In this document: one piece after another, positions 1 through 64,000 of the stretch
How the letters are laid out: each line of letters starts with the position of its first letter
Position numbering within the stretch: position 1 is the stretch's first letter
Assembly (NCBI GenBank): GCA_016192075.1
Contig: JACPUU010000016.1
Span: forward strand, 62,001 to 126,000
Source: Bacteroidota bacterium
GTDB lineage: Bacteria; Bacteroidota; Bacteroidia; Flavobacteriales_D; Crocinitomicaceae
Reading direction: 5' to 3'
DNA: 64,000 nucleotides
The notes under the pieces: model-generated
Told to the model about the DNA's origin: nothing
Databases searched by the model: none
The model's input: the letters and a program-made list of their open reading frames with translations, nothing else
Translations under genes and position numbers: made by a program

Positions 1-312
1 CCGGTGGCAAATCACGTTGATGCCCAGCCCAATAAAATTTTTGAATACATGGCCTCCGGCTTGCCGGTAATTGGGTCTGATTTTCCGTTGTGGCAAAAAA
101 TTATCGCAGCCGGTAATTGTGGAATTTGTGTTGATCCGCTGAACCCGTCGCAATTGGCTGAAGCTATTCGTTTTATACTCGATAACCCTGAAAAGGCCAG
201 GGAAATGGGAGAGAACGGTAAAATACTGGTCCGCGAAATTTATAACTGGGACATTGAAAAACAAAAACTAATTGGTTTTTACCGGCGGCTGATCCCCCAA
301 AAGGAGGAATAG
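1..312 (+). CDS. Glycosyltransferase family 1/4, C-terminal fragment
   Basis: The reading frame is open from the first base of the window, so the gene starts upstream and only about 103 C-terminal residues are present. They hold the donor-binding half of a GT-B glycosyltransferase: a KIFEYMASGLPVIGSD segment (the conserved E-x7-E region that contacts the nucleotide sugar), then helices of the LAEAIRFIL...ARxMGENG type and a C-terminal tail ending in KEE. The family transfers a sugar from a nucleotide donor to a lipid-linked or growing polysaccharide at the inner face of the cytoplasmic membrane. An aminotransferase and an initiating sugar transferase follow on the same strand, so this is probably the end of a surface-polysaccharide operon. 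The sugar cannot be told from this fragment. Confidence 0.88.
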   Translation, partial: PVANHVDAQPNKIFEYMASGLPVIGSDFPLWQKIIAAGNCGICVDPLNPSQLAEAIRFILDNPEKAREMGENGKILVREIYNWDIEKQKLIGFYRRLIPQKEE

Positions 313-369
313 CCCAGTGCTTTTTAGCACATTCCGACATTCCTGCTAAATTTGCAGAAAATACACCTT

Positions 370-1578
370 ATGTTACCTTTTTCTCCTCCGCGTGTTGATC
401 AGAAAACCGTTGATGAAGTAACCAGCGTTTTGCTTTCAGGCTGGATTACTACGGGTCCGCGTACCAAAGAATTTGAACGGAAGATTACAGCGTACATCGG
501 CTGCAGAAAAACACTTTGCCTGAATTCGGCAACAGCGGGTATGGAATTAATGCTTCGCTGGTTTGGGGTAAAAGAAGGGGATGAAGTTATTGTACCCGCC
601 TATACCTATTGTGCCACCGCAAATATTGTGGTGCATTGTGGTGCAAAGCCGGTGATGGTAGATATTGATGCCAAAGATTTTAATATTTCTGTTCAGGAAA
701 TCAGAAAACACATTACCTCAAAAACCAAAGTGATTATTCCGGTAGATATTTCAGGTTGGCCGGCAGATTATGCTGAGATCAACAACCTGGTAAATGAACC
801 GGAGATTAAAAAAATGTTTCAGCCTGGGTCTGCTGAGCAGCAGCAGCTGGGCCGTATTCTGGTTATGTCAGATGCAGCACATAGCATTGGTGCACAATAC
901 CAGGGCAAGCGGCATGGCAGTACAACCGATGTCAGTGTATTTTCTTTTCATGCCGTAAAAAACCTGACCACAGCTGAAGGTGGTGCTGTATGTCTCAACC
1001 TGCCTGCCGGTTTTGATTGCGATGCGATATACGCAAACCTCAATATGAAATCACTGCACGGTCAAAGCAAAGATGCGCTGGCTAAAACACAGGTTGGTGC
1101 CTGGCGTTATGATGTTCTGGAACCCGGTTATAAATGTAACATGATGGATATTCAGGCAGCCATTGGTTTAGTGGAATTAGAACGGTATGAAGAAAACCTG
1201 GAACGCCGCCGTGCCATTTTTGAGTTTTATACAAATGCATTTAAAAACAAATCCTGGGCTCTTTTACCGGCATACAAAAATGACCAGAAAGAAAGTTCGT
1301 ACCACTTGTATCTGCTGCGCATCAAAGGTGCCAATGAACAGCAGCGTGATCAGATCATTCAGGGAATTTTTGACCGCCAGGTTTCTGTCAATGTGCATTT
1401 TCAACCGCTTCCGCTTTTGACGGTGTATAAATCGCGCGGTTACAAAATGGAAGATTACCCGCAGGCCTGGTCTAAATATGAAAATGAAATTTCACTGCCG
1501 GTTTATTTCGACCTGACAGATGAAAATCTTAAAACCGTAACAGATGCAGTTATTGCCGCTGTGGAATCGGTAATCTGA
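370..1578 (+). CDS. DegT/DnrJ/EryC1/StrS-family sugar aminotransferase
   Basis: PLP-dependent enzyme of 402 residues that would transaminate a keto-sugar nucleotide for a surface glycan. It begins with the family-typical MLPFSPPRVDQ and GWITTGPRTKEFE. The cofactor lysine lies in FSFHAVKNLTTAEGG (Lys197) and the pyridine-nitrogen Asp in SDAAHS (Asp168). I chose ATG 370 because homologues begin at this IPFSPPR-like segment; the frame stays open upstream to a TTG at 352, which would add only six residues. The length fits the family. An insertion around residues 140-165, between DISGWPADY and VMSDAAHS, looks longer than in compact members. It sits between a glycosyltransferase and an initiating sugar-phosphate transferase. 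Which amino sugar is made (for example bacillosamine-like or perosamine-like) is not determinable here. Confidence 0.9.
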   Translation: MLPFSPPRVDQKTVDEVTSVLLSGWITTGPRTKEFERKITAYIGCRKTLCLNSATAGMELMLRWFGVKEGDEVIVPAYTYCATANIVVHCGAKPVMVDIDAKDFNISVQEIRKHITSKTKVIIPVDISGWPADYAEINNLVNEPEIKKMFQPGSAEQQQLGRILVMSDAAHSIGAQYQGKRHGSTTDVSVFSFHAVKNLTTAEGGAVCLNLPAGFDCDAIYANLNMKSLHGQSKDALAKTQVGAWRYDVLEPGYKCNMMDIQAAIGLVELERYEENLERRRAIFEFYTNAFKNKSWALLPAYKNDQKESSYHLYLLRIKGANEQQRDQIIQGIFDRQVSVNVHFQPLPLLTVYKSRGYKMEDYPQAWSKYENEISLPVYFDLTDENLKTVTDAVIAAVESVI

Positions 1579-1632
1579 AAACAACACCGGGCCTACTATT
1601 GAACCCTTTGTCATTCTAACAAATCATCAAAA

Positions 1633-2229
1633 ATGTATCACATTCTGAAGCGCATATTTGATATTCTGGCATCACTGGTTGTGCTGGTGCTGTTGGCTCC
1701 GGTATTTTTGTTCATTGCCATTTGGATTCTCCTTGATAGCCGGGGCGGTGTATTCTACAAACAAACGCGGGTGGGCAAAAACGGCAAAGAATTTAAATTG
1801 TTAAAGTTCCGGTCTATGCGTGCAGGGGCTGATAAATCAGGGCAGCTTACTATTGGAAACGATGACCGCGTAACTGCTGTCGGGCGTTTTATCCGCAAAA
1901 CCAAGCTGGATGAATTTCCACAATTGCTCAACATTCTGGCTGGCCACATGAGTATTGTGGGGCCAAGACCTGAGGTTCCAAAATATGTTCAATTGTATTC
2001 AACCGCGCAGAAAAAGGTTCTTTCAGTCAGGCCCGGGCTTACTGATTATGCTTCGCTGGAGTATTTTGATGAACAGAAAATTCTGGGGCAGGCTGTCGAT
2101 CCTGAAAAGGCATACATCGAAGAAGTAATGCCCAAAAAACTGGCACTGAATCTCAAATACATTTCTGAAATGAGCCTGGGGCTTGATGTCCGGCTTATTT
2201 TCCGCACTATAGGCCGAATATTCCGCTGA
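1633..2229 (+). CDS. Initiating undecaprenyl-phosphate sugar-1-phosphate transferase (PglC/WcaJ catalytic type)
   Basis: A 198-residue bacterial sugar transferase (PF02397 type), close to the minimal catalytic PglC-like size. One hydrophobic N-terminal segment (about residues 8-34, [23 protein letters not shown]) is the re-entrant membrane helix of the monotopic phosphoglycosyl transferases. It is followed by [22 protein letters not shown], the [13 protein letters not shown] region and MSIVGPRPE, which are family hallmarks; the catalytic Asp-Glu pair is in LDEFPQ. The enzyme moves a sugar-1-phosphate from a UDP-sugar to undecaprenyl phosphate at the cytoplasmic face, the first step of glycan assembly. 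It lies 54 bases after the aminotransferase, so both probably serve the same glycan and may share a transcript. Confidence 0.92.
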
Positions 2230-2330
2230 TAATCACCCGGTTTTCATCCCTCAAACGTTTAGTTAAAATCAGACTCAAAAGTTATGAACTAAATCCTTTT
2301 AGTTTCGTCGAAAAAATTTTGACTATTGGA

Positions 2331-2392
2331 GTTTCCCAACGTTAATTTGCTAAATTTAAACGTTAATTGTTGTGATTTTGTTTCCCAACGTT
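2331..2392. repeat. Direct repeat GTTTCCCAACGTT, two copies
   Basis: The 13-mer GTTTCCCAACGTT occurs at 2331-2343 and again at 2380-2392, start to start 49 bases. A further AACGTTAATT lies between (2359-2368), and ACGTTTAGT occurs nearby around 2260. They sit in the 207-base gap upstream of the large T9SS cargo gene. The arrangement could be a regulator-binding site, but no known operator was recognised. Confidence 0.35.
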
Positions 2393-2436
2393 TTAGTCAC
2401 CCATTAACGCACGGTTATCACTTAATGTAAAAGGGT

Positions 2437-5400
2437 ATGCAGCGAATTCTAGGATTTATAGTTTTAACAGGTTTATTTTTTGCCGGAAAAGAAGATTGTA
2501 CGCATGCCCAAAGCATCACGCTGGGCACAGGCACTGCCGTTAACGGCACTCAAACCTCTTCGCCGGTAAACATCTGGTATCGGCGTTGTGTGAATCAAAC
2601 CGTTTATACCGTGGCAGAATTGAATGCTGCGGGTATTACAGGTCCTGCAACCATTCGCCAGCTGGGGTATTACGTTACACAGGCACCTGCTTATGCAATA
2701 CCCGGTTACCAGATTTCAATGAAACATACAACAGCTACCAGTGCCAGCGGCAACCTGGAGGGTGGCTACACGGTAGTTAAGTCGGCTTCAACCTACACCC
2801 CGGTTGCCGGAGGTTGGGACTTAATTGATCTGACAACACCTTTTAGCTGGAACGGAACCCAGAACATCGTAGTGCGCGTATGCTGGACCCAGGTACAACC
2901 GGGCTACGATGCCAGTGGCCAGTGCAGAGTTTACACAACAACCGGCGGGTATAAATACCGTTGGGATGATAATGCCGGTGGGGCCTGTGGCTTAGTACCC
3001 AATACCACTTCTACCAACAAGCCGCAAATTCATTTTATTTTTGATACGGTAACCGTTTGGACCGGGGCACTGAATTCCAATTGGGATCAGGCAGGCAACT
3101 GGACTAAAGGAATTCCCAATAAATACATGGATGCCCGCATACCAACAGGCACACCCAATAACCCAATTGTTAATACGTCCGTAACTTGTGAAGAATTGAT
3201 TCTGGAAGGAGCTATGACACTGGCTACTTCTGGTACACTGAATGTTCTGAGTCATTTTACCAGCACCGGTACATTCACTGACAACGGTGGTACAACTGTT
3301 TTACAGGGCACCGGTGCAAGTAACCTTTCGGGAGATCTTACCTTTTCAAACCTGCACATTGAAAGTGGCGGCGGAACTACCGTGACCGGTGGAACAACCG
3401 CTGTTACTACGGAACTCCAGGTAAACAAATCGGTCTTTAATACCGGTAATGCAGTGGTGCTCAAATCAACCGCTACCGGCACTGCGCGTATTGCAGAACT
3501 AAAAGCAACCTGTACCTATACCTTGACCATGAATGATTCATACGGAGATGGTTGGAACGGAGGATACCTGACCGTACTTGAAAACGGGGTTTCCATTGGC
3601 ACCTTTTCAGCATCGGGTACCGGAACGGTGACTACATTTAAGGTTCAAAGCGGATCAGCCGTTACAGTCAATTATACGGCAGGGTCCTGGGAAAATGAAA
3701 ATTCCTTCACCCTGACTGATCCGTATGGGGCAATTGTACTTACAGACAATGCGCCTATTACGGTTGGTACACTTTATTCTGCAACCGCTGATGGTCCTTT
3801 TACAACCATGGTTCAGGGAAGCATTTCAATGGAGCGTTACATTGATGCCGGCGAAACCTACTGGAGAAATTTTTCATCTGCCGTATCCGGTGCTACTGTG
3901 AGCATGTACCTGGATGATTTTTTGACGGCCGGTTTTCCGGGTTCTCCATGGCCTGCTTTTCCGTTTAATTCTATTTATACCTACGATGAAACCCAGGCTG
4001 CAGGACTTGGTTGGGAGCCTTGCACAGGAACAACACAGGTTATTGGCGTTGGAGAAGGTTTGCTGGTTTGGTCAGGTGATACCATAACGGGTACCAATCC
4101 GTTTACATTGGATCTGGCCGGGCAAGCCAATCAAGGACCAATCACCATGCCGGTTACTTATACCAACACCGGAACACTGGAAGAAGATGGCTGGAACCTG
4201 GTTGGAAATCCATACGCCTCAACGATTGACTGGGATTCTCCCAACTGGACTAAAACAAACATTGCAAATGCCATTTACATTCAGGATCCCGACAACCAGC
4301 AATACGCAACCTATGTAAGCGGTGCAGGTGCAAATGGCGGAAGCCGATACATTGCATCGCAGCAATCATTTTGGGTGTATGCCAGTGATGTTAGTCCGCA
4401 GCTTATTTTGAACGAGAGTTGTAAATCATCGGTTGATCAGCAGTTCATTAAAACCGGTGCATTGAGTCCGGGCACCATTATTCGTCTTGAAGGGGCAGGG
4501 TATGCAGATGAATCTGTGATCCGGCATGTAGACGGGTCGGTCAATTCATTTGAAATGCAATACGATGCTTATGAGCGTTGGGGCGGCTGGGGAGAAGTAC
4601 TTCAATTAAGCCTGGTTACAGCTACGGAAGAAGATTTGACCATACACTCGTTTGATTTGCAGGGGCAGGAATGGGTTGTGCCTTTGCGGGCCGTTGTTTT
4701 TGCAAACGGAGACTATACGCTTGTTTTTGAAAACATAGATGAATTGGCTGTACCGTGCCTGAAACTGGAAGATACCTATACCGGTTTGATGTATGATATT
4801 ACAGAGGGAACATCGTTGCCTTTTACCATGTCAGACACAGCCTGGACACCGCGTTTTATGCTGCACATTGGAAAAACGTATCCGACAGATCAGGCTCCGG
4901 TTACCTGTTATGACGCCGGTAACGGATCCTTTGAACTTGATTTGAACGACACCGGTTCATTCAGTTATAACCTTACCCTGGACGGGAATACCACCACCGC
5001 TGCTTCGGGCGGTGATCCATTGAGCATCACAAACCTTTATGCCGGAACATACACACTTGAAATTCCGTCACTGGTAAATAACTGCAGCCAGACCGTGTTT
5101 GAATTTACCATTGTACAGCCCGGTCAACTGCAGTCATCTGCACAAATTCAGGACGAAACCAATGGATATGACGGTGAAATTGATGTTGCCATTACCGGAG
5201 GTACACCACCGTATCAATACTACTGGAACAATGGAAGTCAAACCGCACAGGTTACGGGTTTAACATCGGGCAATTACCTGCTGGAGGTAACCGATTTTAA
5301 TGGCTGTATGTTTGAAAACACCTATTGGGTTGGTTCTTCTGTCGGACTTGATGAGCTGGCTGAAAATACGCGGTTCGTTTACCAGGCTGAGGCAAATAGA

Positions 5401-5586
5401 CTCCGTATTTTTGACCTTACCTCAGAAGTGGTTTACCTGACAGCTTCTAACGGACAGGTAGTTTCAGTTTATAAAAATCTGGCACCGGGTTTTAACGAGC
5501 TTTCGCTGCCATCTGATCTGGCATCGGGTGTGTATTTGGTTACTACCGGTGTTACCGGCCAGTATTTTAAATTCACCAAAAATTAA
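2437..5586 (+). CDS. Large secreted protein with SprB-type repeat and T9SS type A sorting domain
   Basis: A 1049-residue exported protein. It has an N-terminal signal peptide (hydrophobic residues 5-17, cleavage likely near the Ala-Gln after residue 23). A beta-rich N-terminal half includes a motif around residues 357-430 with a NDSYGDGWNGG core, a small domain recurrent in Bacteroidota extracellular proteins. A SprB-type repeat lies about residues 898-960 (TNGYDGEIDVAITGGTPPYQYYW). The C-terminal T9SS type A sorting domain covers about 970-1049 and ends in FKFTKN. Such proteins cross the outer membrane by the T9SS and are usually anchored to surface lipopolysaccharide or released. No catalytic motif was seen, so adhesion is the more likely role; that is inference. 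Confidence 0.85.
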   Translation: MQRILGFIVLTGLFFAGKEDCTHAQSITLGTGTAVNGTQTSSPVNIWYRRCVNQTVYTVAELNAAGITGPATIRQLGYYVTQAPAYAIPGYQISMKHTTATSASGNLEGGYTVVKSASTYTPVAGGWDLIDLTTPFSWNGTQNIVVRVCWTQVQPGYDASGQCRVYTTTGGYKYRWDDNAGGACGLVPNTTSTNKPQIHFIFDTVTVWTGALNSNWDQAGNWTKGIPNKYMDARIPTGTPNNPIVNTSVTCEELILEGAMTLATSGTLNVLSHFTSTGTFTDNGGTTVLQGTGASNLSGDLTFSNLHIESGGGTTVTGGTTAVTTELQVNKSVFNTGNAVVLKSTATGTARIAELKATCTYTLTMNDSYGDGWNGGYLTVLENGVSIGTFSASGTGTVTTFKVQSGSAVTVNYTAGSWENENSFTLTDPYGAIVLTDNAPITVGTLYSATADGPFTTMVQGSISMERYIDAGETYWRNFSSAVSGATVSMYLDDFLTAGFPGSPWPAFPFNSIYTYDETQAAGLGWEPCTGTTQVIGVGEGLLVWSGDTITGTNPFTLDLAGQANQGPITMPVTYTNTGTLEEDGWNLVGNPYASTIDWDSPNWTKTNIANAIYIQDPDNQQYATYVSGAGANGGSRYIASQQSFWVYASDVSPQLILNESCKSSVDQQFIKTGALSPGTIIRLEGAGYADESVIRHVDGSVNSFEMQYDAYERWGGWGEVLQLSLVTATEEDLTIHSFDLQGQEWVVPLRAVVFANGDYTLVFENIDELAVPCLKLEDTYTGLMYDITEGTSLPFTMSDTAWTPRFMLHIGKTYPTDQAPVTCYDAGNGSFELDLNDTGSFSYNLTLDGNTTTAASGGDPLSITNLYAGTYTLEIPSLVNNCSQTVFEFTIVQPGQLQSSAQIQDETNGYDGEIDVAITGGTPPYQYYWNNGSQTAQVTGLTSGNYLLEVTDFNGCMFENTYWVGSSVGLDELAENTRFVYQAEANRLRIFDLTSEVVYLTASNGQVVSVYKNLAPGFNELSLPSDLASGVYLVTTGVTGQYFKFTKN

Positions 5587-5612
5587 TTTTACATCAACAG
5601 CGCCGTATCTGA

Positions 5613-5643
5613 ATTGATTTTTGCGTCTTTTTTTGTTGCTTTG
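5613..5643 (+). promoter_or_regulatory. Possible Bacteroidota housekeeping promoter of the sigZ-like gene
   Basis: ATTG at 5613-5616 and TTGCTTTG at 5636-5643 are separated by 19 bases, close to the Bacteroidota consensus TTTG-N19-TAnnTTTG. The likely ATG (5663) begins 20 bases later. Both boxes deviate from consensus, so this is tentative. Confidence 0.3.
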
Positions 5644-5647
5644 CGTC
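5620..5647 (+). promoter_or_regulatory. Candidate ECF-type autoregulatory motif upstream of the sigma factor
   Basis: TTTGCGTC at 5620-5627 is followed after 16 bases by CGTC at 5644-5647. Nearly the same arrangement (TTTGCGTC, 15 bases, CGTC) occurs at 6605-6631 upstream of the Cys-rich protein. ECF sigma factors often autoregulate and many prefer a CGTC-like -10 element, so the pair may mark this sigma factor's own promoters. The CTTTGCGTC string also resembles the dispersed repeats found nearby, which is a competing explanation. Confidence 0.3.
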
Positions 5648-5662
5648 ATTCAGATAAAAGGT

Positions 5663-6196
5663 ATGCAAACTGAACGCGTGTGGAACGCATTTAAAGATCA
5701 ACTCTTTCGTTTTATTCTTTCCAGGGTAAAAGATAGCGATGCAGCAGCCGATATTTTGCAGGATGTGTTTGTAAAAATTCACCTCAACCTGAAAAATCTT
5801 CAGACTGAAAATAAGTTAACCAGCTGGCTCTACCAAATCACGCGCAATGCTATTGTTGACCACTTCCGCCAAACCAGGCCGGTTGCTGAAATTTCAGACC
5901 TGCCGGATGATGTGCCGGACGAAAAAAATTACCTGAAATTTGAGAAATGCATTCTGGGTTTTGTGAAAGAACTTCCGGATAAATACCGGGAGGCACTTTT
6001 GAAAACAGAGCTTGGTAAATTGTCGCAGAAAGAATATGCCGAAGAGTTGGGCATCTCTTATTCCGGTGCCAAATCAAGGGTTCAGCGCGCCAAAGAGGAA
6101 CTTCGGGAACTCTTTATAAGCTGTTGTGCCAAAAAAATTCCCGGTACAAATGGTAAACTTGAATTTAAAGATCCGGACGATTGCAGGTGTGCGTAA
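5663..6196 (+). CDS. sigZ: ECF RNA polymerase sigma factor, SigZ-like, with Cys-rich tail
   Basis: A 177-residue ECF sigma factor. Region 2 (about residues 5-65) has VWNAFKDQLFRFILSRV, DAAADILQDVFVKIH and LTSWLYQITRNAIVDHFR, closely matching the SigZ subgroup. Region 4 (about 95-150) has ELPDKYREALLKTEL, SQKEYAEELGISYSGAKSRVQRAKEEL, the -35-binding helix-turn-helix. ATG 5663 is chosen because SigZ proteins start at MQTERVW-like sequence; the frame extends upstream to 5621, giving an unlikely 14-residue hydrophobic leader. No anti-sigma factor gene is adjacent. The C-terminal tail carries four cysteines (154, 155, 174, 176: a CC and a CRC), which could sense metal or redox state directly, as the Cys-rich tails of CorE-type sigma factors do; that comparison is inference. 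Confidence 0.88.
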   Translation: MQTERVWNAFKDQLFRFILSRVKDSDAAADILQDVFVKIHLNLKNLQTENKLTSWLYQITRNAIVDHFRQTRPVAEISDLPDDVPDEKNYLKFEKCILGFVKELPDKYREALLKTELGKLSQKEYAEELGISYSGAKSRVQRAKEELRELFISCCAKKIPGTNGKLEFKDPDDCRCA

Positions 6197-6217
6197 CAAG
6201 CAACATTTATGATGTAA

Positions 6218-6603
6218 TTTCTCTGCGGTCCTCTGCGCCCCCTTTGTGAGCTCTGCGCCGTCGCTGAAGCTTTGGCGAAAGCGATGCGGTTAAAAAAATA
6301 ACCTTCTTTACTATTAAAAAGCGCAACAAAAAATGGTATCCCTTTATGGATTTGCCTGGCAGACAAAATTTTGGTGTCATTTCTCTGTGGTCTCTGTGCC
6401 TTCTTTGTGAGCTCTGCGGTAAAAAAACAAATCAACCTTCATTACTATTAAAAAGCGCAATAAAAAATGGTATCCCTTTATGGATTTGCCAGACAGACAA
6501 AATTTGTCGTGTTATTTCTCTGTGGCCCTCTGCGTCTCCTTTGTGGTCTCTGCGGTAAAAAAAACAAATCAACCTTCATTACTATTAAAAAGCGCAACAA
6601 AAA
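6218..6603. repeat. Three-copy imperfect tandem repeat, unit about 135 bases
   Basis: Units begin with TTTCTCTG at 6218, 6380 and 6515. Each reads through CTCTGTGG or CTCTGCGG, CTTTGTG, CTCTGCGGTAAAAA, ACTATTAAAAAGCGCAA and, in the first two, GGTATCCCTTTATGGATTTGC. The spacings are 162 and 135 bases; copy 1 is longer because it carries an extra GTCGCTGAAGCTTTGGCG-type segment near 6259-6284. Copy 3 is truncated at about 6603. No gene is supported in the 464 bases between the sigma factor and the Cys-rich protein; the short open frames there read through the repeats. Confidence 0.8.
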
Positions 6604-6604
6604 A

Positions 6605-6631
6605 TTTGCGTCCTTTTTAAAGATCCCCGTC
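6605..6631 (+). promoter_or_regulatory. Candidate ECF-type promoter motif of the Cys-rich protein gene
   Basis: TTTGCGTC (6605-6612), a 15-base spacer and CGTC (6628-6631), about 30 bases before the ATG at 6661. It mirrors the motif upstream of the sigma factor (5620-5647) and lies immediately after the truncated third repeat copy. A role as the sigma factor's target is a hypothesis. Confidence 0.3.
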
Positions 6632-6660
6632 TCTCAGTAACTAAATTAAAAACTGATTTT

Positions 6661-6846
6661 ATGGAAGATCAAAAAAAATGTTGCCAGTCAACAACCGGAA
6701 GTACATCAAAAAACACGAATTGCTGCAGCTCAGATTCACAGTGCTGTTCAAACTGTAATTGTGGTGCCAACTGCTGTTCAAACTGTAACTGTGGCACTGA
6801 TTGCTGTGAGAACTGCAATTGCGGAAACGCTTCATGCAAGTGCTAA
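6661..6846 (+). CDS. Small cysteine-rich, metallothionein-like protein
   Basis: A 61-residue protein with 18 cysteines. After a polar N-terminus with CC pairs it contains three near-identical units of the form CCxNCNCGxx (about residues 35-57) and ends in SCKC. No signal peptide and no aromatic residues are present, so it is probably cytosolic. The CC, CxC and CxxC spacing is what metal-thiolate clusters use, so binding of Zn, Cu or Cd is a reasonable inference; it does not match a classical bacterial SmtA sequence I can recall. It is a real gene rather than chance: the repeats show internal duplication and a terminator follows directly. It lies 464 bases downstream of the SigZ-like sigma factor in the same orientation, and may be its target or effector. 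Confidence 0.75.
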   Translation: MEDQKKCCQSTTGSTSKNTNCCSSDSQCCSNCNCGANCCSNCNCGTDCCENCNCGNASCKC

Positions 6847-6864
6847 GCACTAATTTTTAAGAAG

Positions 6865-6895
6865 AGACATGCCTGGCAACAGGTATGTCTTTTTT
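6865..6895 (+). terminator. Rho-independent terminator after the Cys-rich gene
   Basis: The stem AGACATGCCTG (6865-6875) pairs with CAGGTATGTCT (6880-6890), one G-T wobble, with loop GCAA followed by a T run. It starts 18 bases after the stop codon and runs into the end of the convergent gene. Confidence 0.85.
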
Positions 6896-7704
6896 CATTT
6901 ATAGGTGAATATTTTTTTCTCCAGAACTTCTCCGTACTGATCCTGAAAAACAACTTCGGTTGGCAAGCCTTCCATGGAATAATAAATCCGGGTGATATTT
7001 GAAATGCGCTGTCCATCTTCACCTATCAGGGCTGTTTCAATTGATGCAAGTTGTCCTTTGGCATCATAGCTGTAGTTATCTTCTTCTGAAAACCCTGAAA
7101 GGCTGTTGGTTTTTTGTACCAGTTTACCTCCCTCAAGCCGGTAGGTGGTAACACTTCCGCCTGGCGCCAGATCTGTTTGTGTAATCAGCCCTTCCTGCAA
7201 ATCCAGTTTATAAATAACAGAATCAAGCGTAACAACAGTATCCATATCAACTGAACCGGTTCCTACATACTCTTTCAAACGAATTCGCTCTTGTGACAAA
7301 ACAGATTGAACATAGGTGTATGAATGATAGTAGGTAAAGGTTCTCAGATTGCGTGAGTCAAGATCAGTCCGTTCATACCGGATAATTTCAGAATTGGTAT
7401 TGAATTCATATTTACCGAGTGATTTTTTCCGGTCTTCGAGTATAAAATAGTCGGTGTAGTTAATGGTAAAATTTACCCGTTCAGGATTAATTTTTCCTTT
7501 CCGGTAGGTAGCCGTATGTTCTTCTACAAGCCCCTGTTGTTTGGATGAACGGAAAGTAACCACATTCATGGTGGTGTATGCGGTCTTCATAAAAACAGAA
7601 AGGCTGCTGGAGTTGAGAACGGCGTATAAATCAGAATCCATTTCCTGTGCTGTGCCAAAAAAGGATTGCAGAATAATTAGCAGACTATATAATTTGAGTT
7701 TCAC
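6895..7704 (-). CDS. Hypothetical secreted protein
   Basis: A protein of about 269 residues with no family I recognise. It has an N-terminal signal peptide (KLKLYSLLIILQSFFGTAQ, cleavage likely after FGTA or AQ) and a mature region rich in beta-strand and Tyr/Thr, with YD-repeat-like pieces such as YSYDAKGQLASIE and ITRIYYSMEGLPTEV. I take the GTG at 7704 as start because it begins directly at the signal peptide; the frame also allows a TTG at 7722. No ATG is available. It is convergent with the Cys-rich gene and separated from groEL by a terminator, so it has its own promoter. A periplasmic or surface location is inferred. Confidence 0.6.
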   Translation of the reverse strand: MKLKLYSLLIILQSFFGTAQEMDSDLYAVLNSSSLSVFMKTAYTTMNVVTFRSSKQQGLVEEHTATYRKGKINPERVNFTINYTDYFILEDRKKSLGKYEFNTNSEIIRYERTDLDSRNLRTFTYYHSYTYVQSVLSQERIRLKEYVGTGSVDMDTVVTLDSVIYKLDLQEGLITQTDLAPGGSVTTYRLEGGKLVQKTNSLSGFSEEDNYSYDAKGQLASIETALIGEDGQRISNITRIYYSMEGLPTEVVFQDQYGEVLEKKIFTYK

Positions 7705-7730
7705 GGTGTCCGGTTTTTGCAACTGAAAGA

Positions 7731-7765
7731 TAAAAAAAAATCCCGGACCTGATTCAGGTCCGGGA
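7731..7765 (-). terminator. Terminator of the groES-groEL operon
   Basis: A perfect 10-bp stem TCCCGGACCT (7741-7750) / AGGTCCGGGA (7756-7765) with a five-base loop, followed on the minus strand by a run of nine T (A run 7732-7740 on the plus strand). Confidence 0.9.
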
Positions 7766-7840
7766 TAGCTATATAGTCGTTCTGTTTTATCATCCCTGCT
7801 TTACACCGGGGCGGAAAAACAGATCGTCAGGAAATGCAGA

Positions 7841-9529
<1,689 letters not shown>

Positions 9530-9545
9530 TTAATGCTTGAAAGCG

Positions 9546-9812
9546 TTAGATAATTCCGTAAATGTCTGATTCACGCATGATGAGGTATGTTTTACCATCC
9601 ATCTTAATTTCTGTGCCGGAGTATTGCCCGTAGAGTACAGTATCACCTGTTTTTACGGTCATCTTTTCGTCCGGTTTACCCGGGCCGGCGGCAATAACTT
9701 TTCCTTTTAGTGGTTTCTCTTTAGCGGTATCAGGAATGATGATTCCGCTTGCGGTTTTTTCTTCAGCGGGTGCTGGTTCAATCAGAACCCGGTCAGCTAA
9801 TGGTTTTAACAT
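9546..9812 (-). CDS. groES: Co-chaperonin GroES (Cpn10)
   Basis: 88 residues beginning [20 protein letters not shown]. The mobile loop ([18 protein letters not shown], about residues 17-34) binds GroEL, and the beta-barrel segments [10 protein letters not shown] and [32 protein letters not shown] follow. It acts as the heptameric lid of GroEL. It is the first gene of the groES-groEL pair; the 164-base gap upstream must hold the promoter. I looked there for the HrcA operator (CIRCE, TTAGCACTC-N9-GAGTGCTAA) and did not find it, so heat-shock control must work otherwise. Confidence 0.98.
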
Positions 9813-9918
9813 AATTCGGTCGTTTTATTTTTACTTGTTTCGTGCTCTCCTCATTTTGTGTGCCAGAGGAATTTCTTGGTTAATTCAATGTCATTTTTTC
9901 CACTTTTGAAATTGGATC

Positions 9919-9956
9919 AAAAAAAAATGTCAGCATGAGTGACACACTGACATTTT
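9919..9956 (-). terminator. Terminator after secG
   Basis: AAAATGTCAG (9924-9933) pairs with CTGACATTTT (9947-9956) around a 13-base loop. On the minus strand it is followed by a T run (A run 9919-9927 on the plus strand). It closes the miaB-secG transcription unit before groES. Confidence 0.8.
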
Positions 9957-9976
9957 AGTACTTATGTCTTCAATGA

Positions 9977-10327
9977 CTATAATCCGTTACCACCTGCGGG
10001 GAATGTTGTTGGTGGCGTTTGTGTTCCGCCGTTTTCATTGTTTTCCTGAACTTCATCAGCCCCGGCTTCAATGTCAGCTGGTGTACCTTCTTCATTGCCG
10101 GTAGATTGTTTTGCGTCTTTGGCAAGAATGAGGCAGATTAATGCAACACCGGCAGCTAATCCCCAGGTTCCTTTTTCGAGAATATCAGTTGCTCTTTTAG
10201 CTCCGCCCAACTGAACAGCTGAACCAAATTCAGAATTCAATCCTCCTCCTTTCGGATTTTGAACCAATACAAAAAGTACCAGTCCCAGGCATCCGATGAT
10301 AATCAATACGGTAAATAATGTTCCCAT
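9977..10327 (-). CDS. secG: Protein translocase subunit SecG
   Basis: 116 residues. The first transmembrane helix covers residues 2-22 (LFTVLIIIGCLGLVLFVLVQ). The SecG hallmark QNPKGGGLNSEFG follows, then the second helix about 54-68 (WGLAAGVALICLILA). SecG associates with SecY and SecE in the inner membrane and assists SecA-driven export. The C-terminal 40 residues are acidic and Asn/Pro/Gly-rich and look disordered; such tails are common in this phylum. It lies five bases after the TPR-like gene and is the last gene of a conserved Bacteroidota cluster (miaB, sigma-54 activator, lptE, TPR protein, secG). Confidence 0.93.
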   Translation of the reverse strand: MGTLFTVLIIIGCLGLVLFVLVQNPKGGGLNSEFGSAVQLGGAKRATDILEKGTWGLAAGVALICLILAKDAKQSTGNEEGTPADIEAGADEVQENNENGGTQTPPTTFPAGGNGL

Positions 10328-10332
10328 TGTCT

Positions 10333-11388
10333 TTATTGTTTTTGTTGATCTTCCTTAATTTTTTGAATACGGGTTGCAAAGAAAGTCTTTTTTTCCGGAT
10401 AAACCAAACTTAACTGCTCATAAGCTTGAATTGCTTTGGCATAATTTTTTTGAAGCACGTAAATTTTTGCCAGGGTTTCAGTCACTAAATCAGGGGCTTC
10501 TTCAAGGCTCTGTTTGGCCGTTTTGGTTGGACTGAAAAAGTTTGCCGTAGGGCGTGAAATGCTTGGTTCTTCTGTAATAAACTTGTTCAGCAGGGCGTCC
10601 ACGTCTAACCGTGAAAGACCGGTTTTTTTAGTTTTTTCTGGTTTTTCAGCCGCCTGATCTTTTAGGTCATTGCTTAATTCAGCCGGCTTTTCAGTGTTTG
10701 TTTCGCTTTCTGCTTTTGTTGGCAGTACTTTTGTTTGTTTATAGTGCAGCCATTCAATAAAACTCAGCTTAGACAAATCTGGTGCTGTTTCGGGCTGTTT
10801 TTCCGGTGGTAATTTAGCCTCATCTGCGGCAGTGGTTTCGGGCTTTACCGCTTCACTCACGGTAGTTAAAGATTGACTAGCATGGGCCTTTTCCTCTGCA
10901 GCAAGGTCTTGTGTATAGGCTATTTCAATCAAATCAGGTGCGGCATCAAGCAAGTTGGGCCGGTTGTCAGCCAATGCTTCCTCTGCGGTTGTTTCCTGAT
11001 CTGTTGTTGTAAGTTCTTCTTTGGGGGTGATATCAGGTTCACTTATCACTGTTTCAGTCTCAGGTACCGGTTTGGTCAAATCAGCCGGTTCAAAAACAGG
11101 GGTAATTTCTGCCGGAATTTCAGTTGTTTCGGACTCCGTAACAGGCTCATTTTTTCCACTGTGAATGAGGTAGTACATCCGTTCACGGTCAGCCACATGA
11201 ATTGCAGCATACCTTAAATGTTCTTCAAACTGCAGGTCATTGCCCAGTGAAAGGGCTTTGAGATAAAGCAGGTGCAGGGTGCCGCAATAGGGGAATTTGT
11301 CCCGTATTTCTGCCAGTGCCGATGGGGGATATGTTCCGGCTGAATCCGGCTTACGGATTAGTTCTCCTATGTCTGAGGCGCTGATCAC
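10333..11388 (-). CDS. Hypothetical protein with disordered acidic middle and C-terminal TPR
   Basis: 351 residues without signal peptide. The N-terminal 75 residues form a helical domain (YPPSALAEIRDKFPYCGTLHLLYLKAL). Residues about 80-270 are Glu/Thr/Pro-rich and probably disordered. The C-terminus (about 300-345) has one TPR-like helical pair, ETLAKIYVLQKNYAKAIQAYEQLSLVYPEK. A protein of this type is regularly found between lptE and secG in Flavobacteriia, but its function is unknown to me. Its start codon overlaps the end of lptE and its stop is five bases before secG, so they are co-transcribed, suggesting a cytoplasmic or membrane-associated link to envelope biogenesis. Confidence 0.75.
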   Translation of the reverse strand: MISASDIGELIRKPDSAGTYPPSALAEIRDKFPYCGTLHLLYLKALSLGNDLQFEEHLRYAAIHVADRERMYYLIHSGKNEPVTESETTEIPAEITPVFEPADLTKPVPETETVISEPDITPKEELTTTDQETTAEEALADNRPNLLDAAPDLIEIAYTQDLAAEEKAHASQSLTTVSEAVKPETTAADEAKLPPEKQPETAPDLSKLSFIEWLHYKQTKVLPTKAESETNTEKPAELSNDLKDQAAEKPEKTKKTGLSRLDVDALLNKFITEEPSISRPTANFFSPTKTAKQSLEEAPDLVTETLAKIYVLQKNYAKAIQAYEQLSLVYPEKKTFFATRIQKIKEDQQKQ

Positions 11389-11879
11389 CAGTTGCTTGTG
11401 AGTTTGTTAATGATGTCCTGTGATAGTTTGGTATTGATGTCTTCCAGCAGCGCTGTTTCCACATTCGCCAGGTCGTTGCTGGCATCATAATCTGAAAACT
11501 GGGAAAAGTTGGTCTCAAAACTTTGTTTTTCGTCTTTGTTATTAATAACACTTACTGAAATAACCACGGTGAGGCGGTTTAATGCGGCTACTTCGTCTGA
11601 CTGAACTGAAACGGGGGTTGTGTTGTACTGAATTATTTTTCCGCTGATTTCTATATCCGGCTCATTGGCTTTCAGATTCAGTTTGGTGCGCGACAATACA
11701 AAGTCTTTCAAAAAATTAGAAAAGCTGGCACCATACCCGGCCGGGGCGTTGGATGCCTGTTCTTCAAAAATTGCCACCGAAAATGTAGACGCATCAATGC
11801 TGCCATCTACCATGGAATATTCAATTTTACAAGCGGTCAGGCCTGCAAAAAGTAATAGTATGAAGAATGTTTTTTTCAT
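11385..11879 (-). CDS. lptE: LPS-assembly lipoprotein LptE-like
   Basis: 164 residues with a lipoprotein signal peptide: KKTFFILLLFAGLTAC, lipid-modified Cys17. The mature part begins KIEYSMVDGSIDASTFSVAIFEE and contains NFLKDFVLSRTKLNL, matching the LptE family of Bacteroidota. In the Lpt pathway LptE plugs the LptD beta-barrel and helps place LPS in the outer leaflet of the outer membrane. It overlaps the downstream TPR-like gene by four bases and follows the sigma-54 activator by 36 bases. LptE is poorly conserved in sequence, so the name rests on size, lipobox, N-terminal motif and the conserved gene order. Confidence 0.82.
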   Translation of the reverse strand: MKKTFFILLLFAGLTACKIEYSMVDGSIDASTFSVAIFEEQASNAPAGYGASFSNFLKDFVLSRTKLNLKANEPDIEISGKIIQYNTTPVSVQSDEVAALNRLTVVISVSVINNKDEKQSFETNFSQFSDYDASNDLANVETALLEDINTKLSQDIINKLTSNW

Positions 11880-11915
11880 CTGATGGTCAACGATCCGGTA
11901 AACAATCTATTGTAA

Positions 11916-13169
11916 TTAAAGTTCAAATTCTTTAATCTTTCGGTACAGGGTTCGTTCTGAAATTCCCAGGTCCTGCGCGGCATATTTACGTTTTCCACGG
12001 TGTTTTTCAAGTGCTTTTTTGATGAGTTCTTTTTCACGGTCTTCAAGTGACAATGATTCTTCAACCTCTGTGTGCACCTCGTAGTTGCTTCCAAAGTTAT
12101 CGCGTGTAAAACCACCGGCTCCCTGTTTCTCTACATGAATTGGCTCGGTAACAATACTTTCAACCTGCGGGGTAATTTCACGGTACAGGCGATCAATAAT
12201 TTTGCGGCGGTCATCTGAATTAATGGCATCTCCATTGCCCTGCAGCAATTCAATAACCAGTTTTTTCAAATCAGTGAGATCTTTGCGCATGTCAAACAAA
12301 ACCTTATAAAGCAGGTCACGTTCGTTAAAATCACCTGAACCTTCATTGCCTTTGGCAGCAACCATGGGTAAGGTGTTTGTGGTGTAATCAGGAAGATAAT
12401 TTCGCAAAATCTCAGCAGTAATGTCCCGTTCACTTTCAATGACTGAAATTTGTTCGGTAAGATTTTTTAATTGCCGGATATTCCCGGGCCAGCTATAGTT
12501 TACCAGCATTTCAACCGCATCATCTGTCAGCCGGATAGGAGGCATGCGATATTTTTCAGAAAAATCCACCACAAATTTCCTGAAAATCAAGTGAATATCT
12601 TCACGCCTGTTGCGCAGCGGCGGCAATTGAATTGGAACCGTACTTAGCCGGTAATACAAATCTTCCCTGAATTTTCCGCTTTGAATTGCCTGCAGCATAT
12701 TTTCATTGGTAGCAGCAACAACACGTACATTGGTTTTGATAATTTTTGAAGAACCCACGCGGATAAACTCACCTGTCTCCAACACCCGCAGCAGCCTGAC
12801 CTGGGTAGGGTGGGGCAGTTCAGCCACCTCATCCAGAAAAATAGTTCCCTGGTCAGCCACTTCAAAATAACCTTTGCGCTGATCATGTGCACCGGTGAAT
12901 GAACCTTTCTCATGTCCAAAAAGCTCACTGTCAATCGTACCTTCAGGAATGGCACCGCAGTTAACAGCAATGTAAGGTCCGTGTTTACGGGAGCTCAATT
13001 GATGAATGACTTTTGGTATGGCTTCTTTACCGGTTCCGCTTTCCCCGGTAATCAATACGCTGATATCAGTTGGAGCAACCTGAATCGCTACGCTCAGTGC
13101 ACGGTTTAATGCAGCGGAATTTCCAAGAATTCCGAAACGCTGTTTTACTTGTTGTACATCCATCTCCAT
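11916..13169 (-). CDS. Sigma-54-dependent transcriptional activator (AAA+ / Fis HTH), no receiver domain
   Basis: 417 residues. The AAA+ domain begins almost at the N-terminus: Walker A GESGTGKE (42-49), the sigma-54 contact loop GSFTGA (89-94, the common variant of GAFTGA), Walker [12 protein letters not shown] (about 110-120) and the arginine-finger region [22 protein letters not shown]. The C-terminus (about 375-417) is a Fis-type helix-turn-helix ([21 protein letters not shown]). There is no N-terminal receiver, PAS or GAF domain, so control must come from another protein, from expression level, or from the 90-residue linker (about 265-370). Its ATG overlaps the miaB stop by one base (TAATG), implying translational coupling. 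The target genes are not evident; no -24/-12 promoter was identified in the window. Confidence 0.93.
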
Positions 13170-14602
13170 TAATTTTCTACAACTCCTTTTACGGTTGCAC
13201 TGGTATATTCGGTGATTCGCACCATGGCATAATCGCCTGGCTTAAAATTATTTTTTGGAAAAATGACCGTCAGATTCTGGGAATTGCGCCCGTAAACTTC
13301 GTCGTCTGAGCGTTTAGAAATTCCTTCTACCAGAACTTCGTATAAATTACCCAACGTTTTTGCGTTGTTTCTGAAAGCCATTTCGTGTTGCAGCGCCTGC
13401 ACTTCATTTAATCTTCGCTGCTTCACTTCTGCGGGCACATTGTCTTCAAATTTGCGTTCAGCCAATGTTTTTTCACGTTCAGAATAAGAGAACATGTAGG
13501 CATAATCAAAATTGCAGGCTTCCATGAGCGAAACGGTATCCTGGTGCTCATCTTCGGTTTCATCGCAAAACCCGGTAATAATGTCGGTTGAAATAGATGC
13601 TTCAGGCATAATGCGGCGAATAGCGGCAATGCGCTCCAGGTACCATTCACGGGTATATCCTCGGTTCATGCGCGCCAGAACATTGGAGTTGCCTGATTGT
13701 ACCGGCAGGTGAACGTATTTGCAGATATTGGGGTATTCAGCCATGGTGTGCAGTACATCATCCGTCATGTCTTTGGGATGCGAGGTTGAATAGCGTACAC
13801 GCAGCAGTGGGCTTACCAATGCAACTTTTTCCAGCAATTGGGCAAAACTCACCGTGGGTTTTGAAGGGTCAATCAGTTCATTTTTTTTGGTAATGTTCCA
13901 GCGGTAACTGTTTACGTTTTGTCCAAGTAGGGTCACTTCACGGTAACCCTGGTCAAACAGTTCCTGTGCTTCCTGTACAATTGATTCCGGATCACGGCTG
14001 CGTTCACGGCCGCGGGTAAAGGGTACCACGCAAAAAGAGCACATGTTGTCACAGCCGCGCATAATGGAAATAAATGCTGTTACCCCGTTTTTTCCAAGGC
14101 GCACGGGTGCAATATCAGCATACGTTTCTTCACGTGACAACAGCACGTTGACAGCCTTTTGACCACCTTCTACTTCATCAATTAAATTTGGCAGATCACG
14201 GTATGAGTCAGGGCCGGCAACCAGGTCTACCAGTTTTTCCTCTTCCAGCAGCTGTTTCTTTAAACGTTCAGCCATGCAGCCCAGAATGCCAATAACCAGT
14301 GATGGGTTTTGTTTTTTCTGCTTCTGATACTGTCTCAGTTTATTGCGCACCCGCTGCTCCGCATTCTCACGGATAGAGCAGGTATTCATTAATATGACAT
14401 CTGCATCAAGCGCATTGCGCGTAGTGGAATAGCCACTTTTGCAAAGGATAGAGGCAACAATCTCACTGTCTGAAAAATTCATCTGGCATCCGTAACTCTC
14501 CAGGTAAAGCTTTTTGGAGCCATCCTGAATTGATTCAACCATTGTTGCGGTTCCCTGAACAGACTCATCCAACTCCTTATTCAACAAATTCGTTTCCTCC
14601 AT
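13169..14602 (-). CDS. miaB: tRNA-2-methylthio-N6-dimethylallyladenosine synthase MiaB
   Basis: 477 residues with the three-domain MiaB layout. The N-terminal UPF0004 domain carries the cluster cysteines Cys39 (YGCQMN), Cys75 (MNTCSIREN) and Cys109 (GCMAE). The radical-SAM domain has the CxxxCxxC at Cys184, 188 and 191 ([13 protein letters not shown], then FTRGRERSR). A C-terminal TRAM domain covers about 405-475. The enzyme adds the 2-methylthio group to i6A37 of tRNAs that read UNN codons, in the cytoplasm. It is the first gene of the cluster ending at secG. Upstream lies a 263-base divergent region shared with topA. Confidence 0.97.
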
Positions 14603-14865
14603 TGCGTTACGTCCTTTGGCGCAAATTTAGTGATTCTTCAAAAAACTGTCATTCTGTCAGCGAAATAATATTTTTTTCCGGTTTGTTAAAGAACCGGCAT
14701 ATAAAAAATGAATCGGGTAAAAAAAATCAATTTTCTTTATTATTATAAATAATAAGGGGTTGAAAATGGGTACAGATATTAAAGCGGATGTCCCAACATA
14801 CAATTTGATTTATACTTTTGTCAATTTTTAATTTATCGCACCAATTCATTCTTGACGCGTAAGCT

Positions 14866-17319
14866 ATGGCAAAAAATCTAGTTATTGTAGAGTCACCGGC
14901 AAAAGCTGCCACCATTGAGAAATATTTAGGAAAAGATTATATCGTTAAGTCAAGTTTTGGTCACGTGCGTGACCTGGCTAAAGGAGACGGATCTATTGAT
15001 ATCAAAAACAATTTCGAACCTACCTATATTGTTTCTCCGGACAAGACCAAGGTTATCGCCGAGCTGAAAAAACTGGCAAAAGAATGTGATACTGTCTGGC
15101 TGGCGTCCGATGAGGACCGTGAGGGAGAAGCTATTTCATGGCACCTGCGTGAAGCGCTTGGGCTTAAGACAAATCAGTATAAGCGCATCACCTTTAATGA
15201 GATTACAAAAACGGCGGTGCTAAATGCTATTGAAAATCCAAGAGACATTGATGTTGACCTGGTGAATGCTCAGCAGGCACGGCGTATTCTTGACCGGTTG
15301 GTAGGTTTTGAATTGTCTCCCGTGTTGTGGAAAAAAGTGAAGCCATCTCTTTCTGCCGGACGCGTTCAGTCTGTTGCTGTACGCCTTATTGTAGAGCGAG
15401 AACTGGAAATAGAAAAATTTAATTCGTCGGTTTTTTTCAGAACAGATGCAGTTTTTCAAAGCCCTTCCAATGCTTCGTTTAAAGCAAAAGTGAATTCAAA
15501 TTTTGATTCAAAAGCACAGGCTGTGAGTTTTGTTCAGGCCTGTAAAGATTTTAATTTTAAGGTAAGTGACATTGCAACCAAACCTGCAACCAAAACACCT
15601 TCAGCACCTTTTACAACTTCCACGTTGCAGCAGGAAGCAAGTTTGAAACTTGGATTTTCAGTTTCAAGAACAATGACCGTTGCACAAAAACTATACGAAG
15701 CCGGGTTGATCAGTTACATGAGAACTGATTCCGTGAATCTCTCTGAAACGGCCTTGAATGCAGCTAAAGCTGAAATTGAAGAAGCTTACGGAAAAGAGTT
15801 TCACACACTGCGTAAATTCAAAACCAAATCAGCAAACGCCCAGGAGGCGCACGAGGCAATTCGCCCCACCAATTTTGCCTTGCACAGCATTGAAGGCGAA
15901 AGAGATGAAGAGAAATTATACCAGTTGATCTGGAAACGGTCTATTGCATCCCAAATGTCAGATGCCAAACTGGAACGTACCACCGTGCGCATTGCAGCAC
16001 CTTTGGACAATGAGTTTGTTGCCAATGGTGAAGTAATCAAATTTGAAGGATTTTTGAAAGTTTACCTGGAGGCAAGGCTTGAAGATGAGGAAGAGGAAAT
16101 GGAGGGAATGCTGCCGGCGCTGAATGTAAATGACGCGCTTAAAACCAAAGAAATTGTTTCCTCTGAGCGTTTTACCCGCCCGCCTGCGCGTTACGTAGAG
16201 GCAAGCCTGGTTAAAAAACTGGAAGAACTTGGTATCGGGCGTCCTTCAACCTATGCACCTACTATTTCGACCATTCAGAAAAGAGGCTATGTTGAAAAAG
16301 GTGAAAAAGAAGGTACAGAAAGGGTTTACGCCCAAATTATACTGAAAGACAGCAAGGTTGTTGAGGTACAAAATAAAGAACGTACCGGAAGTGATAAGGG
16401 AAAAATGATTCCTACAGATATCGGCCGTATTGTAACTGAATTTTTGATTCACAATTTTGGCGATATTCTGGATTATAACTTCACCGCATCGGTAGAAAAA
16501 GAATTTGATGACATTGCGCAAGGGTTGATGAAATGGACCAAAATGATCGGCGATTTTTACAAACCATTTCATAAATCTGTTGAAAATACACTTGAACATT
16601 CTGAACGTGCAACCGGCGAAAGATTGCTGGGGGTTGATGCCGCATCCGGTAAAAATGTTTATGCGCGTATTGGTCGTTTTGGCCCAATGATCCAGATTGG
16701 AGAGCAGGACGATGAAGAAAAACCAAAATTTGCATCCGTCAAAAAAGATCAGAGCATTCAAACCATTTCACTGGCAGATGCGCTTGAATTATTCAAATAT
16801 CCAAAAACAATCGGCGGGTTTGAAGGCAGTGAAGTAAAGGTTAATGTCGGGCGCTTTGGTCCCTACATTCAGCACGACAAAAAATTTGTTTCAATAAGCG
16901 CCAAGGCGGGTGATACCCTTGAGGCAATGACGCTTGAAAGAGCCATTGAACTCATTCAGCAGAAACGTGAAGATGACAAAAACAAAACCATTCGTATTTT
17001 TGATGAAGATCAGAATGTACAGTTGTTAAACGGGCGTTACGGAGCTTATCTGAAAATAGGAAAAGACAACTTTAAACTGCCTAAAAATTCAGATCCGGCT
17101 AAATTAACGTACACACAATGTTTGGAAATTGCCGCCAGTCAGGCTAAACCATCAAAAGCCAAGGCCGCTGCAAATAAAAAGACAAAGGCAGCTGAGCCGG
17201 CAAAGAAGAAAGCCGCAGCGCCGAAAGCAAAGACCGGTGCAGCAAAGCCAGCCCTGAAGAAGGACGGAAAAAAAACTACCCCAAAAGCAAAGGCAGCATC
17301 CAAATCAAAAAAGAAATAA
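14866..17319 (+). CDS. topA: DNA topoisomerase I
   Basis: 817 residues, type IA topoisomerase. The N-terminal Toprim domain (residues 3-140) has NLVIVESPAKA, SFGHVRDL and the acidic DEDREGEAISWHL. The catalytic tyrosine is in LISYMRTDSVNLS (about residue 286). The RPSTYAPTISTIQKRGY and EFDDIAQGLMKW regions follow, and then C-terminal DNA-binding repeats (KIGRFGPMIQIG, NVGRFGPYIQH, NGRYGAYLKIG) instead of four-Cys zinc fingers. The final 60 residues are a Lys/Ala-rich tail, typical of Bacteroidota TopA. It relaxes negative supercoils. The next gene starts 12 bases downstream. The upstream 263 bases shared divergently with miaB are AT-rich; TACTTTTG at 14813-14820 may be its -7 box, but no matching -33 box was found. 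Confidence 0.98.
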   Translation: MAKNLVIVESPAKAATIEKYLGKDYIVKSSFGHVRDLAKGDGSIDIKNNFEPTYIVSPDKTKVIAELKKLAKECDTVWLASDEDREGEAISWHLREALGLKTNQYKRITFNEITKTAVLNAIENPRDIDVDLVNAQQARRILDRLVGFELSPVLWKKVKPSLSAGRVQSVAVRLIVERELEIEKFNSSVFFRTDAVFQSPSNASFKAKVNSNFDSKAQAVSFVQACKDFNFKVSDIATKPATKTPSAPFTTSTLQQEASLKLGFSVSRTMTVAQKLYEAGLISYMRTDSVNLSETALNAAKAEIEEAYGKEFHTLRKFKTKSANAQEAHEAIRPTNFALHSIEGERDEEKLYQLIWKRSIASQMSDAKLERTTVRIAAPLDNEFVANGEVIKFEGFLKVYLEARLEDEEEEMEGMLPALNVNDALKTKEIVSSERFTRPPARYVEASLVKKLEELGIGRPSTYAPTISTIQKRGYVEKGEKEGTERVYAQIILKDSKVVEVQNKERTGSDKGKMIPTDIGRIVTEFLIHNFGDILDYNFTASVEKEFDDIAQGLMKWTKMIGDFYKPFHKSVENTLEHSERATGERLLGVDAASGKNVYARIGRFGPMIQIGEQDDEEKPKFASVKKDQSIQTISLADALELFKYPKTIGGFEGSEVKVNVGRFGPYIQHDKKFVSISAKAGDTLEAMTLERAIELIQQKREDDKNKTIRIFDEDQNVQLLNGRYGAYLKIGKDNFKLPKNSDPAKLTYTQCLEIAASQAKPSKAKAAANKKTKAAEPAKKKAAAPKAKTGAAKPALKKDGKKTTPKAKAASKSKKK

Positions 17320-17330
17320 CCGTCTGAAAC

Positions 17331-18488
17331 ATGAAAGATATCGGAATCTACTTCAGTGATTTTGCCTCTCCGGATACTTTTAAAAACGGGCAAATTGGCA
17401 ATTCGGTGATTTTAAATTCAGAATCCGGATTTGAGTTGCCCGTAAAAGGGTCTGTCGCTGTTTTTTATGTTCCCGAATTCCGCAATGCGGGCAGAAAAGC
17501 CAGTACCGATTACATTGATGCATTCCGGAAAAATTTCTTTACCCTGTATGCCGGAGAATGGAAAACCAAAATCTATGATTTGGGCGTTGTAAAACCGGGA
17601 AAAAAAGTAGAAGATACCTTTTCTGCAGTGACAGAAATTGTGCATGAACTGATCAAAGGCAAGGTGACTCCAGTTATCATTGGCGGCAGTCAGGATCTGA
17701 CGTATGCGCTTTATAAAGGATATCAGAAACTGGAACAAACCGTAAATATTCTGGACGTAGACGCGTCGCTGGATATGGGAAATCCTGAAAATAACATTGC
17801 TCCCGATAACTGGCTCAGTAAAATAATTGTACATAAACCGGGTTTTCTTTTTAACTATTCAATTCTGGGTTATCAGTCGTACCTGACTAACCGTGAAGAA
17901 ATTTCGCTGCTTGAAAAAATGTACTTTGATGCATTTCGCCTGGGAGAATTTTACTCCGATGAAAAAATGGTTGAGCCGTTGGTGCGGAATGCTGATTTGC
18001 TCACGTTTGATATGAATGCAATCCGCTCTTCAGACTATCGTGGAAATGAGCAATGCATGCCACATGGTTTTTACGGTGAAGATGCCTGCCGGATTATGCG
18101 TTATGCCGGCTGGAGTGACAAACTTACCAGTCTTGGAGTATTCAATTTTTCAGAGCAGACAGAGAGTCTTCAGCATGATACCAACCTGCTTGCACAAATG
18201 ATTTGGTATTTCATAGAGGGCGTTAATTTGCGCAAAAAAGATTACCCCATCGGGTCCAAAACCAACTACACAAAATACACCGTTTCGCTGGACGATTTTA
18301 AAGACGAAATTGTTTTCTATAAAAGTGATAAAAGTGGTCGTTGGTGGATGGAAGTACCCTATCCCAAAATCAAGGGTTTAAAATTTCAGAGACACCTCCT
18401 GGTTCCTTGTAATTACGAGGTTTACGCAAATGCGCTCAAAAATGAAATGCCCAATCTCTGGTGGAAAACTTTTCAGAAGTTATCCTGA
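17331..18488 (+). CDS. Arginase/agmatinase-fold protein with degenerate metal site
   Basis: 385 residues of the ureohydrolase (arginase) fold, usually annotated formimidoylglutamase or arginase-like in Bacteroidota. Fold landmarks are VTPVIIGGSQDLTYAL (112-127), TVNILDVDASLDMG and LLTFDMNAIRSSD. At the six usual Mn ligands three are changed: the His of GGDH is Gln121, the His of DAHxD is Ser146, and the second Asp of DxD is Asn229; Asp144, Asp148 and Asp227 remain. A two-metal arginase reaction is therefore unlikely, and it may be a structural or regulatory protein. It lies 12 bases after topA and 130 bases before porP, an order found repeatedly upstream of gldKLMN in Flavobacteriia, which hints at a link to secretion or gliding. 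Confidence 0.85.
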   Translation: MKDIGIYFSDFASPDTFKNGQIGNSVILNSESGFELPVKGSVAVFYVPEFRNAGRKASTDYIDAFRKNFFTLYAGEWKTKIYDLGVVKPGKKVEDTFSAVTEIVHELIKGKVTPVIIGGSQDLTYALYKGYQKLEQTVNILDVDASLDMGNPENNIAPDNWLSKIIVHKPGFLFNYSILGYQSYLTNREEISLLEKMYFDAFRLGEFYSDEKMVEPLVRNADLLTFDMNAIRSSDYRGNEQCMPHGFYGEDACRIMRYAGWSDKLTSLGVFNFSEQTESLQHDTNLLAQMIWYFIEGVNLRKKDYPIGSKTNYTKYTVSLDDFKDEIVFYKSDKSGRWWMEVPYPKIKGLKFQRHLLVPCNYEVYANALKNEMPNLWWKTFQKLS

Positions 18489-18618
18489 AAATCAATCCGG
18501 TCGGGTTTAAAATACAAAAATGTTTCAAAAAAAATAACACGTTCTAAAGTTTTTTTACTTATTTTAGCGCCTTGTTGGAGTATTCTGACCTCAAAAAAGT
18601 GTGAAAAAACGTCAAATT

Positions 18619-19581
18619 ATGAGAAAGATTTTATCTTTTTTAATCTGTTATTCAGTTGTCTCAATTGCAGTAGCTCAGCAGGATAAACAGTACACCCATT
18701 TTATGTTCGACCGCATGTCTTTTAACCCTGCATCAACAGGTTTTAAAGGATATTGTGGAACGTTAATTTATCGTAACCAGTGGGACAGGGTACAGGATGC
18801 ACCAAATTCAACATTGCTGAACCTGCAGGGAAATATTCCTAAAATCAGCAGCGGTGTCGGACTTTCTTTCACCAATGATGCAATCGGTTTTCAGCGTAAC
18901 AACATCGTTCAATTGTGTTATGCCCGTCACATTCCGACCAACTACGGTATTTTCAGTGCAGGAGCTTCACTTGGTATCGTAAACGTAGGTTTTTCGCCAA
19001 TGTGGGTGCCGCCAACCAATGTTTTTGATTCCAACCTTCCGGCTGCAACTGCAGGTACAGGGTTTGACATGAACTTTGGATTATACTGGCATGCAACAGG
19101 TTCTTACCCTTATTACGTAGGTATTTCTGCGACACACATCCTGCCTCCAACTATTCAGGCTGTAAATTATTCAGTAGCCAGACATTATTATATTATTGCC
19201 GGTTATGATTATGACCTGGGATATCAGTTGGGAACTCAAAACAAACTTTTGTTAAAACCATCTATCCTGGTTAAAGCTGATGGTGCAACGGCTATTTTTG
19301 ACGTTAACCTGATGGCTGAATATTACCTGAGTACTGCTGCTTACCTGTGGGGCGGCGTTTCATACCGTATGTCTGACGGTATTCCAATTATGCTGGGGTA
19401 CGGTTTTGCACCGCGCAATGAACCAAGCAAAAACTGGCTGAAATTCGGTTACTCATTTGATATTATGACAAACGCATTAAATCCTTACGGAAAAGGAACG
19501 CATGAGCTGATGCTTAATTATTGTATGTTCCCTCCTCCTCCGGTAGTTGCGCGACACGGTAACCCTTTTATTTTACAGTAG
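18619..19581 (+). CDS. PorP/SprF family type IX secretion system membrane protein
   Basis: 320 residues with signal peptide MRKILSFLICYSVVSIAVAQ, then QQDKQYTHFMFDRMSFNPASTGF, the PorP/SprF N-terminal signature. The remainder is predicted beta-barrel, with YYHATGSYPYYVGISATHILPP-type strands and a C-terminus rich in aromatic/Gly strands (FKFGYSFDIM). The family sits in the outer membrane; PorP works with the GldK/GldN ring and SprF is needed to secrete SprB. I prefer ATG 18619 over the in-frame GTG at 18601 because it begins directly at the signal peptide. It heads the T9SS core cluster; gldK follows after 104 bases. Confidence 0.9.
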   Translation: MRKILSFLICYSVVSIAVAQQDKQYTHFMFDRMSFNPASTGFKGYCGTLIYRNQWDRVQDAPNSTLLNLQGNIPKISSGVGLSFTNDAIGFQRNNIVQLCYARHIPTNYGIFSAGASLGIVNVGFSPMWVPPTNVFDSNLPAATAGTGFDMNFGLYWHATGSYPYYVGISATHILPPTIQAVNYSVARHYYIIAGYDYDLGYQLGTQNKLLLKPSILVKADGATAIFDVNLMAEYYLSTAAYLWGGVSYRMSDGIPIMLGYGFAPRNEPSKNWLKFGYSFDIMTNALNPYGKGTHELMLNYCMFPPPPVVARHGNPFILQ

Positions 19582-19685
19582 CAAAAAATAATTTGTAACC
19601 AAATCATAAGATTCGCGTTAAAAAGAAACCTAAACCTAAGTCCTGATAGTCGTAAATAAAAGATTGGTAGAAAAAACAAGGTAGC

Positions 19686-21317
19686 ATGAAAAAATTATTG
19701 TTTTTGGTAGTTGTAGGAATTGCAGCGGTTTTTACTGCGTGTGATTCCGGGACCGGTCACCTGACCGGAGTGCAGGGAAGACGAGTTTATTACCCCGAGA
19801 TTCCGCTGGGAATGGTTTACATTCCTTCGGGGTCATATACCATGGGTAATGGCGATCAGGATGTTCCATTCCTTCATCAGGCACGGTCAAAAGTCGTTTC
19901 AATTCCGGCTTTTTACATGGATCAGACAGAGATCACAAACAATGAGTACCGTGAGTTTGTGTACTGGGTAAGAGATTCCATTATGCTTGAAAAAGTGTAT
20001 GCAAATGCACCAAATGCAAGCTGGACCAATAACATGGGGAATAACATTCAGCCTACGCTGGAACCTGGTGTTCTTGCAGACATGTTAAGTTACCCTGACA
20101 TTTATTACGATGAAACACAACAGGCCTGGGTTTCTTTTGATCCAAACGATCCGTATTCATCTTCTGGTTTAAGTGAGCAGCAAATGCGTCAGTTATTCCC
20201 GCTTTCATGGAAAATGCGCGGTATTAAAGATGAGCAGATCATACCGTTGATTTCTGATATGTACCTGAGACCAAATGAAAGATGGTACAAAAGACGTGAG
20301 ATTGATACCCGTAAACTGAACTTCCGTTATTACTGGATTGATCTTCCTGAAGCTGCTAAAAAAGGCCGTGTAAACATTGTACGGAATGGATATGACAACC
20401 AAGGTAACTACACCAACCCAAATCTTGAACCACAGCACCGTGATCTGAAAAATCCGGAGCATCCGTTTACCGGAGAACCGGTTGGTCAGGATCTGGATCA
20501 GGGGTATTTCAACAAAAAAGGACAAAACAATGCCATTCGTTCACACGAAGATCGCAGCCGTTTTATTATTCAGGAAGAAATCAACGTTTATCCTGACACC
20601 TTGTGCTGGGTACGTGACTTTACCTATTCCTTTAATGATCCAATGACCAACATGTATTTCTGGCACCCGGCTTATGATAACTATCCGGTTATCGGAATTA
20701 CCTGGGTTCAGGCACGTGCTTTCTGCGTGTGGAGAACTCAAAAGCTCAACAACTGGCTTGAAGGTATGGGAGCTTTGTGGGTACAGGATTTCCGTCTTCC
20801 GACAGAAGGAGAATGGGAATACGGTGCTCGCGGTGATCTGAAAGACAGCCCTTATCCATGGGGAGGTCCTTATATCCGTAACTCAGCAGGCTGTATGCTT
20901 GGTAACTTTAAACCAATGCGCGGACGTTATTTTGATGACGGTGGATTTTATCCGGTAAAAGCATATTCTTACAACCCGAATGGTTATGGGCTGTATTGCA
21001 TGGCTGGTAACGTGGCTGAGTGGACTGAAACAGCTTACGATGAGTCAGTTTACGAATTCTCACACGATTTGAGCCCTGAATACAGATATTATGCAATGGA
21101 TTGGGATCCACCTTCGATGAAACGTAAAGTTATCCGCGGTGGTTCATGGAAAGATATCGGGTTCTATTTGCAAACAAGTTCAAGAACTTATGAATACCAG
21201 GATACATCAAAATCGTATATCGGATTCAGATGCGTTCAAAGTCATATCGGTCGTGGTGGTAGAGACTTCTCAAGAGAAGGAGGAGAGGAGTTAAGATCTG
21301 ATATCGAGTTAAGATAA
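19686..21317 (+). CDS. gldK: Gliding motility / T9SS lipoprotein GldK (PorK)
   Basis: 543 residues. Lipoprotein signal with Cys19 (AAVFTACDSG). The mature protein has the formylglycine-generating-enzyme-like (SUMF1/FGE) fold: GMVYIPSGSYTMGNGD, DQTEITNNEYREFVYWVRDS, ITWVQARAFCVWRTQ, FRLPTEGEWEYGARG, NGYGLYCMAGNVAEWTE and VIRGGSWKDIGFYLQ, ending in FRCVQSHIGR. In GldK this fold is used structurally: with GldN it forms a large ring attached to the inner leaflet of the outer membrane. It is the first of the gldK-L-M-N run, with short spacers of 55, 68 and 20 bases. Confidence 0.97.
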   Translation: MKKLLFLVVVGIAAVFTACDSGTGHLTGVQGRRVYYPEIPLGMVYIPSGSYTMGNGDQDVPFLHQARSKVVSIPAFYMDQTEITNNEYREFVYWVRDSIMLEKVYANAPNASWTNNMGNNIQPTLEPGVLADMLSYPDIYYDETQQAWVSFDPNDPYSSSGLSEQQMRQLFPLSWKMRGIKDEQIIPLISDMYLRPNERWYKRREIDTRKLNFRYYWIDLPEAAKKGRVNIVRNGYDNQGNYTNPNLEPQHRDLKNPEHPFTGEPVGQDLDQGYFNKKGQNNAIRSHEDRSRFIIQEEINVYPDTLCWVRDFTYSFNDPMTNMYFWHPAYDNYPVIGITWVQARAFCVWRTQKLNNWLEGMGALWVQDFRLPTEGEWEYGARGDLKDSPYPWGGPYIRNSAGCMLGNFKPMRGRYFDDGGFYPVKAYSYNPNGYGLYCMAGNVAEWTETAYDESVYEFSHDLSPEYRYYAMDWDPPSMKRKVIRGGSWKDIGFYLQTSSRTYEYQDTSKSYIGFRCVQSHIGRGGRDFSREGGEELRSDIELR

Positions 21318-21372
21318 ACCAGTAAATTATAAACCAAATAAATAAATGTTTAACTAATAAAGCAAGGAAACT

Positions 21373-22203
21373 ATGAGACCAGGAACCAAAAAATGGAAGT
21401 TATTTATGGCAAAGCTGTACGGTATTGGTGCAGCAGTTGTAATCGTTGGTGCGATGTTTAAAATCATGCACTGGCCAGGTGCGGGTGCGATGCTTGTAGG
21501 TGGATTGAGTACAGAAGCCGTAATTTTCTTTTTCTCCGCATTCGAACCACTTCATGAAGATCCGAAATGGGAGCTTGTTTATCCTGAATTAGCATTAGCA
21601 CATGATGAAGAATTTGATCTTCATGCTTACATTGATGAAAAAGGTGCATCCGGCGGTCATGGCGGAGGTGGTTCAGTTACCGGAATCACTGAGAAATTTG
21701 ACAGCCTGCTCGAAGAAGCAAAAATTGATGCTGAACTCTTAAATCGTTTGGGTGACGGAATCCGTACATTGAGCGATAACGCTGAAGGGTTAAAAGCAGT
21801 TTCAGGAGCAGCAGCTGCTACTGATTCGTATGTTGCAAGCCTTGAAGGAGCTTCAAAACAAGTTAAAAACCTGTCAGCTAACTATGAAAAAGCATCTGAG
21901 TCATTACTTGGATTGACTTCATCAAGCGAAGAAGGTGCTTCTTTTGGAGAACAACTTCAGAAAGTATCAACTAACCTGGCAGCTCTGAACAATGTTTATG
22001 AGCTTCAATTGAAAGGTTCTTCGGCTCACCTTGAGTCAACAGAAAAATTCCAGGCTGGTGTACTTGAAATGATGGAAAATCTGAACGCATCAATTCAGGA
22101 TACTAAGACTTACAAAGAAAATATGGCCATGTTGTCTCGTAACCTGACAGACCTCAACCAGGTTTATGGAAATATGCTTAAAGCTATGACTATTACCAGA
22201 TAA
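21373..22203 (+). CDS. gldL: Gliding motility / T9SS motor protein GldL
   Basis: 276 residues, an inner-membrane protein with two N-terminal transmembrane helices (about 15-32 and 38-56) and a cytoplasmic, mostly helical C-terminal domain. The membrane segment contains FKIMHWPGAGAMLVGGLSTEAVIFFFSAFEP; Glu48 and Glu58 correspond to the helix-2 glutamates reported as essential for proton-driven rotation in Flavobacterium GldL (Glu49, Glu59). GldL forms a pentamer around two GldM helices and converts the proton gradient into torque. The Gly/His/Ser-rich stretch near residue 95 is a linker. It lies between gldK and gldM. Confidence 0.97.
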   Translation: MRPGTKKWKLFMAKLYGIGAAVVIVGAMFKIMHWPGAGAMLVGGLSTEAVIFFFSAFEPLHEDPKWELVYPELALAHDEEFDLHAYIDEKGASGGHGGGGSVTGITEKFDSLLEEAKIDAELLNRLGDGIRTLSDNAEGLKAVSGAAAATDSYVASLEGASKQVKNLSANYEKASESLLGLTSSSEEGASFGEQLQKVSTNLAALNNVYELQLKGSSAHLESTEKFQAGVLEMMENLNASIQDTKTYKENMAMLSRNLTDLNQVYGNMLKAMTITR

Positions 22204-22271
22204 GTAATTCTGTTACTTTCTGAAAAAAAGGAATTAATTAGTTGTCTAACTAAAAAAAAACTTAAATAATC

Positions 22272-23990
22272 ATGGCAGGAGGAAAAGAAACCCCTAGGCA
22301 GAAGATGATCGGTATGATGTACCTTGTACTCACCGCTCTATTGGCTCTTAACGTTTCGAAGCAGATTGTCGCTGCGTTCGTTACGCTGAATGACAAACTT
22401 GACGCATCAGCAACCATCATTAATAATAAGAATGAGGATACGCATGCAGAGTTTGATAAAAAAAGGGCTGCATTACAGGCGACAAAAGGAGACATGAAAC
22501 TCTTCGAATTGTGGCAGGGTAAAGCAACCGAACTGAAGGCAGAAACGGCACTTATTGTCGGTTATCTCTTAGGTGAATGCAATGAAATGATCAAAACCGC
22601 TGAAGGTGTTGACTGGATTGAAGAGAAGGATGAAGCGGGAAATATCGTTAAATTAAAACCATTGATGGAAATCAACGGGATGGATAACTACGATATTCCA
22701 ACCAACATGTTTGTAGGGGGAAACCCAAACAGCCCTGTTGAACGCGGTTTGACGATTCGTACAAAAATTCATGAGTATCGGGATAAAGTAGCCGGAATGA
22801 TGGCTACTTATACGCAGGGAAAAGATAAAAACTGGTCATTCACTGCACCTGCAGATGAAAGTGGACTGGCTGAAGCGTTGAAAACCTGTAATCCGGCTGA
22901 TACAGCTAAGATTGCTCAGTTTTATCGCGCATTAACCTTGCCTGAAAAACTGCACGCGCATGAAGATGGTGAAGAAGATATGCCATGGCCGTCTGTAATT
23001 TTTGACCACGCTCCTATTGTTGCAGCAGCAGCGATGTTTACATCACTGAAACTGGACGTTAAGAATGCTGAGTCAATGGCTACAGAATATATGCTTGGTA
23101 AAATTGAAGCACCGGTATTTAACTTTAACAAAATTGAACCACTTGCTTTTGCCCGTACAGGGTATATTAACCAGGGTGATTCATTGGATTTGAGTGTTAT
23201 GATTGCTGCATACGATTCAAATGAGGTATCTAAGATCAGATATGGCGTTGATGCTGACACAGCAAACGAAGCAAACTGGAAAGAAGTTTCCGGTAAAATT
23301 GGTTTACATGGCTCTTCTCCTGGGTTGCACAAAGTAAAAGGTGTAATCGGTGTTAAAGAAAAAGGAGAGCTTGCATGGAAACCGTGGGATTTTACATTCA
23401 CTGTTGGTCAGCCAATGGGTGTTGTAGCGCAGCCTGAACTTCGTGTTCTCTATTGGGGATATGATAACAAGGTTGAAGGTACAGCTTCAGGGTATGATCC
23501 AAGTTCTGTAACCCTTTCAGGAAGCGGCTGTAGCCTTTCTTCAAAAGGAAACGGTGCATACATTGCAAAAGTAGATCGTGGAACACGAACTGCCAAAATC
23601 AGTGTAAGTGCTAAAAAAGATGATGGAACTTCAGTAAGCCTTGGATCATTTGATTTTGTTTGTAAACCAATGCCACCAGCTGAGATTAAATTTGCAGGTG
23701 TAAAAAGTGGTGAGTCTATTCAGTACACCGCTGCCAGAGGAACAAGCAAAGTAACCGTAGGTATTGACCCTTCAAGTCCGTTACAGGCAGTAAATTATAC
23801 TGTAACCGGTGGAAGTGTTTATGTAAGCGGAATTCCGGGTGAAGGAAAGATTGGTGCTGGTGGATCTTTGGATTCAAAAGCAACAGGTTTGATTAATCAG
23901 TCAAAAGGAAAAACAATAATTTTTGAGGTTAATTACAAAGGACCAGACGGCGTAGGTCGTATTGGAACGATGACTTGTAAAGTGAAGTAG
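22272..23990 (+). CDS. gldM: Gliding motility / T9SS motor shaft protein GldM
   Basis: 572 residues. A short cytoplasmic start (MAGGKETPRQKM) leads into a single transmembrane helix (about 13-35, IGMMYLVLTALLALNVSKQIVAAF) and then a long periplasmic part of four domains. The N-terminal Arg9 that pairs with the GldL glutamate is present. Family landmarks include DNYDIPTNMFVGGNP, FDHAPIVAAAAMFTSLKLDVKNAE, YINQGDSLDLSVMIAAYDS and QPMGVVAQPELRVLYWGYDN. GldM spans the periplasm from the GldL pentamer to the GldK/GldN ring. A second, diverged copy lies downstream of gldN. Confidence 0.97.
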   Translation: MAGGKETPRQKMIGMMYLVLTALLALNVSKQIVAAFVTLNDKLDASATIINNKNEDTHAEFDKKRAALQATKGDMKLFELWQGKATELKAETALIVGYLLGECNEMIKTAEGVDWIEEKDEAGNIVKLKPLMEINGMDNYDIPTNMFVGGNPNSPVERGLTIRTKIHEYRDKVAGMMATYTQGKDKNWSFTAPADESGLAEALKTCNPADTAKIAQFYRALTLPEKLHAHEDGEEDMPWPSVIFDHAPIVAAAAMFTSLKLDVKNAESMATEYMLGKIEAPVFNFNKIEPLAFARTGYINQGDSLDLSVMIAAYDSNEVSKIRYGVDADTANEANWKEVSGKIGLHGSSPGLHKVKGVIGVKEKGELAWKPWDFTFTVGQPMGVVAQPELRVLYWGYDNKVEGTASGYDPSSVTLSGSGCSLSSKGNGAYIAKVDRGTRTAKISVSAKKDDGTSVSLGSFDFVCKPMPPAEIKFAGVKSGESIQYTAARGTSKVTVGIDPSSPLQAVNYTVTGGSVYVSGIPGEGKIGAGGSLDSKATGLINQSKGKTIIFEVNYKGPDGVGRIGTMTCKVK

Positions 23991-24010
23991 GCGAATTAAA
24001 AAGTAGCGTT

Positions 24011-25036
24011 ATGAAAAAGGTGATTTTATCTTTAGTGGTGTTGACACTGTGTGTTGTGGGAAGAACTCAGGATATCAGGGGGCCTATTGCCAATCCTGCT
24101 CCTGGTGTATTGGATGGAGTTTATGTGCAGGAACACATTCCGACTAAAAAGGTTGTTCCGTACGAATATGTACGTGAAGCCGACGTAGCCTGGTCTAAAC
24201 GTGTTTGGCGTGTTATTGACCTCAGGGAGAAATTCAACCACCCGTTGTATTATCCGCTGGATGATATACGTCTTGACGCAACCGGTGATGATTTTGTCTG
24301 GAAAAGAAATCCAACAAGATGGAGTCTCTGGACAATCATTCGTTACCATGTATTCACCGGTGATTTAACAGCCTATTCACCCTATGACCCTGATTGGTAT
24401 GACTGGAAAGACGGAGATTTATTCAAATATCCGATCACTTCTGATAAATACGGTTTAGGGCCTGGTGGAACGTTTTACACCGATTCACTTTTCCGTGACT
24501 TTTTGAAAGCAGGTTATTTTGGAGAAACAGATATGTCAGGCGGACTCGTTTCCATGAAAAGTCAGTTGTATCCTGATGAGGATTCAATTGATGCAGCTGG
24601 TAACGTAGTTTATTTTGAGCGTGACTATAACTGGTATCTTTCAAAAGACATTGTACAATACAGAATTAAAGAAGATTGGTTCTTTGATAAAGAGCGTTCA
24701 GTACTTGATGTAAGAATTATCGGAATTTGTCCGGTGACTTACAAAAGAGATGAATCAGGAAATATCAGCGGATTCAATGAACTTTTCTGGTTGTATTTCC
24801 CTGAGTGCCGTTATGTGTTCCAGAACTTCTTTGTTCAGAACAAGGATAACGATGCCCAACGGATGTCATTTGATGACTTGTTCTGGAAACGTATGTTCCA
24901 AAGCTACATTGTAAAATCATCGAATATCTATGATCGTGAAATTGACAGCTACAAAGCAGGGGTTGATGCCTTGCTTGAGTCTGAAAAAATCAAAGAAGAT
25001 ATTTTCATCTTTGAACACGATCTCTGGAATTTCTAA
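24011..25036 (+). CDS. gldN: Gliding motility / T9SS ring protein GldN (PorN)
   Basis: 341 residues with a signal peptide (KKVILSLVVLTLCVVGRTQ). The family core is present: VVPYEYVREADVAWSKRVWRVIDLREKFNHPLYYP at about 50-84, then WSLWTIIRYHVF, SKDIVQYRIKEDWFFDKERSVLDVRIIGICPV and ELFWLYFPECRYVFQ, ending in SYIVKSSNIYDREIDSYK. GldN is periplasmic and forms the T9SS ring with GldK. It starts 20 bases after gldM, so they share a transcript; a strong terminator follows. Confidence 0.97.
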   Translation: MKKVILSLVVLTLCVVGRTQDIRGPIANPAPGVLDGVYVQEHIPTKKVVPYEYVREADVAWSKRVWRVIDLREKFNHPLYYPLDDIRLDATGDDFVWKRNPTRWSLWTIIRYHVFTGDLTAYSPYDPDWYDWKDGDLFKYPITSDKYGLGPGGTFYTDSLFRDFLKAGYFGETDMSGGLVSMKSQLYPDEDSIDAAGNVVYFERDYNWYLSKDIVQYRIKEDWFFDKERSVLDVRIIGICPVTYKRDESGNISGFNELFWLYFPECRYVFQNFFVQNKDNDAQRMSFDDLFWKRMFQSYIVKSSNIYDREIDSYKAGVDALLESEKIKEDIFIFEHDLWNF

Positions 25037-25055
25037 GATTTAAATTTTTATTCAG

Positions 25056-25090
25056 AAGAGGCTGCCCAAAAAGGCAGCCTCTTTTTTTTG
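25056..25090 (+). terminator. Terminator after gldN
   Basis: The stem AAGAGGCTGCC (25056-25066) pairs perfectly with GGCAGCCTCTT (25073-25083), loop CAAAAA, then a T run to about 25089. It separates gldN from the second gldM. Confidence 0.92.
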
Positions 25091-25162
25091 TCGGATTTTT
25101 CCGGTTACTTTTTTTCCAAACCGAATTCTCAGGGTATAAAAACAATTAAAACCAAGGAATTT

Positions 25163-26878
25163 ATGGCAGGAGGAAAAGAAACACCCAGACAAAAGATGAT
25201 CGGAATGATGTACTTAGTCTTAACAGCATTGCTGGCACTAAATGTCTCTAAACAGATTGTGGCCGCATTCATAACGCTGAATGATAAAATAGATCGGAGT
25301 GCTTCAGGCATTGATGATCAGATTGAAGGAACGTATATGCGTTTTGATCAGAAAGGAGCAACGCTTCAGGCACAGCACGAAAACATGGACGACTTTAATT
25401 TGTGGAATGAAAAAGCGCTTGATCTCAGAAAGTCAAGCAAAGAAGTGATCAGCTTTTTACTTTCTGAATGCAATGAAATGATAAAATTAGCTGAGGGCGA
25501 AGATTGGATTGAGGAACAGGATGACGATGGAAACATTACCAAACTGAGATCACTTGATAAGATTGAGAATATGGATGATTATGACATTCCAACCAATCTT
25601 TTTGTGGGTGGAAACCCTGAAAAACCGGGTGAAAGAGGAATGGCACTGGTAGAAAAAATTCACGGGTACCGCAATCACATCAGTGAAATAATGGCCACCT
25701 ACACAACCGGACAAAAATCATGGTCATTTAAAGCACCTGAAAAGCCAGGGCAATTGTCGCAGGCTTTGTTGTCCGCTAATCCTGCTGATACAGCTATTAT
25801 AAGCCGTTTCTACAAATCGCTGACACTTCCTGAAGTACTGCATGTGCATGGCGAAGAGGGAGAATTGCCGTGGGTTTCGGTAACGTTTGATCATGCCCCA
25901 ATTGTGGCAGCAGCTGCTATGTTCACCTCGTTGAAACTGGATATTAAAAGTGCGCAGGCCTTGTCTGCAGAATACATGCTGGCAAAAATTGACGTGACCC
26001 CGTTTAATTTTAACAAGATTGATCCAATGGCCATTGCAAATACAGCCTACATTAACCAGGGCGATTCACTTCAGCTGAATGTGATGATTGCAGCGTATGA
26101 TTCAACCAGCATTACCCGTGTGAGGTATGGTATTGATGCAGATACGGCAAACAAGGCAGCGTGGAAAGAAACAAACGGTGGTTTGGCATTGGATGGTGCT
26201 AAACCCGGTTTGCACCGTGTTAAAGGTGAAATTGCAGTTCGTGAAAGAGGTGAAATTGTTTGGAAACCCTGGGATTTCAGTTACACGGTAGGGCAACCCA
26301 TGGGGGTTATTGCACAGCCTGATATGCGCGTTTTGTATTGGGGTTATGACAATGTTATTGAAAGTGCTGCATCCGGTTATCCGGCAGATAAAATCAAACT
26401 TTCACCTTCGGGCTGCTCGTTGCGCTCAAATGGAAATGGAAAGTATTACGTTGATGTTGCCCGTGGAACAAGAACAGCAAGCATTTCAATCAGTGGCCTA
26501 AGAGATGACGGCAGCAGCGTAAATCTCGGAAAATTTGATTTTCAGTGTAAATCATTACCGCGCCCAACCTTGTATTTTGGAAGTGCCGAAAGTGGTGGAA
26601 GCTGCAGGCTGGTTGAGGCCCGTGCCACCAATAAAGTCCGTTTGGCGCTTGATCCATCTGTGCCGCTTACGAATGTCAAATATAAGGTTACCGGCGGTAC
26701 GCTGCGGGTTTCAGATCTTCCGGGCAGTGCAGAAATAACAGCAGACGGCGTTCTGAATCAACGCTGTAAAAACCTGATTGCCCAATCAGCCGGCAAAACA
26801 CTTTACTTTGATGTCAATTACGAAGATCCTTCCGGCATCAAGGGTATTGAATCGGGTTCCATTAAAATTCAACCCTGA
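25163..26878 (+). CDS. gldM: Second GldM paralogue (tandem duplicate)
   Basis: 571 residues, colinear with the GldM at 22272-23990 throughout. The N-terminus and membrane helix are nearly identical (MAGGKETPRQKMIGMMYLVL, including Arg9); the periplasmic part is clearly diverged, by eye a little over half identical. Conserved blocks include DDYDIPTNLFVGGNP, FDHAPIVAAAAMFTSLKLD and QPMGVIAQPDMRVLYWGYDN. I place the start at ATG 25163 by alignment with GldM; the longer frame from 25088 would begin inside terminator DNA. No second gldL or gldN accompanies it. A terminator precedes it, so it needs its own promoter. It may replace or mix with GldM in the motor shaft, perhaps changing cargo or ring partners; this is inference. 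Confidence 0.93.
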   Translation: MAGGKETPRQKMIGMMYLVLTALLALNVSKQIVAAFITLNDKIDRSASGIDDQIEGTYMRFDQKGATLQAQHENMDDFNLWNEKALDLRKSSKEVISFLLSECNEMIKLAEGEDWIEEQDDDGNITKLRSLDKIENMDDYDIPTNLFVGGNPEKPGERGMALVEKIHGYRNHISEIMATYTTGQKSWSFKAPEKPGQLSQALLSANPADTAIISRFYKSLTLPEVLHVHGEEGELPWVSVTFDHAPIVAAAAMFTSLKLDIKSAQALSAEYMLAKIDVTPFNFNKIDPMAIANTAYINQGDSLQLNVMIAAYDSTSITRVRYGIDADTANKAAWKETNGGLALDGAKPGLHRVKGEIAVRERGEIVWKPWDFSYTVGQPMGVIAQPDMRVLYWGYDNVIESAASGYPADKIKLSPSGCSLRSNGNGKYYVDVARGTRTASISISGLRDDGSSVNLGKFDFQCKSLPRPTLYFGSAESGGSCRLVEARATNKVRLALDPSVPLTNVKYKVTGGTLRVSDLPGSAEITADGVLNQRCKNLIAQSAGKTLYFDVNYEDPSGIKGIESGSIKIQP

Positions 26879-26898
26879 CCACACCTTTTGAATTAACC

Positions 26899-26929
26899 GG
26901 GCCTTCCAATTTTGGAGGGCCCTTTTTTT
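26899..26929 (+). terminator. Terminator after the second gldM
   Basis: GGGCCTTCCAA (26899-26909) pairs with TTGGAGGGCCC (26912-26922), one wobble, followed by seven T. It lies 20 bases after the stop codon. Confidence 0.88.
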
Positions 26930-26945
26930 GTTGCGGATAACTCAC

Positions 26946-26953
26946 TACCTTTG
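26946..26953 (+). promoter_or_regulatory. -7 promoter box of the ABC-F gene
   Basis: TACCTTTG matches the Bacteroidota -7 consensus TAnnTTTG. The ATG is only six bases downstream (26959), so the transcript would be leaderless or nearly so. The -33 region is the T run of the preceding terminator and matches only weakly. Confidence 0.5.
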
Positions 26954-26958
26954 CGGCC

Positions 26959-28902
26959 ATGATTCGTCTGGCAGAGCTTTCATATCATTTACCACAGGGG
27001 TTTTTGTATAAAAATATTTCCATGTTTCTGGACAGGGGAGATAAAATTGGATTGACCGGTAAAAACGGTGTGGGCAAATCAACCCTGCTCAAATTAATTC
27101 ACGGTGACATTACACCTACAGAGGGAGCCGTCATCCGGGAAAAAAACCTGAAAATTGGCTTTCTGACCCAGGACCTGGATATTGAAAAGAATTTTTCAGC
27201 CCGTGAATACATTGAACGCAGCAACGTGGAGGTTAAAGAATTAAAAAACCGGCTTGATTTTGTAAATCATCAGCTGGTTACCCGCACCGATTATGAGTCA
27301 GATGAATATGCTGCCCTGGTAGATGACGTTACACATCTCAATGACCGTTTAACGTTGCTGGATGCGCATCATTTTGCTGAGCGAATTGAACATGTGTTGA
27401 AAGGGCTTGGATTTAAACCGGCTGAATTTGACAACATGATTGGCAGTTTCAGCGGCGGTTGGCAAATGCGTATTGAACTGGCTAAATTGCTGGTGAATAA
27501 CCCCGATGTGCTGCTGATAGATGAGCCTACCAATCACCTGGACATTGTCTCTATTCAATGGCTGGAACAGTATTTAAAAAGCTATAAGGGCGGGCTGGTA
27601 CTTATCTCTCACGATAAGCGTTTTTTGGATAATGTCACCAACCGTACCATTGAAATTGCCAATCAGCGGCTGTATGATTATAAGTGCAATTATTCAAAAT
27701 ACCTGGTGCTGCATGCTGAAGAACTGGAGCGTACCATGCAGGCCAAAAAAAATCAGGATCGTGAAATAAAACGAACCGAAGATCTGATCAACAAATACCG
27801 CGCAAAAGCCAACAAAGCTTCGTTTGCCCAAAGTCTCATAAAAAAACTGGATAAGGTTGAGCGTATTGAAATAGACACCATTGAACGAAAAGCGTTTAAC
27901 CTGAAATTTTCACACTCAAATCCGTCCGGAAGAATGGTGCTTGATTTGAAAGGTGTAAGCAAAAATTACGGTTCTAAGATAATTTTTGATAACATGGACC
28001 TTGTTTTGGGAAGAGGAGAAAAGGTAGCGCTGCTTGGACCAAACGGCGTAGGAAAATCTACCCTCATCAAGGCTATTACAAAAGAGACCGGTCACGATGG
28101 TGTCATTGAGTTTGGACACAATGTTTCTATTGGTTATTTTGCGCAGGATTCGGCTGAAAAGCTCAACGGTGAAAAAACAGTTTTTGAAACCATTGATGAT
28201 ATTGCAGAAGGAGAGAAACGTAAAGACATCCGCAATATTTTGGGTGCTTTTCTTTTTGGCGGGGAAGAGATTGATAAAAAAGTAAAAGTGTTATCCGGCG
28301 GTGAGCGCACACGGCTTGCAATTTGCAAATTGCTTTTTCAGGATTTTAATTTCCTGATTATGGATGAGCCTACAAACCACCTTGATCTCAACAGTAAAGA
28401 AATTTTGAAAGATGCCCTGCGGTCTTACGAAGGAACCATTCTGCTGGTATCGCACGATCGTGATTTTCTGGATGGATTGAGTAATAAAATATGGGAAATT
28501 CAGGCAGGTAAAATCCGCACTCACTATTTTGGTGTGAATGAATTTTTAGAGCGCATAGCGGCAGATTTTGCTGAGGCTAAAACCCGTCTGTCTGACGGAC
28601 AGGCATCGTCCAAAGCAGAAAAAACGGTAACTGAACCGGTGGTCTCCAACAACGTGCAGAAGAAAGAAGATAAGGCGCAGCAGAAAAAGCTGGAAAATCA
28701 ATTGAAAAAAGTAGAGCGGGAGATTGAAGAGATGGAGATTTCAGTGAAAGAAAAACTGAAAGCACTGGAATCAGCAGATTTTAATAACATCGAAAAATTT
28801 GCACAAATCACCGCAGACTATGAGGCAGCTAAAACCAGGCTTGATCAGCTTATGACTTCCTGGGAAGGTGTGCAGCTTGAATTGGATATGATCAAAGCCT
28901 AG
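26959..28902 (+). CDS. ABC-F family ATPase (ribosome-associated type)
   Basis: 647 residues, two ABC cassettes in one chain without membrane segments. Cassette 1: Walker A TGKNGVGKSTLL (about 35-46), signature FSGGWQMRIELAKLL, Walker B LLIDEPTNHLD. Cassette 2: Walker A GPNGVGKSTLI, signature LSGGERTRLAICKLL, Walker B LIMDEPTNHLD. The linker between them (about 255-310, AEELERTMQAKKNQDREIKRTEDLI...) is the P-site tRNA-interaction motif region. The C-terminal 90 residues form a Lys/Glu-rich coiled coil. ABC-F proteins bind the ribosomal E site and relieve stalled translation or protect against antibiotics. The overall layout is like Uup/YheS; which subgroup cannot be settled by reading. It overlaps the end of the convergent acyltransferase gene by four bases. 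Confidence 0.94.
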   Translation: MIRLAELSYHLPQGFLYKNISMFLDRGDKIGLTGKNGVGKSTLLKLIHGDITPTEGAVIREKNLKIGFLTQDLDIEKNFSAREYIERSNVEVKELKNRLDFVNHQLVTRTDYESDEYAALVDDVTHLNDRLTLLDAHHFAERIEHVLKGLGFKPAEFDNMIGSFSGGWQMRIELAKLLVNNPDVLLIDEPTNHLDIVSIQWLEQYLKSYKGGLVLISHDKRFLDNVTNRTIEIANQRLYDYKCNYSKYLVLHAEELERTMQAKKNQDREIKRTEDLINKYRAKANKASFAQSLIKKLDKVERIEIDTIERKAFNLKFSHSNPSGRMVLDLKGVSKNYGSKIIFDNMDLVLGRGEKVALLGPNGVGKSTLIKAITKETGHDGVIEFGHNVSIGYFAQDSAEKLNGEKTVFETIDDIAEGEKRKDIRNILGAFLFGGEEIDKKVKVLSGGERTRLAICKLLFQDFNFLIMDEPTNHLDLNSKEILKDALRSYEGTILLVSHDRDFLDGLSNKIWEIQAGKIRTHYFGVNEFLERIAADFAEAKTRLSDGQASSKAEKTVTEPVVSNNVQKKEDKAQQKKLENQLKKVEREIEEMEISVKEKLKALESADFNNIEKFAQITADYEAAKTRLDQLMTSWEGVQLELDMIKA

Positions 28903-30011
28903 GCCTTTTTGAATTCCCGCTTAAGCATTAAAAGTGGTTTCTCCATAAAGTTGTAGCTTATGTCGGCAACAATCCAGGAAAGAACAAAGGCAACAAACGT
29001 AAAAGCAACTTTGACCGTTGCTGATGAAATTTCAAAATCCAGTGAATCAATCCCGATAATAATCATAACACTGATAATGGATTGGTAAACAATAATTCCG
29101 AAACTTATTTTGCCCATGTGACTAAACACCTTGTTGTTTCTGAATTTTACAGGAGAGCTTTTTCCAAAGGTCTGGTCAATAACCACAAATGAATAGAAGG
29201 TGCAGGTGAAAAAGGGTACCACTGCGGCGTAAATGGAATTTGGAGAAAGTAAATAGCCGCCAATAACCAACGCAAGTCCGGCAATGTAAACCGGCAAAAT
29301 GAGTTTTTTAGGAATGAGTTTTATTTTTTCAAGATAAGGAGAATCTTCCCGTATCATTTTAGCCAGTATGGCACCAATACCAATGGGAGTGCCATAGGCC
29401 AGCGTGTCAAACACAAAGTCAGCGTCTATAAAATAGTAGAATATTCTGTCAGCGGTGCCAATACAAAGACATACAATAACTACCTGCACCAGGGTTGATT
29501 TCAGGTATTTCATGGCAAGTCCCCAAAGAATGTAAAACTGAATAAACATGTAAATGGTCCAGATAACAGAGAGGTAAACATACTGTTCTTTCGATGCAGT
29601 TCCCAGGTAATTTGGTACCATTGCCAGGTAGGTGTATGGTGAGGGCGGGGCGACCGAATTCAGTTTAAGAATATTCAGAATCCACGGGTAGAGAATAAAC
29701 GTAAAAAAAAGACCTATCAGCAGCAGGGGGGCCAGTTTGAAAAAGCGTCTCAGGTAAAAATTACGCAGTGAAAAAGCATGGGTGTATTTATACTCTCTCA
29801 GGGCGTGTGAGGTAAGCAGGAATGAGGAAATAAAAAAGAAAAAATCAAGACTGTTTTGCTTGATATAACCCAATAACAATGTTATTTCATAATGAATACC
29901 TTCATTATGGGTGTGTGTCAGGTAAAAGGTACAAAAAAGAAAAACCGGAATCAAAGCGAAAAATCGGAGTGAATCGATGTCTTTAAAATGAAGCCGCTTT
30001 GATTTAGGCAT
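28899..30011 (-). CDS. Acyltransferase 3 family membrane protein
   Basis: 370 residues with about ten transmembrane helices. The N-terminus HFKDIDSLRFFALIPVFLFCTFYLTH is the acyltransferase 3 (OafA/NodX) signature, although the usual catalytic-region His appears in HTHNEG rather than in a classic H-x-F block. DFFFFISSFLLTSHALREY and NFYLRRFFKLAPLLLIGLFF are typical second- and third-helix motifs. The family acetylates or acylates sugars of O-antigen, capsule or peptidoglycan at the inner membrane. It stands alone, convergent with the ABC-F gene and divergent from lnt. The substrate is unknown. Confidence 0.88.
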   Translation of the reverse strand: MPKSKRLHFKDIDSLRFFALIPVFLFCTFYLTHTHNEGIHYEITLLLGYIKQNSLDFFFFISSFLLTSHALREYKYTHAFSLRNFYLRRFFKLAPLLLIGLFFTFILYPWILNILKLNSVAPPSPYTYLAMVPNYLGTASKEQYVYLSVIWTIYMFIQFYILWGLAMKYLKSTLVQVVIVCLCIGTADRIFYYFIDADFVFDTLAYGTPIGIGAILAKMIREDSPYLEKIKLIPKKLILPVYIAGLALVIGGYLLSPNSIYAAVVPFFTCTFYSFVVIDQTFGKSSPVKFRNNKVFSHMGKISFGIIVYQSIISVMIIIGIDSLDFEISSATVKVAFTFVAFVLSWIVADISYNFMEKPLLMLKREFKKA

Positions 30012-30107
30012 TTTGCTGTTAACTAATTACTAATCAAATATAAAATTATTCTGAACAAAAATTAACACTCGTTTTAGGCGTTATGCACAGGGATCTCTGA
30101 ATAAGTG

Positions 30108-30115
30108 TAATTTTG
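30108..30115 (+). promoter_or_regulatory. -7 promoter box of lnt
   Basis: TAATTTTG fits TAnnTTTG and ends six bases before the lnt ATG (30121), again suggesting a leaderless transcript. No clear -33 TTTG at 19-base spacing was seen. Confidence 0.4.
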
Positions 30116-30120
30116 TAATA

Positions 30121-31725
30121 ATGGAAATCAGGTTAATACAATTAGTTCTGCTGACGTTTGTTGGTGGAATTGCCATGGGGGTTAGTTTTCCGTTCACCGG
30201 CAGTTTGTTTCCGATCGCATTTATCGCGTTTATGCCTTTGCTGCTGATCAATATGCAGCTGAATAAATTCGGGCGCGGTAGATTCTGGATACGGTTTGGC
30301 CTGAATTACCTGTATTTTCTGCTCTTTAATACCATTACCAGCTGGTGGATCTATTACGCATCTGAAGAAGGTGTTTACATGGCTGTGCTGGCCAATTCGC
30401 TGCTTATGACAGTGCCATTCTTTTTTGGTGCGTTTATCACCAGGCAGCTGGGGGAGGGGCGCGGGCTTTTAGCCATTATGGTTTTGTGGATGTCGTTTGA
30501 ATACCTTCACTTTTATTGGGAATTGTCATGGCCATGGCTGAATTTAGGTCACATACTGGGAGATACCCCAAAACTTATGCAATGGTATGAATACAGCGGC
30601 GTAACAGGGGGCACTTTCTGGGTTTTGCTGATCAATGTATTTGTTTACCTGATTGTCCGCAACCTGGTGGTTCGTAAAGAAACACTGAAAATACAAACAC
30701 CCATTTTTTTGTTTATTGCATTGGGGCTCATCATTCCGGTTTCAAGTTCCCTTTTCATTTATTACACGTACGAAGAAAAAATTGATCCGGTAGATATTGT
30801 GGTGGCTCAGCCCAACATTGAGGCACATCATGAAAAATTCTACACCCCCTGGACTGTACAGCTTGAAAAAATGTTCAGACTGGCTGAACCGGAAGTGACA
30901 GCGAACGTTGACCTGGTACTTTGCCCTGAAACGGCAATTAATATTGGGCTGGATGAAAAAGCACTGGATGAGGAGCAACCGATCCGCTATGTGCGGTCAT
31001 TTCAAAATCTGAAAGAGGGGGTGCCGGTTTTGATAGGTGCCTTTACTCAGGCTTTTTTCAGGGAAGAAAACAGTCCAGCTTCCCGCCCGTATGCTGATTT
31101 CTGGTATGAAGATTATAATACGGCGCTGCTGATAGATCCGCTTAAACCCATTCAGTCGTACCACAAATCAAAACTGGTGCTGGGCTCTGAAAAATTACCC
31201 TTTGTGGGCCTCTTACCTTTTCTTAAAGATTATTCAGTAGAGCTTGGAGGTACTTCCGGCTTACTGGGAACAGGCGCCGAACCTGAGGTATTTGAGGCCA
31301 GCGGGGTGCATTTTGCCCCGGTTATATGCTACGAGTCGGTGTATGGTGAGTATGTCAGCTACTATACCCGAAAAGGGGCTGAAATTATTACCGTTATTAC
31401 CAATGACGGCTGGTGGCAGGATACTCCGGGATATAAGCAGCACCGCATGTTTTCACAAATAAGAGCAATTGAAAACCGCCGCAGTGTGGCCCGGTCAGCC
31501 AATACCGGTGTGTCATGCTTCATTGATCAGCGCGGTGAAATTATTAGTGAACTGCGATACAATGAGGCCGGGGTTTTGCATGAATCAATCAATAAAAACA
31601 CCGCGTTTACCTTTTTTGTAAAATACGGCGATATTTTTGGCCGTATTGCCCTTTTTATGGCTATCGGGCTTTTTATTTTTGCCTGTGTCACATACCTTAA
31701 AAGCAAAGGTATCAGAACCAGTTAA
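30121..31725 (+). CDS. lnt: Apolipoprotein N-acyltransferase
   Basis: 534 residues. The N-terminal half has six or so transmembrane helices (for example MAVLANSLLMTVPFFFGAF, LLAIMVLWMSFEYLHFYWEL). The periplasmic nitrilase-fold domain (about 220-490) carries the catalytic triad: Glu in LVLCPETAIN, Lys in SYHKSKLVLGSEKLP and Cys in PVICYESVYG. A final helix (about 507-528) returns to the membrane. Lnt adds the third acyl chain to the N-terminal Cys of lipoproteins, the last step of maturation; GldK and the LptE-like protein here are likely substrates. It is unlinked to lgt or lspA in this window and is followed by grpE-dnaJ. Confidence 0.95.
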   Translation: MEIRLIQLVLLTFVGGIAMGVSFPFTGSLFPIAFIAFMPLLLINMQLNKFGRGRFWIRFGLNYLYFLLFNTITSWWIYYASEEGVYMAVLANSLLMTVPFFFGAFITRQLGEGRGLLAIMVLWMSFEYLHFYWELSWPWLNLGHILGDTPKLMQWYEYSGVTGGTFWVLLINVFVYLIVRNLVVRKETLKIQTPIFLFIALGLIIPVSSSLFIYYTYEEKIDPVDIVVAQPNIEAHHEKFYTPWTVQLEKMFRLAEPEVTANVDLVLCPETAINIGLDEKALDEEQPIRYVRSFQNLKEGVPVLIGAFTQAFFREENSPASRPYADFWYEDYNTALLIDPLKPIQSYHKSKLVLGSEKLPFVGLLPFLKDYSVELGGTSGLLGTGAEPEVFEASGVHFAPVICYESVYGEYVSYYTRKGAEIITVITNDGWWQDTPGYKQHRMFSQIRAIENRRSVARSANTGVSCFIDQRGEIISELRYNEAGVLHESINKNTAFTFFVKYGDIFGRIALFMAIGLFIFACVTYLKSKGIRTS

Positions 31726-31781
31726 CCGGCAGTATTGGCGGGATTCTTTGCCAGATTTTCAGACATACTTTATTTTAGATG

Positions 31782-31789
31782 TACCTTTG
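31782..31789 (+). promoter_or_regulatory. -7 promoter box of grpE-dnaJ
   Basis: TACCTTTG fits the Bacteroidota -7 consensus, 58 bases before the grpE ATG. No CIRCE or other heat-shock operator was recognised beside it. Confidence 0.45.
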
Positions 31790-31847
31790 CGTGACACATT
31801 GTCCTGAAAATGGCGTTGGCAGCCTATTTGAGGAGAAGTGAACAAAA

Positions 31848-32411
31848 ATGTCAGACATGTCAAAAAAAGAGAACGAGGAAACACATTCTGAACCGATCAT
31901 TAACCCTGAATCACAGGTACAGGGAGAAGAGTCACAGGCTGAAATTACAGATCAGGCATCTGCCCCCGAAGGAGATGCTGAAAAAAAAATTGCTGAATTG
32001 AACGACAAATACATTCGTCTTTATTCTGATTTTGATAATTTCAGAAAGAGAACACTAAAAGAAAAAGCAGACATTATAAATTCTGCAAGTTCAGATGTGC
32101 TTAAAGACCTGCTGGTAATTCTGGATGATTTTGAGCGTGCTATTGCCAACAATGATAAGGTAGAAGATGTGACTGTTTTGCGTGAAAGTTTTAAACTGAT
32201 TCAGCATAAACTGATACTGGCGCTTCAAAACAAAGGGTTGGAATCAGTAGATTCAAAAGGAGAAGTGTTTGATGCCGATAAACATGAGGCCATTACCAAT
32301 GTGCCGGTTACAGATGCCTCACAAAAAGGTAAAGTCATTGATGTAGTTGAACGCGGATATAATTTAAGAGGAAAAACATTGCGGTTTGCAAAGGTGATTG
32401 TTGGTCAATAA
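31848..32411 (+). CDS. grpE: Nucleotide exchange factor GrpE
   Basis: 187 residues. An acidic, disordered N-terminus (residues 1-45) leads into the long dimerising helix (KKIAELNDKYIRLYSDFDNFRKRTLKEKADIINSAS). The beta-domain at the C-terminus has HKLILALQNKGLESVDSKGEVFDADKHEAI and VIDVVERGYNLRGKTLRFAKVIVGQ, the family signature. GrpE releases ADP from DnaK. It is 24 bases upstream of dnaJ; dnaK itself is not in the window. An overlapping open frame starting at 31810 is a shadow. Confidence 0.96.
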   Translation: MSDMSKKENEETHSEPIINPESQVQGEESQAEITDQASAPEGDAEKKIAELNDKYIRLYSDFDNFRKRTLKEKADIINSASSDVLKDLLVILDDFERAIANNDKVEDVTVLRESFKLIQHKLILALQNKGLESVDSKGEVFDADKHEAITNVPVTDASQKGKVIDVVERGYNLRGKTLRFAKVIVGQ

Positions 32412-32435
32412 CCTGCACGCAAAAAAGTAAAAACG

Positions 32436-33560
32436 ATGAGTCAGAAGAGAGATTATTACGATGTATTGGGTGTAGGTAAAAACGCAGATGAGCAGGAAAT
32501 AAAAAAAGCGTATCGCAAAATTGCGTTGAAATATCACCCGGATAAAAACCCGGACGATAAAGCGGCAGAAGAAAAATTTAAAGAAGCGGCAGAAGCGTAT
32601 GAGGTGCTCAGTAACCCTGATAAAAGGGCGCGGTACGATCGTTTTGGTCACCAGGGTGTAGGTGGCGCATCAGGTGGTGCGGGCTACGGAGGTGGCATGA
32701 ACATGGAAGATATTTTTGATCAGTTCGGAGATATTTTTGGAAGTTCATTCGGCGGCAGAGGTTTTGGCGGCGGCGGTGGCGGTTCACGCGCTGTTCGTGG
32801 ATCTGACCTGCGCATAAAAATCAAATTGAACCTGAAAGAAATTGCAACCGGTGTTAAAAAGAAACTCAAAGTAAACAAACTGGTAAATGCTGAGGGGGTT
32901 ACTTTTAATACCTGTAAAACCTGTAATGGTCAGGGGCGTATTTTGCGCGTCACGCAAACCATGCTGGGGGCCATGCAAACCCAATCAACCTGTCACACCT
33001 GTCACGGAACCGGTAAAATCATTGACAAAAAACCAGCCGGTGCTGATGCTCAGGGATTGAAAAGACAAGAAGAGGTGGTGGAAGTAAACATTCCTGCCGG
33101 GGTGGGAGAAGGCATGCAGTTAAAAGTCAGTGGTCAGGGAAATGCCGGGCCGTTTGGCGGATATCCGGGAGATTTGCTGGTTGTTATTGAAGAAGAAAAA
33201 CATGAACACCTGCAGCGCGATGGTGAAAACCTGCATGCTGAGGCGTATATCAGCTTTACCGATGCGGTGCTTGGAAATACCATTGAAGTACCGCTCATTG
33301 AAGGAAAAGCAAAAATCAAAATCGATCCGGGCACACAAAGCGGTAAAATGCTGCGTTTGCGGGGCAAGGGGCTTCCAAGTTTAAATGGTTACGGCAGCGG
33401 TGATTTGTTTGTGCACATCAACGTATGGACACCTAAAAAAGTCAGTGCTGAAGAAAAGGCAATTCTTGAAAAATTAGGGCAGTCAGACAATTTTATACCA
33501 AAACCTGAAGCCAGAGAACAAGGGTTCTTTAAGAAAATGAAAGATTTTTTCCAGGGGTAA
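32436..33560 (+). CDS. dnaJ: Chaperone DnaJ with only two of four zinc motifs
   Basis: 374 residues. The J domain (1-70) contains YHPDKNPDD with the DnaK-stimulating HPD. A Gly-rich linker with a GGGGGG-like run (about 72-125) follows, then a zinc region and the two C-terminal client-binding domains ([38 protein letters not shown]). A standard DnaJ has four CxxCxGxG motifs; here only CKTCNGQG (about 160-167) and CHTCHGTG (about 186-193) exist. The places of motif I (after KKLKVNKL) and motif IV ([14 protein letters not shown]) have no Cys. The two survivors are motifs II and III, which together bind zinc II, the site needed for work with DnaK; zinc I is lost as a unit. This looks like a lineage feature, not damage. 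Confidence 0.96.
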
Positions 33561-33615
33561 GCCTGGTTGAAATGAATGTGCCTATCAACTATCGGCCAGT
33601 TGCAATAACCGGTTT

Positions 33616-34425
33616 TTAGAAGAAATAATTTCCGGCTTCTTTTGAGTTCAGAATAAGTACAGGAACACCTTCTTTGTTTGTAATAAGGCTTTGCGCAAAG
33701 GTGTCAAACTGGGGCAGTAAACTGTCGCTGTGATAGGCAAACGCAATCAGGTTTGCTTTTTCTTTTACGGCATAATTCACAATATCTGCTGAAAATCCTT
33801 TTACTTTAGGAATCACTGCAGCAACATATTTAACTCCTTTTTCTTTGAATTGCTTTGAAATAAGTCCGCTGTGAACGGCGCATTTTAATTTCAGATTACT
33901 GTCTATTTTTTTCTCTGTCAGAATGTGAATCTCTGATTTGGTCATTCCTGCCAAACCGCTTGTTACCTGCTCAATCTGCAGACTTTCCTGAGACTCGTCA
34001 ATCGGAACAACAATTTTACTCAAATCGGTTCCGGTAAATTTTTGCTGCACTACCAGAAACGGAACATAGGTGCTGGTAATTACCTTGATCGCAAAACTTC
34101 CGAATAATTTTTGCATTCCCACTGCGCCATGTGTTCCCATAATTATGAGGGAAGATTTTAGTTCGGCCGCTTTAGAAGCAATATCCGTAAATATGGTTCC
34201 TGATTTGATATGGTAGTTAACAATAACTTCGGATGGCTTATTTTTTAGTCCTGAAATGATTTTTTCGCATTGTGCCGTGGCCTTCGTCCGTTCTTTCTCA
34301 TCTTTAACAACGTGCAGAATATCTACATTGGCCTTAATCGTATCCGCCAGGGTGATGGCATAATTAAGCGCATTGTCACCAACCGGGGTAAAATCATGAG
34401 GGACTAATATCGATCGACGTTCCAT
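33616..34425 (-). CDS. Universal stress protein, tandem UspA domains
   Basis: 269 residues made of two UspA-like domains (about 3-140 and 141-265). The first starts RRSILVPHDFTPVGDNALNYAITLAD and has LIIMGTHGAVGMQKLFGSFAIKVI, a near-canonical G-x2-G-x9-G nucleotide-binding loop. The second starts SKIVVPIDESQESLQIEQV and is weaker, with LIAFAYHSD in place of the glycine loop. USPs are cytoplasmic stress proteins, some binding ATP. It is a single gene, convergent with dnaJ after 55 bases. The partner and trigger are not evident. Confidence 0.9.
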   Translation of the reverse strand: MERRSILVPHDFTPVGDNALNYAITLADTIKANVDILHVVKDEKERTKATAQCEKIISGLKNKPSEVIVNYHIKSGTIFTDIASKAAELKSSLIIMGTHGAVGMQKLFGSFAIKVITSTYVPFLVVQQKFTGTDLSKIVVPIDESQESLQIEQVTSGLAGMTKSEIHILTEKKIDSNLKLKCAVHSGLISKQFKEKGVKYVAAVIPKVKGFSADIVNYAVKEKANLIAFAYHSDSLLPQFDTFAQSLITNKEGVPVLILNSKEAGNYFF

Positions 34426-34852
34426 AGTTTTAAAGATCTTATTGGTGTAAAGATAACAAAAAGAAAAAAATAGGTTAAATGGGCCCGAATAGTTGTGCTG
34501 ATGCCCATTTTACAAGAGATTTACAGCTCATCCCTGTCCTGGCAGTCTGAATTTCAGTATCTGTATAACCTAATCTACTGATTTGGTTATAGGTGGTATT
34601 GTAAGGATTAATAACGCACATACACTGAAAAATTGTTCTTTTAGTGGGTTTTAGATTGAAATCAGTTTACCTGAATCCAATTTGCTCTTTGGAATATTCA
34701 GATTCCATGGATTTGCAGATGCTCTATCTGCCAGAAATCTGTTTTTGCATTGTCAGATAGCCGGTTTTAGCTTTCTCTCTGAAAAAAGCAGAACAGCTAA
34801 GTTCCGATTGGTAAGTACCAATAGAACTTTGAAAGGGTGATGCAAACCATTG
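34426..34852. other. Intergenic region without a supported gene
   Basis: 427 bases between the universal stress gene and the decayed transposase. No gene is supported on either strand. It holds a 7-bp inverted repeat ATTGGTA-AG-TACCAAT (34807-34822) just beyond the end of the transposase relic, and TATAACC/GGTTATA (34564-34570, 34585-34591). The first may be a remnant of an element end. Confidence 0.5.
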
Positions 34853-35338
34853 TCATTTTGCCCGCAAAAAATTTTTGTTCTCCGGATCAATCCACTCAAA
34901 TAAATAGCGCTCCTCCTACTGAATTTCAAATTTTTTAAGCAGGTCAACGTATTCTTTTTTAAACGACGATTTTTTGTGATGCTCCTCCTGTTTTAAAATA
35001 TACCAGTATACTTTTCTGACCTGTGAATGCGCATGTGAAAATGCGCCATACCCTTCCTGCCAGCAGAATTTCTGCTTTAGAAATCCGATTTTAGTTATAA
35101 AATTACTGGAGTTGTTTTTTACATCTCTCATCAGATCTGAAAACGAAACGGATGCGTTGAGTCCTGCCAAAATGTGAACATGATCTTCTACACCATTGAC
35201 GATAATGGGTTTCTGATTTTTTTCTTTGATGATGCCGGAGATGTATTTGAAAACTTCTTGTCTCCAGTCAGGGTGTAAGAGGTTTTATCAGCCTTTTACA
35301 GCAACGACGAAGTGGATGTAGATTTGTGTAAAGGTTCC
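34853..35338 (-). pseudogene. Decayed REP-associated tyrosine transposase (IS200-like TnpA, Y1/HUH)
   Basis: Read on the minus strand from 35338, one frame gives GTFTQIYIHFVVAVKG, two stops, NLLHPDWRQEVFKYI, VEDHVHILAGLN, NNSSNFITKIGF, KFCWQEGYGAFSHAHSQV, YILKQEEHHKKSSFKKEY, a stop, then RYLFEWIDPENK. This is the full course of the Y1 transposase family including the metal-binding HxH (HVH) and the Tyr of YILKQEEHH. It is broken by TGA and TAA at 35285-35290 and by TAG at 34916-34918, with no frameshift, and no in-frame ATG remains at the expected start. Such single-copy transposases act on short palindromic repeats in trans. The gene is dead but recently so, since the frame is intact apart from stops. 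Confidence 0.82.
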
Positions 35339-35364
35339 GGTTCTTTTTTGTTGTTTTCATGTTT

Positions 35365-35416
35365 TTAGCGTCATTTCACTCCTTCAGGGGTTAGCGTTGT
35401 TTCACTCTTTCGGGGC
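35365..35416. repeat. Two-copy 26-base tandem repeat beside the transposase relic
   Basis: The unit TTAGCGTYRTTTCACTCYTT is followed by CRGGGG; the copies are 35365-35390 and 35391-35416 and differ at five positions. It lies between the start side of the transposase relic and the end of comM, so it may be part of the element or its target. Confidence 0.55.
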
Positions 35417-35428
35417 GGGGGGAAAAGA

Positions 35429-36961
35429 TTACATCCAGCCGCCGCGGTCTAAACTTCGGTATTGAATTGCTTCAGCGAGGTGATGTGGTTCGATGTTTTC
35501 AGCGTTTTCAAGATCGGCGATGGTGCGCGAAACTTTTAGAATGCGGCCGTATGAACGGGCTGACAATCCCATTTTGTCCATAGCATTTTTAAGAAGCAGC
35601 TGACCGCCTTCTGAAATCTGACAATGTTTGTCAATCAGCTGCGGATTGAGTTGTGCGTTGTAGTGAATGCCCCTGTATTCCTTAAACCGTTTGGCCTGAA
35701 TGTTGCGTGCAGCAATGACTCTTTTTCGCACCGCTTCACTGGATTCTCCTTTTTTGCCATCGGCAAGCTCGTCAAATTTTACTGCAGGAACTTCAATGTG
35801 CAAATCAATACGGTCCATGAGCGGCCCTGATATTTTTTGGAGATAGCGTTTAACAACAATTTCAGGATCAGAATTCGGGTCATTGGCGTCGTAAAAATTA
35901 CCCGATGGAGAAGGGTTCATCGAAGCAACAAGCATAAATCCCGCCGGATATTCAACAGACATTTTTGCACGTGAAATGGTAACAACACGATCTTCCAAAG
36001 GCTGGCGCATAACTTCTAAAACCTGCCGTTTGTATTCAGGCAATTCATCCAAAAACAAAATGCCGTTATGAGCCAAAGAAATTTCGCCGGGTTTTGGATG
36101 AGAGCCTCCGCCAACCAATGCCACATCTGAAACAGTGTGATGCGGTGAACGAAATGGACGTGTCATTAAAAGACCATGATTGGCACCAACCAGGCCGGCA
36201 ACGGAATGAATTTTTGTGGTTTCCAGTGCCTCATCCAGTGTAAGAGGTGGAAGTATGGTCGGGAGCCGTTTTGCCAACATGGTTTTTCCAGAACCCGGCG
36301 GACCTACCAGTAAAATATTATGGCCGCCTGCCGCTGCAATTTCAAGTGCACGCTTCACATGTTCCTGCCCTTTCACATCTGCAAAATCCATCAGGTAATT
36401 GAGTGAATCATTTTCTGTTTCGGTACGCTCAAACCGGGCCGGTAAAATGGTCTGTGTTCCATTGAAAAAATCAACGGCTTCTTTGATGTTTTCGATGCCT
36501 ATTACATCAAGACCTTCAACAATGGCCGCTTCATTGGCATTTTGTTTTGGTAAAACAAATCCCTTGTAGCCCAGGTCGCGTGCTTTGATGGCAATGGAAA
36601 GTGCACCGCGGATAGGTTGCAAACCACCGTCAAGTGATAGTTCCCCCATAATGATGTAGCGGTCAATTTCAGGGTTGACAATTTGTTCACTGGCGGTTAG
36701 AATACCAACTGCAATGGTCAGGTCATACGCTGAACCTTCTTTGCGGATATCAGCAGGCGCCATGTTGATGGTTATTTCACGCTGCGGAAATTTAAAATCA
36801 GAATTGGTAAATGCGGCTTTGATGCGCTGATGACTTTCTTTAATGGCACTGTCAGGCAACCCGACCAGAAAAAAGTTAATTCCTTTTCCAATGTTTGTTT
36901 CAACTGTGATGGGAATGGCTTCGATACCATACACCGCACAGCCGTAAGTTTTTACGAGCAT
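35429..36961 (-). CDS. comM: YifB/ComM family Mg-chelatase-like AAA+ ATPase
   Basis: 510 residues. An N-terminal ribosomal S5-like (Lon-like) domain (about 20-165: GINFFLVGLPDSAIKESHQRIKAA, GELSLDGGLQPIRGALS) precedes the AAA+ module with Walker A LLVGPPGSGKTMLAKRLPTILPP (about 217-240), Walker B GILFLDELPEYKRQVLEVMRQPLED, and a C-terminal Mg-chelatase lid (LSARSYGRILKVSRTIADLEN). In Vibrio, ComM is a hexameric helicase that helps branch migration during natural transformation; homologues are widespread. No competence genes neighbour it here, and it stands alone on the minus strand. The Lon-like domain lacks an evident protease dyad, as is normal for the family. Confidence 0.93.
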   Translation of the reverse strand: MLVKTYGCAVYGIEAIPITVETNIGKGINFFLVGLPDSAIKESHQRIKAAFTNSDFKFPQREITINMAPADIRKEGSAYDLTIAVGILTASEQIVNPEIDRYIIMGELSLDGGLQPIRGALSIAIKARDLGYKGFVLPKQNANEAAIVEGLDVIGIENIKEAVDFFNGTQTILPARFERTETENDSLNYLMDFADVKGQEHVKRALEIAAAGGHNILLVGPPGSGKTMLAKRLPTILPPLTLDEALETTKIHSVAGLVGANHGLLMTRPFRSPHHTVSDVALVGGGSHPKPGEISLAHNGILFLDELPEYKRQVLEVMRQPLEDRVVTISRAKMSVEYPAGFMLVASMNPSPSGNFYDANDPNSDPEIVVKRYLQKISGPLMDRIDLHIEVPAVKFDELADGKKGESSEAVRKRVIAARNIQAKRFKEYRGIHYNAQLNPQLIDKHCQISEGGQLLLKNAMDKMGLSARSYGRILKVSRTIADLENAENIEPHHLAEAIQYRSLDRGGWM

Positions 36962-37111
36962 AGGTTAGTTGCATAGAAAATCGTCTGGAATAAAAATGAA
37001 GTACGTTTGATGATCACTTTTTTGTGACGCATCTGAAATTGCCTGCAATTGGTAATCAGGAACCAAAAGTAATAAAAATTAAATTATAAGCGCTAATTGA
37101 TTAAAAAATAA

Positions 37112-38368
37112 TCAAGCGGATTGTTTAACTTTTTTAAAATAGAACCAGATTGACGCAACAAGAAGGACTAAGATAATGAATGCGAACTTTTTTTTGGGGA
37201 ATTTCCAGACAGCTTCATCTCTGGTTCTTTCCAAATAAGATTGACTGAGAGAAATAAATTGCATTTGCTTTGGAACAAAGTTTCTTTCATGGTTTCCGGT
37301 TCCCTGTTGTCCACTGACATTGTCTCCAAAACTGAATATCTTATTCTGATCTGTAATAACAAGAGACTGAAAACAACCTCCACCAATTTCCCGGGCATTG
37401 ATTATGCCATTAACCGGCATAGGGTCTTCCTGGTTCAAGGAATTTCCGGTTCCAAGCATTCCATAGATATTACGCCCCCATGTCCAAACCTGACCATCTT
37501 TATCTATAGCCATGGAATGCCAACTGCCACAGGCAATTTTTTCAAGGGGAGGCAGATTTTGCTTTTTTTGGATCCCCTGATAAAATGAAACTTTGGCTGT
37601 ATCACTATACGTTGATGGAATTGCGCCCCAAACAAACAGATTACCTAAAGAGTCAAGCACTACAGAATGTCCCCAACCTGCGGCAACCATTTTGATTGGA
37701 GGAAGACCATCAATCTTTTCAGCAAAAGGTTGAATAGTACTGTTGAAATGCCCTAATTCACCATAATAATTCGCACCCCAGGAGTAGACGTGTCCTGAAC
37801 TGTCTAAGGCCAGGTTGTGGTTACCTACAGTTTCAATAGAAACAATTCCTGTTAGTTGGGTATGAGCGTCTGATTTTAAAACCGGGCACAGGTGATCTGA
37901 CGGAAGAAGATTGCCGGTACCTGATTCACCGCCAATGTTTGATCCTGTTGACCAAACGGAACCATCGGTAGTCAGAAAAATACTATGACTGTAACCACCT
38001 GCAGCATTGGAGAACAGAAGATCAGGGTAGATTTGGGTGGGTTCAGATAAATTCAGGGGTTGTTTAATTCCAAGCTGACCATTTTCGTTACTGCCCCAAA
38101 CCCAAAGGTGACCGGAACTGTCAATAGCAATAGAATGGTCATATCCACGGGCTATGGCAACTGAACCTGGAATAGCTACTTTTATAGGATTTTGGGCGGT
38201 TTTAAGATAACTGACTCCCAATTGGCCATGATTGTTTCTTCCACAGGTCCAGACGCTGCCGTCTGTGGTTAGAATAATTGCATGCCCGTTTCCGGCATCT
38301 ACCTGCTGGCAGTGTAACGGTTTAATCAGGAAGACTAGCAGCGTAAAAAGTGTCACTTTTTGGATCAT
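37112..38368 (-). CDS. Exported RCC1-repeat protein with C-terminal membrane anchor
   Basis: 418 residues. A signal peptide (KVTLFTLLVFLIKPLHCQ) is followed by about six to seven RCC1 repeats forming a beta-propeller: recurring HAIILTTDGSVWTCGRNNHGQLG, HSIAIDSSGHLWVWGSNENGQLG, HNLALDSSGHVYSWGANYYGELG, HSMAIDKDGQVWTWGRNIYGMLG. Near the C-terminus a single hydrophobic helix (about 395-411, FAFIILVLLVASIWFYF) ends in KKVKQSA, a positive stop-transfer tail, so the propeller is probably held on the periplasmic face of the inner membrane. There is no T9SS sorting domain. RCC1 propellers bind proteins; no partner is evident. It is flanked by comM and gmhA on the same strand but with gaps of 150 and 47 bases. 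Confidence 0.82.
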   Translation of the reverse strand: MIQKVTLFTLLVFLIKPLHCQQVDAGNGHAIILTTDGSVWTCGRNNHGQLGVSYLKTAQNPIKVAIPGSVAIARGYDHSIAIDSSGHLWVWGSNENGQLGIKQPLNLSEPTQIYPDLLFSNAAGGYSHSIFLTTDGSVWSTGSNIGGESGTGNLLPSDHLCPVLKSDAHTQLTGIVSIETVGNHNLALDSSGHVYSWGANYYGELGHFNSTIQPFAEKIDGLPPIKMVAAGWGHSVVLDSLGNLFVWGAIPSTYSDTAKVSFYQGIQKKQNLPPLEKIACGSWHSMAIDKDGQVWTWGRNIYGMLGTGNSLNQEDPMPVNGIINAREIGGGCFQSLVITDQNKIFSFGDNVSGQQGTGNHERNFVPKQMQFISLSQSYLERTRDEAVWKFPKKKFAFIILVLLVASIWFYFKKVKQSA

Positions 38369-38415
38369 ACCAAATGGGCTAACGTTTCTTAAGCAGAAGG
38401 GGTTGGGGAAAGCAA

Positions 38416-38988
38416 TCAGGTATTCGATTCAATGTAATGAATCAGAGAGTGAATGATTTTGATGTGAATTTCCTGCACGCGGTCAGCCCAGGCGCTCATG
38501 GGGGTTCTGATTTCCAGGTCAACCATATCCGCCATTTTGCCGCCTGATTTTCCGGTTAAACCAACCACAAACATTTTATTGGCTTTGGCTGCCAGAACGG
38601 CGTTGATTACATTTTGTGAATTACCACTGGTAGAAATGGCGAGCAAAACATCACCGGGGCGGCCGATACTTTCAACATAACGTGAAAAAATATAGTCGTA
38701 TCCATAATCGTTGGCAATACAGGTGATATGGGCGGGATCAGAAATAGCGACAGCCGGAATAGGGCCCCGGTTTTCACGGAAACGGCCTGTCATTTCCTCG
38801 GCAAAATGCATGGCGTCACTCATTGATCCGCCGTTGCCGCACGAAATGACTTTTCCGCCTTCTTTGATGGACAAAATCATCGCATCTCCGGCACGTTTTA
38901 TTTTTTCAAAATTTGATTCGTCTTCAATGAACTGGGCCAGTACTGACTGGGCTTCCAAAAAATGGCTCGCAATTTGTTTAGTGCTCAT
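38416..38988 (-). CDS. gmhA: Phosphoheptose isomerase (SIS domain)
   Basis: 190 residues of the GmhA/LpcA family. Motifs: [28 protein letters not shown] (about 46-73), [50 protein letters not shown] and [18 protein letters not shown], ending [20 protein letters not shown]. The catalytic Glu and His regions ([12 protein letters not shown]) are kept. It isomerises sedoheptulose 7-phosphate to D-glycero-manno-heptose 7-phosphate, the first step to ADP- or GDP-heptose for LPS core or surface glycans. GmhB, HldE or HddA genes are not nearby. The ORF has a plausible ATG start directly after the preceding divergent gap. Confidence 0.92.
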
Positions 38989-39057
38989 TTGCGTTTAGAT
39001 TTCATCAAATGTAGCAAAAATGTGCCGACCCCATTTAGTTCATTTATGAATCTTCGT

Positions 39058-39065
39058 TATATTTG
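39058..39065 (+). promoter_or_regulatory. -7 promoter box of the small secreted protein gene
   Basis: TATATTTG matches TAnnTTTG, with a TTTAG-like -33 at the right distance (39034-39038). The ATG is 38 bases downstream at 39103. Confidence 0.42.
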
Positions 39066-39102
39066 AAGGATTGTATTACAGAGTGCCAAAACTATTTAAA
39101 CT

Positions 39103-39528
39103 ATGAAAAGAATAATTTTACTCGGTTTTTTCTCACTGATACTTGGGAGTGCATTTGCGCAAACCGGATGTTACGCAGACTGGAAAAAAGCGTTTGATGA
39201 GCGGGGGGCTTATGCTGTCGGAGATGAGGTTCACAGAAATGTTTACATCGCTTTTGTGGAAGAAGGAGAATCGTATTGCGTAGCCGGTAAAGCACGTGTG
39301 GAGTATGGTAAAATTGTTTCGATATGGCTGATGTTTGAAGATGGTACCTATGATCTGATGGAGGCCGATAAATTTACCAATAAGGCTAAATCTGCACCAA
39401 CCATTATTAATGGTATTTCAGAAGAAATTATTACCAAAGAAGGGGAGCATTTGTACATCATCTTTGTAGACAAAATCAAACCGAAAAAGAAAACGTATAA
39501 AACCGTTGGCGGACCTGGCGATTTATAG
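39103..39528 (+). CDS. Hypothetical small secreted protein
   Basis: 141 residues with signal peptide MKRIILLGFFSLILGSAFAQ. The mature part (TGCYADWKKAFDERGAYAVGDEVHRNVYIAFVEEGESYCVAGKARVEYGKIVSIW) looks like a small beta domain with two cysteines that could pair, and a basic C-terminal tail (KIKPKKKTYKTVGG). No family recognised. It has its own promoter-like sequence upstream and a bidirectional terminator downstream, so it is a single-gene unit. A periplasmic or outer-membrane-associated location is inferred; no lipobox or T9SS domain is present. Confidence 0.72.
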   Translation: MKRIILLGFFSLILGSAFAQTGCYADWKKAFDERGAYAVGDEVHRNVYIAFVEEGESYCVAGKARVEYGKIVSIWLMFEDGTYDLMEADKFTNKAKSAPTIINGISEEIITKEGEHLYIIFVDKIKPKKKTYKTVGGPGDL

Positions 39529-39556
39529 CCTGAAGCCATTTGGTTGAAGAACTGAG

Positions 39557-39591
39557 AACCCCTGCTTTTATTGATATAAGGCAGGGGTTTT
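39557..39591. terminator. Terminator between two convergent genes
   Basis: AACCCCTGC (39557-39565) pairs with GCAGGGGTT (39581-39589); further A-T pairs in the loop region can extend the stem. It is followed by T on the plus strand and lies between the small secreted protein and the end of the endonuclease-like gene, so it probably serves both. Confidence 0.78.
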
Positions 39592-39592
39592 C

Positions 39593-40633
39593 TTATGGTT
39601 TTGGTTGAATGATTACATCCATGTAAACAGGCAAATGATCTGCATAACCGCCGTGGTAAGTGAAGCCATCGTATGTGCGGTTAGTGGTTTTACCAATGCC
39701 GTCGCTTTCAGGTTCCAGTAAATAATCAGCGTCAAAAATCTGTGCCCGATTTAAAGGGGCATACAATCCGGCGGTTCCCATTGAAAGAGATTGAGTCACT
39801 ATAAACTGATCTAAAATACCCCATTCGTGCTGGTAATTATGCGTGCCTTTACTGTTTTCGTATTGCCAGATCAGGTTCATTAAATCACCCGTTTTGAGTG
39901 AAGCAGAATCTTTTTGTGCGCGTAATAGTTCATGCATGCTCACATCATCCGGATGATCATTAAAATCACCCATGGCTAAAATGTAAGCACCAGGGTCCAG
40001 CGTCATTAATGAATCAAATTTCTGACGCAGTGTAAGTGCTGCAAACTGACGTTTGGGTTCTGTGGCCAGCTGCCCTCCGTAACGTGATGGCCAGTGGTTG
40101 ACAAACAGGTGTAGTGTGTCCTTGCCAACAAGACCTTTCATGTAAAGAATATCCCGCGACGGACCCGGATTGATGGGAAAAATAAGTTCATACGAATAAT
40201 AGCCCAGCAATTTAAAATGTTCAGGCCGGTAAATAAAAGCCACATCAATTCCACGACTGTCTTTGGATTCCTGGTGAACAACGTTGTATCCAAATTCTTT
40301 CAGCGGTGAATTGTAAACCAGGTCTTTGAGGCATTGCAAATTTTCTACTTCACACAAACCAATAACTGCAGGTGGTTCCCAGCCGCCAATGGCTATTGCG
40401 GTTTTTCCGATTTTGGCCAGCTTGTCATTGTAACGCTGATAGGTCCAGTGACGCGTACCTTCTTCAGTAAATTCGTCGTCGTTTTTTAACGAATCATTTT
40501 CAGGATGAAATAAATTTTCCACGTTGTAAAACATGATGCGGATTCCACTTTTGTCTTCCTGCGGATTTTGAGAAAAGGCAAAATTGTTTAGCAACAGAAT
40601 CAGGAAAATGGTTAACCCAATTGGTTTTTTCAT
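39593..40633 (-). CDS. Exported endonuclease/exonuclease/phosphatase-fold protein
   Basis: 346 residues with signal peptide MKKPIGLTIFLILLLNNFAFSQ. It has the EEP (DNase I-like) fold: IRIMFYNVENLF (metal-ligand Asn), VIGLCEVENLQCL (catalytic Glu), FVNHWPSRYGGQ (His), ILAMGDFNDHPDD (Asp-x-Asn) and GTHNYQHEWGILDQFIVT, ending with GYADHLPVYMDV (final Asp-His). All the usual catalytic residues are there, so it should be an active phosphodiesterase or nuclease in the periplasm or outside. The substrate (DNA, lipid or phospho-sugar) is not told by the sequence. It is a single-gene unit facing the SPFH gene across an inverted repeat. Confidence 0.88.
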   Translation of the reverse strand: MKKPIGLTIFLILLLNNFAFSQNPQEDKSGIRIMFYNVENLFHPENDSLKNDDEFTEEGTRHWTYQRYNDKLAKIGKTAIAIGGWEPPAVIGLCEVENLQCLKDLVYNSPLKEFGYNVVHQESKDSRGIDVAFIYRPEHFKLLGYYSYELIFPINPGPSRDILYMKGLVGKDTLHLFVNHWPSRYGGQLATEPKRQFAALTLRQKFDSLMTLDPGAYILAMGDFNDHPDDVSMHELLRAQKDSASLKTGDLMNLIWQYENSKGTHNYQHEWGILDQFIVTQSLSMGTAGLYAPLNRAQIFDADYLLEPESDGIGKTTNRTYDGFTYHGGYADHLPVYMDVIIQPKP

Positions 40634-40653
40634 CCGTAAATCAAGGATTAAAA

Positions 40654-40751
40654 GTCATTTCGACTGTAAGGAGAAATCTGTTGGTTGTACACACATATTT
40701 TGTACACTTTACATTACTTACAAGCAGATTTCTCCCTTCGGTCGAAATGAC
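40654..40751. repeat. Large imperfect inverted repeat (REP/MITE-like)
   Basis: Left arm 40654-40680 (GTCATTTCGACTGTAAGGAG then AAATCTG) and right arm 40725-40751 are complementary at 24 of 27 positions around a 44-base centre. The GTCATTTCGAC...GAGAAATCTG string is a short repeat I know to be dispersed in many Bacteroidota genomes. It fills most of the 131-base gap between two minus-strand genes. It could be a target of Y1 transposases like the relic at 34853-35338, and the RNA would form a strong hairpin. Confidence 0.82.
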
Positions 40752-40764
40752 GGGGTAAAAAAGT

Positions 40765-41691
40765 TTAATTTCCGCTTTGCGTATTTTCACTCAGCTTATT
40801 GCCTACTAAGGTTCCTTGTAAAATCTGTTCCTGGAAATCTTTCATGGCACTTGGTGAATGCGGTATCAGAATGGATGTGTTTTTACCGTTTGATCCAATG
40901 TGGTTCAGGGTATCAAAATATTGCGTCAATAAAACAAAGTGCATAATTTCTTCGTGTGAAACGCCTTTGAGTGTTTTCTGAAAATCTTCAACCGATTCTT
41001 TAAATCCGCGGATAATTTCACGACGCTGTGCGGCAATACCTTCACCGGAAAGTCGTTTTGATTCAGCATCTGCTTCAGCAGCTTTAATCACACGGATTTT
41101 TGCTCCTTCTGATTCTTCCATGGTTGCTTCTTTATCACGTTTTGCGGCGTTGATACGGTTCATGGAATCTTTTACACGCGCATCCGGATCAATGTCTGTG
41201 ATAAGCGCTTTTACAATCAGGTATCCATAATCATCCATCGAGTCAGCCAGGTTTTGACGAACCGCCGTTGCAATGTCTTCTTTTTTTGCAAAGACATCAT
41301 CCAGTTCCATTTTAGGAACCTCAGCCCGCACGTCATCAAAAATATACGACGCAATCTGGTGACGGGCATTGTCCAATGCATAATGCGCTTCCCACAATTT
41401 ATCAGGCATTACCTGGAACTGAACTGAAACGCGAAGGTGAACAAATACATCATCACGTGTTTTGGTTTCAACATCTACATCCAACTGCTGAACACGCAGG
41501 TTCATAACGCCTGATTTTTTATCAATGAACGGAATAATGAATCCCAGTCCGGCGTTTGACATTTTCTGAAATTTTCCAAGGCGTTGAATAACGTAAACCG
41601 TTTTTTCATTTACCAGGATAATTGATTTGACAAGCAGCAGCAAAATAAATGCTCCACCTACTGAATAGAGAATAATTGTTTGTTGATCCAT
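40765..41691 (-). CDS. SPFH/Band 7 domain membrane protein
   Basis: 308 residues. One N-terminal transmembrane helix (about 7-27, ILYSVGGAFILLLLVKSIIL) is followed by the Band 7 domain (NEKTVYVIQRLGKFQKMSNAGLGFIIPFID, VQQLDVDVETKTRDDVFVHLRVSVQFQV, about 28-185) and a long Glu/Ala/Lys-rich coiled coil (about 175-260, AAKRDKEATMEESEGAKIRVIKAAEADAESKRL). The family (stomatin, HflK/C-like) forms large oligomeric rings or cages in the membrane and organises proteases or lipid domains. No NfeD or FtsH partner gene is adjacent. It is upstream of the endonuclease-like gene on the same strand with the inverted repeat between. Confidence 0.92.
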   Translation of the reverse strand: MDQQTIILYSVGGAFILLLLVKSIILVNEKTVYVIQRLGKFQKMSNAGLGFIIPFIDKKSGVMNLRVQQLDVDVETKTRDDVFVHLRVSVQFQVMPDKLWEAHYALDNARHQIASYIFDDVRAEVPKMELDDVFAKKEDIATAVRQNLADSMDDYGYLIVKALITDIDPDARVKDSMNRINAAKRDKEATMEESEGAKIRVIKAAEADAESKRLSGEGIAAQRREIIRGFKESVEDFQKTLKGVSHEEIMHFVLLTQYFDTLNHIGSNGKNTSILIPHSPSAMKDFQEQILQGTLVGNKLSENTQSGN

Positions 41692-41913
41692 AACGTTTGT
41701 TTTTCAGTTTGTTTTAGGTTTGTTTCAGCACCACCGGCTCAGGGACTCTTACTTTTTCCTCAAGGCTATTGTGCGAAAGGGTTTTAAAGGTACTATTTTT
41801 TTTAAATCATTCAAACTCAGGGAAGAAAATCGTGTATTTCGCTTTTGGTCTGAAAATTAATTTGTTACTTCACCTGAAATTCAGTACATTTCAATTAAAC
41901 AATACCTGAAACT

Positions 41914-42561
41914 ATGTTAGACTATATCATGCACCTGTCACCGGGCATTCTGATTGCTCTGGTGATTGTCGTTTTCATTGGGTTGGTTTCTCAGGCCGCG
42001 CTTTATGCCAAGGCCGGCGAACCCTGGGTGGCAGCGTTGGTTCCGGTCTGGAACGTAATTATTTTTGTAGATGTTGTTGGCAGACCCAAATGGCAAAGCT
42101 GGATTATTATGGTTCCCGGGTTCACTATTATGACCGTGATTTTGCTTTACTGGCCGCAGCTGGATGGTTTGTTTCCGGTAATTGATTCAGAAACGCTGGT
42201 AGCCAGCCCGTGGGGAACCAAAAGTAGTTTTGCAGATGCTACCATGCCCTTAATGGTTATGGGTATTGTATCTATTCCAATGATTATATTCATGATGGTT
42301 ATTTTTGCTGAAATCTGTCAATCATTTGGCCGGCATAAAACGTCAGACAAAATTGCGGCTATTGTTTTCAACGGTGCTTATCTTTTATTTGCCATTGCAC
42401 TTTCTCCTACAGCACAATACGAAGCTCCGTGGTATAAAAAGAAACGCGGTTTGCCATACACCGTTCCTGAAGATCCGCGAAAAATTAAAGCACAGCAAAT
42501 GGCCAAAGCACAGGCTATGGCTAAAGCTCATGGACATGGGCATTATGGGCATAAGAAGTAG
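41914..42561 (+). CDS. DUF5684-type membrane protein with His/Lys-rich tail
   Basis: 215 residues with four or so transmembrane helices (about 8-30, 38-54, 62-80, 108-136). The block LYAKAGEPWVAALVPVWNVIIFVDVVGRPKWQSW (about 30-64) is typical of DUF5684 proteins, a family that in Bacteroidota may be fused to or stand next to signal peptidase I; no peptidase is seen here. A later helix carries FAEICQSFGRH. The last 30 residues are cytosolic and unusual: KIKAQQMAKAQAMAKAHGHG, then HYGHKK, a basic and His-rich tail that might bind a metal. Function is unknown. The assignment is from motif memory. Confidence 0.75.
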   Translation: MLDYIMHLSPGILIALVIVVFIGLVSQAALYAKAGEPWVAALVPVWNVIIFVDVVGRPKWQSWIIMVPGFTIMTVILLYWPQLDGLFPVIDSETLVASPWGTKSSFADATMPLMVMGIVSIPMIIFMMVIFAEICQSFGRHKTSDKIAAIVFNGAYLLFAIALSPTAQYEAPWYKKKRGLPYTVPEDPRKIKAQQMAKAQAMAKAHGHGHYGHKK

Positions 42562-42638
42562 GGAGGAAGAACCTGTATCGCAAGTACTTTTAATGCGCAA
42601 ATCACTGATTTTTTTTGAATTGATATCCCAATTCTGCG

Positions 42639-42700
42639 TGATCAGCGGCCCTTTTCCGCGTCGCGATACTTCGCGATCTGCGGGAATATTTTGATCAAAA
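42639..42700. repeat. Dispersed repeat, copy A
   Basis: Starts GATCAGCGGCCCTTTTCCGC and continues through GTCGCGATACTTCGCGATCT to GCGGGAATATTTTGATCA. It closely matches 58737-58798 in the window. It sits in the 202-base gap after the DUF5684-type gene. Both copies are in the same orientation. Confidence 0.7.
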
Positions 42701-42715
42701 AATCAAATTCAAACA

Positions 42716-42742
42716 GTTTCTCAAAGAAACCAGCGTTTTTTT
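42716..42742 (+). terminator. Weak terminator
   Basis: GTTTCT (42716-42721) pairs with AGAAAC (42725-42730), loop CAA, then CAGCG and seven T. The stem is only 6 bp and lies 155 bases beyond the preceding stop codon. Confidence 0.35.
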
Positions 42743-42763
42743 GTAATTTATAATGGCTAAATT

Positions 42764-43672
42764 ATGGTCAGGAGCGTATTTCCACTTTTATTGCTTTACT
42801 CACTGTATTCAGTTGCACAAATACCCAATTACTTTGAGAATAATCCCTTGTGGTATTGCAGTTTTTGGGATTCAGATCAATGGAATACACCTGCCGAACC
42901 TTTTACAGACGAGTATATTTATTATTTGAATGGAGATACAACGGCGTTAGGCTTTACGTATCACAAGGTGTTTAAAAAAGGGTACAGGAATTTTGAAAAC
43001 ACACCCCAACAAATGGATGTAATGTTTGATGAACAGACAGCTTATTACATTCGTCAGGAGGGTCGATCTATAAGGTTCTTTACAGCTTCCAATAATGCTG
43101 ACTCATTACTTGTGAGTTATGATTATGCAGTTGGAGATACCGTTTCCGGTTATATATTCACCGGGTGTCATTTGAATGACACAATTCAAAAAATTGATTC
43201 AGTTCTGATAAATACCGAATACAGGAGACTGCTTTACCTTGATACACTTAATGGACCTGTTATTACAGAAGGAATTGGTCATCAGAACCAACTCGGTGGG
43301 TCTGGTGGTGAGCTTTTGGAAATGTTATGCACCGGAACGGGATTTGACTATTACATTCATTGTTATGGGCAAAACAACAACCCGTTATGGGACGCAGAAG
43401 GCAACGGGGGAGATTGCTTTTTGAATGTTTCTGTTTCAGTAAATTCCATTCCGGAATACAAAATTTATCCAAACCCTGTTACGAATCAATTCAGCGTCAT
43501 TTCTTCAGTTTCTGGTCCACTTGTTATTTCATTGGTAGATATCTATGGAAACACTATTTTAACTACTACAGAGAAAACGGTAAATACTGAGCCATTGGTT
43601 TCAGGAATATATATTCTGGTTTTGACAGATCATGGAGGAAATAGGATCAGAAAAGAAATAATTAAACTGTGA
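42764..43672 (+). CDS. Secreted protein with T9SS type A sorting domain
   Basis: 302 residues. Signal peptide MVRSVFPLLLLYSLYSVAQ, a mature domain of about 200 residues with no family I recognise (WYCSFWDSDQWNTPAEPFTDEYIYYLNGDTTALGFTYHKVFK, EGIGHQNQLGG), then the T9SS type A C-terminal domain (about 225-302: IPEYKIYPNPVTNQFSV, VDIYGNTILTT, LVSGIYILVLTD, RKEIIKL). This general N-terminal type, with a TxFGFxYxKV-like segment and a xEGIG stretch, is common in Bacteroidota cargo. It starts 203 bases after the DUF5684-type gene. It is probably surface-exposed or released. Confidence 0.85.
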   Translation: MVRSVFPLLLLYSLYSVAQIPNYFENNPLWYCSFWDSDQWNTPAEPFTDEYIYYLNGDTTALGFTYHKVFKKGYRNFENTPQQMDVMFDEQTAYYIRQEGRSIRFFTASNNADSLLVSYDYAVGDTVSGYIFTGCHLNDTIQKIDSVLINTEYRRLLYLDTLNGPVITEGIGHQNQLGGSGGELLEMLCTGTGFDYYIHCYGQNNNPLWDAEGNGGDCFLNVSVSVNSIPEYKIYPNPVTNQFSVISSVSGPLVISLVDIYGNTILTTTEKTVNTEPLVSGIYILVLTDHGGNRIRKEIIKL

Positions 43673-43760
43673 ATATGAAATTCTACACACGCGCGCGAAA
43701 AAAGTAATGCCTTCTATTCTGTCTCCGGTTACCTTTTCCTCCTCCCTTACATTTAAGTAC

Positions 43761-44306
43761 ATGAAACCAAAAATCACGCTGATCTTTCTAAGTCTTTTTG
43801 CAGCATTCGTTTTGCATGCGCAGACAGACACACTCAATCAATACGATGTCAATGGTGAAAAACACGGCACCTGGGTTGTTTATCTGGATGCCAACTGGAC
43901 AAAAATTACGGATAGTGCTGTAGCCTGTTACACGCGGTATGCGGTGTACATTCACGGGGGCAATTTATATCCCATGGCACGGTGGGGCAAAAAAGGATAT
44001 ACGCTGAAACGGAACGGTGAAGTGGTTACGTGTGTTCCGGGGAAGGCAGTGATGCTTGATGGTGAATACAAATGGTACAATGCCAAAGGACATTTACTTT
44101 CCACACACATACTCAAAAACGGAATTTATACCTATTATGAATATTATACCTCGTCTGGTACAGTGCGCGGTAAGTTTGCCTACACGGAGCAATGTGGCGA
44201 AACGCCATTGGACTATTGCCTTTATATTTATGATAAAAAGGGTAATTTAAAAGTGAAGGGTCCCATTCCAAGAGATTCAACAGGGAAACCAATTAATAAA
44301 GAATAG
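43761..44306 (+). CDS. Secreted protein with MORN-like repeats
   Basis: 181 residues. Signal peptide MKPKITLIFLSLFAAFVLHAQ, then a region with NQYDVNGEKHGTWVVYLDANW, GEYKWYNAKGHLLSTHILKNGIYTYYEYYTSSGTVRGKFAY and YIYDKKGNLKVKG, resembling the MORN-2 type repeats (G-x-Y-x-x-G) of Bacteroidota envelope proteins. I use ATG 43761, which begins the signal peptide; the frame extends upstream to 43707. No T9SS domain or lipobox, so periplasmic is likely. It is 88 bases after the T9SS cargo gene and may share its transcript. Function unknown. Confidence 0.72.
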   Translation: MKPKITLIFLSLFAAFVLHAQTDTLNQYDVNGEKHGTWVVYLDANWTKITDSAVACYTRYAVYIHGGNLYPMARWGKKGYTLKRNGEVVTCVPGKAVMLDGEYKWYNAKGHLLSTHILKNGIYTYYEYYTSSGTVRGKFAYTEQCGETPLDYCLYIYDKKGNLKVKGPIPRDSTGKPINKE

Positions 44307-44388
44307 CGATTTTTATTTGTGCGTTAGCTTTTAGCAGATCTCTCACGCCATTTCATTCGTTCGGGATCACAAGTCACAATAAAAACGC

Positions 44389-45087
44389 TTATGCTTTGTT
44401 CACCCTTAACTGAAACCCCATCTGGTGGTAAGTGTCAATAATAATTCGCGGTTCAGGTGCTAAATATTTGCGCAGTTTAGTAATGTAAACATCCATGCTG
44501 CGTTTGGTAAAATAGTTGGATTCATCCCATATTTTTTTCAGGGCTAAATCACGGGGCATTACTTTGTTTTCAAACTGGCAGAGCAGTTCAAGCAACAGCG
44601 ATTCTTTGGGAGAAAGTTTTTGCTCCGGTTCATTTTTGTAAACCAGTTTGCGTGAAACAGGGTAGAAACTGAAATTGCCCAGCGTATAAATTTCTTTTGA
44701 TTCGGGTAAGTTCTCTTCAGCCTGATACCGGTTGAGAATGGCTTTGATTTTGAGCAGCAATACTTCCGTGTCAAACGGTTTGGTCAGGTAATCATCAGCG
44801 CCTGATCTGTACCCTTCAATCAAATCTTCGCGTGCATTTTTTGCGGTGAGAAAGATAATAGGTGTTTTGGCTGATTTTTCTTTGATGCGCCTTGCCAGTG
44901 TAAAACCGTCCATGTTGGGCATCATAACATCCAGAATACATAAGTCAAAGGTTGATTGCATGTAGGCCGAATAGCCCAGGGCCCCGTTATTTTTCCAGTT
45001 TACTTCATAACCTGACAATTGCAGGTAATTGCAAAGTAATGAACCAAAATTCTCATCATCTTCAACCAATAAAAGTTTATGACTCAT
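44389..45087 (-). CDS. OmpR-family response regulator
   Basis: 232 residues. Receiver domain 3-118 with acidic pocket Glu9-Asp10-Asp11, phospho-acceptor Asp53 (LCILDVMMPNMDG), Thr in IIFLTAKNA and Lys in DYLTKPFDTEVL. The C-terminal winged helix (about 135-230: LGNFSFYPVSRKLV, LSPKESLLLELLCQFENKVMPRDLALKKIW, RSMDVYITKLRKYLAPEPRIIIDTYHQMGFQL) binds direct-repeat DNA. It overlaps the kinase gene by four bases (ATGA), so it is its cognate regulator. It resembles RprY-type regulators of Bacteroidota. Its target is probably the divergent gene at 46746, where a TTTAACC repeat lies. Confidence 0.96.
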   Translation of the reverse strand: MSHKLLLVEDDENFGSLLCNYLQLSGYEVNWKNNGALGYSAYMQSTFDLCILDVMMPNMDGFTLARRIKEKSAKTPIIFLTAKNAREDLIEGYRSGADDYLTKPFDTEVLLLKIKAILNRYQAEENLPESKEIYTLGNFSFYPVSRKLVYKNEPEQKLSPKESLLLELLCQFENKVMPRDLALKKIWDESNYFTKRSMDVYITKLRKYLAPEPRIIIDTYHQMGFQLRVNKA

Positions 45088-46613
45088 ACCAATGGAAATT
45101 GAATAATAACGGTAGTACCTCTTTTGAGTTCACTTACCAGTTCAATGCTGCCTTTCATTTCTTCAATAATAAAACGGGCGTAGGTAAGCCCCAGTCCAAA
45201 ACCTTTGGTGTTATGAATGTTCCCGGTTTCTGCCCGGTAAAAGGTGTCAAATACGCGTTTAACCTGCTGTGGTGTCATTCCAATACCAAAATCGCTGATC
45301 TGAATTTCGGCCAGGTTGCCTTTTTGGGCAAGTGTAATTTTCAGGGTTGGTTTTTCTTCTGAATATTTAATGCCATTTTCAATAATATTTGACAATGCCT
45401 GGTTGAGGTGATACGCACTTCCGCTTATGGATAATCCATCGGTAAGCGCGAGTTCCAGTGTGCCATTTTTACTTTGAATCAGCAGCTTCAGGTTGTGAAC
45501 GGCCTCGCGAATCAATGCTGGTAAATCGATGATTTCAGCAGGCAAAACCACGGCATCTTTTTCAAGCGCAGCCACTTCCAGAATGCGCTCCACATTTTGA
45601 TTCAGTTTTGATTTTTCTTCGTGAATGATTTGTACGTAATCGGTGATGCGTTTTGGATCATGAATAATGTTTGGGTGTATAATTGAATCCGCTGCCAGCG
45701 AAATAGAGGCAAGCGGTGTTTTGAATTCATGAGTCATGTTATTGATGAAGTCTGATTTGATCTGTGATATTTTTTTGTGTTTAACAATAAGCCGTACCGC
45801 AATTATGAAAACGGTCAGAACGATCAGGGTGAAAAGCGCAGACATAAAAATCATCAGGCGGATATCTGCCCAGATAATAGCAGTGTTATTTGGTAAATTG
45901 AGCTGGAGTATGTAACGCCCGGGATGAATCACATCATTCTTAAACAACGGAATTTTATACCTGAAATCGACCACTGAACCTGGTGAAATGACATAGTCTT
46001 TTTCCAGCGCATCATACACGCCCCATGTCATATTGGTGTCCAGCTGAACAGATTCAAATTCAGCCTTGAGTACGTGTTTAATGCGTGTACTGTCCAGTCG
46101 GACATCGTCTGAACCACCATTTGTCTCAAACCGGATACGGTCAAAAACGGTTCGCACTTCATCCAGTTTAATAAGTTCCTCTTCCAATTGTTGCAATTCA
46201 AAGCGCATGCTGTCAACATGTTCTTTGTGGTGAATGATTTCGGTATGGGAGACCGTAATGCTGTCATTGGCCTGATGCTGTGTGGTTGTAATCTGTACTT
46301 CCATTCGGTCGGGCGGAAACCCTGCTGCATGCATAATGGGCATGTGACGTGGAATAGCCGAATCGAAGCCAGCCTGAAACATCAGGCTGTCGTGAAGCTG
46401 AATATTAAAGTTTTCGTTTCCCGCAAAAAAAATCAATGCCCCCATTTCAGACAACTGAATATCTACATTGGAAATTGCCTGCACCACTTTGTTGTCAACC
46501 AGCTGCTGTTTTTCAGTTACTGATTTTTGAATCCAGGTGTATTGAATGAAAATAATTCCACCCAGGGCAAGAATCATCAATGCAATCAATATTGGAATGG
46601 TTTTTTTCTGCAT
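45084..46613 (-). CDS. Sensor histidine kinase with Met/His-rich periplasmic domain
   Basis: 509 residues. Transmembrane helices at about 6-26 and 250-275 enclose a periplasmic sensor of about 220 residues. The kinase core follows: H-box FINNMTHEFKTPLASISL (phospho-His), N-box LNQALSNIIENGIKYS, G1 ISDFGIGM and G2 GFGLGLTYA. Part of the sensor (about 88-136) is unusually rich in Met and His: RHMPIMHAAGFPPDRM, then TTTQHQANDS, HTEIIHHKEHVDSM. I prefer ATG 46613, which begins MQKKTIPILIALM; the frame also allows a start 24 bases upstream. It is co-transcribed with the response regulator and faces a Met/His-rich secreted protein. Metal sensing is inference. Confidence 0.92.
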   Translation of the reverse strand: MQKKTIPILIALMILALGGIIFIQYTWIQKSVTEKQQLVDNKVVQAISNVDIQLSEMGALIFFAGNENFNIQLHDSLMFQAGFDSAIPRHMPIMHAAGFPPDRMEVQITTTQHQANDSITVSHTEIIHHKEHVDSMRFELQQLEEELIKLDEVRTVFDRIRFETNGGSDDVRLDSTRIKHVLKAEFESVQLDTNMTWGVYDALEKDYVISPGSVVDFRYKIPLFKNDVIHPGRYILQLNLPNNTAIIWADIRLMIFMSALFTLIVLTVFIIAVRLIVKHKKISQIKSDFINNMTHEFKTPLASISLAADSIIHPNIIHDPKRITDYVQIIHEEKSKLNQNVERILEVAALEKDAVVLPAEIIDLPALIREAVHNLKLLIQSKNGTLELALTDGLSISGSAYHLNQALSNIIENGIKYSEEKPTLKITLAQKGNLAEIQISDFGIGMTPQQVKRVFDTFYRAETGNIHNTKGFGLGLTYARFIIEEMKGSIELVSELKRGTTVIIQFPLV

Positions 46614-46653
46614 AGTATCAAAAATACAGCGAAGCATACCCGGGGTACTGAAC

Positions 46654-46692
46654 TTTAACCTTTTTTAACCTCGCCTTAGGTTTTCTTTAACC
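46654..46692. promoter_or_regulatory. Phased TTTAACC repeat, candidate response-regulator site
   Basis: TTTAACC occurs at 46654-46660, 46664-46670 and 46686-46692; starts are 10 and 22 bases apart, close to one and two helical turns. OmpR-family regulators typically bind such phased direct repeats. It lies between the kinase and the divergent cargo gene, upstream of both. Between the second and third copies is the palindrome CCTTAGG (46674-46680). Confidence 0.5.
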
Positions 46693-46713
46693 CCCGTGCG
46701 GCAAGGCTACCCG

Positions 46714-46721
46714 TAATTTTG
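46714..46721 (+). promoter_or_regulatory. -7 promoter box of the Met/His-rich cargo gene
   Basis: TAATTTTG fits TAnnTTTG; the ATG is 25 bases downstream (46746). The TTTAACC repeat lies directly upstream, where an activator would sit, and no good -33 TTTG is present, as often at activator-dependent promoters. Confidence 0.42.
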
Positions 46722-46745
46722 GTTCATAAACTAAAGTCAATCGGT

Positions 46746-47774
46746 ATGAAAAAGAAATTTATAGCAGGCATTGGAATAATTGGTCTGGGAATTGTCCTCC
46801 TTTCCTTTGCAAATGGTGAAGAACCAAAAATGAAACGGTATGAAGTGATTCGTTCTGTGAACGGAAATGTGACGAGCTTTGACACGCTTGTTCCATCCAA
46901 CTCAACCTTTACCCCGGAGAATTACCTGGCACAACTGGGTTTTTCAGAAGACAAACACGTGGAAATAATTTTTTTACCGGCCATGCACGGGCACATGGCT
47001 ATGCCTTTTCCACACCCAATGCCAACCACAGACAGCGTATTTATTATGAATTTCACGGGGGGCTCTGAGATGATGGATTCGATGGTGATGTTTGAGATAA
47101 ACATGGATGAGGAGCATGCAAAACTGATGGAAGAAATGGGGCACGGGCAGGTCATTATTGAAAAGAATATGGTTATCAGACAAGGTGATTCAATAAACGG
47201 TGAGCTGGAAGAAATTGAGGAATTCATGCGTACCATTGAAATTGAAATGGGTGATATGCCACACCCGGGTTGTCCTGATTCAGCAATGATCCTGATGCAT
47301 ACCGTTGTGATGGGCGGCCCTGATGCTGACTCAATGCACCAGAAAATGATGCAAATGCATACTTCCGGCGATCCGGCATTTGAGCGTCATATCGAAGACG
47401 GTCATACCAAAATGGATTTTATGGTGTTTGGTGATGAAAAGGATTTTACACTTTTAATTGTCAGTGACGGCGGCGCAGTTTCTCCAAAATCACAAATGCA
47501 GATTGAAACAGTGGAGGCGACAGACAATGTCTTTAAACTCTATCCAAATCCGGCAGACAAAGAAGTAGCGGTACAGTTGAATTTTGAAGAAAAAGCAACA
47601 ACCACTTTAACCGTTTCTGATTCAAACGGCAAAGTAGTGATGCAATTAAACCTGGGCGAATTTTCGGGCAATTATACGCAGGCAATTGATGTATCCAAAT
47701 GGAGCAAAGGCATCTATTTTGTAAACATTGATCGCCCGGGAATGAAACTGGTAGAGAAATTGGTGGTAGAATAA
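46746..47774 (+). CDS. Met/His-rich secreted protein with T9SS sorting domain
   Basis: 342 residues. Signal peptide or N-terminal helix at about 5-22 (FIAGIGIIGLGIVLLSFANG). The mature region is exceptionally Met- and His-rich: MHGHMAMPFPHPM at 80-92, further Met near 109-115, EEHAKLMEEMGHGQ near 122-135, and SMHQKMMQMHTSGDPAFERH near 197-215. The last 80 residues form the T9SS type A domain (VFKLYPNPADKEVAVQL, VSDSNGKVVMQLNL, WSKGIYFVNI, VEKLVVE). I start at ATG 46746; an in-frame start at 46719 adds nine residues. The Met/His clusters resemble copper-binding motifs; a role in metal binding at the cell surface is inference. It is divergent from the two-component system. Confidence 0.85.
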   Translation: MKKKFIAGIGIIGLGIVLLSFANGEEPKMKRYEVIRSVNGNVTSFDTLVPSNSTFTPENYLAQLGFSEDKHVEIIFLPAMHGHMAMPFPHPMPTTDSVFIMNFTGGSEMMDSMVMFEINMDEEHAKLMEEMGHGQVIIEKNMVIRQGDSINGELEEIEEFMRTIEIEMGDMPHPGCPDSAMILMHTVVMGGPDADSMHQKMMQMHTSGDPAFERHIEDGHTKMDFMVFGDEKDFTLLIVSDGGAVSPKSQMQIETVEATDNVFKLYPNPADKEVAVQLNFEEKATTTLTVSDSNGKVVMQLNLGEFSGNYTQAIDVSKWSKGIYFVNIDRPGMKLVEKLVVE

Positions 47775-47821
47775 AAATTCCATTCAAAAGAGGCTTAAGC
47801 AAGCACGTAGATTTTTCATGG

Positions 47822-47859
47822 AAAACCCCGTCATTCAGCAATGAATGATGGGGTTTTTT
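47822..47859. terminator. Bidirectional terminator
   Basis: AACCCCGTCATTCA (47824-47837) pairs with TGAATGATGGGGTT (47842-47855), one wobble, loop GCAA, preceded by A and followed by T runs. It lies between the convergent Met/His-rich cargo gene and the next T9SS cargo gene. Confidence 0.88.
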
Positions 47860-47894
47860 ATACGAGGCTGTCAGAAAGTTGTTTTGAATTTTTT

Positions 47895-49442
47895 CTATTT
47901 CTGAATTTCAACCCGTTTATAGGTAACACCCGTTTCTGTGCGCAGTTCAAAAATATAAATACCGTTATTCAAATTAAGATTTACCTGGCCGGATGGATCT
48001 GTTTGAACATTTGCCTGAATGACTCTTCCCTCAAGATCAAAGACCGACAGCACAATGACCTCTTCACTCTGAATGGTAAAACTTCCGCCGGATGGATTTG
48101 GGTAAACTGCAATTTGTGAAGCTGGTTCATTTGTTTGGTTATCCAAAAGAATCTGGTTGCATGGCTGAATGTTGTCGTTGTAATAATTCTGTACAAAATC
48201 AGCTGTGTTCAAAAGTTCATTTACATTTTCCAGGTTATTTCCGGTTTCCTGGTTGAAGACAAAAGCAACGTCATAGCAAAGGTTTCCCTGCGGATAAAAA
48301 ATGGTTTCTTTGGAAGCTATCAGAACTCGCCTGTCAGAGGGTACATTACCTTCATTTGCTTCTGTCCAACCGGTATTTGTATACGGGTTTCCGGAGTAAA
48401 TAAATTTGGTAGGTGTTGTTCCGTTCATCAAGAGTGTACCGTCCAGATAATGTGCTTGCAACAGTTGGTCGTAATCGCTTGTCGTGTTTGGGTTTCCCAT
48501 CGGCCCACTGCTGTTATTAAATGACATAATTGCACCGGCAGCGTCATTGAGTAATTTGGCTCCAAATGCGGGCGGATTTGTACCATAACCCGGCTGCCCG
48601 TTTGCCGGTTCATCGTTGGCGTCACCGTTGTAGCCATAGGCTAAGCTCCTGGCTGAATCGCATCCAATGAAATCATCCATCGGATTTCCAATGTCTGTAT
48701 CCATAAAAAGGCCAAATCTGAAACTATAGTAAGATGACGTTCTTCTGTTATATAGTTTGACATTTAAAAAGGTGGTATTATTCAAATCATCGGTTGTTGC
48801 ATACTGGTAAAACATGGCATGAATTTCAGCGCCAAAAGGCGTTCCGCCGGTTTGTGTGTGTACGCCTGCCTCATCGTTCATAATAACATAAACCGCTTCA
48901 TCACCTTGTATATAGGGAAAATCACCATCCATGGGATTGTATAGCTGATCACCATTCACATCTGCGTAAGGGGCCAGCTGCGCAGCCACTCCTTCTGTTG
49001 TATTTCCGTTTCCCGGCCAGTTTGCAATTGCCGGATCGGGTGTATAACCCACAGTGGTGTAATTGGCTACGTGGTAATTGACCTGCGCACGGGTCACTTT
49101 CCAAATGGAATTGGTGAAATTGTCAGTATAGTAAGCTGAATTGTAATTATCAGAAACAGGCCCCGGAAAAAAATCGTCGCCAACGCCGTATGTATTACAG
49201 GCAGCATAAAGGTAACCGTTCATATCTACGGCGGTCATCCAAAACGAGGTGGTGTATGCAACGTGGTTTCCTGAACCGGCCGGTATTTCACAACCTGACA
49301 TGGCATTTGCAACATCACTGAAAAAGATACCATCATCACGTAGCATAACATCGGTATTGTTTGCATCAAGGTGCATGTAAGTTTGTGAATGGGCGCAGGT
49401 GAAAATGATCACGCATGCCGAAAGGAGAATTAAAATTTTCAT
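47895..49442 (-). CDS. Secreted protein with T9SS type A sorting domain
   Basis: 515 residues. Signal peptide MKILILLSACVIIFTCAHSQ; the Cys near residue 16 is not in a convincing lipobox. The mature part opens TYMHLDANNTDVMLRDDGIFF and contains TSFWMTAVDMNGYLYAACNTYG, DVNGDQLYNPMDGDFPYIQGDEAVYVIMNDE and FRFGLFMDTDIGNPMDDFIGCD, an extracellular domain repeatedly seen in Bacteroidota with no function known to me. The T9SS type A domain is about 440-515 (QIAVYPNPSGGSFTIQ, VFDLEGRVIQ, LNNGIYIFELRT, YKRVEIQK). I chose ATG 49442 because it begins the signal peptide; the frame extends to 49493. The DVNGDQLYNPMDGD loop looks like a Ca-binding site. Confidence 0.85.
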   Translation of the reverse strand: MKILILLSACVIIFTCAHSQTYMHLDANNTDVMLRDDGIFFSDVANAMSGCEIPAGSGNHVAYTTSFWMTAVDMNGYLYAACNTYGVGDDFFPGPVSDNYNSAYYTDNFTNSIWKVTRAQVNYHVANYTTVGYTPDPAIANWPGNGNTTEGVAAQLAPYADVNGDQLYNPMDGDFPYIQGDEAVYVIMNDEAGVHTQTGGTPFGAEIHAMFYQYATTDDLNNTTFLNVKLYNRRTSSYYSFRFGLFMDTDIGNPMDDFIGCDSARSLAYGYNGDANDEPANGQPGYGTNPPAFGAKLLNDAAGAIMSFNNSSGPMGNPNTTSDYDQLLQAHYLDGTLLMNGTTPTKFIYSGNPYTNTGWTEANEGNVPSDRRVLIASKETIFYPQGNLCYDVAFVFNQETGNNLENVNELLNTADFVQNYYNDNIQPCNQILLDNQTNEPASQIAVYPNPSGGSFTIQSEEVIVLSVFDLEGRVIQANVQTDPSGQVNLNLNNGIYIFELRTETGVTYKRVEIQK

Positions 49443-49668
49443 AAATGTCAGGTTTGATGCTGTAAAACTAGTTCGGCTTTTTCCGCTGCGCAATCTGATC
49501 AGGTATAGCTTTGGTTATTTTTATAGCAGTCAGAGTTTTTTCAGTATAATTCGTAGCGCATAAAAAAATGAAAGACTACCTGGCATTGCCCGGTATGGAT
49601 TACATCCTGATTCCGCATGGCATTCTTCAAATCTTTCTTATTTTTGCTTCAAACTAAAACCAGATAAA

Positions 49669-50550
49669 ATGAAAGCATACGTTTTTCCGGGTCAGGGAGC
49701 GCAGTTTGTGGGAATGGGAAAAGACCTTTATGATAATTCACCGCTTGCCAAAGAGCTCTTTGAAAAGGCCAATGAAATTTTAGGTTTCCGGATCACGGAC
49801 AGCATGTTTTCAGGCACAGAAGAAGATCTGAAACAAACCAAGGTAACCCAGCCAGCCGTTTTTTTACATTCGGTGATACTGGCCAAAGTATTGGGTGATA
49901 ATTTTAAACCGCAAATGGTTGCCGGGCATTCTTTGGGTGAACTTTCTGCTTTGGTTGCAAATGGTGTTCTTCAGTTTGAAGATGGGTTAAGACTGGTTTC
50001 AAAACGGGCGCTTGCTATGCAAAAAGCCTGTGAAGCGGTACCTTCAACCATGGCAGCCATTTTAGGACTTGAAGATGAAGTTATTGAAAAAATCTGTGCA
50101 ACTATTGATGGTGTCGTCGTCCCTGCCAACTACAATAGCCCGGGTCAGCTGGTTATTTCCGGATCAATTCCGGCGGTTGAAGTTGCTTGCGCAAAACTGA
50201 CTGAAGCAGGTGCAAAACGCGCCATGATTTTACCGGTTGGCGGTGCATTTCACTCTCCGTTGATGGAACCCGCCCGTGAAGAATTGGCTGCAGCTATTGA
50301 AGCTACCCATTTTGCAAATCCGGTTTGCCCGGTATACCAGAATGTCAATGCAAAAGCAGTAACTGATCCGGCAGAGATTAAAAAGAACCTGGTGGCACAG
50401 TTAACAGCCCCGGTAAAATGGACCCAGATCATGAACCAGATGATTGCTGATGGATGTACATCTGTTGTTGAAGTAGGTCCCGGGAAAGTATTACAAGGAC
50501 TTTTCAAAAAAGTAGACCGCGCCTTTCCAACAGAAAGTGCGGCACTCTGA
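49669..50550 (+). CDS. fabD: Malonyl-CoA:ACP transacylase
   Basis: 293 residues. MKAYVFPGQGAQFVGMGKDLY at the N-terminus, the nucleophile Ser88 in VAGHSLGELSALV, Arg in LRLVSKRALAMQKA, catalytic His in LPVGGAFHSPLMEPA, and GPGKVLQGLFKKV at the C-terminus are all family motifs. FabD transfers malonyl from CoA to acyl-carrier protein for fatty-acid elongation in the cytoplasm. It is alone; no other fab gene neighbours it. TATTTTTG at 49639-49646 could be its -7 box. A 29-residue open frame upstream (49568-49657) overlaps that box and is not annotated. Confidence 0.97.
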   Translation: MKAYVFPGQGAQFVGMGKDLYDNSPLAKELFEKANEILGFRITDSMFSGTEEDLKQTKVTQPAVFLHSVILAKVLGDNFKPQMVAGHSLGELSALVANGVLQFEDGLRLVSKRALAMQKACEAVPSTMAAILGLEDEVIEKICATIDGVVVPANYNSPGQLVISGSIPAVEVACAKLTEAGAKRAMILPVGGAFHSPLMEPAREELAAAIEATHFANPVCPVYQNVNAKAVTDPAEIKKNLVAQLTAPVKWTQIMNQMIADGCTSVVEVGPGKVLQGLFKKVDRAFPTESAAL

Positions 50551-50570
50551 TCAAGTATTGTATTTTAGTG

Positions 50571-50603
50571 AAAAAACCGGGTTCTTGTGTTCCCGGTTTT
50601 TTT
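50571..50603 (+). terminator. Terminator after fabD
   Basis: AAAAACCGGG (50572-50581) pairs with CCCGGTTTTT (50592-50601), loop of ten bases, then T. It lies 21 bases after the stop. Confidence 0.88.
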
Positions 50604-50826
50604 GTTTGGAGTCTCTGCTGTTTTAAAGTGACTGAGCGGAATGATATCCTTTTTTTAATTTGAGATGGGTTGGCGGCCAAAAACGTTTAGTCACCGGTGC
50701 ACCATTGCTGCTGTCAGGTGGTTCCGCCTTTGCAGGGGAAAAGGTCATGCGCTGAAATGACCAGAATTAGTTTTCTTTTTTTGGTGAATTGAGACCTTCG
50801 GCTTTTAATTGAAATAACCCAACAAA

Positions 50827-51222
50827 ATGACAAATAAAGAACACGCTGAAGCAAGAACGGCTTGGCCAATGGGTTTTGACGTTTTTGCTGCCACGCTTGA
50901 CAACCTCATTGAAGGTTTTCAGCTGATTGGTATGGACTGGCGTTATAAATATGTGAACACAACGGTGCTCCGCCAGGCAGGCGTTAAATCAAAAAGTGAT
51001 CTTTTGGGATACACCATGCAGGAAAAATATCCGGGAATTGAACATACAGTCATGTTTGCCGCTTTGGAAAAAGCCATGTATGAAGGCATTTCATCCAATA
51101 TTGAAAATAAGTTTGTTTATCCTGACGGAACCATGCGCTGGTATGAACTCAGAATTCAACCTGTGCTAACGGGTATTTTTGTACTTTCGATTGATATCAC
51201 GGATCGTAAAAAACAAAATTAA
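50827..51222 (+). CDS. Stand-alone PAS domain protein
   Basis: 131 residues comprising a single PAS domain (about 20-128): FDVFAATLDNLIEGFQLIGMDWRYKYVNTTVLRQAG, LLGYTMQEKYPG, ALEKAMYEGISSNIENKF, YPDGTMRWYELRIQPVLTGIFVLSIDITDRKKQ. PAS domains bind small ligands or mediate protein contacts. No output domain, kinase or regulator is fused or adjacent, and no signal peptide exists, so it would act in trans in the cytoplasm. It lies 276 bases after fabD; apart from the terminator I see nothing in that gap. It could be the sensor half of a system encoded elsewhere, or a remnant of a longer histidine kinase. Confidence 0.85.
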   Translation: MTNKEHAEARTAWPMGFDVFAATLDNLIEGFQLIGMDWRYKYVNTTVLRQAGVKSKSDLLGYTMQEKYPGIEHTVMFAALEKAMYEGISSNIENKFVYPDGTMRWYELRIQPVLTGIFVLSIDITDRKKQN

Positions 51223-51344
51223 TCAGGGTTGTCTGACCGTATTCACGGTATTATCAAGCGTTATTTTTTAACAATTTACTGATGTGGGGTTTTTCCTGAT
51301 TTGTTTGAGGAATCACTACATTCGTATCATAAAATCAAGCGCGT

Positions 51345-52268
51345 ATGCAAACTATTTTGGGAGCTAACGGAACCATTGGTAAGGTTCTGGCTAAAGAACT
51401 ATCTACCTACACATCCGGCATCCGGCTGGTAAGCCGCAATCCAAAAAAAGTGAATGAGACAGATGAATTGTTTCCCGCTGATTTGTCTGACGCATCCCAG
51501 GTTGAAAAAGCAATTGCCGGTTCTGACGTGGTATACCTGGTTGTTGGGTTTGACTATAAAACCAGTGTCTGGCAGCGGAACTGGCCGCAACTGATGAAGG
51601 CTACGATTGATGCGTGCAGCAAGCACAAGGCTAAACTGGTTTTTTTTGACAATGTCTACCTCTATGATCCGGCCGGCATGTCACACATGACAGAAGAAAG
51701 TCTGGTAAATCCTTCAAGTAAAAAAGGGGCTGTGCGCAAACAAATTGCTGAAATGCTGATGACCGCGGTAAAGGATGGAAAACTGCAGGGTCTGATTGCC
51801 CGGTCAGCTGATTTTTACGGCCCTGAAAATGACAAAAGTTTTTTGATGGAGGTGGTTTATAAAAAATTTCTGCAAAAGAAAAAGGCTAACTGGTTTATGG
51901 ATGCAACCAAAATTCATTCGTTTACCTATACACCCGATGCCGCAAAAGCAACAGCACTTTTAGGTAATACACCGGATGCGTATAACCAGGTCTGGCATTT
52001 GCCAACAGATTCTGCCAGGCTGACGGGTAAAGAAATGATTGCACTTTTTGCCGCTGAAATGCACGTGCCCGCATCGTATTCTGTTTTATCAATGTTTATG
52101 TTAAAACTGGCAGGCATCTTTGTTCCGCTGTTGCGTGAAATGCCTGAAATGATGTATCAGTATGACCGTGATTACTTTTTTGATTCATCCAAATTTGACA
52201 AACGGTTTTCGTTCAAAACTACCCGGTACATGGATGGCGTTAAAACCATTGTCGCATCTGGCAAATAA
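51345..52268 (+). CDS. NAD(P)-dependent epimerase/dehydratase-like protein (atypical/extended SDR)
   Basis: 307 residues with the Rossmann start MQTILGANGTIGKVLAKEL (GxxGxxG: GANGTIG), an acidic strand SDVVYLVVGF, and VFFDNVYLYDP in place of the usual YxxxK region. GLIARSADFYGPENDKSF and KIHSFTYTPDAAKATALLGN correspond to the substrate loops of extended SDRs. The catalytic Tyr-x3-Lys is not evident, so it may be an atypical, NmrA-like or isoprenoid-type member. Cytoplasmic. It is flanked by a PAS protein and a T9SS cargo gene on the same strand, with no operon partner that defines a pathway. Confidence 0.85.
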   Translation: MQTILGANGTIGKVLAKELSTYTSGIRLVSRNPKKVNETDELFPADLSDASQVEKAIAGSDVVYLVVGFDYKTSVWQRNWPQLMKATIDACSKHKAKLVFFDNVYLYDPAGMSHMTEESLVNPSSKKGAVRKQIAEMLMTAVKDGKLQGLIARSADFYGPENDKSFLMEVVYKKFLQKKKANWFMDATKIHSFTYTPDAAKATALLGNTPDAYNQVWHLPTDSARLTGKEMIALFAAEMHVPASYSVLSMFMLKLAGIFVPLLREMPEMMYQYDRDYFFDSSKFDKRFSFKTTRYMDGVKTIVASGK

Positions 52269-52338
52269 ATCACGGTGCAGCCTGTTTTGTGATTTGGGCT
52301 GAACCCGGTTTTTGTATCTTCATTTGAAACAAGCAACT

Positions 52339-53478
52339 ATGAAATCTGTACTGCTTTTTTTTTCAGGATTGTTTTTAGGGGCCATAACATTTGCACAGGC
52401 ATATCCGCAATTTGGTCCTGAAAAAAAGGTGACCATAAACGGACTTACGTTTGATGCCATGGAACCTTTTATAAGCAGTGATGAACAAACACTTTTTTTT
52501 AATTCGTTAAACTCAGGCGGTAACACCAACCTGTATTATGCCACGCGTGTGAATGATACCACGTTTAATTATGCCGGGCTTGTGGGCAATACCTATGATC
52601 CGTCACCATCACACCTGGATGCGGTTGCTTCACTGGATATAAATAACCGCTTTTTCTGGGTGTCACTGCGTGAGTATCCAACCATTTATGAAAACCAGCT
52701 GAATGCAGATTACAGTGCCGGCAATGTGGCGGATATTAAACGAACCTATGGTGATTTTTACATTTACCTTCCCGGCTGGCTGATAATGGATGCATGCATC
52801 AGTGACGACGGAAATTTTTTGTATTATGTAAACGCGTTCTTTAATTCCTGTGCGTATGGTATGCCCTGTGAATCTTCTATTGGTGTGGCCCAAAAAGTAA
52901 ATGACACCACGTTTAATAAATTGCCTGAAACGGACGGAATTTTTTCAAACATCAATGATCCCAACTATATCACGTATGCACCGCAGTTGAGTTCAGACGG
53001 TAAAGAACTTTATTATACCCGCATTATGGATGGTGATATCAATTCTGAATTATGCGTTGCGGTGCGCGACAATCCTGCTGATACGTTCAGCGTCCCGGAG
53101 GTTATTTATTCAAATTATGGATTTGTGCCGGAGGCTATCACTCTTACACCGGATAAATCCAGAATTTATTATCACCAGAAAAACGCATTGGGTGTTTTTG
53201 AAATTTTTATGCGATACCGGAATGGTACACTCAACACAACTGAAATAAATGACGAGAATGTCCTGTTTTACCCCAATCCGGCCACAGGGGTAATATGCGT
53301 CAGGGTAAAAGAAACAAAAACTCCATTCTCTGTTGATATTTTAACAATGGATGGAAAACCCGTTCTACACCTGGAAAATGAAACACTTATTCCGATTGCA
53401 ACTTTACGGTCAGGTGTTTACATTCTGAAATTTGAGCAGGATTCCTTTTCGGTTTCACAGGTTTTTTTAATTTATTGA
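52339..53478 (+). CDS. Secreted beta-propeller-like protein with T9SS sorting domain
   Basis: 379 residues. Signal peptide KSVLLFFSGLFLGAITFAQ. The body contains PD40/TolB-type propeller pieces: FDAMEPFISSDEQTLFFNSL, GWLIMDACISDDGNFLYYVN, TYAPQLSSDGKELYYTRIMDG, EAITLTPDKSRIYYHQ. The T9SS type A C-terminal domain covers about 300-379 (DENVLFYPNPATGVICV, VDILTMDGKPVLHL, LRSGVYILKFEQ, VSQVFLIY). I start at ATG 52339 (signal peptide); the frame reaches 52312. It probably acts at the cell surface, binding rather than catalysing; the ligand is unknown. Confidence 0.86.
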   Translation: MKSVLLFFSGLFLGAITFAQAYPQFGPEKKVTINGLTFDAMEPFISSDEQTLFFNSLNSGGNTNLYYATRVNDTTFNYAGLVGNTYDPSPSHLDAVASLDINNRFFWVSLREYPTIYENQLNADYSAGNVADIKRTYGDFYIYLPGWLIMDACISDDGNFLYYVNAFFNSCAYGMPCESSIGVAQKVNDTTFNKLPETDGIFSNINDPNYITYAPQLSSDGKELYYTRIMDGDINSELCVAVRDNPADTFSVPEVIYSNYGFVPEAITLTPDKSRIYYHQKNALGVFEIFMRYRNGTLNTTEINDENVLFYPNPATGVICVRVKETKTPFSVDILTMDGKPVLHLENETLIPIATLRSGVYILKFEQDSFSVSQVFLIY

Positions 53479-53556
53479 AAAAGGGTGGCTGTCAACTCGC
53501 TGAAAATCCAGTTGATACCACGCTATAAAACTATGCAAACACAGTAGTAGAGTACA

Positions 53557-53587
53557 TTTGGATAGTTTTTTGATTCTTCTATCTTTG
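53557..53587 (+). promoter_or_regulatory. Bacteroidota promoter, both boxes
   Basis: TTTG (53557-53560), a spacer of exactly 19 bases, and TATCTTTG (53580-53587) match the full Bacteroidota consensus TTTG-N19-TAnnTTTG. The ATG of the following gene is at 53607. This is the best promoter match in the window. Confidence 0.65.
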
Positions 53588-53606
53588 GTTGAACTAAAAA
53601 TCGCGC

Positions 53607-54053
53607 ATGGGAAAAACGGACTCTTTAATTCATGAATACGGGGCAGGATTTATTACATTAAAGGCAGAGGGGTATTTTTTTGTGCAGATGAAAGAGAATT
53701 CATTTTCAACGATTGAAACGGTGAAAGAATCGTATGATATTATGGCATCCCTTTGTGATGCATCAGCACCTGTTTATATTTTAGTGGATGTAGGTCAGGG
53801 TTCAGATTCTGCAGATGGTATTTATGAATACATTGCGGGGTCTGAATTTGGCAAACGTGTAAAAGCCCAGGCAATAATTGTGCATGAACTTGCAGCACGG
53901 CTAATGGGGAATTTATTTTTACGATACGTCAAAAATCAGCGGCACGTCAAAATTTTCTCGAAGGAAAAAGATGCCATTGAATGGTTGCTGGGAAAAATGC
54001 AAAATCCAGACAAAAACAGCCATCGGACAATGAAACAAATGACCTTTGTTTAG
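53607..54053 (+). CDS. STAS/SpoIIAA-fold-like small protein (DUF7793-like)
   Basis: 148 residues, no signal peptide. The order ITLKAEGYFFVQMK, ETVKESYDIMASLCDASAPVYILVDVGQGSDSADGIYEYIAGSEFGKRVKAQAIIVHELAARLMGNLFLRYVKNQRHVKIFSKEKDAIEWLLGK (about 17-130) is that of a small alpha/beta protein family in Bacteroidota with a SpoIIAA/STAS-like fold. The IIVHE-LAARLMGNLFL and KIFSKEKDAIEWL parts are the recognisable ones. The role is unknown, perhaps a modulator of other proteins. It has a strong promoter of its own and is convergent with the next gene after six bases. Confidence 0.68.
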   Translation: MGKTDSLIHEYGAGFITLKAEGYFFVQMKENSFSTIETVKESYDIMASLCDASAPVYILVDVGQGSDSADGIYEYIAGSEFGKRVKAQAIIVHELAARLMGNLFLRYVKNQRHVKIFSKEKDAIEWLLGKMQNPDKNSHRTMKQMTFV

Positions 54054-54059
54054 CAGGGA

Positions 54060-54587
54060 TTACCGGGTAATGCCATTATAATGATCAGCATGCTGCTGCA
54101 CCAGTTCACGGTATTTTTGGGCTTTTGCTGCGTCAAATTTATCCAGTATTCTTCCATGTACATCTTGCCCGATAATACATGACCAGTAAGATTCGATAGT
54201 TCCCCATTCAGTGACTTTGTAATTGTCACGGGCAAGTATCTGTTCAAAATTTACTTTGTTACCGTTTGCATCCAGCTCAAACATCATTGCTGCTTTGATA
54301 CGCGCATACGTTTCCAGTGTACAGGGTTCTGCTCCGCCTGACATTTCGGCGAGGCATTTTTGATATTCAGGCATAAACGTCTGCTGAATGGCAATGGCGT
54401 GCTGCGGATTCATCATCATAGCTGTCCAGCCCGCTTTAGCCTGTTCCCAGTTTTCATGACTTACACCATTTTCCAGGGCAATTTGTGCATGCCTGTCTGT
54501 TTCATGAGGTTGTGTTTTAGACATCAGTGCACAGAGTTTTGCATAGTGTACCAATGTTACTCCCGCAATGGGTTCAAATTGTGACAT
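54060..54587 (-). CDS. DUF6620-like cytoplasmic protein
   Basis: 175 residues, no signal peptide or membrane segment. FEPIAGVTLVHYAKLCALMSK at the N-terminus, the helical GVSHENWEQAKAGWTAMMMNP, and LDANGNKVNFEQILARDNYKVTEWGTIESYW near 115-145 match a family I recall as DUF6620. Mostly helical, possibly soluble. No function is known to me. It lies 11 bases downstream of the large PNGase F-related gene's stop region on the same strand and could be read together with it only if that transcript continued; the 1157-residue gene is upstream, so co-transcription is possible. Confidence 0.65.
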   Translation of the reverse strand: MSQFEPIAGVTLVHYAKLCALMSKTQPHETDRHAQIALENGVSHENWEQAKAGWTAMMMNPQHAIAIQQTFMPEYQKCLAEMSGGAEPCTLETYARIKAAMMFELDANGNKVNFEQILARDNYKVTEWGTIESYWSCIIGQDVHGRILDKFDAAKAQKYRELVQQHADHYNGITR

Positions 54588-54598
54588 GTCTTTTTTTA

Positions 54599-57500
54599 TT
54601 AATGAATGATAATTCGTTCAGTGTGTACAATGTCGTCTGAAACAATTTTGACAAAATAAATGCCGTCGTTGACATGGTCGAGGTTCAGGTTTCGTTCCCA
54701 GTATCCTTCAGGGTTATTGTCCTTGATTGTCTCCAGGTAAACTACTTCACCAAGTTCATTCAGTACCTGTATTGAAATTTCATCACCGGTAAAATTATCC
54801 AGCAAAACAGTCAGGTTTCCGTCTGTCGGGTTTGGATAAACGGTTACCCCATAATTCTGATTCAGTTCATCAATACCAACGGCATAACCAACGCTGAAGG
54901 AGTATTTGGCATAATGACCAAAGTCATTCGGAAAAACGTAAATCACACTGCCACCGACTTTTTTCAGGCGTAAAAATCCGGATGTTTCACCTTCACCGCC
55001 ATCCGCAACCGGAATAGCAGAATACCAGAATCCAAGGCCGTCATGATCTGAATCTGTAATCTCAACGGTATAACATCCTTCTGCTAAATCAAGCGTGTCT
55101 TTATACTCTGTTGTATTGGTCAGGTCTGTTCTCGAGAATACCACGTTTCCATCCTGATCACGCACAAAAATATCATTTTCTACCGCCTTGTTATTTGTTT
55201 TAAACCAAACATAGAATGGGTCATTAATGACCGGTGAAGCTTCAAAATTTACGGTATACTGGTTGTTGTTTTCATACTCATCAAACTGGCCGTTGGCTTT
55301 GTACACACGTGCTGTAAAAAAGTTTTGTCCCAGGTAGTCATTCCACCAGTGTGGATCAACCGGAATTTCAACCATTTCTTCTTCTAAAAATTCCAGGTCT
55401 CCGGTCCAGGTATACGTAATAACATTGTTTCCGAAATCACCTACCCAAACATTTATTTCAGCACTGGTGAGTGTTGTAGCCCCGGTATTTTTTAAAATGA
55501 TGCGTGGATTCTGACAGGTAGGATTCCATTTGCTGTAATACTCCCAGTCATTTGGATTCAGTACATCAACGACAGCAGCATCTACTGAGAAATTAGGTGC
55601 ACCGTACGTAACCATGTGCATGCTCATAACATAATTTCCATTTCCCTGGGCCGGGTCAGCTGTTGGAACGTCTTCAATATCGTAATCAATACTGGCAGTA
55701 GAACCCGGGGTTACATAAGGCGTAATGTCAAATTCATAATCGGTTACTTTATCACCCGGGCACCAGCCTTCACGTGCGTAAGGCCAGGTACCGCCCTGCC
55801 CGATATTGGGGTTATCACCGCATTGGGTTTCCTGCCAGATATCCCATAAAAAACGGGAGGTTCCGTCAATCAGCAATTCATGTTCACGCCCCACACCGTT
55901 ACCCCATTCGCAGCAATTGTTAGAACCGTTGTGTCCATGGCCGGTAATACGTGTTTTCAATTTAAACATGTCACCGGCAGGGTCTAATGTTACTGTTTCA
56001 GCGGCCAGGTTTATATCGTTGTCAAGCCCTGAATAGGAATAGCTTTGCAAACCATCCCACAATTGCTGAACACCCAATACATTCCGCGGCGGTGTGCCCA
56101 CCACAAAAACAAATTTAACATCAATCAGTTCCTGCGTGTTGTGTGCGCTGAAATCAACATCACCCATCAGTAACGACTGGTAATCGGTTACGTCATAGAC
56201 ATAGGTAAAGCCGTTGGGTCCAAGATCAAACCCAATTCCATACGGTGTAATATAACGCCCGATTTCAAACGGAATAATTACTTCAAAAGGAGGTTGGTAG
56301 TAAGTAAGTGTTGTGTTGGAAAGTGTCACATCTGCCGGGTGGAAGATAGAGTCCAGCTTAACACCGTTTGAATCGTAGAAGTAGGTATAGCCAACCGGCC
56401 ATTTATTTTCCAGCGAGGCAATGGTGAATTTTTTTCCGTCAACCTGGTATTGCAATACATCAATTGGTGAAACCAAAACAGAATCCATCACCATCACAGA
56501 ATCTACCATGCTGACATAGTTACCCTGAACAAATGTAATATTGGGGCGCACATTGGATAAGGTATACCCTGCATGAATGTCTTCATAAAACTGAATCATT
56601 CCCGGGGTGGTCATCATGGCGTTGTGATTATTGACCGATTTATCGAGTACCGATGGTTCGTTGTCAAAATCATAATAGAGCACCAGGTTTGCATAGTTGG
56701 GGTGAGAAGGGGTTATTTTTTCATTCATCCAGCCGGCAATATCGGTTTGTGTAATTTCGGTATTCCACACGGTAAATTCATCTAATTTTCCACCCCAGAA
56801 ATAATCACCGCCCTCTGAGTTTCCGATTCTGAATTTGTTGACAATACCGGCCTCCAGATTTTTTCCGCTTTCGGTGTGCCACAATATTCCGTCTTTGTAA
56901 ATTTTCATGGTACCGTCTGTGGCATTTTTAGTAAAAGCCCAGTGATGCCACTCGCCTTCATATTCAGAAACGCTTGCTGCTTTTTGAATGCGGTCATAAC
57001 CTGACCCTTTGCCGGCATCCCAATAAATAGTCGCGTCAGACCACGGAAAATGAATGTTCTGAACACGGTTATTCAAACTGTCAAATGCTTCGAGTACCGA
57101 TGTGTTTGCAGGCAGATAACCGGCATCTCCCTGTGCCCAGAAAGCAATTGTGAGTTCATTTTGAAAATCAAAATGGGTCAAATCCACTTCAGCAAATTCA
57201 CCCGGCTGAATGTTGAGGTAGCCCGGTCGTTCATTGATTGAAATAACAGTATTATTGGTTGTTGCAGTAGCATTCACGGTTGTATTGCTGCCTGTGGAAA
57301 TGGTATTTTCAAACGAGATGTCAATCAGAATGGAAGAGGTGCCGTCATACAAAAACGGCGTGGTCAGGTTGAGGGTTTGAAGTCCGGCTGAAGGGAAAGT
57401 GGTATTCATGTCGTACACAGTTGTCCAGCCGGTTTCGTCAAATGACGTGATTTCTGCTACGCTGGTATGTTTCATGCGCACTTTTAAATGCCCCATGCTG

Positions 57501-58072
57501 CCGCCGGGTGTGTTAACATCGAAGCGAAGTTTTGCAATTTCACCCGGAAGGATGAGTGCCGCAGCAATTTCAGTGGCGGTCCATAAAATCTGGCTGCGTT
57601 GTGTTGCATTTGAAGCACCGAACGGATAATCTGAGACAAGCGTACCATTATCAATTGCATGATCAACATCCGATGACGCCGAATAAGTCATGAATTTCTG
57701 ATAATTCTGATAATAGTGATAATACGGTGTATTTACATAATTTACAGTAGCAGGTGATTCCCCGTTGACCAGGTATTGCGGTGAATTAACGGCTACGCTG
57801 TCCATTTCACCGGTGTGCTGCCATATCTGGGAGTAGGTCAGATAATCCCACTCACCGCAATTGTAGCTGTCCCAGGTGGTAAGCGGTGAACATTTGAGGT
57901 TGTAATACATCAGCACTTTTTCAAACTGCATGGATTGCAGTTCGGGCGGAAAGCTGAATATAGCGCGCCTGGTGGTAATTGAATCGTATGTGAAGGTTTG
58001 AACGGTAATGGTATCCTGGCTTATGCTGATAGAGGTAAACGCCAGCATAAGCAGCGCAAGAAATTGTCTCAT
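54599..58072 (-). CDS. Large secreted protein: PNGase F-related, LamG-like domain, T9SS sorting domain
   Basis: 1157 residues. Signal peptide RQFLALLMLAFTSISISQ. The start DTITVQTFTYDSITTRRAIFSFPP and MYYNLKCSPLTTWDSYNCGEWDYLTYSQIW (about 20-90) resemble the N-terminal domain of peptide-N-glycosidase F-related proteins. A LamG/concanavalin-like domain is inserted at about 270-470 (LTIAFWAQGDAGYLPANTSV, GEWHHWAFTKNATDGTMKIYKDGILWHT, GKLDEFTVWN). A second PNGase-F-like part follows (about 530-800, including QGNGNYVMSMHMVTYGAP near its end). The C-terminus carries the T9SS type A domain (YGVTVYPNPTDGNLTVLLD ... TERIIIH). Glycan binding or cleavage on glycoproteins is the likely role; whether the catalytic residues are retained could not be judged by reading. 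Confidence 0.82.
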   Translation of the reverse strand: MRQFLALLMLAFTSISISQDTITVQTFTYDSITTRRAIFSFPPELQSMQFEKVLMYYNLKCSPLTTWDSYNCGEWDYLTYSQIWQHTGEMDSVAVNSPQYLVNGESPATVNYVNTPYYHYYQNYQKFMTYSASSDVDHAIDNGTLVSDYPFGASNATQRSQILWTATEIAAALILPGEIAKLRFDVNTPGGSMGHLKVRMKHTSVAEITSFDETGWTTVYDMNTTFPSAGLQTLNLTTPFLYDGTSSILIDISFENTISTGSNTTVNATATTNNTVISINERPGYLNIQPGEFAEVDLTHFDFQNELTIAFWAQGDAGYLPANTSVLEAFDSLNNRVQNIHFPWSDATIYWDAGKGSGYDRIQKAASVSEYEGEWHHWAFTKNATDGTMKIYKDGILWHTESGKNLEAGIVNKFRIGNSEGGDYFWGGKLDEFTVWNTEITQTDIAGWMNEKITPSHPNYANLVLYYDFDNEPSVLDKSVNNHNAMMTTPGMIQFYEDIHAGYTLSNVRPNITFVQGNYVSMVDSVMVMDSVLVSPIDVLQYQVDGKKFTIASLENKWPVGYTYFYDSNGVKLDSIFHPADVTLSNTTLTYYQPPFEVIIPFEIGRYITPYGIGFDLGPNGFTYVYDVTDYQSLLMGDVDFSAHNTQELIDVKFVFVVGTPPRNVLGVQQLWDGLQSYSYSGLDNDINLAAETVTLDPAGDMFKLKTRITGHGHNGSNNCCEWGNGVGREHELLIDGTSRFLWDIWQETQCGDNPNIGQGGTWPYAREGWCPGDKVTDYEFDITPYVTPGSTASIDYDIEDVPTADPAQGNGNYVMSMHMVTYGAPNFSVDAAVVDVLNPNDWEYYSKWNPTCQNPRIILKNTGATTLTSAEINVWVGDFGNNVITYTWTGDLEFLEEEMVEIPVDPHWWNDYLGQNFFTARVYKANGQFDEYENNNQYTVNFEASPVINDPFYVWFKTNNKAVENDIFVRDQDGNVVFSRTDLTNTTEYKDTLDLAEGCYTVEITDSDHDGLGFWYSAIPVADGGEGETSGFLRLKKVGGSVIYVFPNDFGHYAKYSFSVGYAVGIDELNQNYGVTVYPNPTDGNLTVLLDNFTGDEISIQVLNELGEVVYLETIKDNNPEGYWERNLNLDHVNDGIYFVKIVSDDIVHTERIIIH

Positions 58073-58176
58073 GGTTTTTGTTTTGTGGGGTAAATATATC
58101 CAAAATGAAAAGACGCAACAAACACATAACAGGTTTGTATTGAAATCTTAACACGATTGAGGCTTGCTTTTTGAGC

Positions 58177-58560
58177 TTACTTTTGCAGCCTTATGAGCTG
58201 AATGGTGAAAACAATCCAGGCGGCAATCATGAGTGATCCGCCTATTGGAACAAGGTAAACTAAAGGTTTTAGCGATGGAATTTGCTCGTGAAAACTATAG
58301 CCGTAAATACACCCTGAAAATAAGATTACGCCCGCCACGGTGAGCCGCACAAACCAACGAAGGCTAAAAGCCAGTTTCTCTTTTGCAAAGCCCAGAATTA
58401 AGAGAGCAAATCCGGCATAAAACTGGTAGCGCACACCTTTTTCGAACGTTTCAATGAGACCGGCTGAAAGTAGTTCTTCTAAACCATGAGCTGCCATGGC
58501 TCCCAGGATAATGGCTGTACAGAGAAGAATACTTGCAAGAATAACGACACTTTTGGACAT
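58177..58560 (-). CDS. DUF423 family membrane protein
   Basis: 127 residues with four transmembrane helices (about 4-24, 42-60, 68-88, 96-120). SILLCTAIILGAMAAHGLEELL, FEKGVRYQFYAGFALLILGF and IPSLKPLVYLVPIGGSLMIAAWIVF are the DUF423 (YgdD/YwdK-like) hallmarks. Function unknown; an inner-membrane protein. I chose ATG 58560 (MSKSVVILAS); in-frame starts at 58569 and 58608 are possible but add polar residues the family lacks. It lies 104 bases upstream of the large cargo gene on the same strand. Confidence 0.88.
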   Translation of the reverse strand: MSKSVVILASILLCTAIILGAMAAHGLEELLSAGLIETFEKGVRYQFYAGFALLILGFAKEKLAFSLRWFVRLTVAGVILFSGCIYGYSFHEQIPSLKPLVYLVPIGGSLMIAAWIVFTIQLIRLQK

Positions 58561-58736
58561 GGTCAACATTTTTTGAGTGTTCAAATTTGTGAAGGATTGT
58601 TGACGCAAGTGTCATGAAAGTGTAAGTCTTTTTTCCAGCTCTCTTTCCCCGGGAATTATTCAGACAATTTTCTGGCTCCTGTTTAAAAATCAGACCCGGT
58701 ATACAGAGATCATCACCGGTTTTTTTCCAATCCAGA

Positions 58737-58798
58737 ATCATCAGCGGCATTTTTCTGCGTCGCTGGACTTCGCGATCCGCGGGAAAAATTTTTATCAC
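58737..58798. repeat. Dispersed repeat, copy B
   Basis: Contains ATCATCAGCGGCATTTTTCT followed by GCGTCGCTGGACTTCGCGAT and CCGCGGGAAAAATTTTTATCA. It matches copy A (42639-42700) in the core ATCAGCGGC...GCGTCGC...ACTTCGCGATC...GCGGGAA. It lies 176 bases upstream of the DUF423 start. Confidence 0.7.
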
Positions 58799-58893
58799 AG
58801 AATTATTTTGAAATAGCTTCTTAACAGTGGAGACTTTTTGCTCTCACATAATCGTTGTTGGAATCCGGATTAAGAAGATGGGGTTGATACAAA

Positions 58894-58930
58894 CAAAAAA
58901 ATCCGCCCCGGATTCAGGGAGCGGATTTTT
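58894..58930 (-). terminator. Terminator of the DUF4476 gene
   Basis: AAAAATCCGC (58896-58905) pairs with GCGGATTTTT (58921-58930). On the minus strand it is followed by a T run (A run 58894-58900 on the plus strand), 20 bases beyond the stop codon. Confidence 0.82.
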
Positions 58931-58950
58931 GTAAGGGTTTTCTACGAGTC

Positions 58951-60195
58951 TTATTTTGAATTGATGTATCGCTCCAGTTCTTCTTTATCACCGCTGAATG
59001 AGAATACTTCCATTACCTGGAAATAATCAGCTTTGTTGGCGCAATTGTCATACGCCGTTTTTGCAAACGCAAGTTGTTCGGTTGAAAAAGCGAAAAGTGT
59101 CATTACTTCTTTGATCTGGGCAACACTCATGCATTTGTTTTTTGCAGCCAGGTTTGCAACGCGCAGTTGATCTTCAGCAAAAGATTCGGCCTGAATTGAT
59201 TTTTTGAGTGCTGCAAAATCGGTATCTGACATATAGCAGTTTGTGTTACCGGTTGGAGTTACAGTGCCGCTTGTGCCATGGTCAGCACGTTGAGTTGTAG
59301 TGGTGCCGGTTGTTCCTGTTCCGGTTGTTGTCATGGTTACAGTCATGTCCGGATCAGCATACATTGTATTTCCACTGGTCGTTGTTGTAGTGGTCGTTGT
59401 CGTTGTTTCTTCATAATAGGTAGTAGTGCCATTTCCACCGGTAGTGGTAGAACTTGATGTGTGCGAGGTGGTGGTTCCGTTTCCGCCGGTTGATGTAGTC
59501 TCAGTAGTGCCTGTTTCCATACCGGTTCCGGTCATGTTAATACCCATTCCGGTTTCACTTACGTTAATGTTGATGTTAAGACTTTCAGGGTTTCCGGTAC
59601 CTGTTGTGGTAGTGGTGCCGGTTGTAGTGGTGGTAGTTGTTGTTCCGGTTGTACCGGTTGTTCCGGTTGTTGTTACACCGGTGGTTCCTGTAGTGCCAGT
59701 GGTTCCTGTGGTAGTGGTGACGCCTGTCGTTCCGGTTGTACCAGTTGTGCCAACCGTTGTTGTTACGCCGGTTGTACCTGTAGTGCCTGTTGTACCGGTG
59801 GTTCCGGTAGTGGTGGTTGTACCGGTTGGATTATAGGCAATAACGGTTTGCCCGGTAGTGACCGGAGTGGCATTCAGAGCAGTCTGGGAATATCCGCGTA
59901 ATTTGTATTTTCCTTTCTTTCCGGTAACCTGGTAAGTGGTCAGCGTGTCTTTACTTACCATCACATTTTTGTCAAGTTCAAAACTATTGGTAGCTGAAAT
60001 AATTTTGCAGGCGTAATAGTCATTCGTTAATCCGGTTACCTTGACATTGGTTTCAGGATTTTGGTTTTGACGAACACCATTCAGCACCACATAAAATTTT
60101 TCGCCGGTATTTGAAAAGAAAGCCAGTTCACCGGTTCGCTGGGCTACCGCATTCAGGCCAAGTGCAATTAAAACAAGGAGTAATACATTCTTCAT
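58951..60195 (-). CDS. Exported DUF4476 protein with Thr/Gly low-complexity centre
   Basis: 414 residues. Signal peptide KNVLLLVLIALGLNAVAQ. An N-terminal domain (about 20-105, GELAFFSNTGEKFYVVLNGVRQNQNPETNVKVTGL...) resembles those found before DUF4476 in Bacteroidota. Residues about 120-310 are dominated by Thr and Gly (TGTTGTTG, TTTTTTTT, then SSSTTTGGNGTT). The C-terminal DUF4476 domain is about 318-412 (CYMSDTDFAALKKSIQAE, LRVANLAAKNKCMSVAQIKEVMTLF, AYDNCANKADYFQVMEVF). DUF4476 has no known function. The repeat is encoded by a GT-rich tandem array (about 59400-59830) that could vary in length. It is a single gene with its own terminator. Extracellular or periplasmic. Confidence 0.85.
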   Translation of the reverse strand: MKNVLLLVLIALGLNAVAQRTGELAFFSNTGEKFYVVLNGVRQNQNPETNVKVTGLTNDYYACKIISATNSFELDKNVMVSKDTLTTYQVTGKKGKYKLRGYSQTALNATPVTTGQTVIAYNPTGTTTTTGTTGTTGTTGTTGVTTTVGTTGTTGTTGVTTTTGTTGTTGTTGVTTTGTTGTTGTTTTTTTTGTTTTTGTGNPESLNININVSETGMGINMTGTGMETGTTETTSTGGNGTTTSHTSSSTTTGGNGTTTYYEETTTTTTTTTTSGNTMYADPDMTVTMTTTGTGTTGTTTTQRADHGTSGTVTPTGNTNCYMSDTDFAALKKSIQAESFAEDQLRVANLAAKNKCMSVAQIKEVMTLFAFSTEQLAFAKTAYDNCANKADYFQVMEVFSFSGDKEELERYINSK

Positions 60196-60257
60196 AATGA
60201 TTTGATTTAAATTAGTTTCGCTGGAGCATTGGCAACCATTGTGCCAAGTATTTTCTG

Positions 60258-61916
60258 TTAAGAAAAATTTAACAAATTGGCTGCATTTTCTCTGGCTGCA
60301 TCTGTTACTTTTTCACCGCTGATCATTTTAGCCAGTTCATTAATGCGCTCTTTTTTGGTTAATTTCTGAACGCGTGTTACGGTTTTGTCTGTCACAATTT
60401 CTTTGGCAACATGTAAATGTACTGCACCTTTTGCAGCTACCTGCGGTAAATGCGTAATAACAATAACCTGGATATTTTTTCCCATGCGCACAAATTCAGC
60501 TGCCATTTTAGAGGCAACTTCGCCGGATACGCCGGTATCAATTTCATCAAAGATCAGTGACGGTAGACTTTTTGTTTCAGAAAGGGTTGACAAAATTGCC
60601 AGCATAAGGCGTGATAATTCACCGCCCGAGGCAATTTTTTTAAGCGGCAAAAACTGGCCCCCGCGATTTGTTTTAAATAAAAAATCAATGGTGTCAAGCC
60701 CGTGCGGACCAATTTCTTTCTGATCTTTCAATTCAATGTGAAGTTCAGCATCAGGCATTGACAGGTTAATCAGCAGCGACCGGATTGTTTTTTCAAGTGC
60801 CGCCGCTTCTATTTTTCGTCTGGCTGAAATTGCAGCGGCTTCTTTTTTAAGCTGACCGTCGAGTTTTGATAGTTCTTTTTCGGTTTGTACAACGGCGTTT
60901 TCAACCGATTCTATTTCGGTGAGTTCGTGTTCCAGTTTCTGCCTGATCTCAATTAATGATTCAGGGGTTTGTACATTGTGTTTGTAAGAAAGCGCGTTGA
61001 AAAGATCTATTTTGTCTTTGATTACCTGCGTTTCTTCTAAAGAGAAATCAAGCGTTTCTGACTGATTTCGGATTTCGGTATCAATGTCAGCAAATTCAAT
61101 ACGGACACTTTTTACGCGATTGTGCAGGTCAGTGAATGTACTGTCAAGCTGTTTCAATTCGTCCAGCAAATGAACCAGGTTTTGCAGCAGGCTGTTCGGA
61201 CTTTTTTCTTCGTGATCAAGTATGGAGAGAACCGCCTGCAGCGTTTGCGAAATTTTCTCAGCATTCTGAATGCGGCTGAATTGTTCCTGAATTTTTGGAA
61301 GATCTGTTTTTTCAAGATTTGCCTCAATCAGTTCATTGAGCAGAAATGTTTTATAGTCACGCTCTTTCCGGTTTTTCGCTTCTGTTTCTTTCAAAATTTC
61401 AAGCTGATTCAAAAGCTCCCGGTAGGATTTGTATTTTTTTCGGTAGGCAGTAATTTCATTTTGCATTCCGGCATAATAATCCAGTACATCAAACTGAAAA
61501 CCGGTATCAAAAAGTGAAAGTGTTTCATGCTGGGAGTGAACTGAAATAAGTTTTTCGCCCAGTTCTTTCAATGTTTGAAGCTGAACCGGTGAGTCGTTGA
61601 TAAAGCAGCGTGATTTGCCGCTGCTTGTAAATTCACGGCGAATAATACAGTGTGTATCGTAATCGAGTTCATGCGCATGAAAAAACGGTTCCAGTTTTAG
61701 CCTGGAAAGATCAAACGTCGCTTCAAGGTAACATTTGTTTTCGGCCTGTTTTAATATGCCGGAATCAGACCGTTCACCTAAAAGTAAGTTGAGTGCTTTT
61801 AACAAAATGGATTTACCCGCGCCTGTTTCACCGGTAATAACAGTGAATCCTTTCTCCAATGTCAGGTCGACATTTTCAATCAGCGCATAATTAGAAACCT
61901 CCAGCCGGCATAACAT
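60258..61916 (-). CDS. recN: DNA repair protein RecN
   Basis: 552 residues, full length. An SMC-like ATPase head split by coiled coils: Walker A VITGETGAGKSILLKALNLLLGERSD (about 27-50), CFINDSPVQLQTLKELGEKLISVHSQHETLSLF, long coiled coils (about 150-370), then the signature FLPLKKIASGGELSRLMLAILSTLS and Walker B LIFDEIDTGVSGEVASKMA, with IQVIVITHLPQVAAKGAVHL at the end. RecN acts early in double-strand break repair, bringing DNA ends together. It starts four bases before the end of the DUF4835 gene's stop, so it is co-transcribed with it and coaBC. No LexA box was recognised upstream. Confidence 0.97.
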   Translation of the reverse strand: MLCRLEVSNYALIENVDLTLEKGFTVITGETGAGKSILLKALNLLLGERSDSGILKQAENKCYLEATFDLSRLKLEPFFHAHELDYDTHCIIRREFTSSGKSRCFINDSPVQLQTLKELGEKLISVHSQHETLSLFDTGFQFDVLDYYAGMQNEITAYRKKYKSYRELLNQLEILKETEAKNRKERDYKTFLLNELIEANLEKTDLPKIQEQFSRIQNAEKISQTLQAVLSILDHEEKSPNSLLQNLVHLLDELKQLDSTFTDLHNRVKSVRIEFADIDTEIRNQSETLDFSLEETQVIKDKIDLFNALSYKHNVQTPESLIEIRQKLEHELTEIESVENAVVQTEKELSKLDGQLKKEAAAISARRKIEAAALEKTIRSLLINLSMPDAELHIELKDQKEIGPHGLDTIDFLFKTNRGGQFLPLKKIASGGELSRLMLAILSTLSETKSLPSLIFDEIDTGVSGEVASKMAAEFVRMGKNIQVIVITHLPQVAAKGAVHLHVAKEIVTDKTVTRVQKLTKKERINELAKMISGEKVTDAARENAANLLNFS

Positions 61917-61920
61917 GCCA

Positions 61921-62826
61921 CTAATTTAGTATTTCCTGATATTTTGACGAGTTGGTTGGGTCTAATTTTTTGAGAACACTTACCACGGCGTTTTTCTCCG
62001 TTATCTCAGCCTGCGAGAACAGGTTGATAAGTTCAGTGCTTTTGCTGGTGAGAAATATTTGCAGGTTTAATGACCCCGGACGGGCCCGCTGAACTTTATC
62101 AAGCAGCTGCAGACTTTCGAGTACCGCTTTTCTGCCTGCCGGCATGTCATCATACATAATATCAAACCCCAGGCGGTGATAGTTATAGTAAGCAATGCGT
62201 ATTGGTTCAAAAACTGACTGCAGGGCATTGTCGACCATCCAGTAACGGTTGTTCTTTTTTCCGGCAGAAGCTGCCCAGCCCGGATCGCCTGAGTTTTTGG
62301 CATTACCGGCAATAATTTGTGCTTTGTTGAAATATTTGGTACCGCCTTTCAGTTCAAAACTATCGTAGTCATAACCAATAACCATGTAGGCGTAGAATGC
62401 CAGAATAGAAGTCAGGTTGTCACGATACTGATCAATCGAAAAAAGCAGGGCAGAGTTGCGCAGGTAATTAAAGGTTACGTCGTTGTCTTCAAAGTTAAAA
62501 AGTACCGTGTTGTAACCCGTATTGTAAACCGGGCGGGATGACTGAACCTGCATTTTACCATTAAAGGTAGTGCTTGAAGGCATTTCACTGATGGTGATCA
62601 GAATGTTGCAGTTAATCCGTTCTTCAATTTCAAATACGTCCGTGGTCCAACGGGTATTATTCATAAAGTCGTAGATAGAACCTTCCAGCTCGGTCATAAT
62701 TTCTTTTTCAACGGGACCAACTTGCAATCCCGGTGCGGCAATAATGCTCACCTGGCAATTAAGTTCCTGTGCGCTTGAAAAAGCGGCAGAAAGAAAAATC
62801 AGAATAAGTGCAAAGTAACTTTTCAT
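61921..62826 (-). CDS. DUF4835 / PorD-type T9SS-associated protein
   Basis: 301 residues with signal peptide KSYFALILIFLSAAFSSAQ. The mature part begins ELNCQVSIIAAPGLQVGPVEKEIMTELEGSIYDFMNNTRWT and continues with FNFEDNDVTFNYLRNSALLFSIDQYRDNLTSILAFYAYMVIGYDYDSFE and GGTKYFNKAQIIAGNAKNSGDPGWA, the DUF4835 core, which some annotations name type IX secretion protein PorD. It is periplasmic or outer-membrane associated; the precise role is not established as far as I know. The gene order coaBC, DUF4835, recN is conserved in Bacteroidota. Its ATG overlaps the coaBC stop by one base (TAATG), and recN starts after a four-base gap. Confidence 0.88.
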   Translation of the reverse strand: MKSYFALILIFLSAAFSSAQELNCQVSIIAAPGLQVGPVEKEIMTELEGSIYDFMNNTRWTTDVFEIEERINCNILITISEMPSSTTFNGKMQVQSSRPVYNTGYNTVLFNFEDNDVTFNYLRNSALLFSIDQYRDNLTSILAFYAYMVIGYDYDSFELKGGTKYFNKAQIIAGNAKNSGDPGWAASAGKKNNRYWMVDNALQSVFEPIRIAYYNYHRLGFDIMYDDMPAGRKAVLESLQLLDKVQRARPGSLNLQIFLTSKSTELINLFSQAEITEKNAVVSVLKKLDPTNSSKYQEILN

Positions 62827-64000
62827 TACAAATCGTGTTCAATTTCGTCCAACAGCCTGTTCATCAAAACCGTCTTTTCGTTTAACTCAAAAGTAGCGGT
62901 TTTATTATTGGGTTTAATAAAAGTCACCTTATTGGTATCGTGTCCAAAACCGGCACCGGCGTCTTTCAGGGAGTTTAGAACCAGCAAATCAAGTTTTTTT
63001 GCCACCAGTTTTTTGGTTCCGTTTTCAAGTTCATTTTCCGTTTCAAGTGCAAAGCCCACCAGGTATTGGTCTTTTTTCTTGTTAAGTCCGGCCCATTTAA
63101 GAATATCGGGGTTTTTAACAAGGTTCAGGGTTAGGCGGTCATCTGTTTTTTTAATTTTTTCACCGGCCGCAAATTCCGGTTTATAATCAGCCACTGCTGC
63201 GGAGTATATTCCAACAGTACAATCAAACCAGTTTTGTTCAACCGTTTTCATCATTTCATCAGCACTGGTTACCGCAATTACTTTTACGCGGGGATTTTTA
63301 ACCCGTTGCTGTGTGGGCCCGGTTATCAGCAATACTTCTGCACCGCGGTTGGCACAGGCATCGGCCAGTATAACACCGGTTTTACCGCTGGAGTGATTTC
63401 CGATAAACCGCACCGGATCAATGGCCTCATAGGTGGGGCCGCCAGTGATGAGAATTTTTTTTCCCCGTAATTTAGAAGCAGGGTTAAACCAGGCGTCAAT
63501 CTGATCTGCAATTTCTTCGGGTTCCTGCATGCGGCCTTTTCCGTCAAGACCACTGGCCAGTTCTCCGCTGGTTGGGTCAATGACACGAATGGTTTGTGCG
63601 GTGAGTTTTGTAAGATTTTCCTGCGTTGAGGGGTGTTTGTACATGTCCAGGTCCATGGCGGGTGCAATCCACACCGGGCATTTGGCGCTGAGGTAGGTTG
63701 CCATCAACAGATTATCGCATTGTCCGGTAACCATTTTTGAAAGCGTATTGGCAGATACCGGGGCAATGATAAAAAGATCTGCCCACAGACCCAGTTCAAC
63801 GTGACTTTCCCATTCACCTGCCTGGCCGTTTGTTTCTGGCTTTACAAAATCAACAGCAACCGGATTTTTACTCAGGGTTGAAAGCGTTAGCGGTGTAATA
63901 AATTCACGTGATGCCGGCGTCATAACAACGCGCACGTCAGCTCCAAGGCGAATCAACTCACGAACAAGGAATGCAGATTTATAAGCAGCAATGCTGCCCG
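62826..64000 (-). CDS. coaBC: CoaBC, phosphopantothenoylcysteine decarboxylase/synthetase (N-terminus cut by window)
   Basis: The gene runs off the right edge of the window; about 391 residues are present, lacking only the first ten or so. The visible start GSIAAYKSAFLVRELIRLGADVRVVMTPASREFITPLTLSTLS belongs to the flavin-binding CoaC decarboxylase domain, which includes the catalytic-loop MDLDMYKHPSTQENLTKL and PAMDLDM. The CoaB synthetase domain follows from about residue 190 of the visible part (KILITGGPTYEAIDPVRFIGNHSSGKTG, KKKDQYLVGFALETEN). The enzyme makes 4-phosphopantetheine for coenzyme A. The remaining N-terminus, with the MLKGKKIL-type start, should lie just beyond 64000. Confidence 0.95.
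   Translation of the reverse strand, partial: GSIAAYKSAFLVRELIRLGADVRVVMTPASREFITPLTLSTLSKNPVAVDFVKPETNGQAGEWESHVELGLWADLFIIAPVSANTLSKMVTGQCDNLLMATYLSAKCPVWIAPAMDLDMYKHPSTQENLTKLTAQTIRVIDPTSGELASGLDGKGRMQEPEEIADQIDAWFNPASKLRGKKILITGGPTYEAIDPVRFIGNHSSGKTGVILADACANRGAEVLLITGPTQQRVKNPRVKVIAVTSADEMMKTVEQNWFDCTVGIYSAAVADYKPEFAAGEKIKKTDDRLTLNLVKNPDILKWAGLNKKKDQYLVGFALETENELENGTKKLVAKKLDLLVLNSLKDAGAGFGHDTNKVTFIKPNNKTATFELNEKTVLMNRLLDEIEHDL

Follow-up and report, generated by a model that had tools for sequence, protein, structure and literature searches.

An intact second GldM gene beside the gldKLMN operon of Crocinitomicaceae, evolving under apparent purifying selection

The two GldM chains of the 5:2 type IX motor meet the five GldL subunits differently, and where both chains are the same protein their roles are inseparable. 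In a family that has two genes for the shaft and one for the ring, these roles would become testable. The DNA analyzed here (the window, a stretch of 64,000 nucleotides from a Crocinitomicaceae genome) carries a second full-length gldM, gldM2, directly downstream of gldKLMN, which raises the question of what a second shaft gene does and how it came to stand there. The genes lie on one strand in the order sprF, gldK, gldL, gldM1, gldN, terminator, gldM2, terminator, ABC-F. Second copies of GldM and GldN in any genome are called M' and N' below. The features are:

18619..19581, + strand: PorP/SprF-family gene (sprF) upstream of gldK (profile matches)
19686..21317, + strand: gldK, ring lipoprotein (profile match)
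21373..22203, + strand: gldL, sole full-length GldL of the genome (profile matches, genome search)
22272..23990, + strand: gldM1, operon copy of GldM, 572 aa (open reading frame, profile matches)
24011..25036, + strand: gldN, ring protein, sole GldN found in this genome (profile matches, genome search)
25054..25085, + strand: terminator between gldN and gldM2 (two separate terminator scans)
25163..26878, + strand: gldM2 (M'), second full-length GldM, 571 aa (open reading frame, TIGR03517 and Pfam matches, AlphaFold2 model, Foldseek)
25163..25270, + strand: N-terminus and transmembrane helix of gldM2, residues 1-36 including Arg9 (identical to gldM1)
26009..26098, + strand: D2 strands 1-2 of gldM2, residues 283-312 (placed by alignment; swapped between chains in GldM dimers)
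26294..26353, + strand: D3 strand 7 of gldM2, residues 378-397 (placed by alignment; swapped between chains in GldM dimers)
26555..26875, + strand: D4 tip domain of gldM2, residues 465-571 (42% identical to gldM1; pLDDT 91-96)
26899..26922, + strand: terminator 3' of gldM2 (terminator scan)
26959..28902, + strand: ABC-F ATPase gene, in relatives the usual downstream neighbor of M' (profile match)

The initial annotation described gldM2 as a full-length paralogue, and this is borne out. The gene starts with ATG, has no internal stops, and scores 199 bits against the NCBIfam model TIGR03517 (cut-off 180; the two GldM score 192 and 199), and Pfam GldM_1st, _2nd and _3rd are matched by gldM1 and gldM2 alike. 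Over their whole length the two proteins are 59% identical. The AlphaFold2 model of gldM2 has a mean pLDDT of 89.8, and its best Foldseek matches are PorM (7cmg) and GldM (6ey4). Whole-length TM-scores are low for this long bent monomer (0.30-0.38), and D3-D4 against 6ey6 give 0.65-0.71 of the target. The Pfam domains 1-3, the model and the Foldseek matches together give the four-domain D1-D4 architecture. Within its own genome of 4.65 Mb, which encodes two full-length GldM, one GldN and one full-length GldL, gldM2 stands outside the gldKLMN operon, 3' of gldN and behind a terminator, and the operon slot is filled by gldM1. That slot is the usual context of GldM/PorM and no requirement of the protein family.

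The membrane part of gldM2 had been called nearly identical to that of GldM, which proves too modest: residues 1-36, Arg9 included, agree in 36 of 36 positions. Of the 32 degenerate codons in this segment just 11 match, which means that the helix is kept by selection and not by recent duplication or exchange; recent copying or DNA conversion is ruled out by the scrambled synonymous positions. Outside it, identity per 36-column block falls to 0.39-0.75 and D4 is only 42% identical, so that the proposed periplasmic divergence stands as well. In 42 genomes that have both copies, residues 1-36 of M and M' from the same genome are on average 0.95 identical (minimum 0.75). Arg9 occupies its column in all 113 GldM rows that are not gapped there (one row is). 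Helices of M' are 0.94-1.00 identical within clades; in Crocinitomix they are more variable than operon helices (0.94 vs 0.99).

Selection among relatives points the same way. In three close Crocinitomix pairs, M'-M' dN/dS is 0.031, 0.080 and 0.057, against 0.066, 0.118 and 0.140 for the operon copies, and the M' helix gives 0.000 (all by Nei-Gojobori only, with saturated values, where dS is given as -1, dropped). Synonymous distances in the same pairs are larger for M' (0.71, 1.22, 1.44) than for operon copies (0.15, 0.65, 0.60). Among the matches listed in the family, M' has no internal stops. Among these relatives M' is under purifying selection, in contrast to the unconstrained evolution that would have spoken against the initial annotation.

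Nor is the copy confined to one strain. At least 43 of 155 Crocinitomicaceae genomes, each at least 90% complete, encode two full-length GldM: 38 were found among the matches listed, and a second look at 46 further genomes (the three lacking any match, and all that had more than one except G021) added G083, G088, G116, G122 and G130; long partial second copies in G067, G071 and G141 were left out of the 43. Most genomes of the family have a single GldM, so evolution can do without M'. Among 23 genomes from the order's other families, 5 carry a second copy, one of which is cut by a contig end. Within a sample of the phylum, 74 of 296 genomes pass TIGR03517, of which 73 have a single copy and only the window's genome has two; this sample holds few genomes of the order, and as the model scores the window's GldM barely over the cut-off, diverged GldM may be missed. 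No second genome of the window's own genus was found among the family genomes and the other families of the order. A UniProt survey reports that GldM is not in excess over GldL (PMC9389320). Among the open-access papers that our literature search listed, none names a second gldM (subscription papers fall outside that search).

We compared the spread of M' with that of likely cargo. In the window's genome, the type-B secretion tail TIGR04131 has 55 matches, 49 of them over the cut-off, apparently a large set of type IX cargo. Counts of such candidates have a median of 56 in 43 two-M genomes and 40 in 62 others, where the 50 genomes of genus g22 are left out and the counts are unscored first-look candidates, as scoring ended at 32 per genome. 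Most of the difference is genome size (median 4.1 vs 3.2 Mb); with genus and size held, the residual is 4.8 (se 2.3).

The surroundings of M' are recurrent. The order is K-L-M-N-N'-M' or the shorter K-L-M-N-M', mostly followed by ABC-F. By script, a same-strand ABC-F gene lies within 4 kb 3' of 30 of 45 non-operon copies, and three more (G080, G087, G118) were found from gene listings; a copy counts as "non-operon" when the fetched stretch shows no GldL ahead of it, and on short contigs this label may be wrong for the G002 copy and for one copy in G132, which may be operon copies. Full-length GldL is single in all 29 two-M genomes examined, where other matches span at most 84 residues. Two shafts must therefore share one type of pentamer, unless one of them does without GldL. 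The window's genome also holds short stretches resembling the membrane part of GldL (C8:32296, C12:238931, C12:802525 and C12:802885; E 3e-10 to 9e-5), in frames of 182-208 aa.

A second full-length GldN occurs in 23 of 43 two-M genomes and in 1 of 28 one-M genomes with fetched loci (Fisher p 6.6e-6), or in 1 of 19 when nine one-M genomes on short stretches or a cut contig are removed (p 2.2e-4); both p values are too small, as the genomes are related, and these 43 genomes include 5 from outside the family and so differ from the 43 of 155. The genome search found no second GldN in the window's genome. Between gldN and M' in G030 (L059) and G131 (L103), the second gldN is interrupted by stops or is a remnant, and M' is intact. 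M' thus tends to accompany N' yet can stand without it, as in the window. Single loci depart from these patterns. G109 (L096:5325-7055, contig C11) has no M' beside ABC-F; its second gldM lies elsewhere and is closest to its own operon copy (98/91), which we read as turnover of the second copy. The second GldN of G077 (L091 near 7535) sits on a very long branch (3.37), and G127 (L121:1273-3144) has an M' of 624 aa.

It had been proposed that a strong terminator sets gldM2 apart as a separate transcript. The terminator itself is confirmed, with 13 pairs, 7 of them GC. The scan of the window gave 10 terminators in total against 9.3 in shuffles (sd 3.1), i.e., no overall excess, so the claim rests on the sites at 25054..25085 and 26899..26922 having the longest stems in the scan. 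The -7 box of Bacteroidota promoters is TAnnTTTG. Between gldN and gldM2 there is no exact copy, the nearest being TACTTTTT at 25106, and the ABC-F gene has an exact box at 26946; a sigma-70 promoter scan showed no excess (24 matches vs 22.4 in shuffles). The upstream terminator thus stands and the exact promoter box does not, and gldM2 likely has its own transcript. Among relatives, terminator-like sites precede 11 of 44 M' and none of 69 operon copies (1 of 880 shuffles), leaving 33 of 44 M' without one.

Codon usage, a mere proxy for expression, differs between the copies. Based on a ribosomal reference, codon adaptation in this genome is 0.687 for gldM1 and 0.609 for gldM2 (gldK 0.733, gldL 0.749, gldN 0.701). 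M1 exceeds M2 in 13 of 13 genomes with the ribosomal reference and in 40 of 40 with gldK plus gldL, with a near-tie in G131; the latter reference sits inside the operon and may favor M1 by place, which the ribosomal one does not. From the lower codon adaptation and the upstream terminator-like sites, we infer that M' is usually a minor species, partly on a separate transcript.

The periplasmic part is not uniformly diverged. GldM dimers swap D2 strands 1-2 and D3 strand 7 between chains, according to the structural account in PMC5790014. In this genome the two copies are 77% identical in the D2 strands, 85% in the D3 strand and 42% in D4, so that D4 is the least gldM1-like part of gldM2 and the swapped strands are more alike. 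Mean M1/M2 identity is 0.67 (D2) and 0.76 (D3) in the swapped strands, 0.51 and 0.53 in the rest of D2 and D3, and 0.45 in D4 (42 genomes, 41 for two segments; strands placed by alignment). Within five clades of 7, 4, 6, 4 and 4 genomes, D4 is less conserved in M' than in the operon copy for every genome pair (21/21, 6/6, 15/15, 6/6 and 6/6; pairs within a clade are non-independent). Clade g19b shows the reverse for D1-D3, which are better conserved in M' than in the operon copy, with D4 again less so; the D4 effect is therefore domain-specific there.

The window's genome further encodes a stand-alone, seemingly secreted protein of 236 aa (L003:1474-2184, - strand, contig C12 near 385.7 kb) that matches only GldM residues 442-566 (33%, E 7e-7) and has no Pfam match above cut-off. 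Short GldM-tail-like frames of about 190-270 aa occur in many relatives and are possibly a family of free GldM tips.

We consider it somewhat more likely than not that gldM2 encodes a second shaft subunit, minor or conditional, that works in the type IX secretion/gliding motor and shares the single GldL pentamer with GldM1. The protein would be made at a lower level and would bind GldL: its helix would enter the same sole pentamer as that of GldM1, with Arg9 kept for the proton-driven contact, and the remainder would fold into a periplasmic arm of the GldM type whose D4 tip differs from that of GldM1. By competing with or joining GldM1, it might couple a minority of motors differently to the GldK/GldN ring or to another partner. 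This explanation draws on the identical helix with scrambled codons, the single GldL, the low dN/dS, the spread over at least 43 of 155 genomes and the faster D4, and also on the higher codon adaptation of M1, the terminator-like sites at 11 of 44 M' against 0 of 69 operon copies, and the confident D4 model. Counting against it are the missing exact promoter box, the 33 M' without a terminator, the varying helix in relatives and the dispensability of M'.

How the copy arose is a separate matter. Repeated, independent duplication of gldM (and gldN) in each lineage is a serious contender, if somewhat short of probable. To place the second copies, a quick tree of 88 GldM requires at least 12 label changes, and a tree of 94 GldN, behaving like that of GldM, requires 13. 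The window's M2 falls within a 12-member M' clade in the quick tree (SH-aLRT 98); a careful tree of 41 rows splits this clade, and M2 joins only three g5 M2 copies (85/72), as separate duplications would have it. Against this, a single clade of all 12 M' is not rejected (p 0.29; p 0.068 with the g23 copy added), and the odd N-N'-M' order recurs in seven genus groups (g5, g7, g8, g11, g12, g19, g23; in g19, M' follows after a gap of 2.6 kb) and in G037, a genome from a different family.

When one set of proteins is split into domains, the domains also reject each other's groupings, as exchange predicts. Based on 32 sequences, the operon copies of g12 and g23 group together in D1 and in D2-D3 (100/98 and 100/100), and D4 rejects this grouping (p 2e-7). 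D1 weakly groups all 13 M' (58/82); D2-D3 does not reject this group (p 0.22), and D4 does (p 2.6e-4). The D4 tree joins the G008 operon copy with the g12 operon copies (96/98), which D1 rejects (p 2.6e-4). From these conflicts the copies have probably exchanged segments, and the disagreement between domains means that one GldM tree cannot date the duplication in the way the initial annotation had suggested. D4 is short and fast, so the conflict may be partly an artifact. We prefer to read the history as an old N'-M' module whose copies later exchanged segments, chiefly in D4, rather than as repeated duplication; gldM2 would then probably have begun as the M' part of such a module beside gldKLMN, its N' here probably lost. 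In the quick tree the operon gldM of G090 (L102) and of G064 (L099) falls away from the operon gldM of its genus, and the second copy is near kin in G090 and joins the genus in G064, where the careful tree leaves the case unresolved; the copies may have swapped places, or one may have come from outside.

For the function, a backup or dosage role is possible although we think it rather unlikely. Here M2 would do the same work as M1 from another promoter, with a tip less constrained because it is less used. The lower codon adaptation of M2, the larger synonymous distances of M' pairs and the faster D4 would all fit, and there is a precedent in gldN/gldO, which partly replace each other in Flavobacterium johnsoniae according to PMC9127263. 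The long retention of M' at low dN/dS speaks against such a role, as does clade g19b, whose more conserved D1-D3 and less conserved D4 are not predicted by general relaxation.

A division of labor within one motor is more doubtful still. M1 and M2 would pair in one GldL pentamer, with the D4 of M1 on the GldN ring and the D4 of M2 free for another partner. One GldL for two GldM suits this arrangement, and the more-alike swapped strands permit such heterodimers, although those strands are conserved in GldM anyway. D4 contacts PorN in P. gingivalis, where a published model has just one D4 of the PorM dimer seated on PorN, the other being free (PMC12421860), and Arg9 of one GldM at a time has been suggested to pair with Glu49 of GldL (PMC12239597). 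If M' were a fifth of all GldM and pairing were random, four fifths of the M' molecules would be in heterodimers, by arithmetic, so a scarce M2 would mostly be found there; swapping during translation would lower that share and favor homodimers. The unequal codon adaptation speaks against an obligatory 1:1 pair. A co-evolution test of own-genome against cross-genome M/M' identity was mostly null, own pairs being hardly more alike, with 4 of 25 comparisons at nominal p < 0.05 (Crocinitomix D3, 0.03, and D4, 0.02; g1/g5 D4, 0.04; Fluviicola D2, 0.03). It is similarly doubtful that Crocinitomicaceae at large build asymmetric GldL5-GldM1-GldM2 motors, with membrane parts alike, chains paired by the conserved swapped strands, only the M1 tip on the ring, and the fast-evolving M2 tip with a lineage-specific partner or cargo. 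If true, this would amount to a naturally heterodimeric type IX motor of 5:1:1 composition and offer a means of telling the two shafts of a 5:2 motor apart. Finally, that gldM2 is a decaying relic, as the remnant or interrupted N' of two relatives and the absent exact promoter box might suggest, is very improbable and largely refuted by dN/dS far below 1 among M' of relatives, the lack of internal stops among the matches listed, the identical helix and the confidently predicted fold.

Compared with known systems, gldM2 resembles GldM/PorM (TIGR03517) in family score, Arg9 helix, GldM domains and predicted fold. It differs from the usual GldM in being a second copy that lies apart from the KLMN operon, in its fast-diverging D4 and in having one GldL for both copies; the other Bacteroidota sampled have one GldM each. 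Like gldN/gldO of Flavobacterium johnsoniae, it is a paralogue adjoining the T9SS core operon, and the window's relatives carry N' with M'; unlike in gldN/gldO, the doubled subunit here is the shaft GldM, and the window's own genome lacks a second GldN. The type IX core is thus not fixed: shaft and ring subunits have been doubled, have probably exchanged segments and have partly been lost. The AglR-AglQ-AglS gliding motor of Myxococcus likewise combines one channel-ring protein with two shaft-type proteins (PMC9389320), a likeness that here concerns gene content alone, namely one full-length GldL in each of the 29 two-M genomes. By the account given there, sequence kinship between AglRQS and GldLM is not conclusive, and the dimer is proposed to be anchored in AglRQS-type motors whereas the GldLM shaft is proposed to turn (PMC9389320). 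Taken from its sequence and its relatives, gldM2 reads as a genuine second shaft gene, intact, under selection and distributed across the Crocinitomicaceae, and as a variant of the known GldLM motor.
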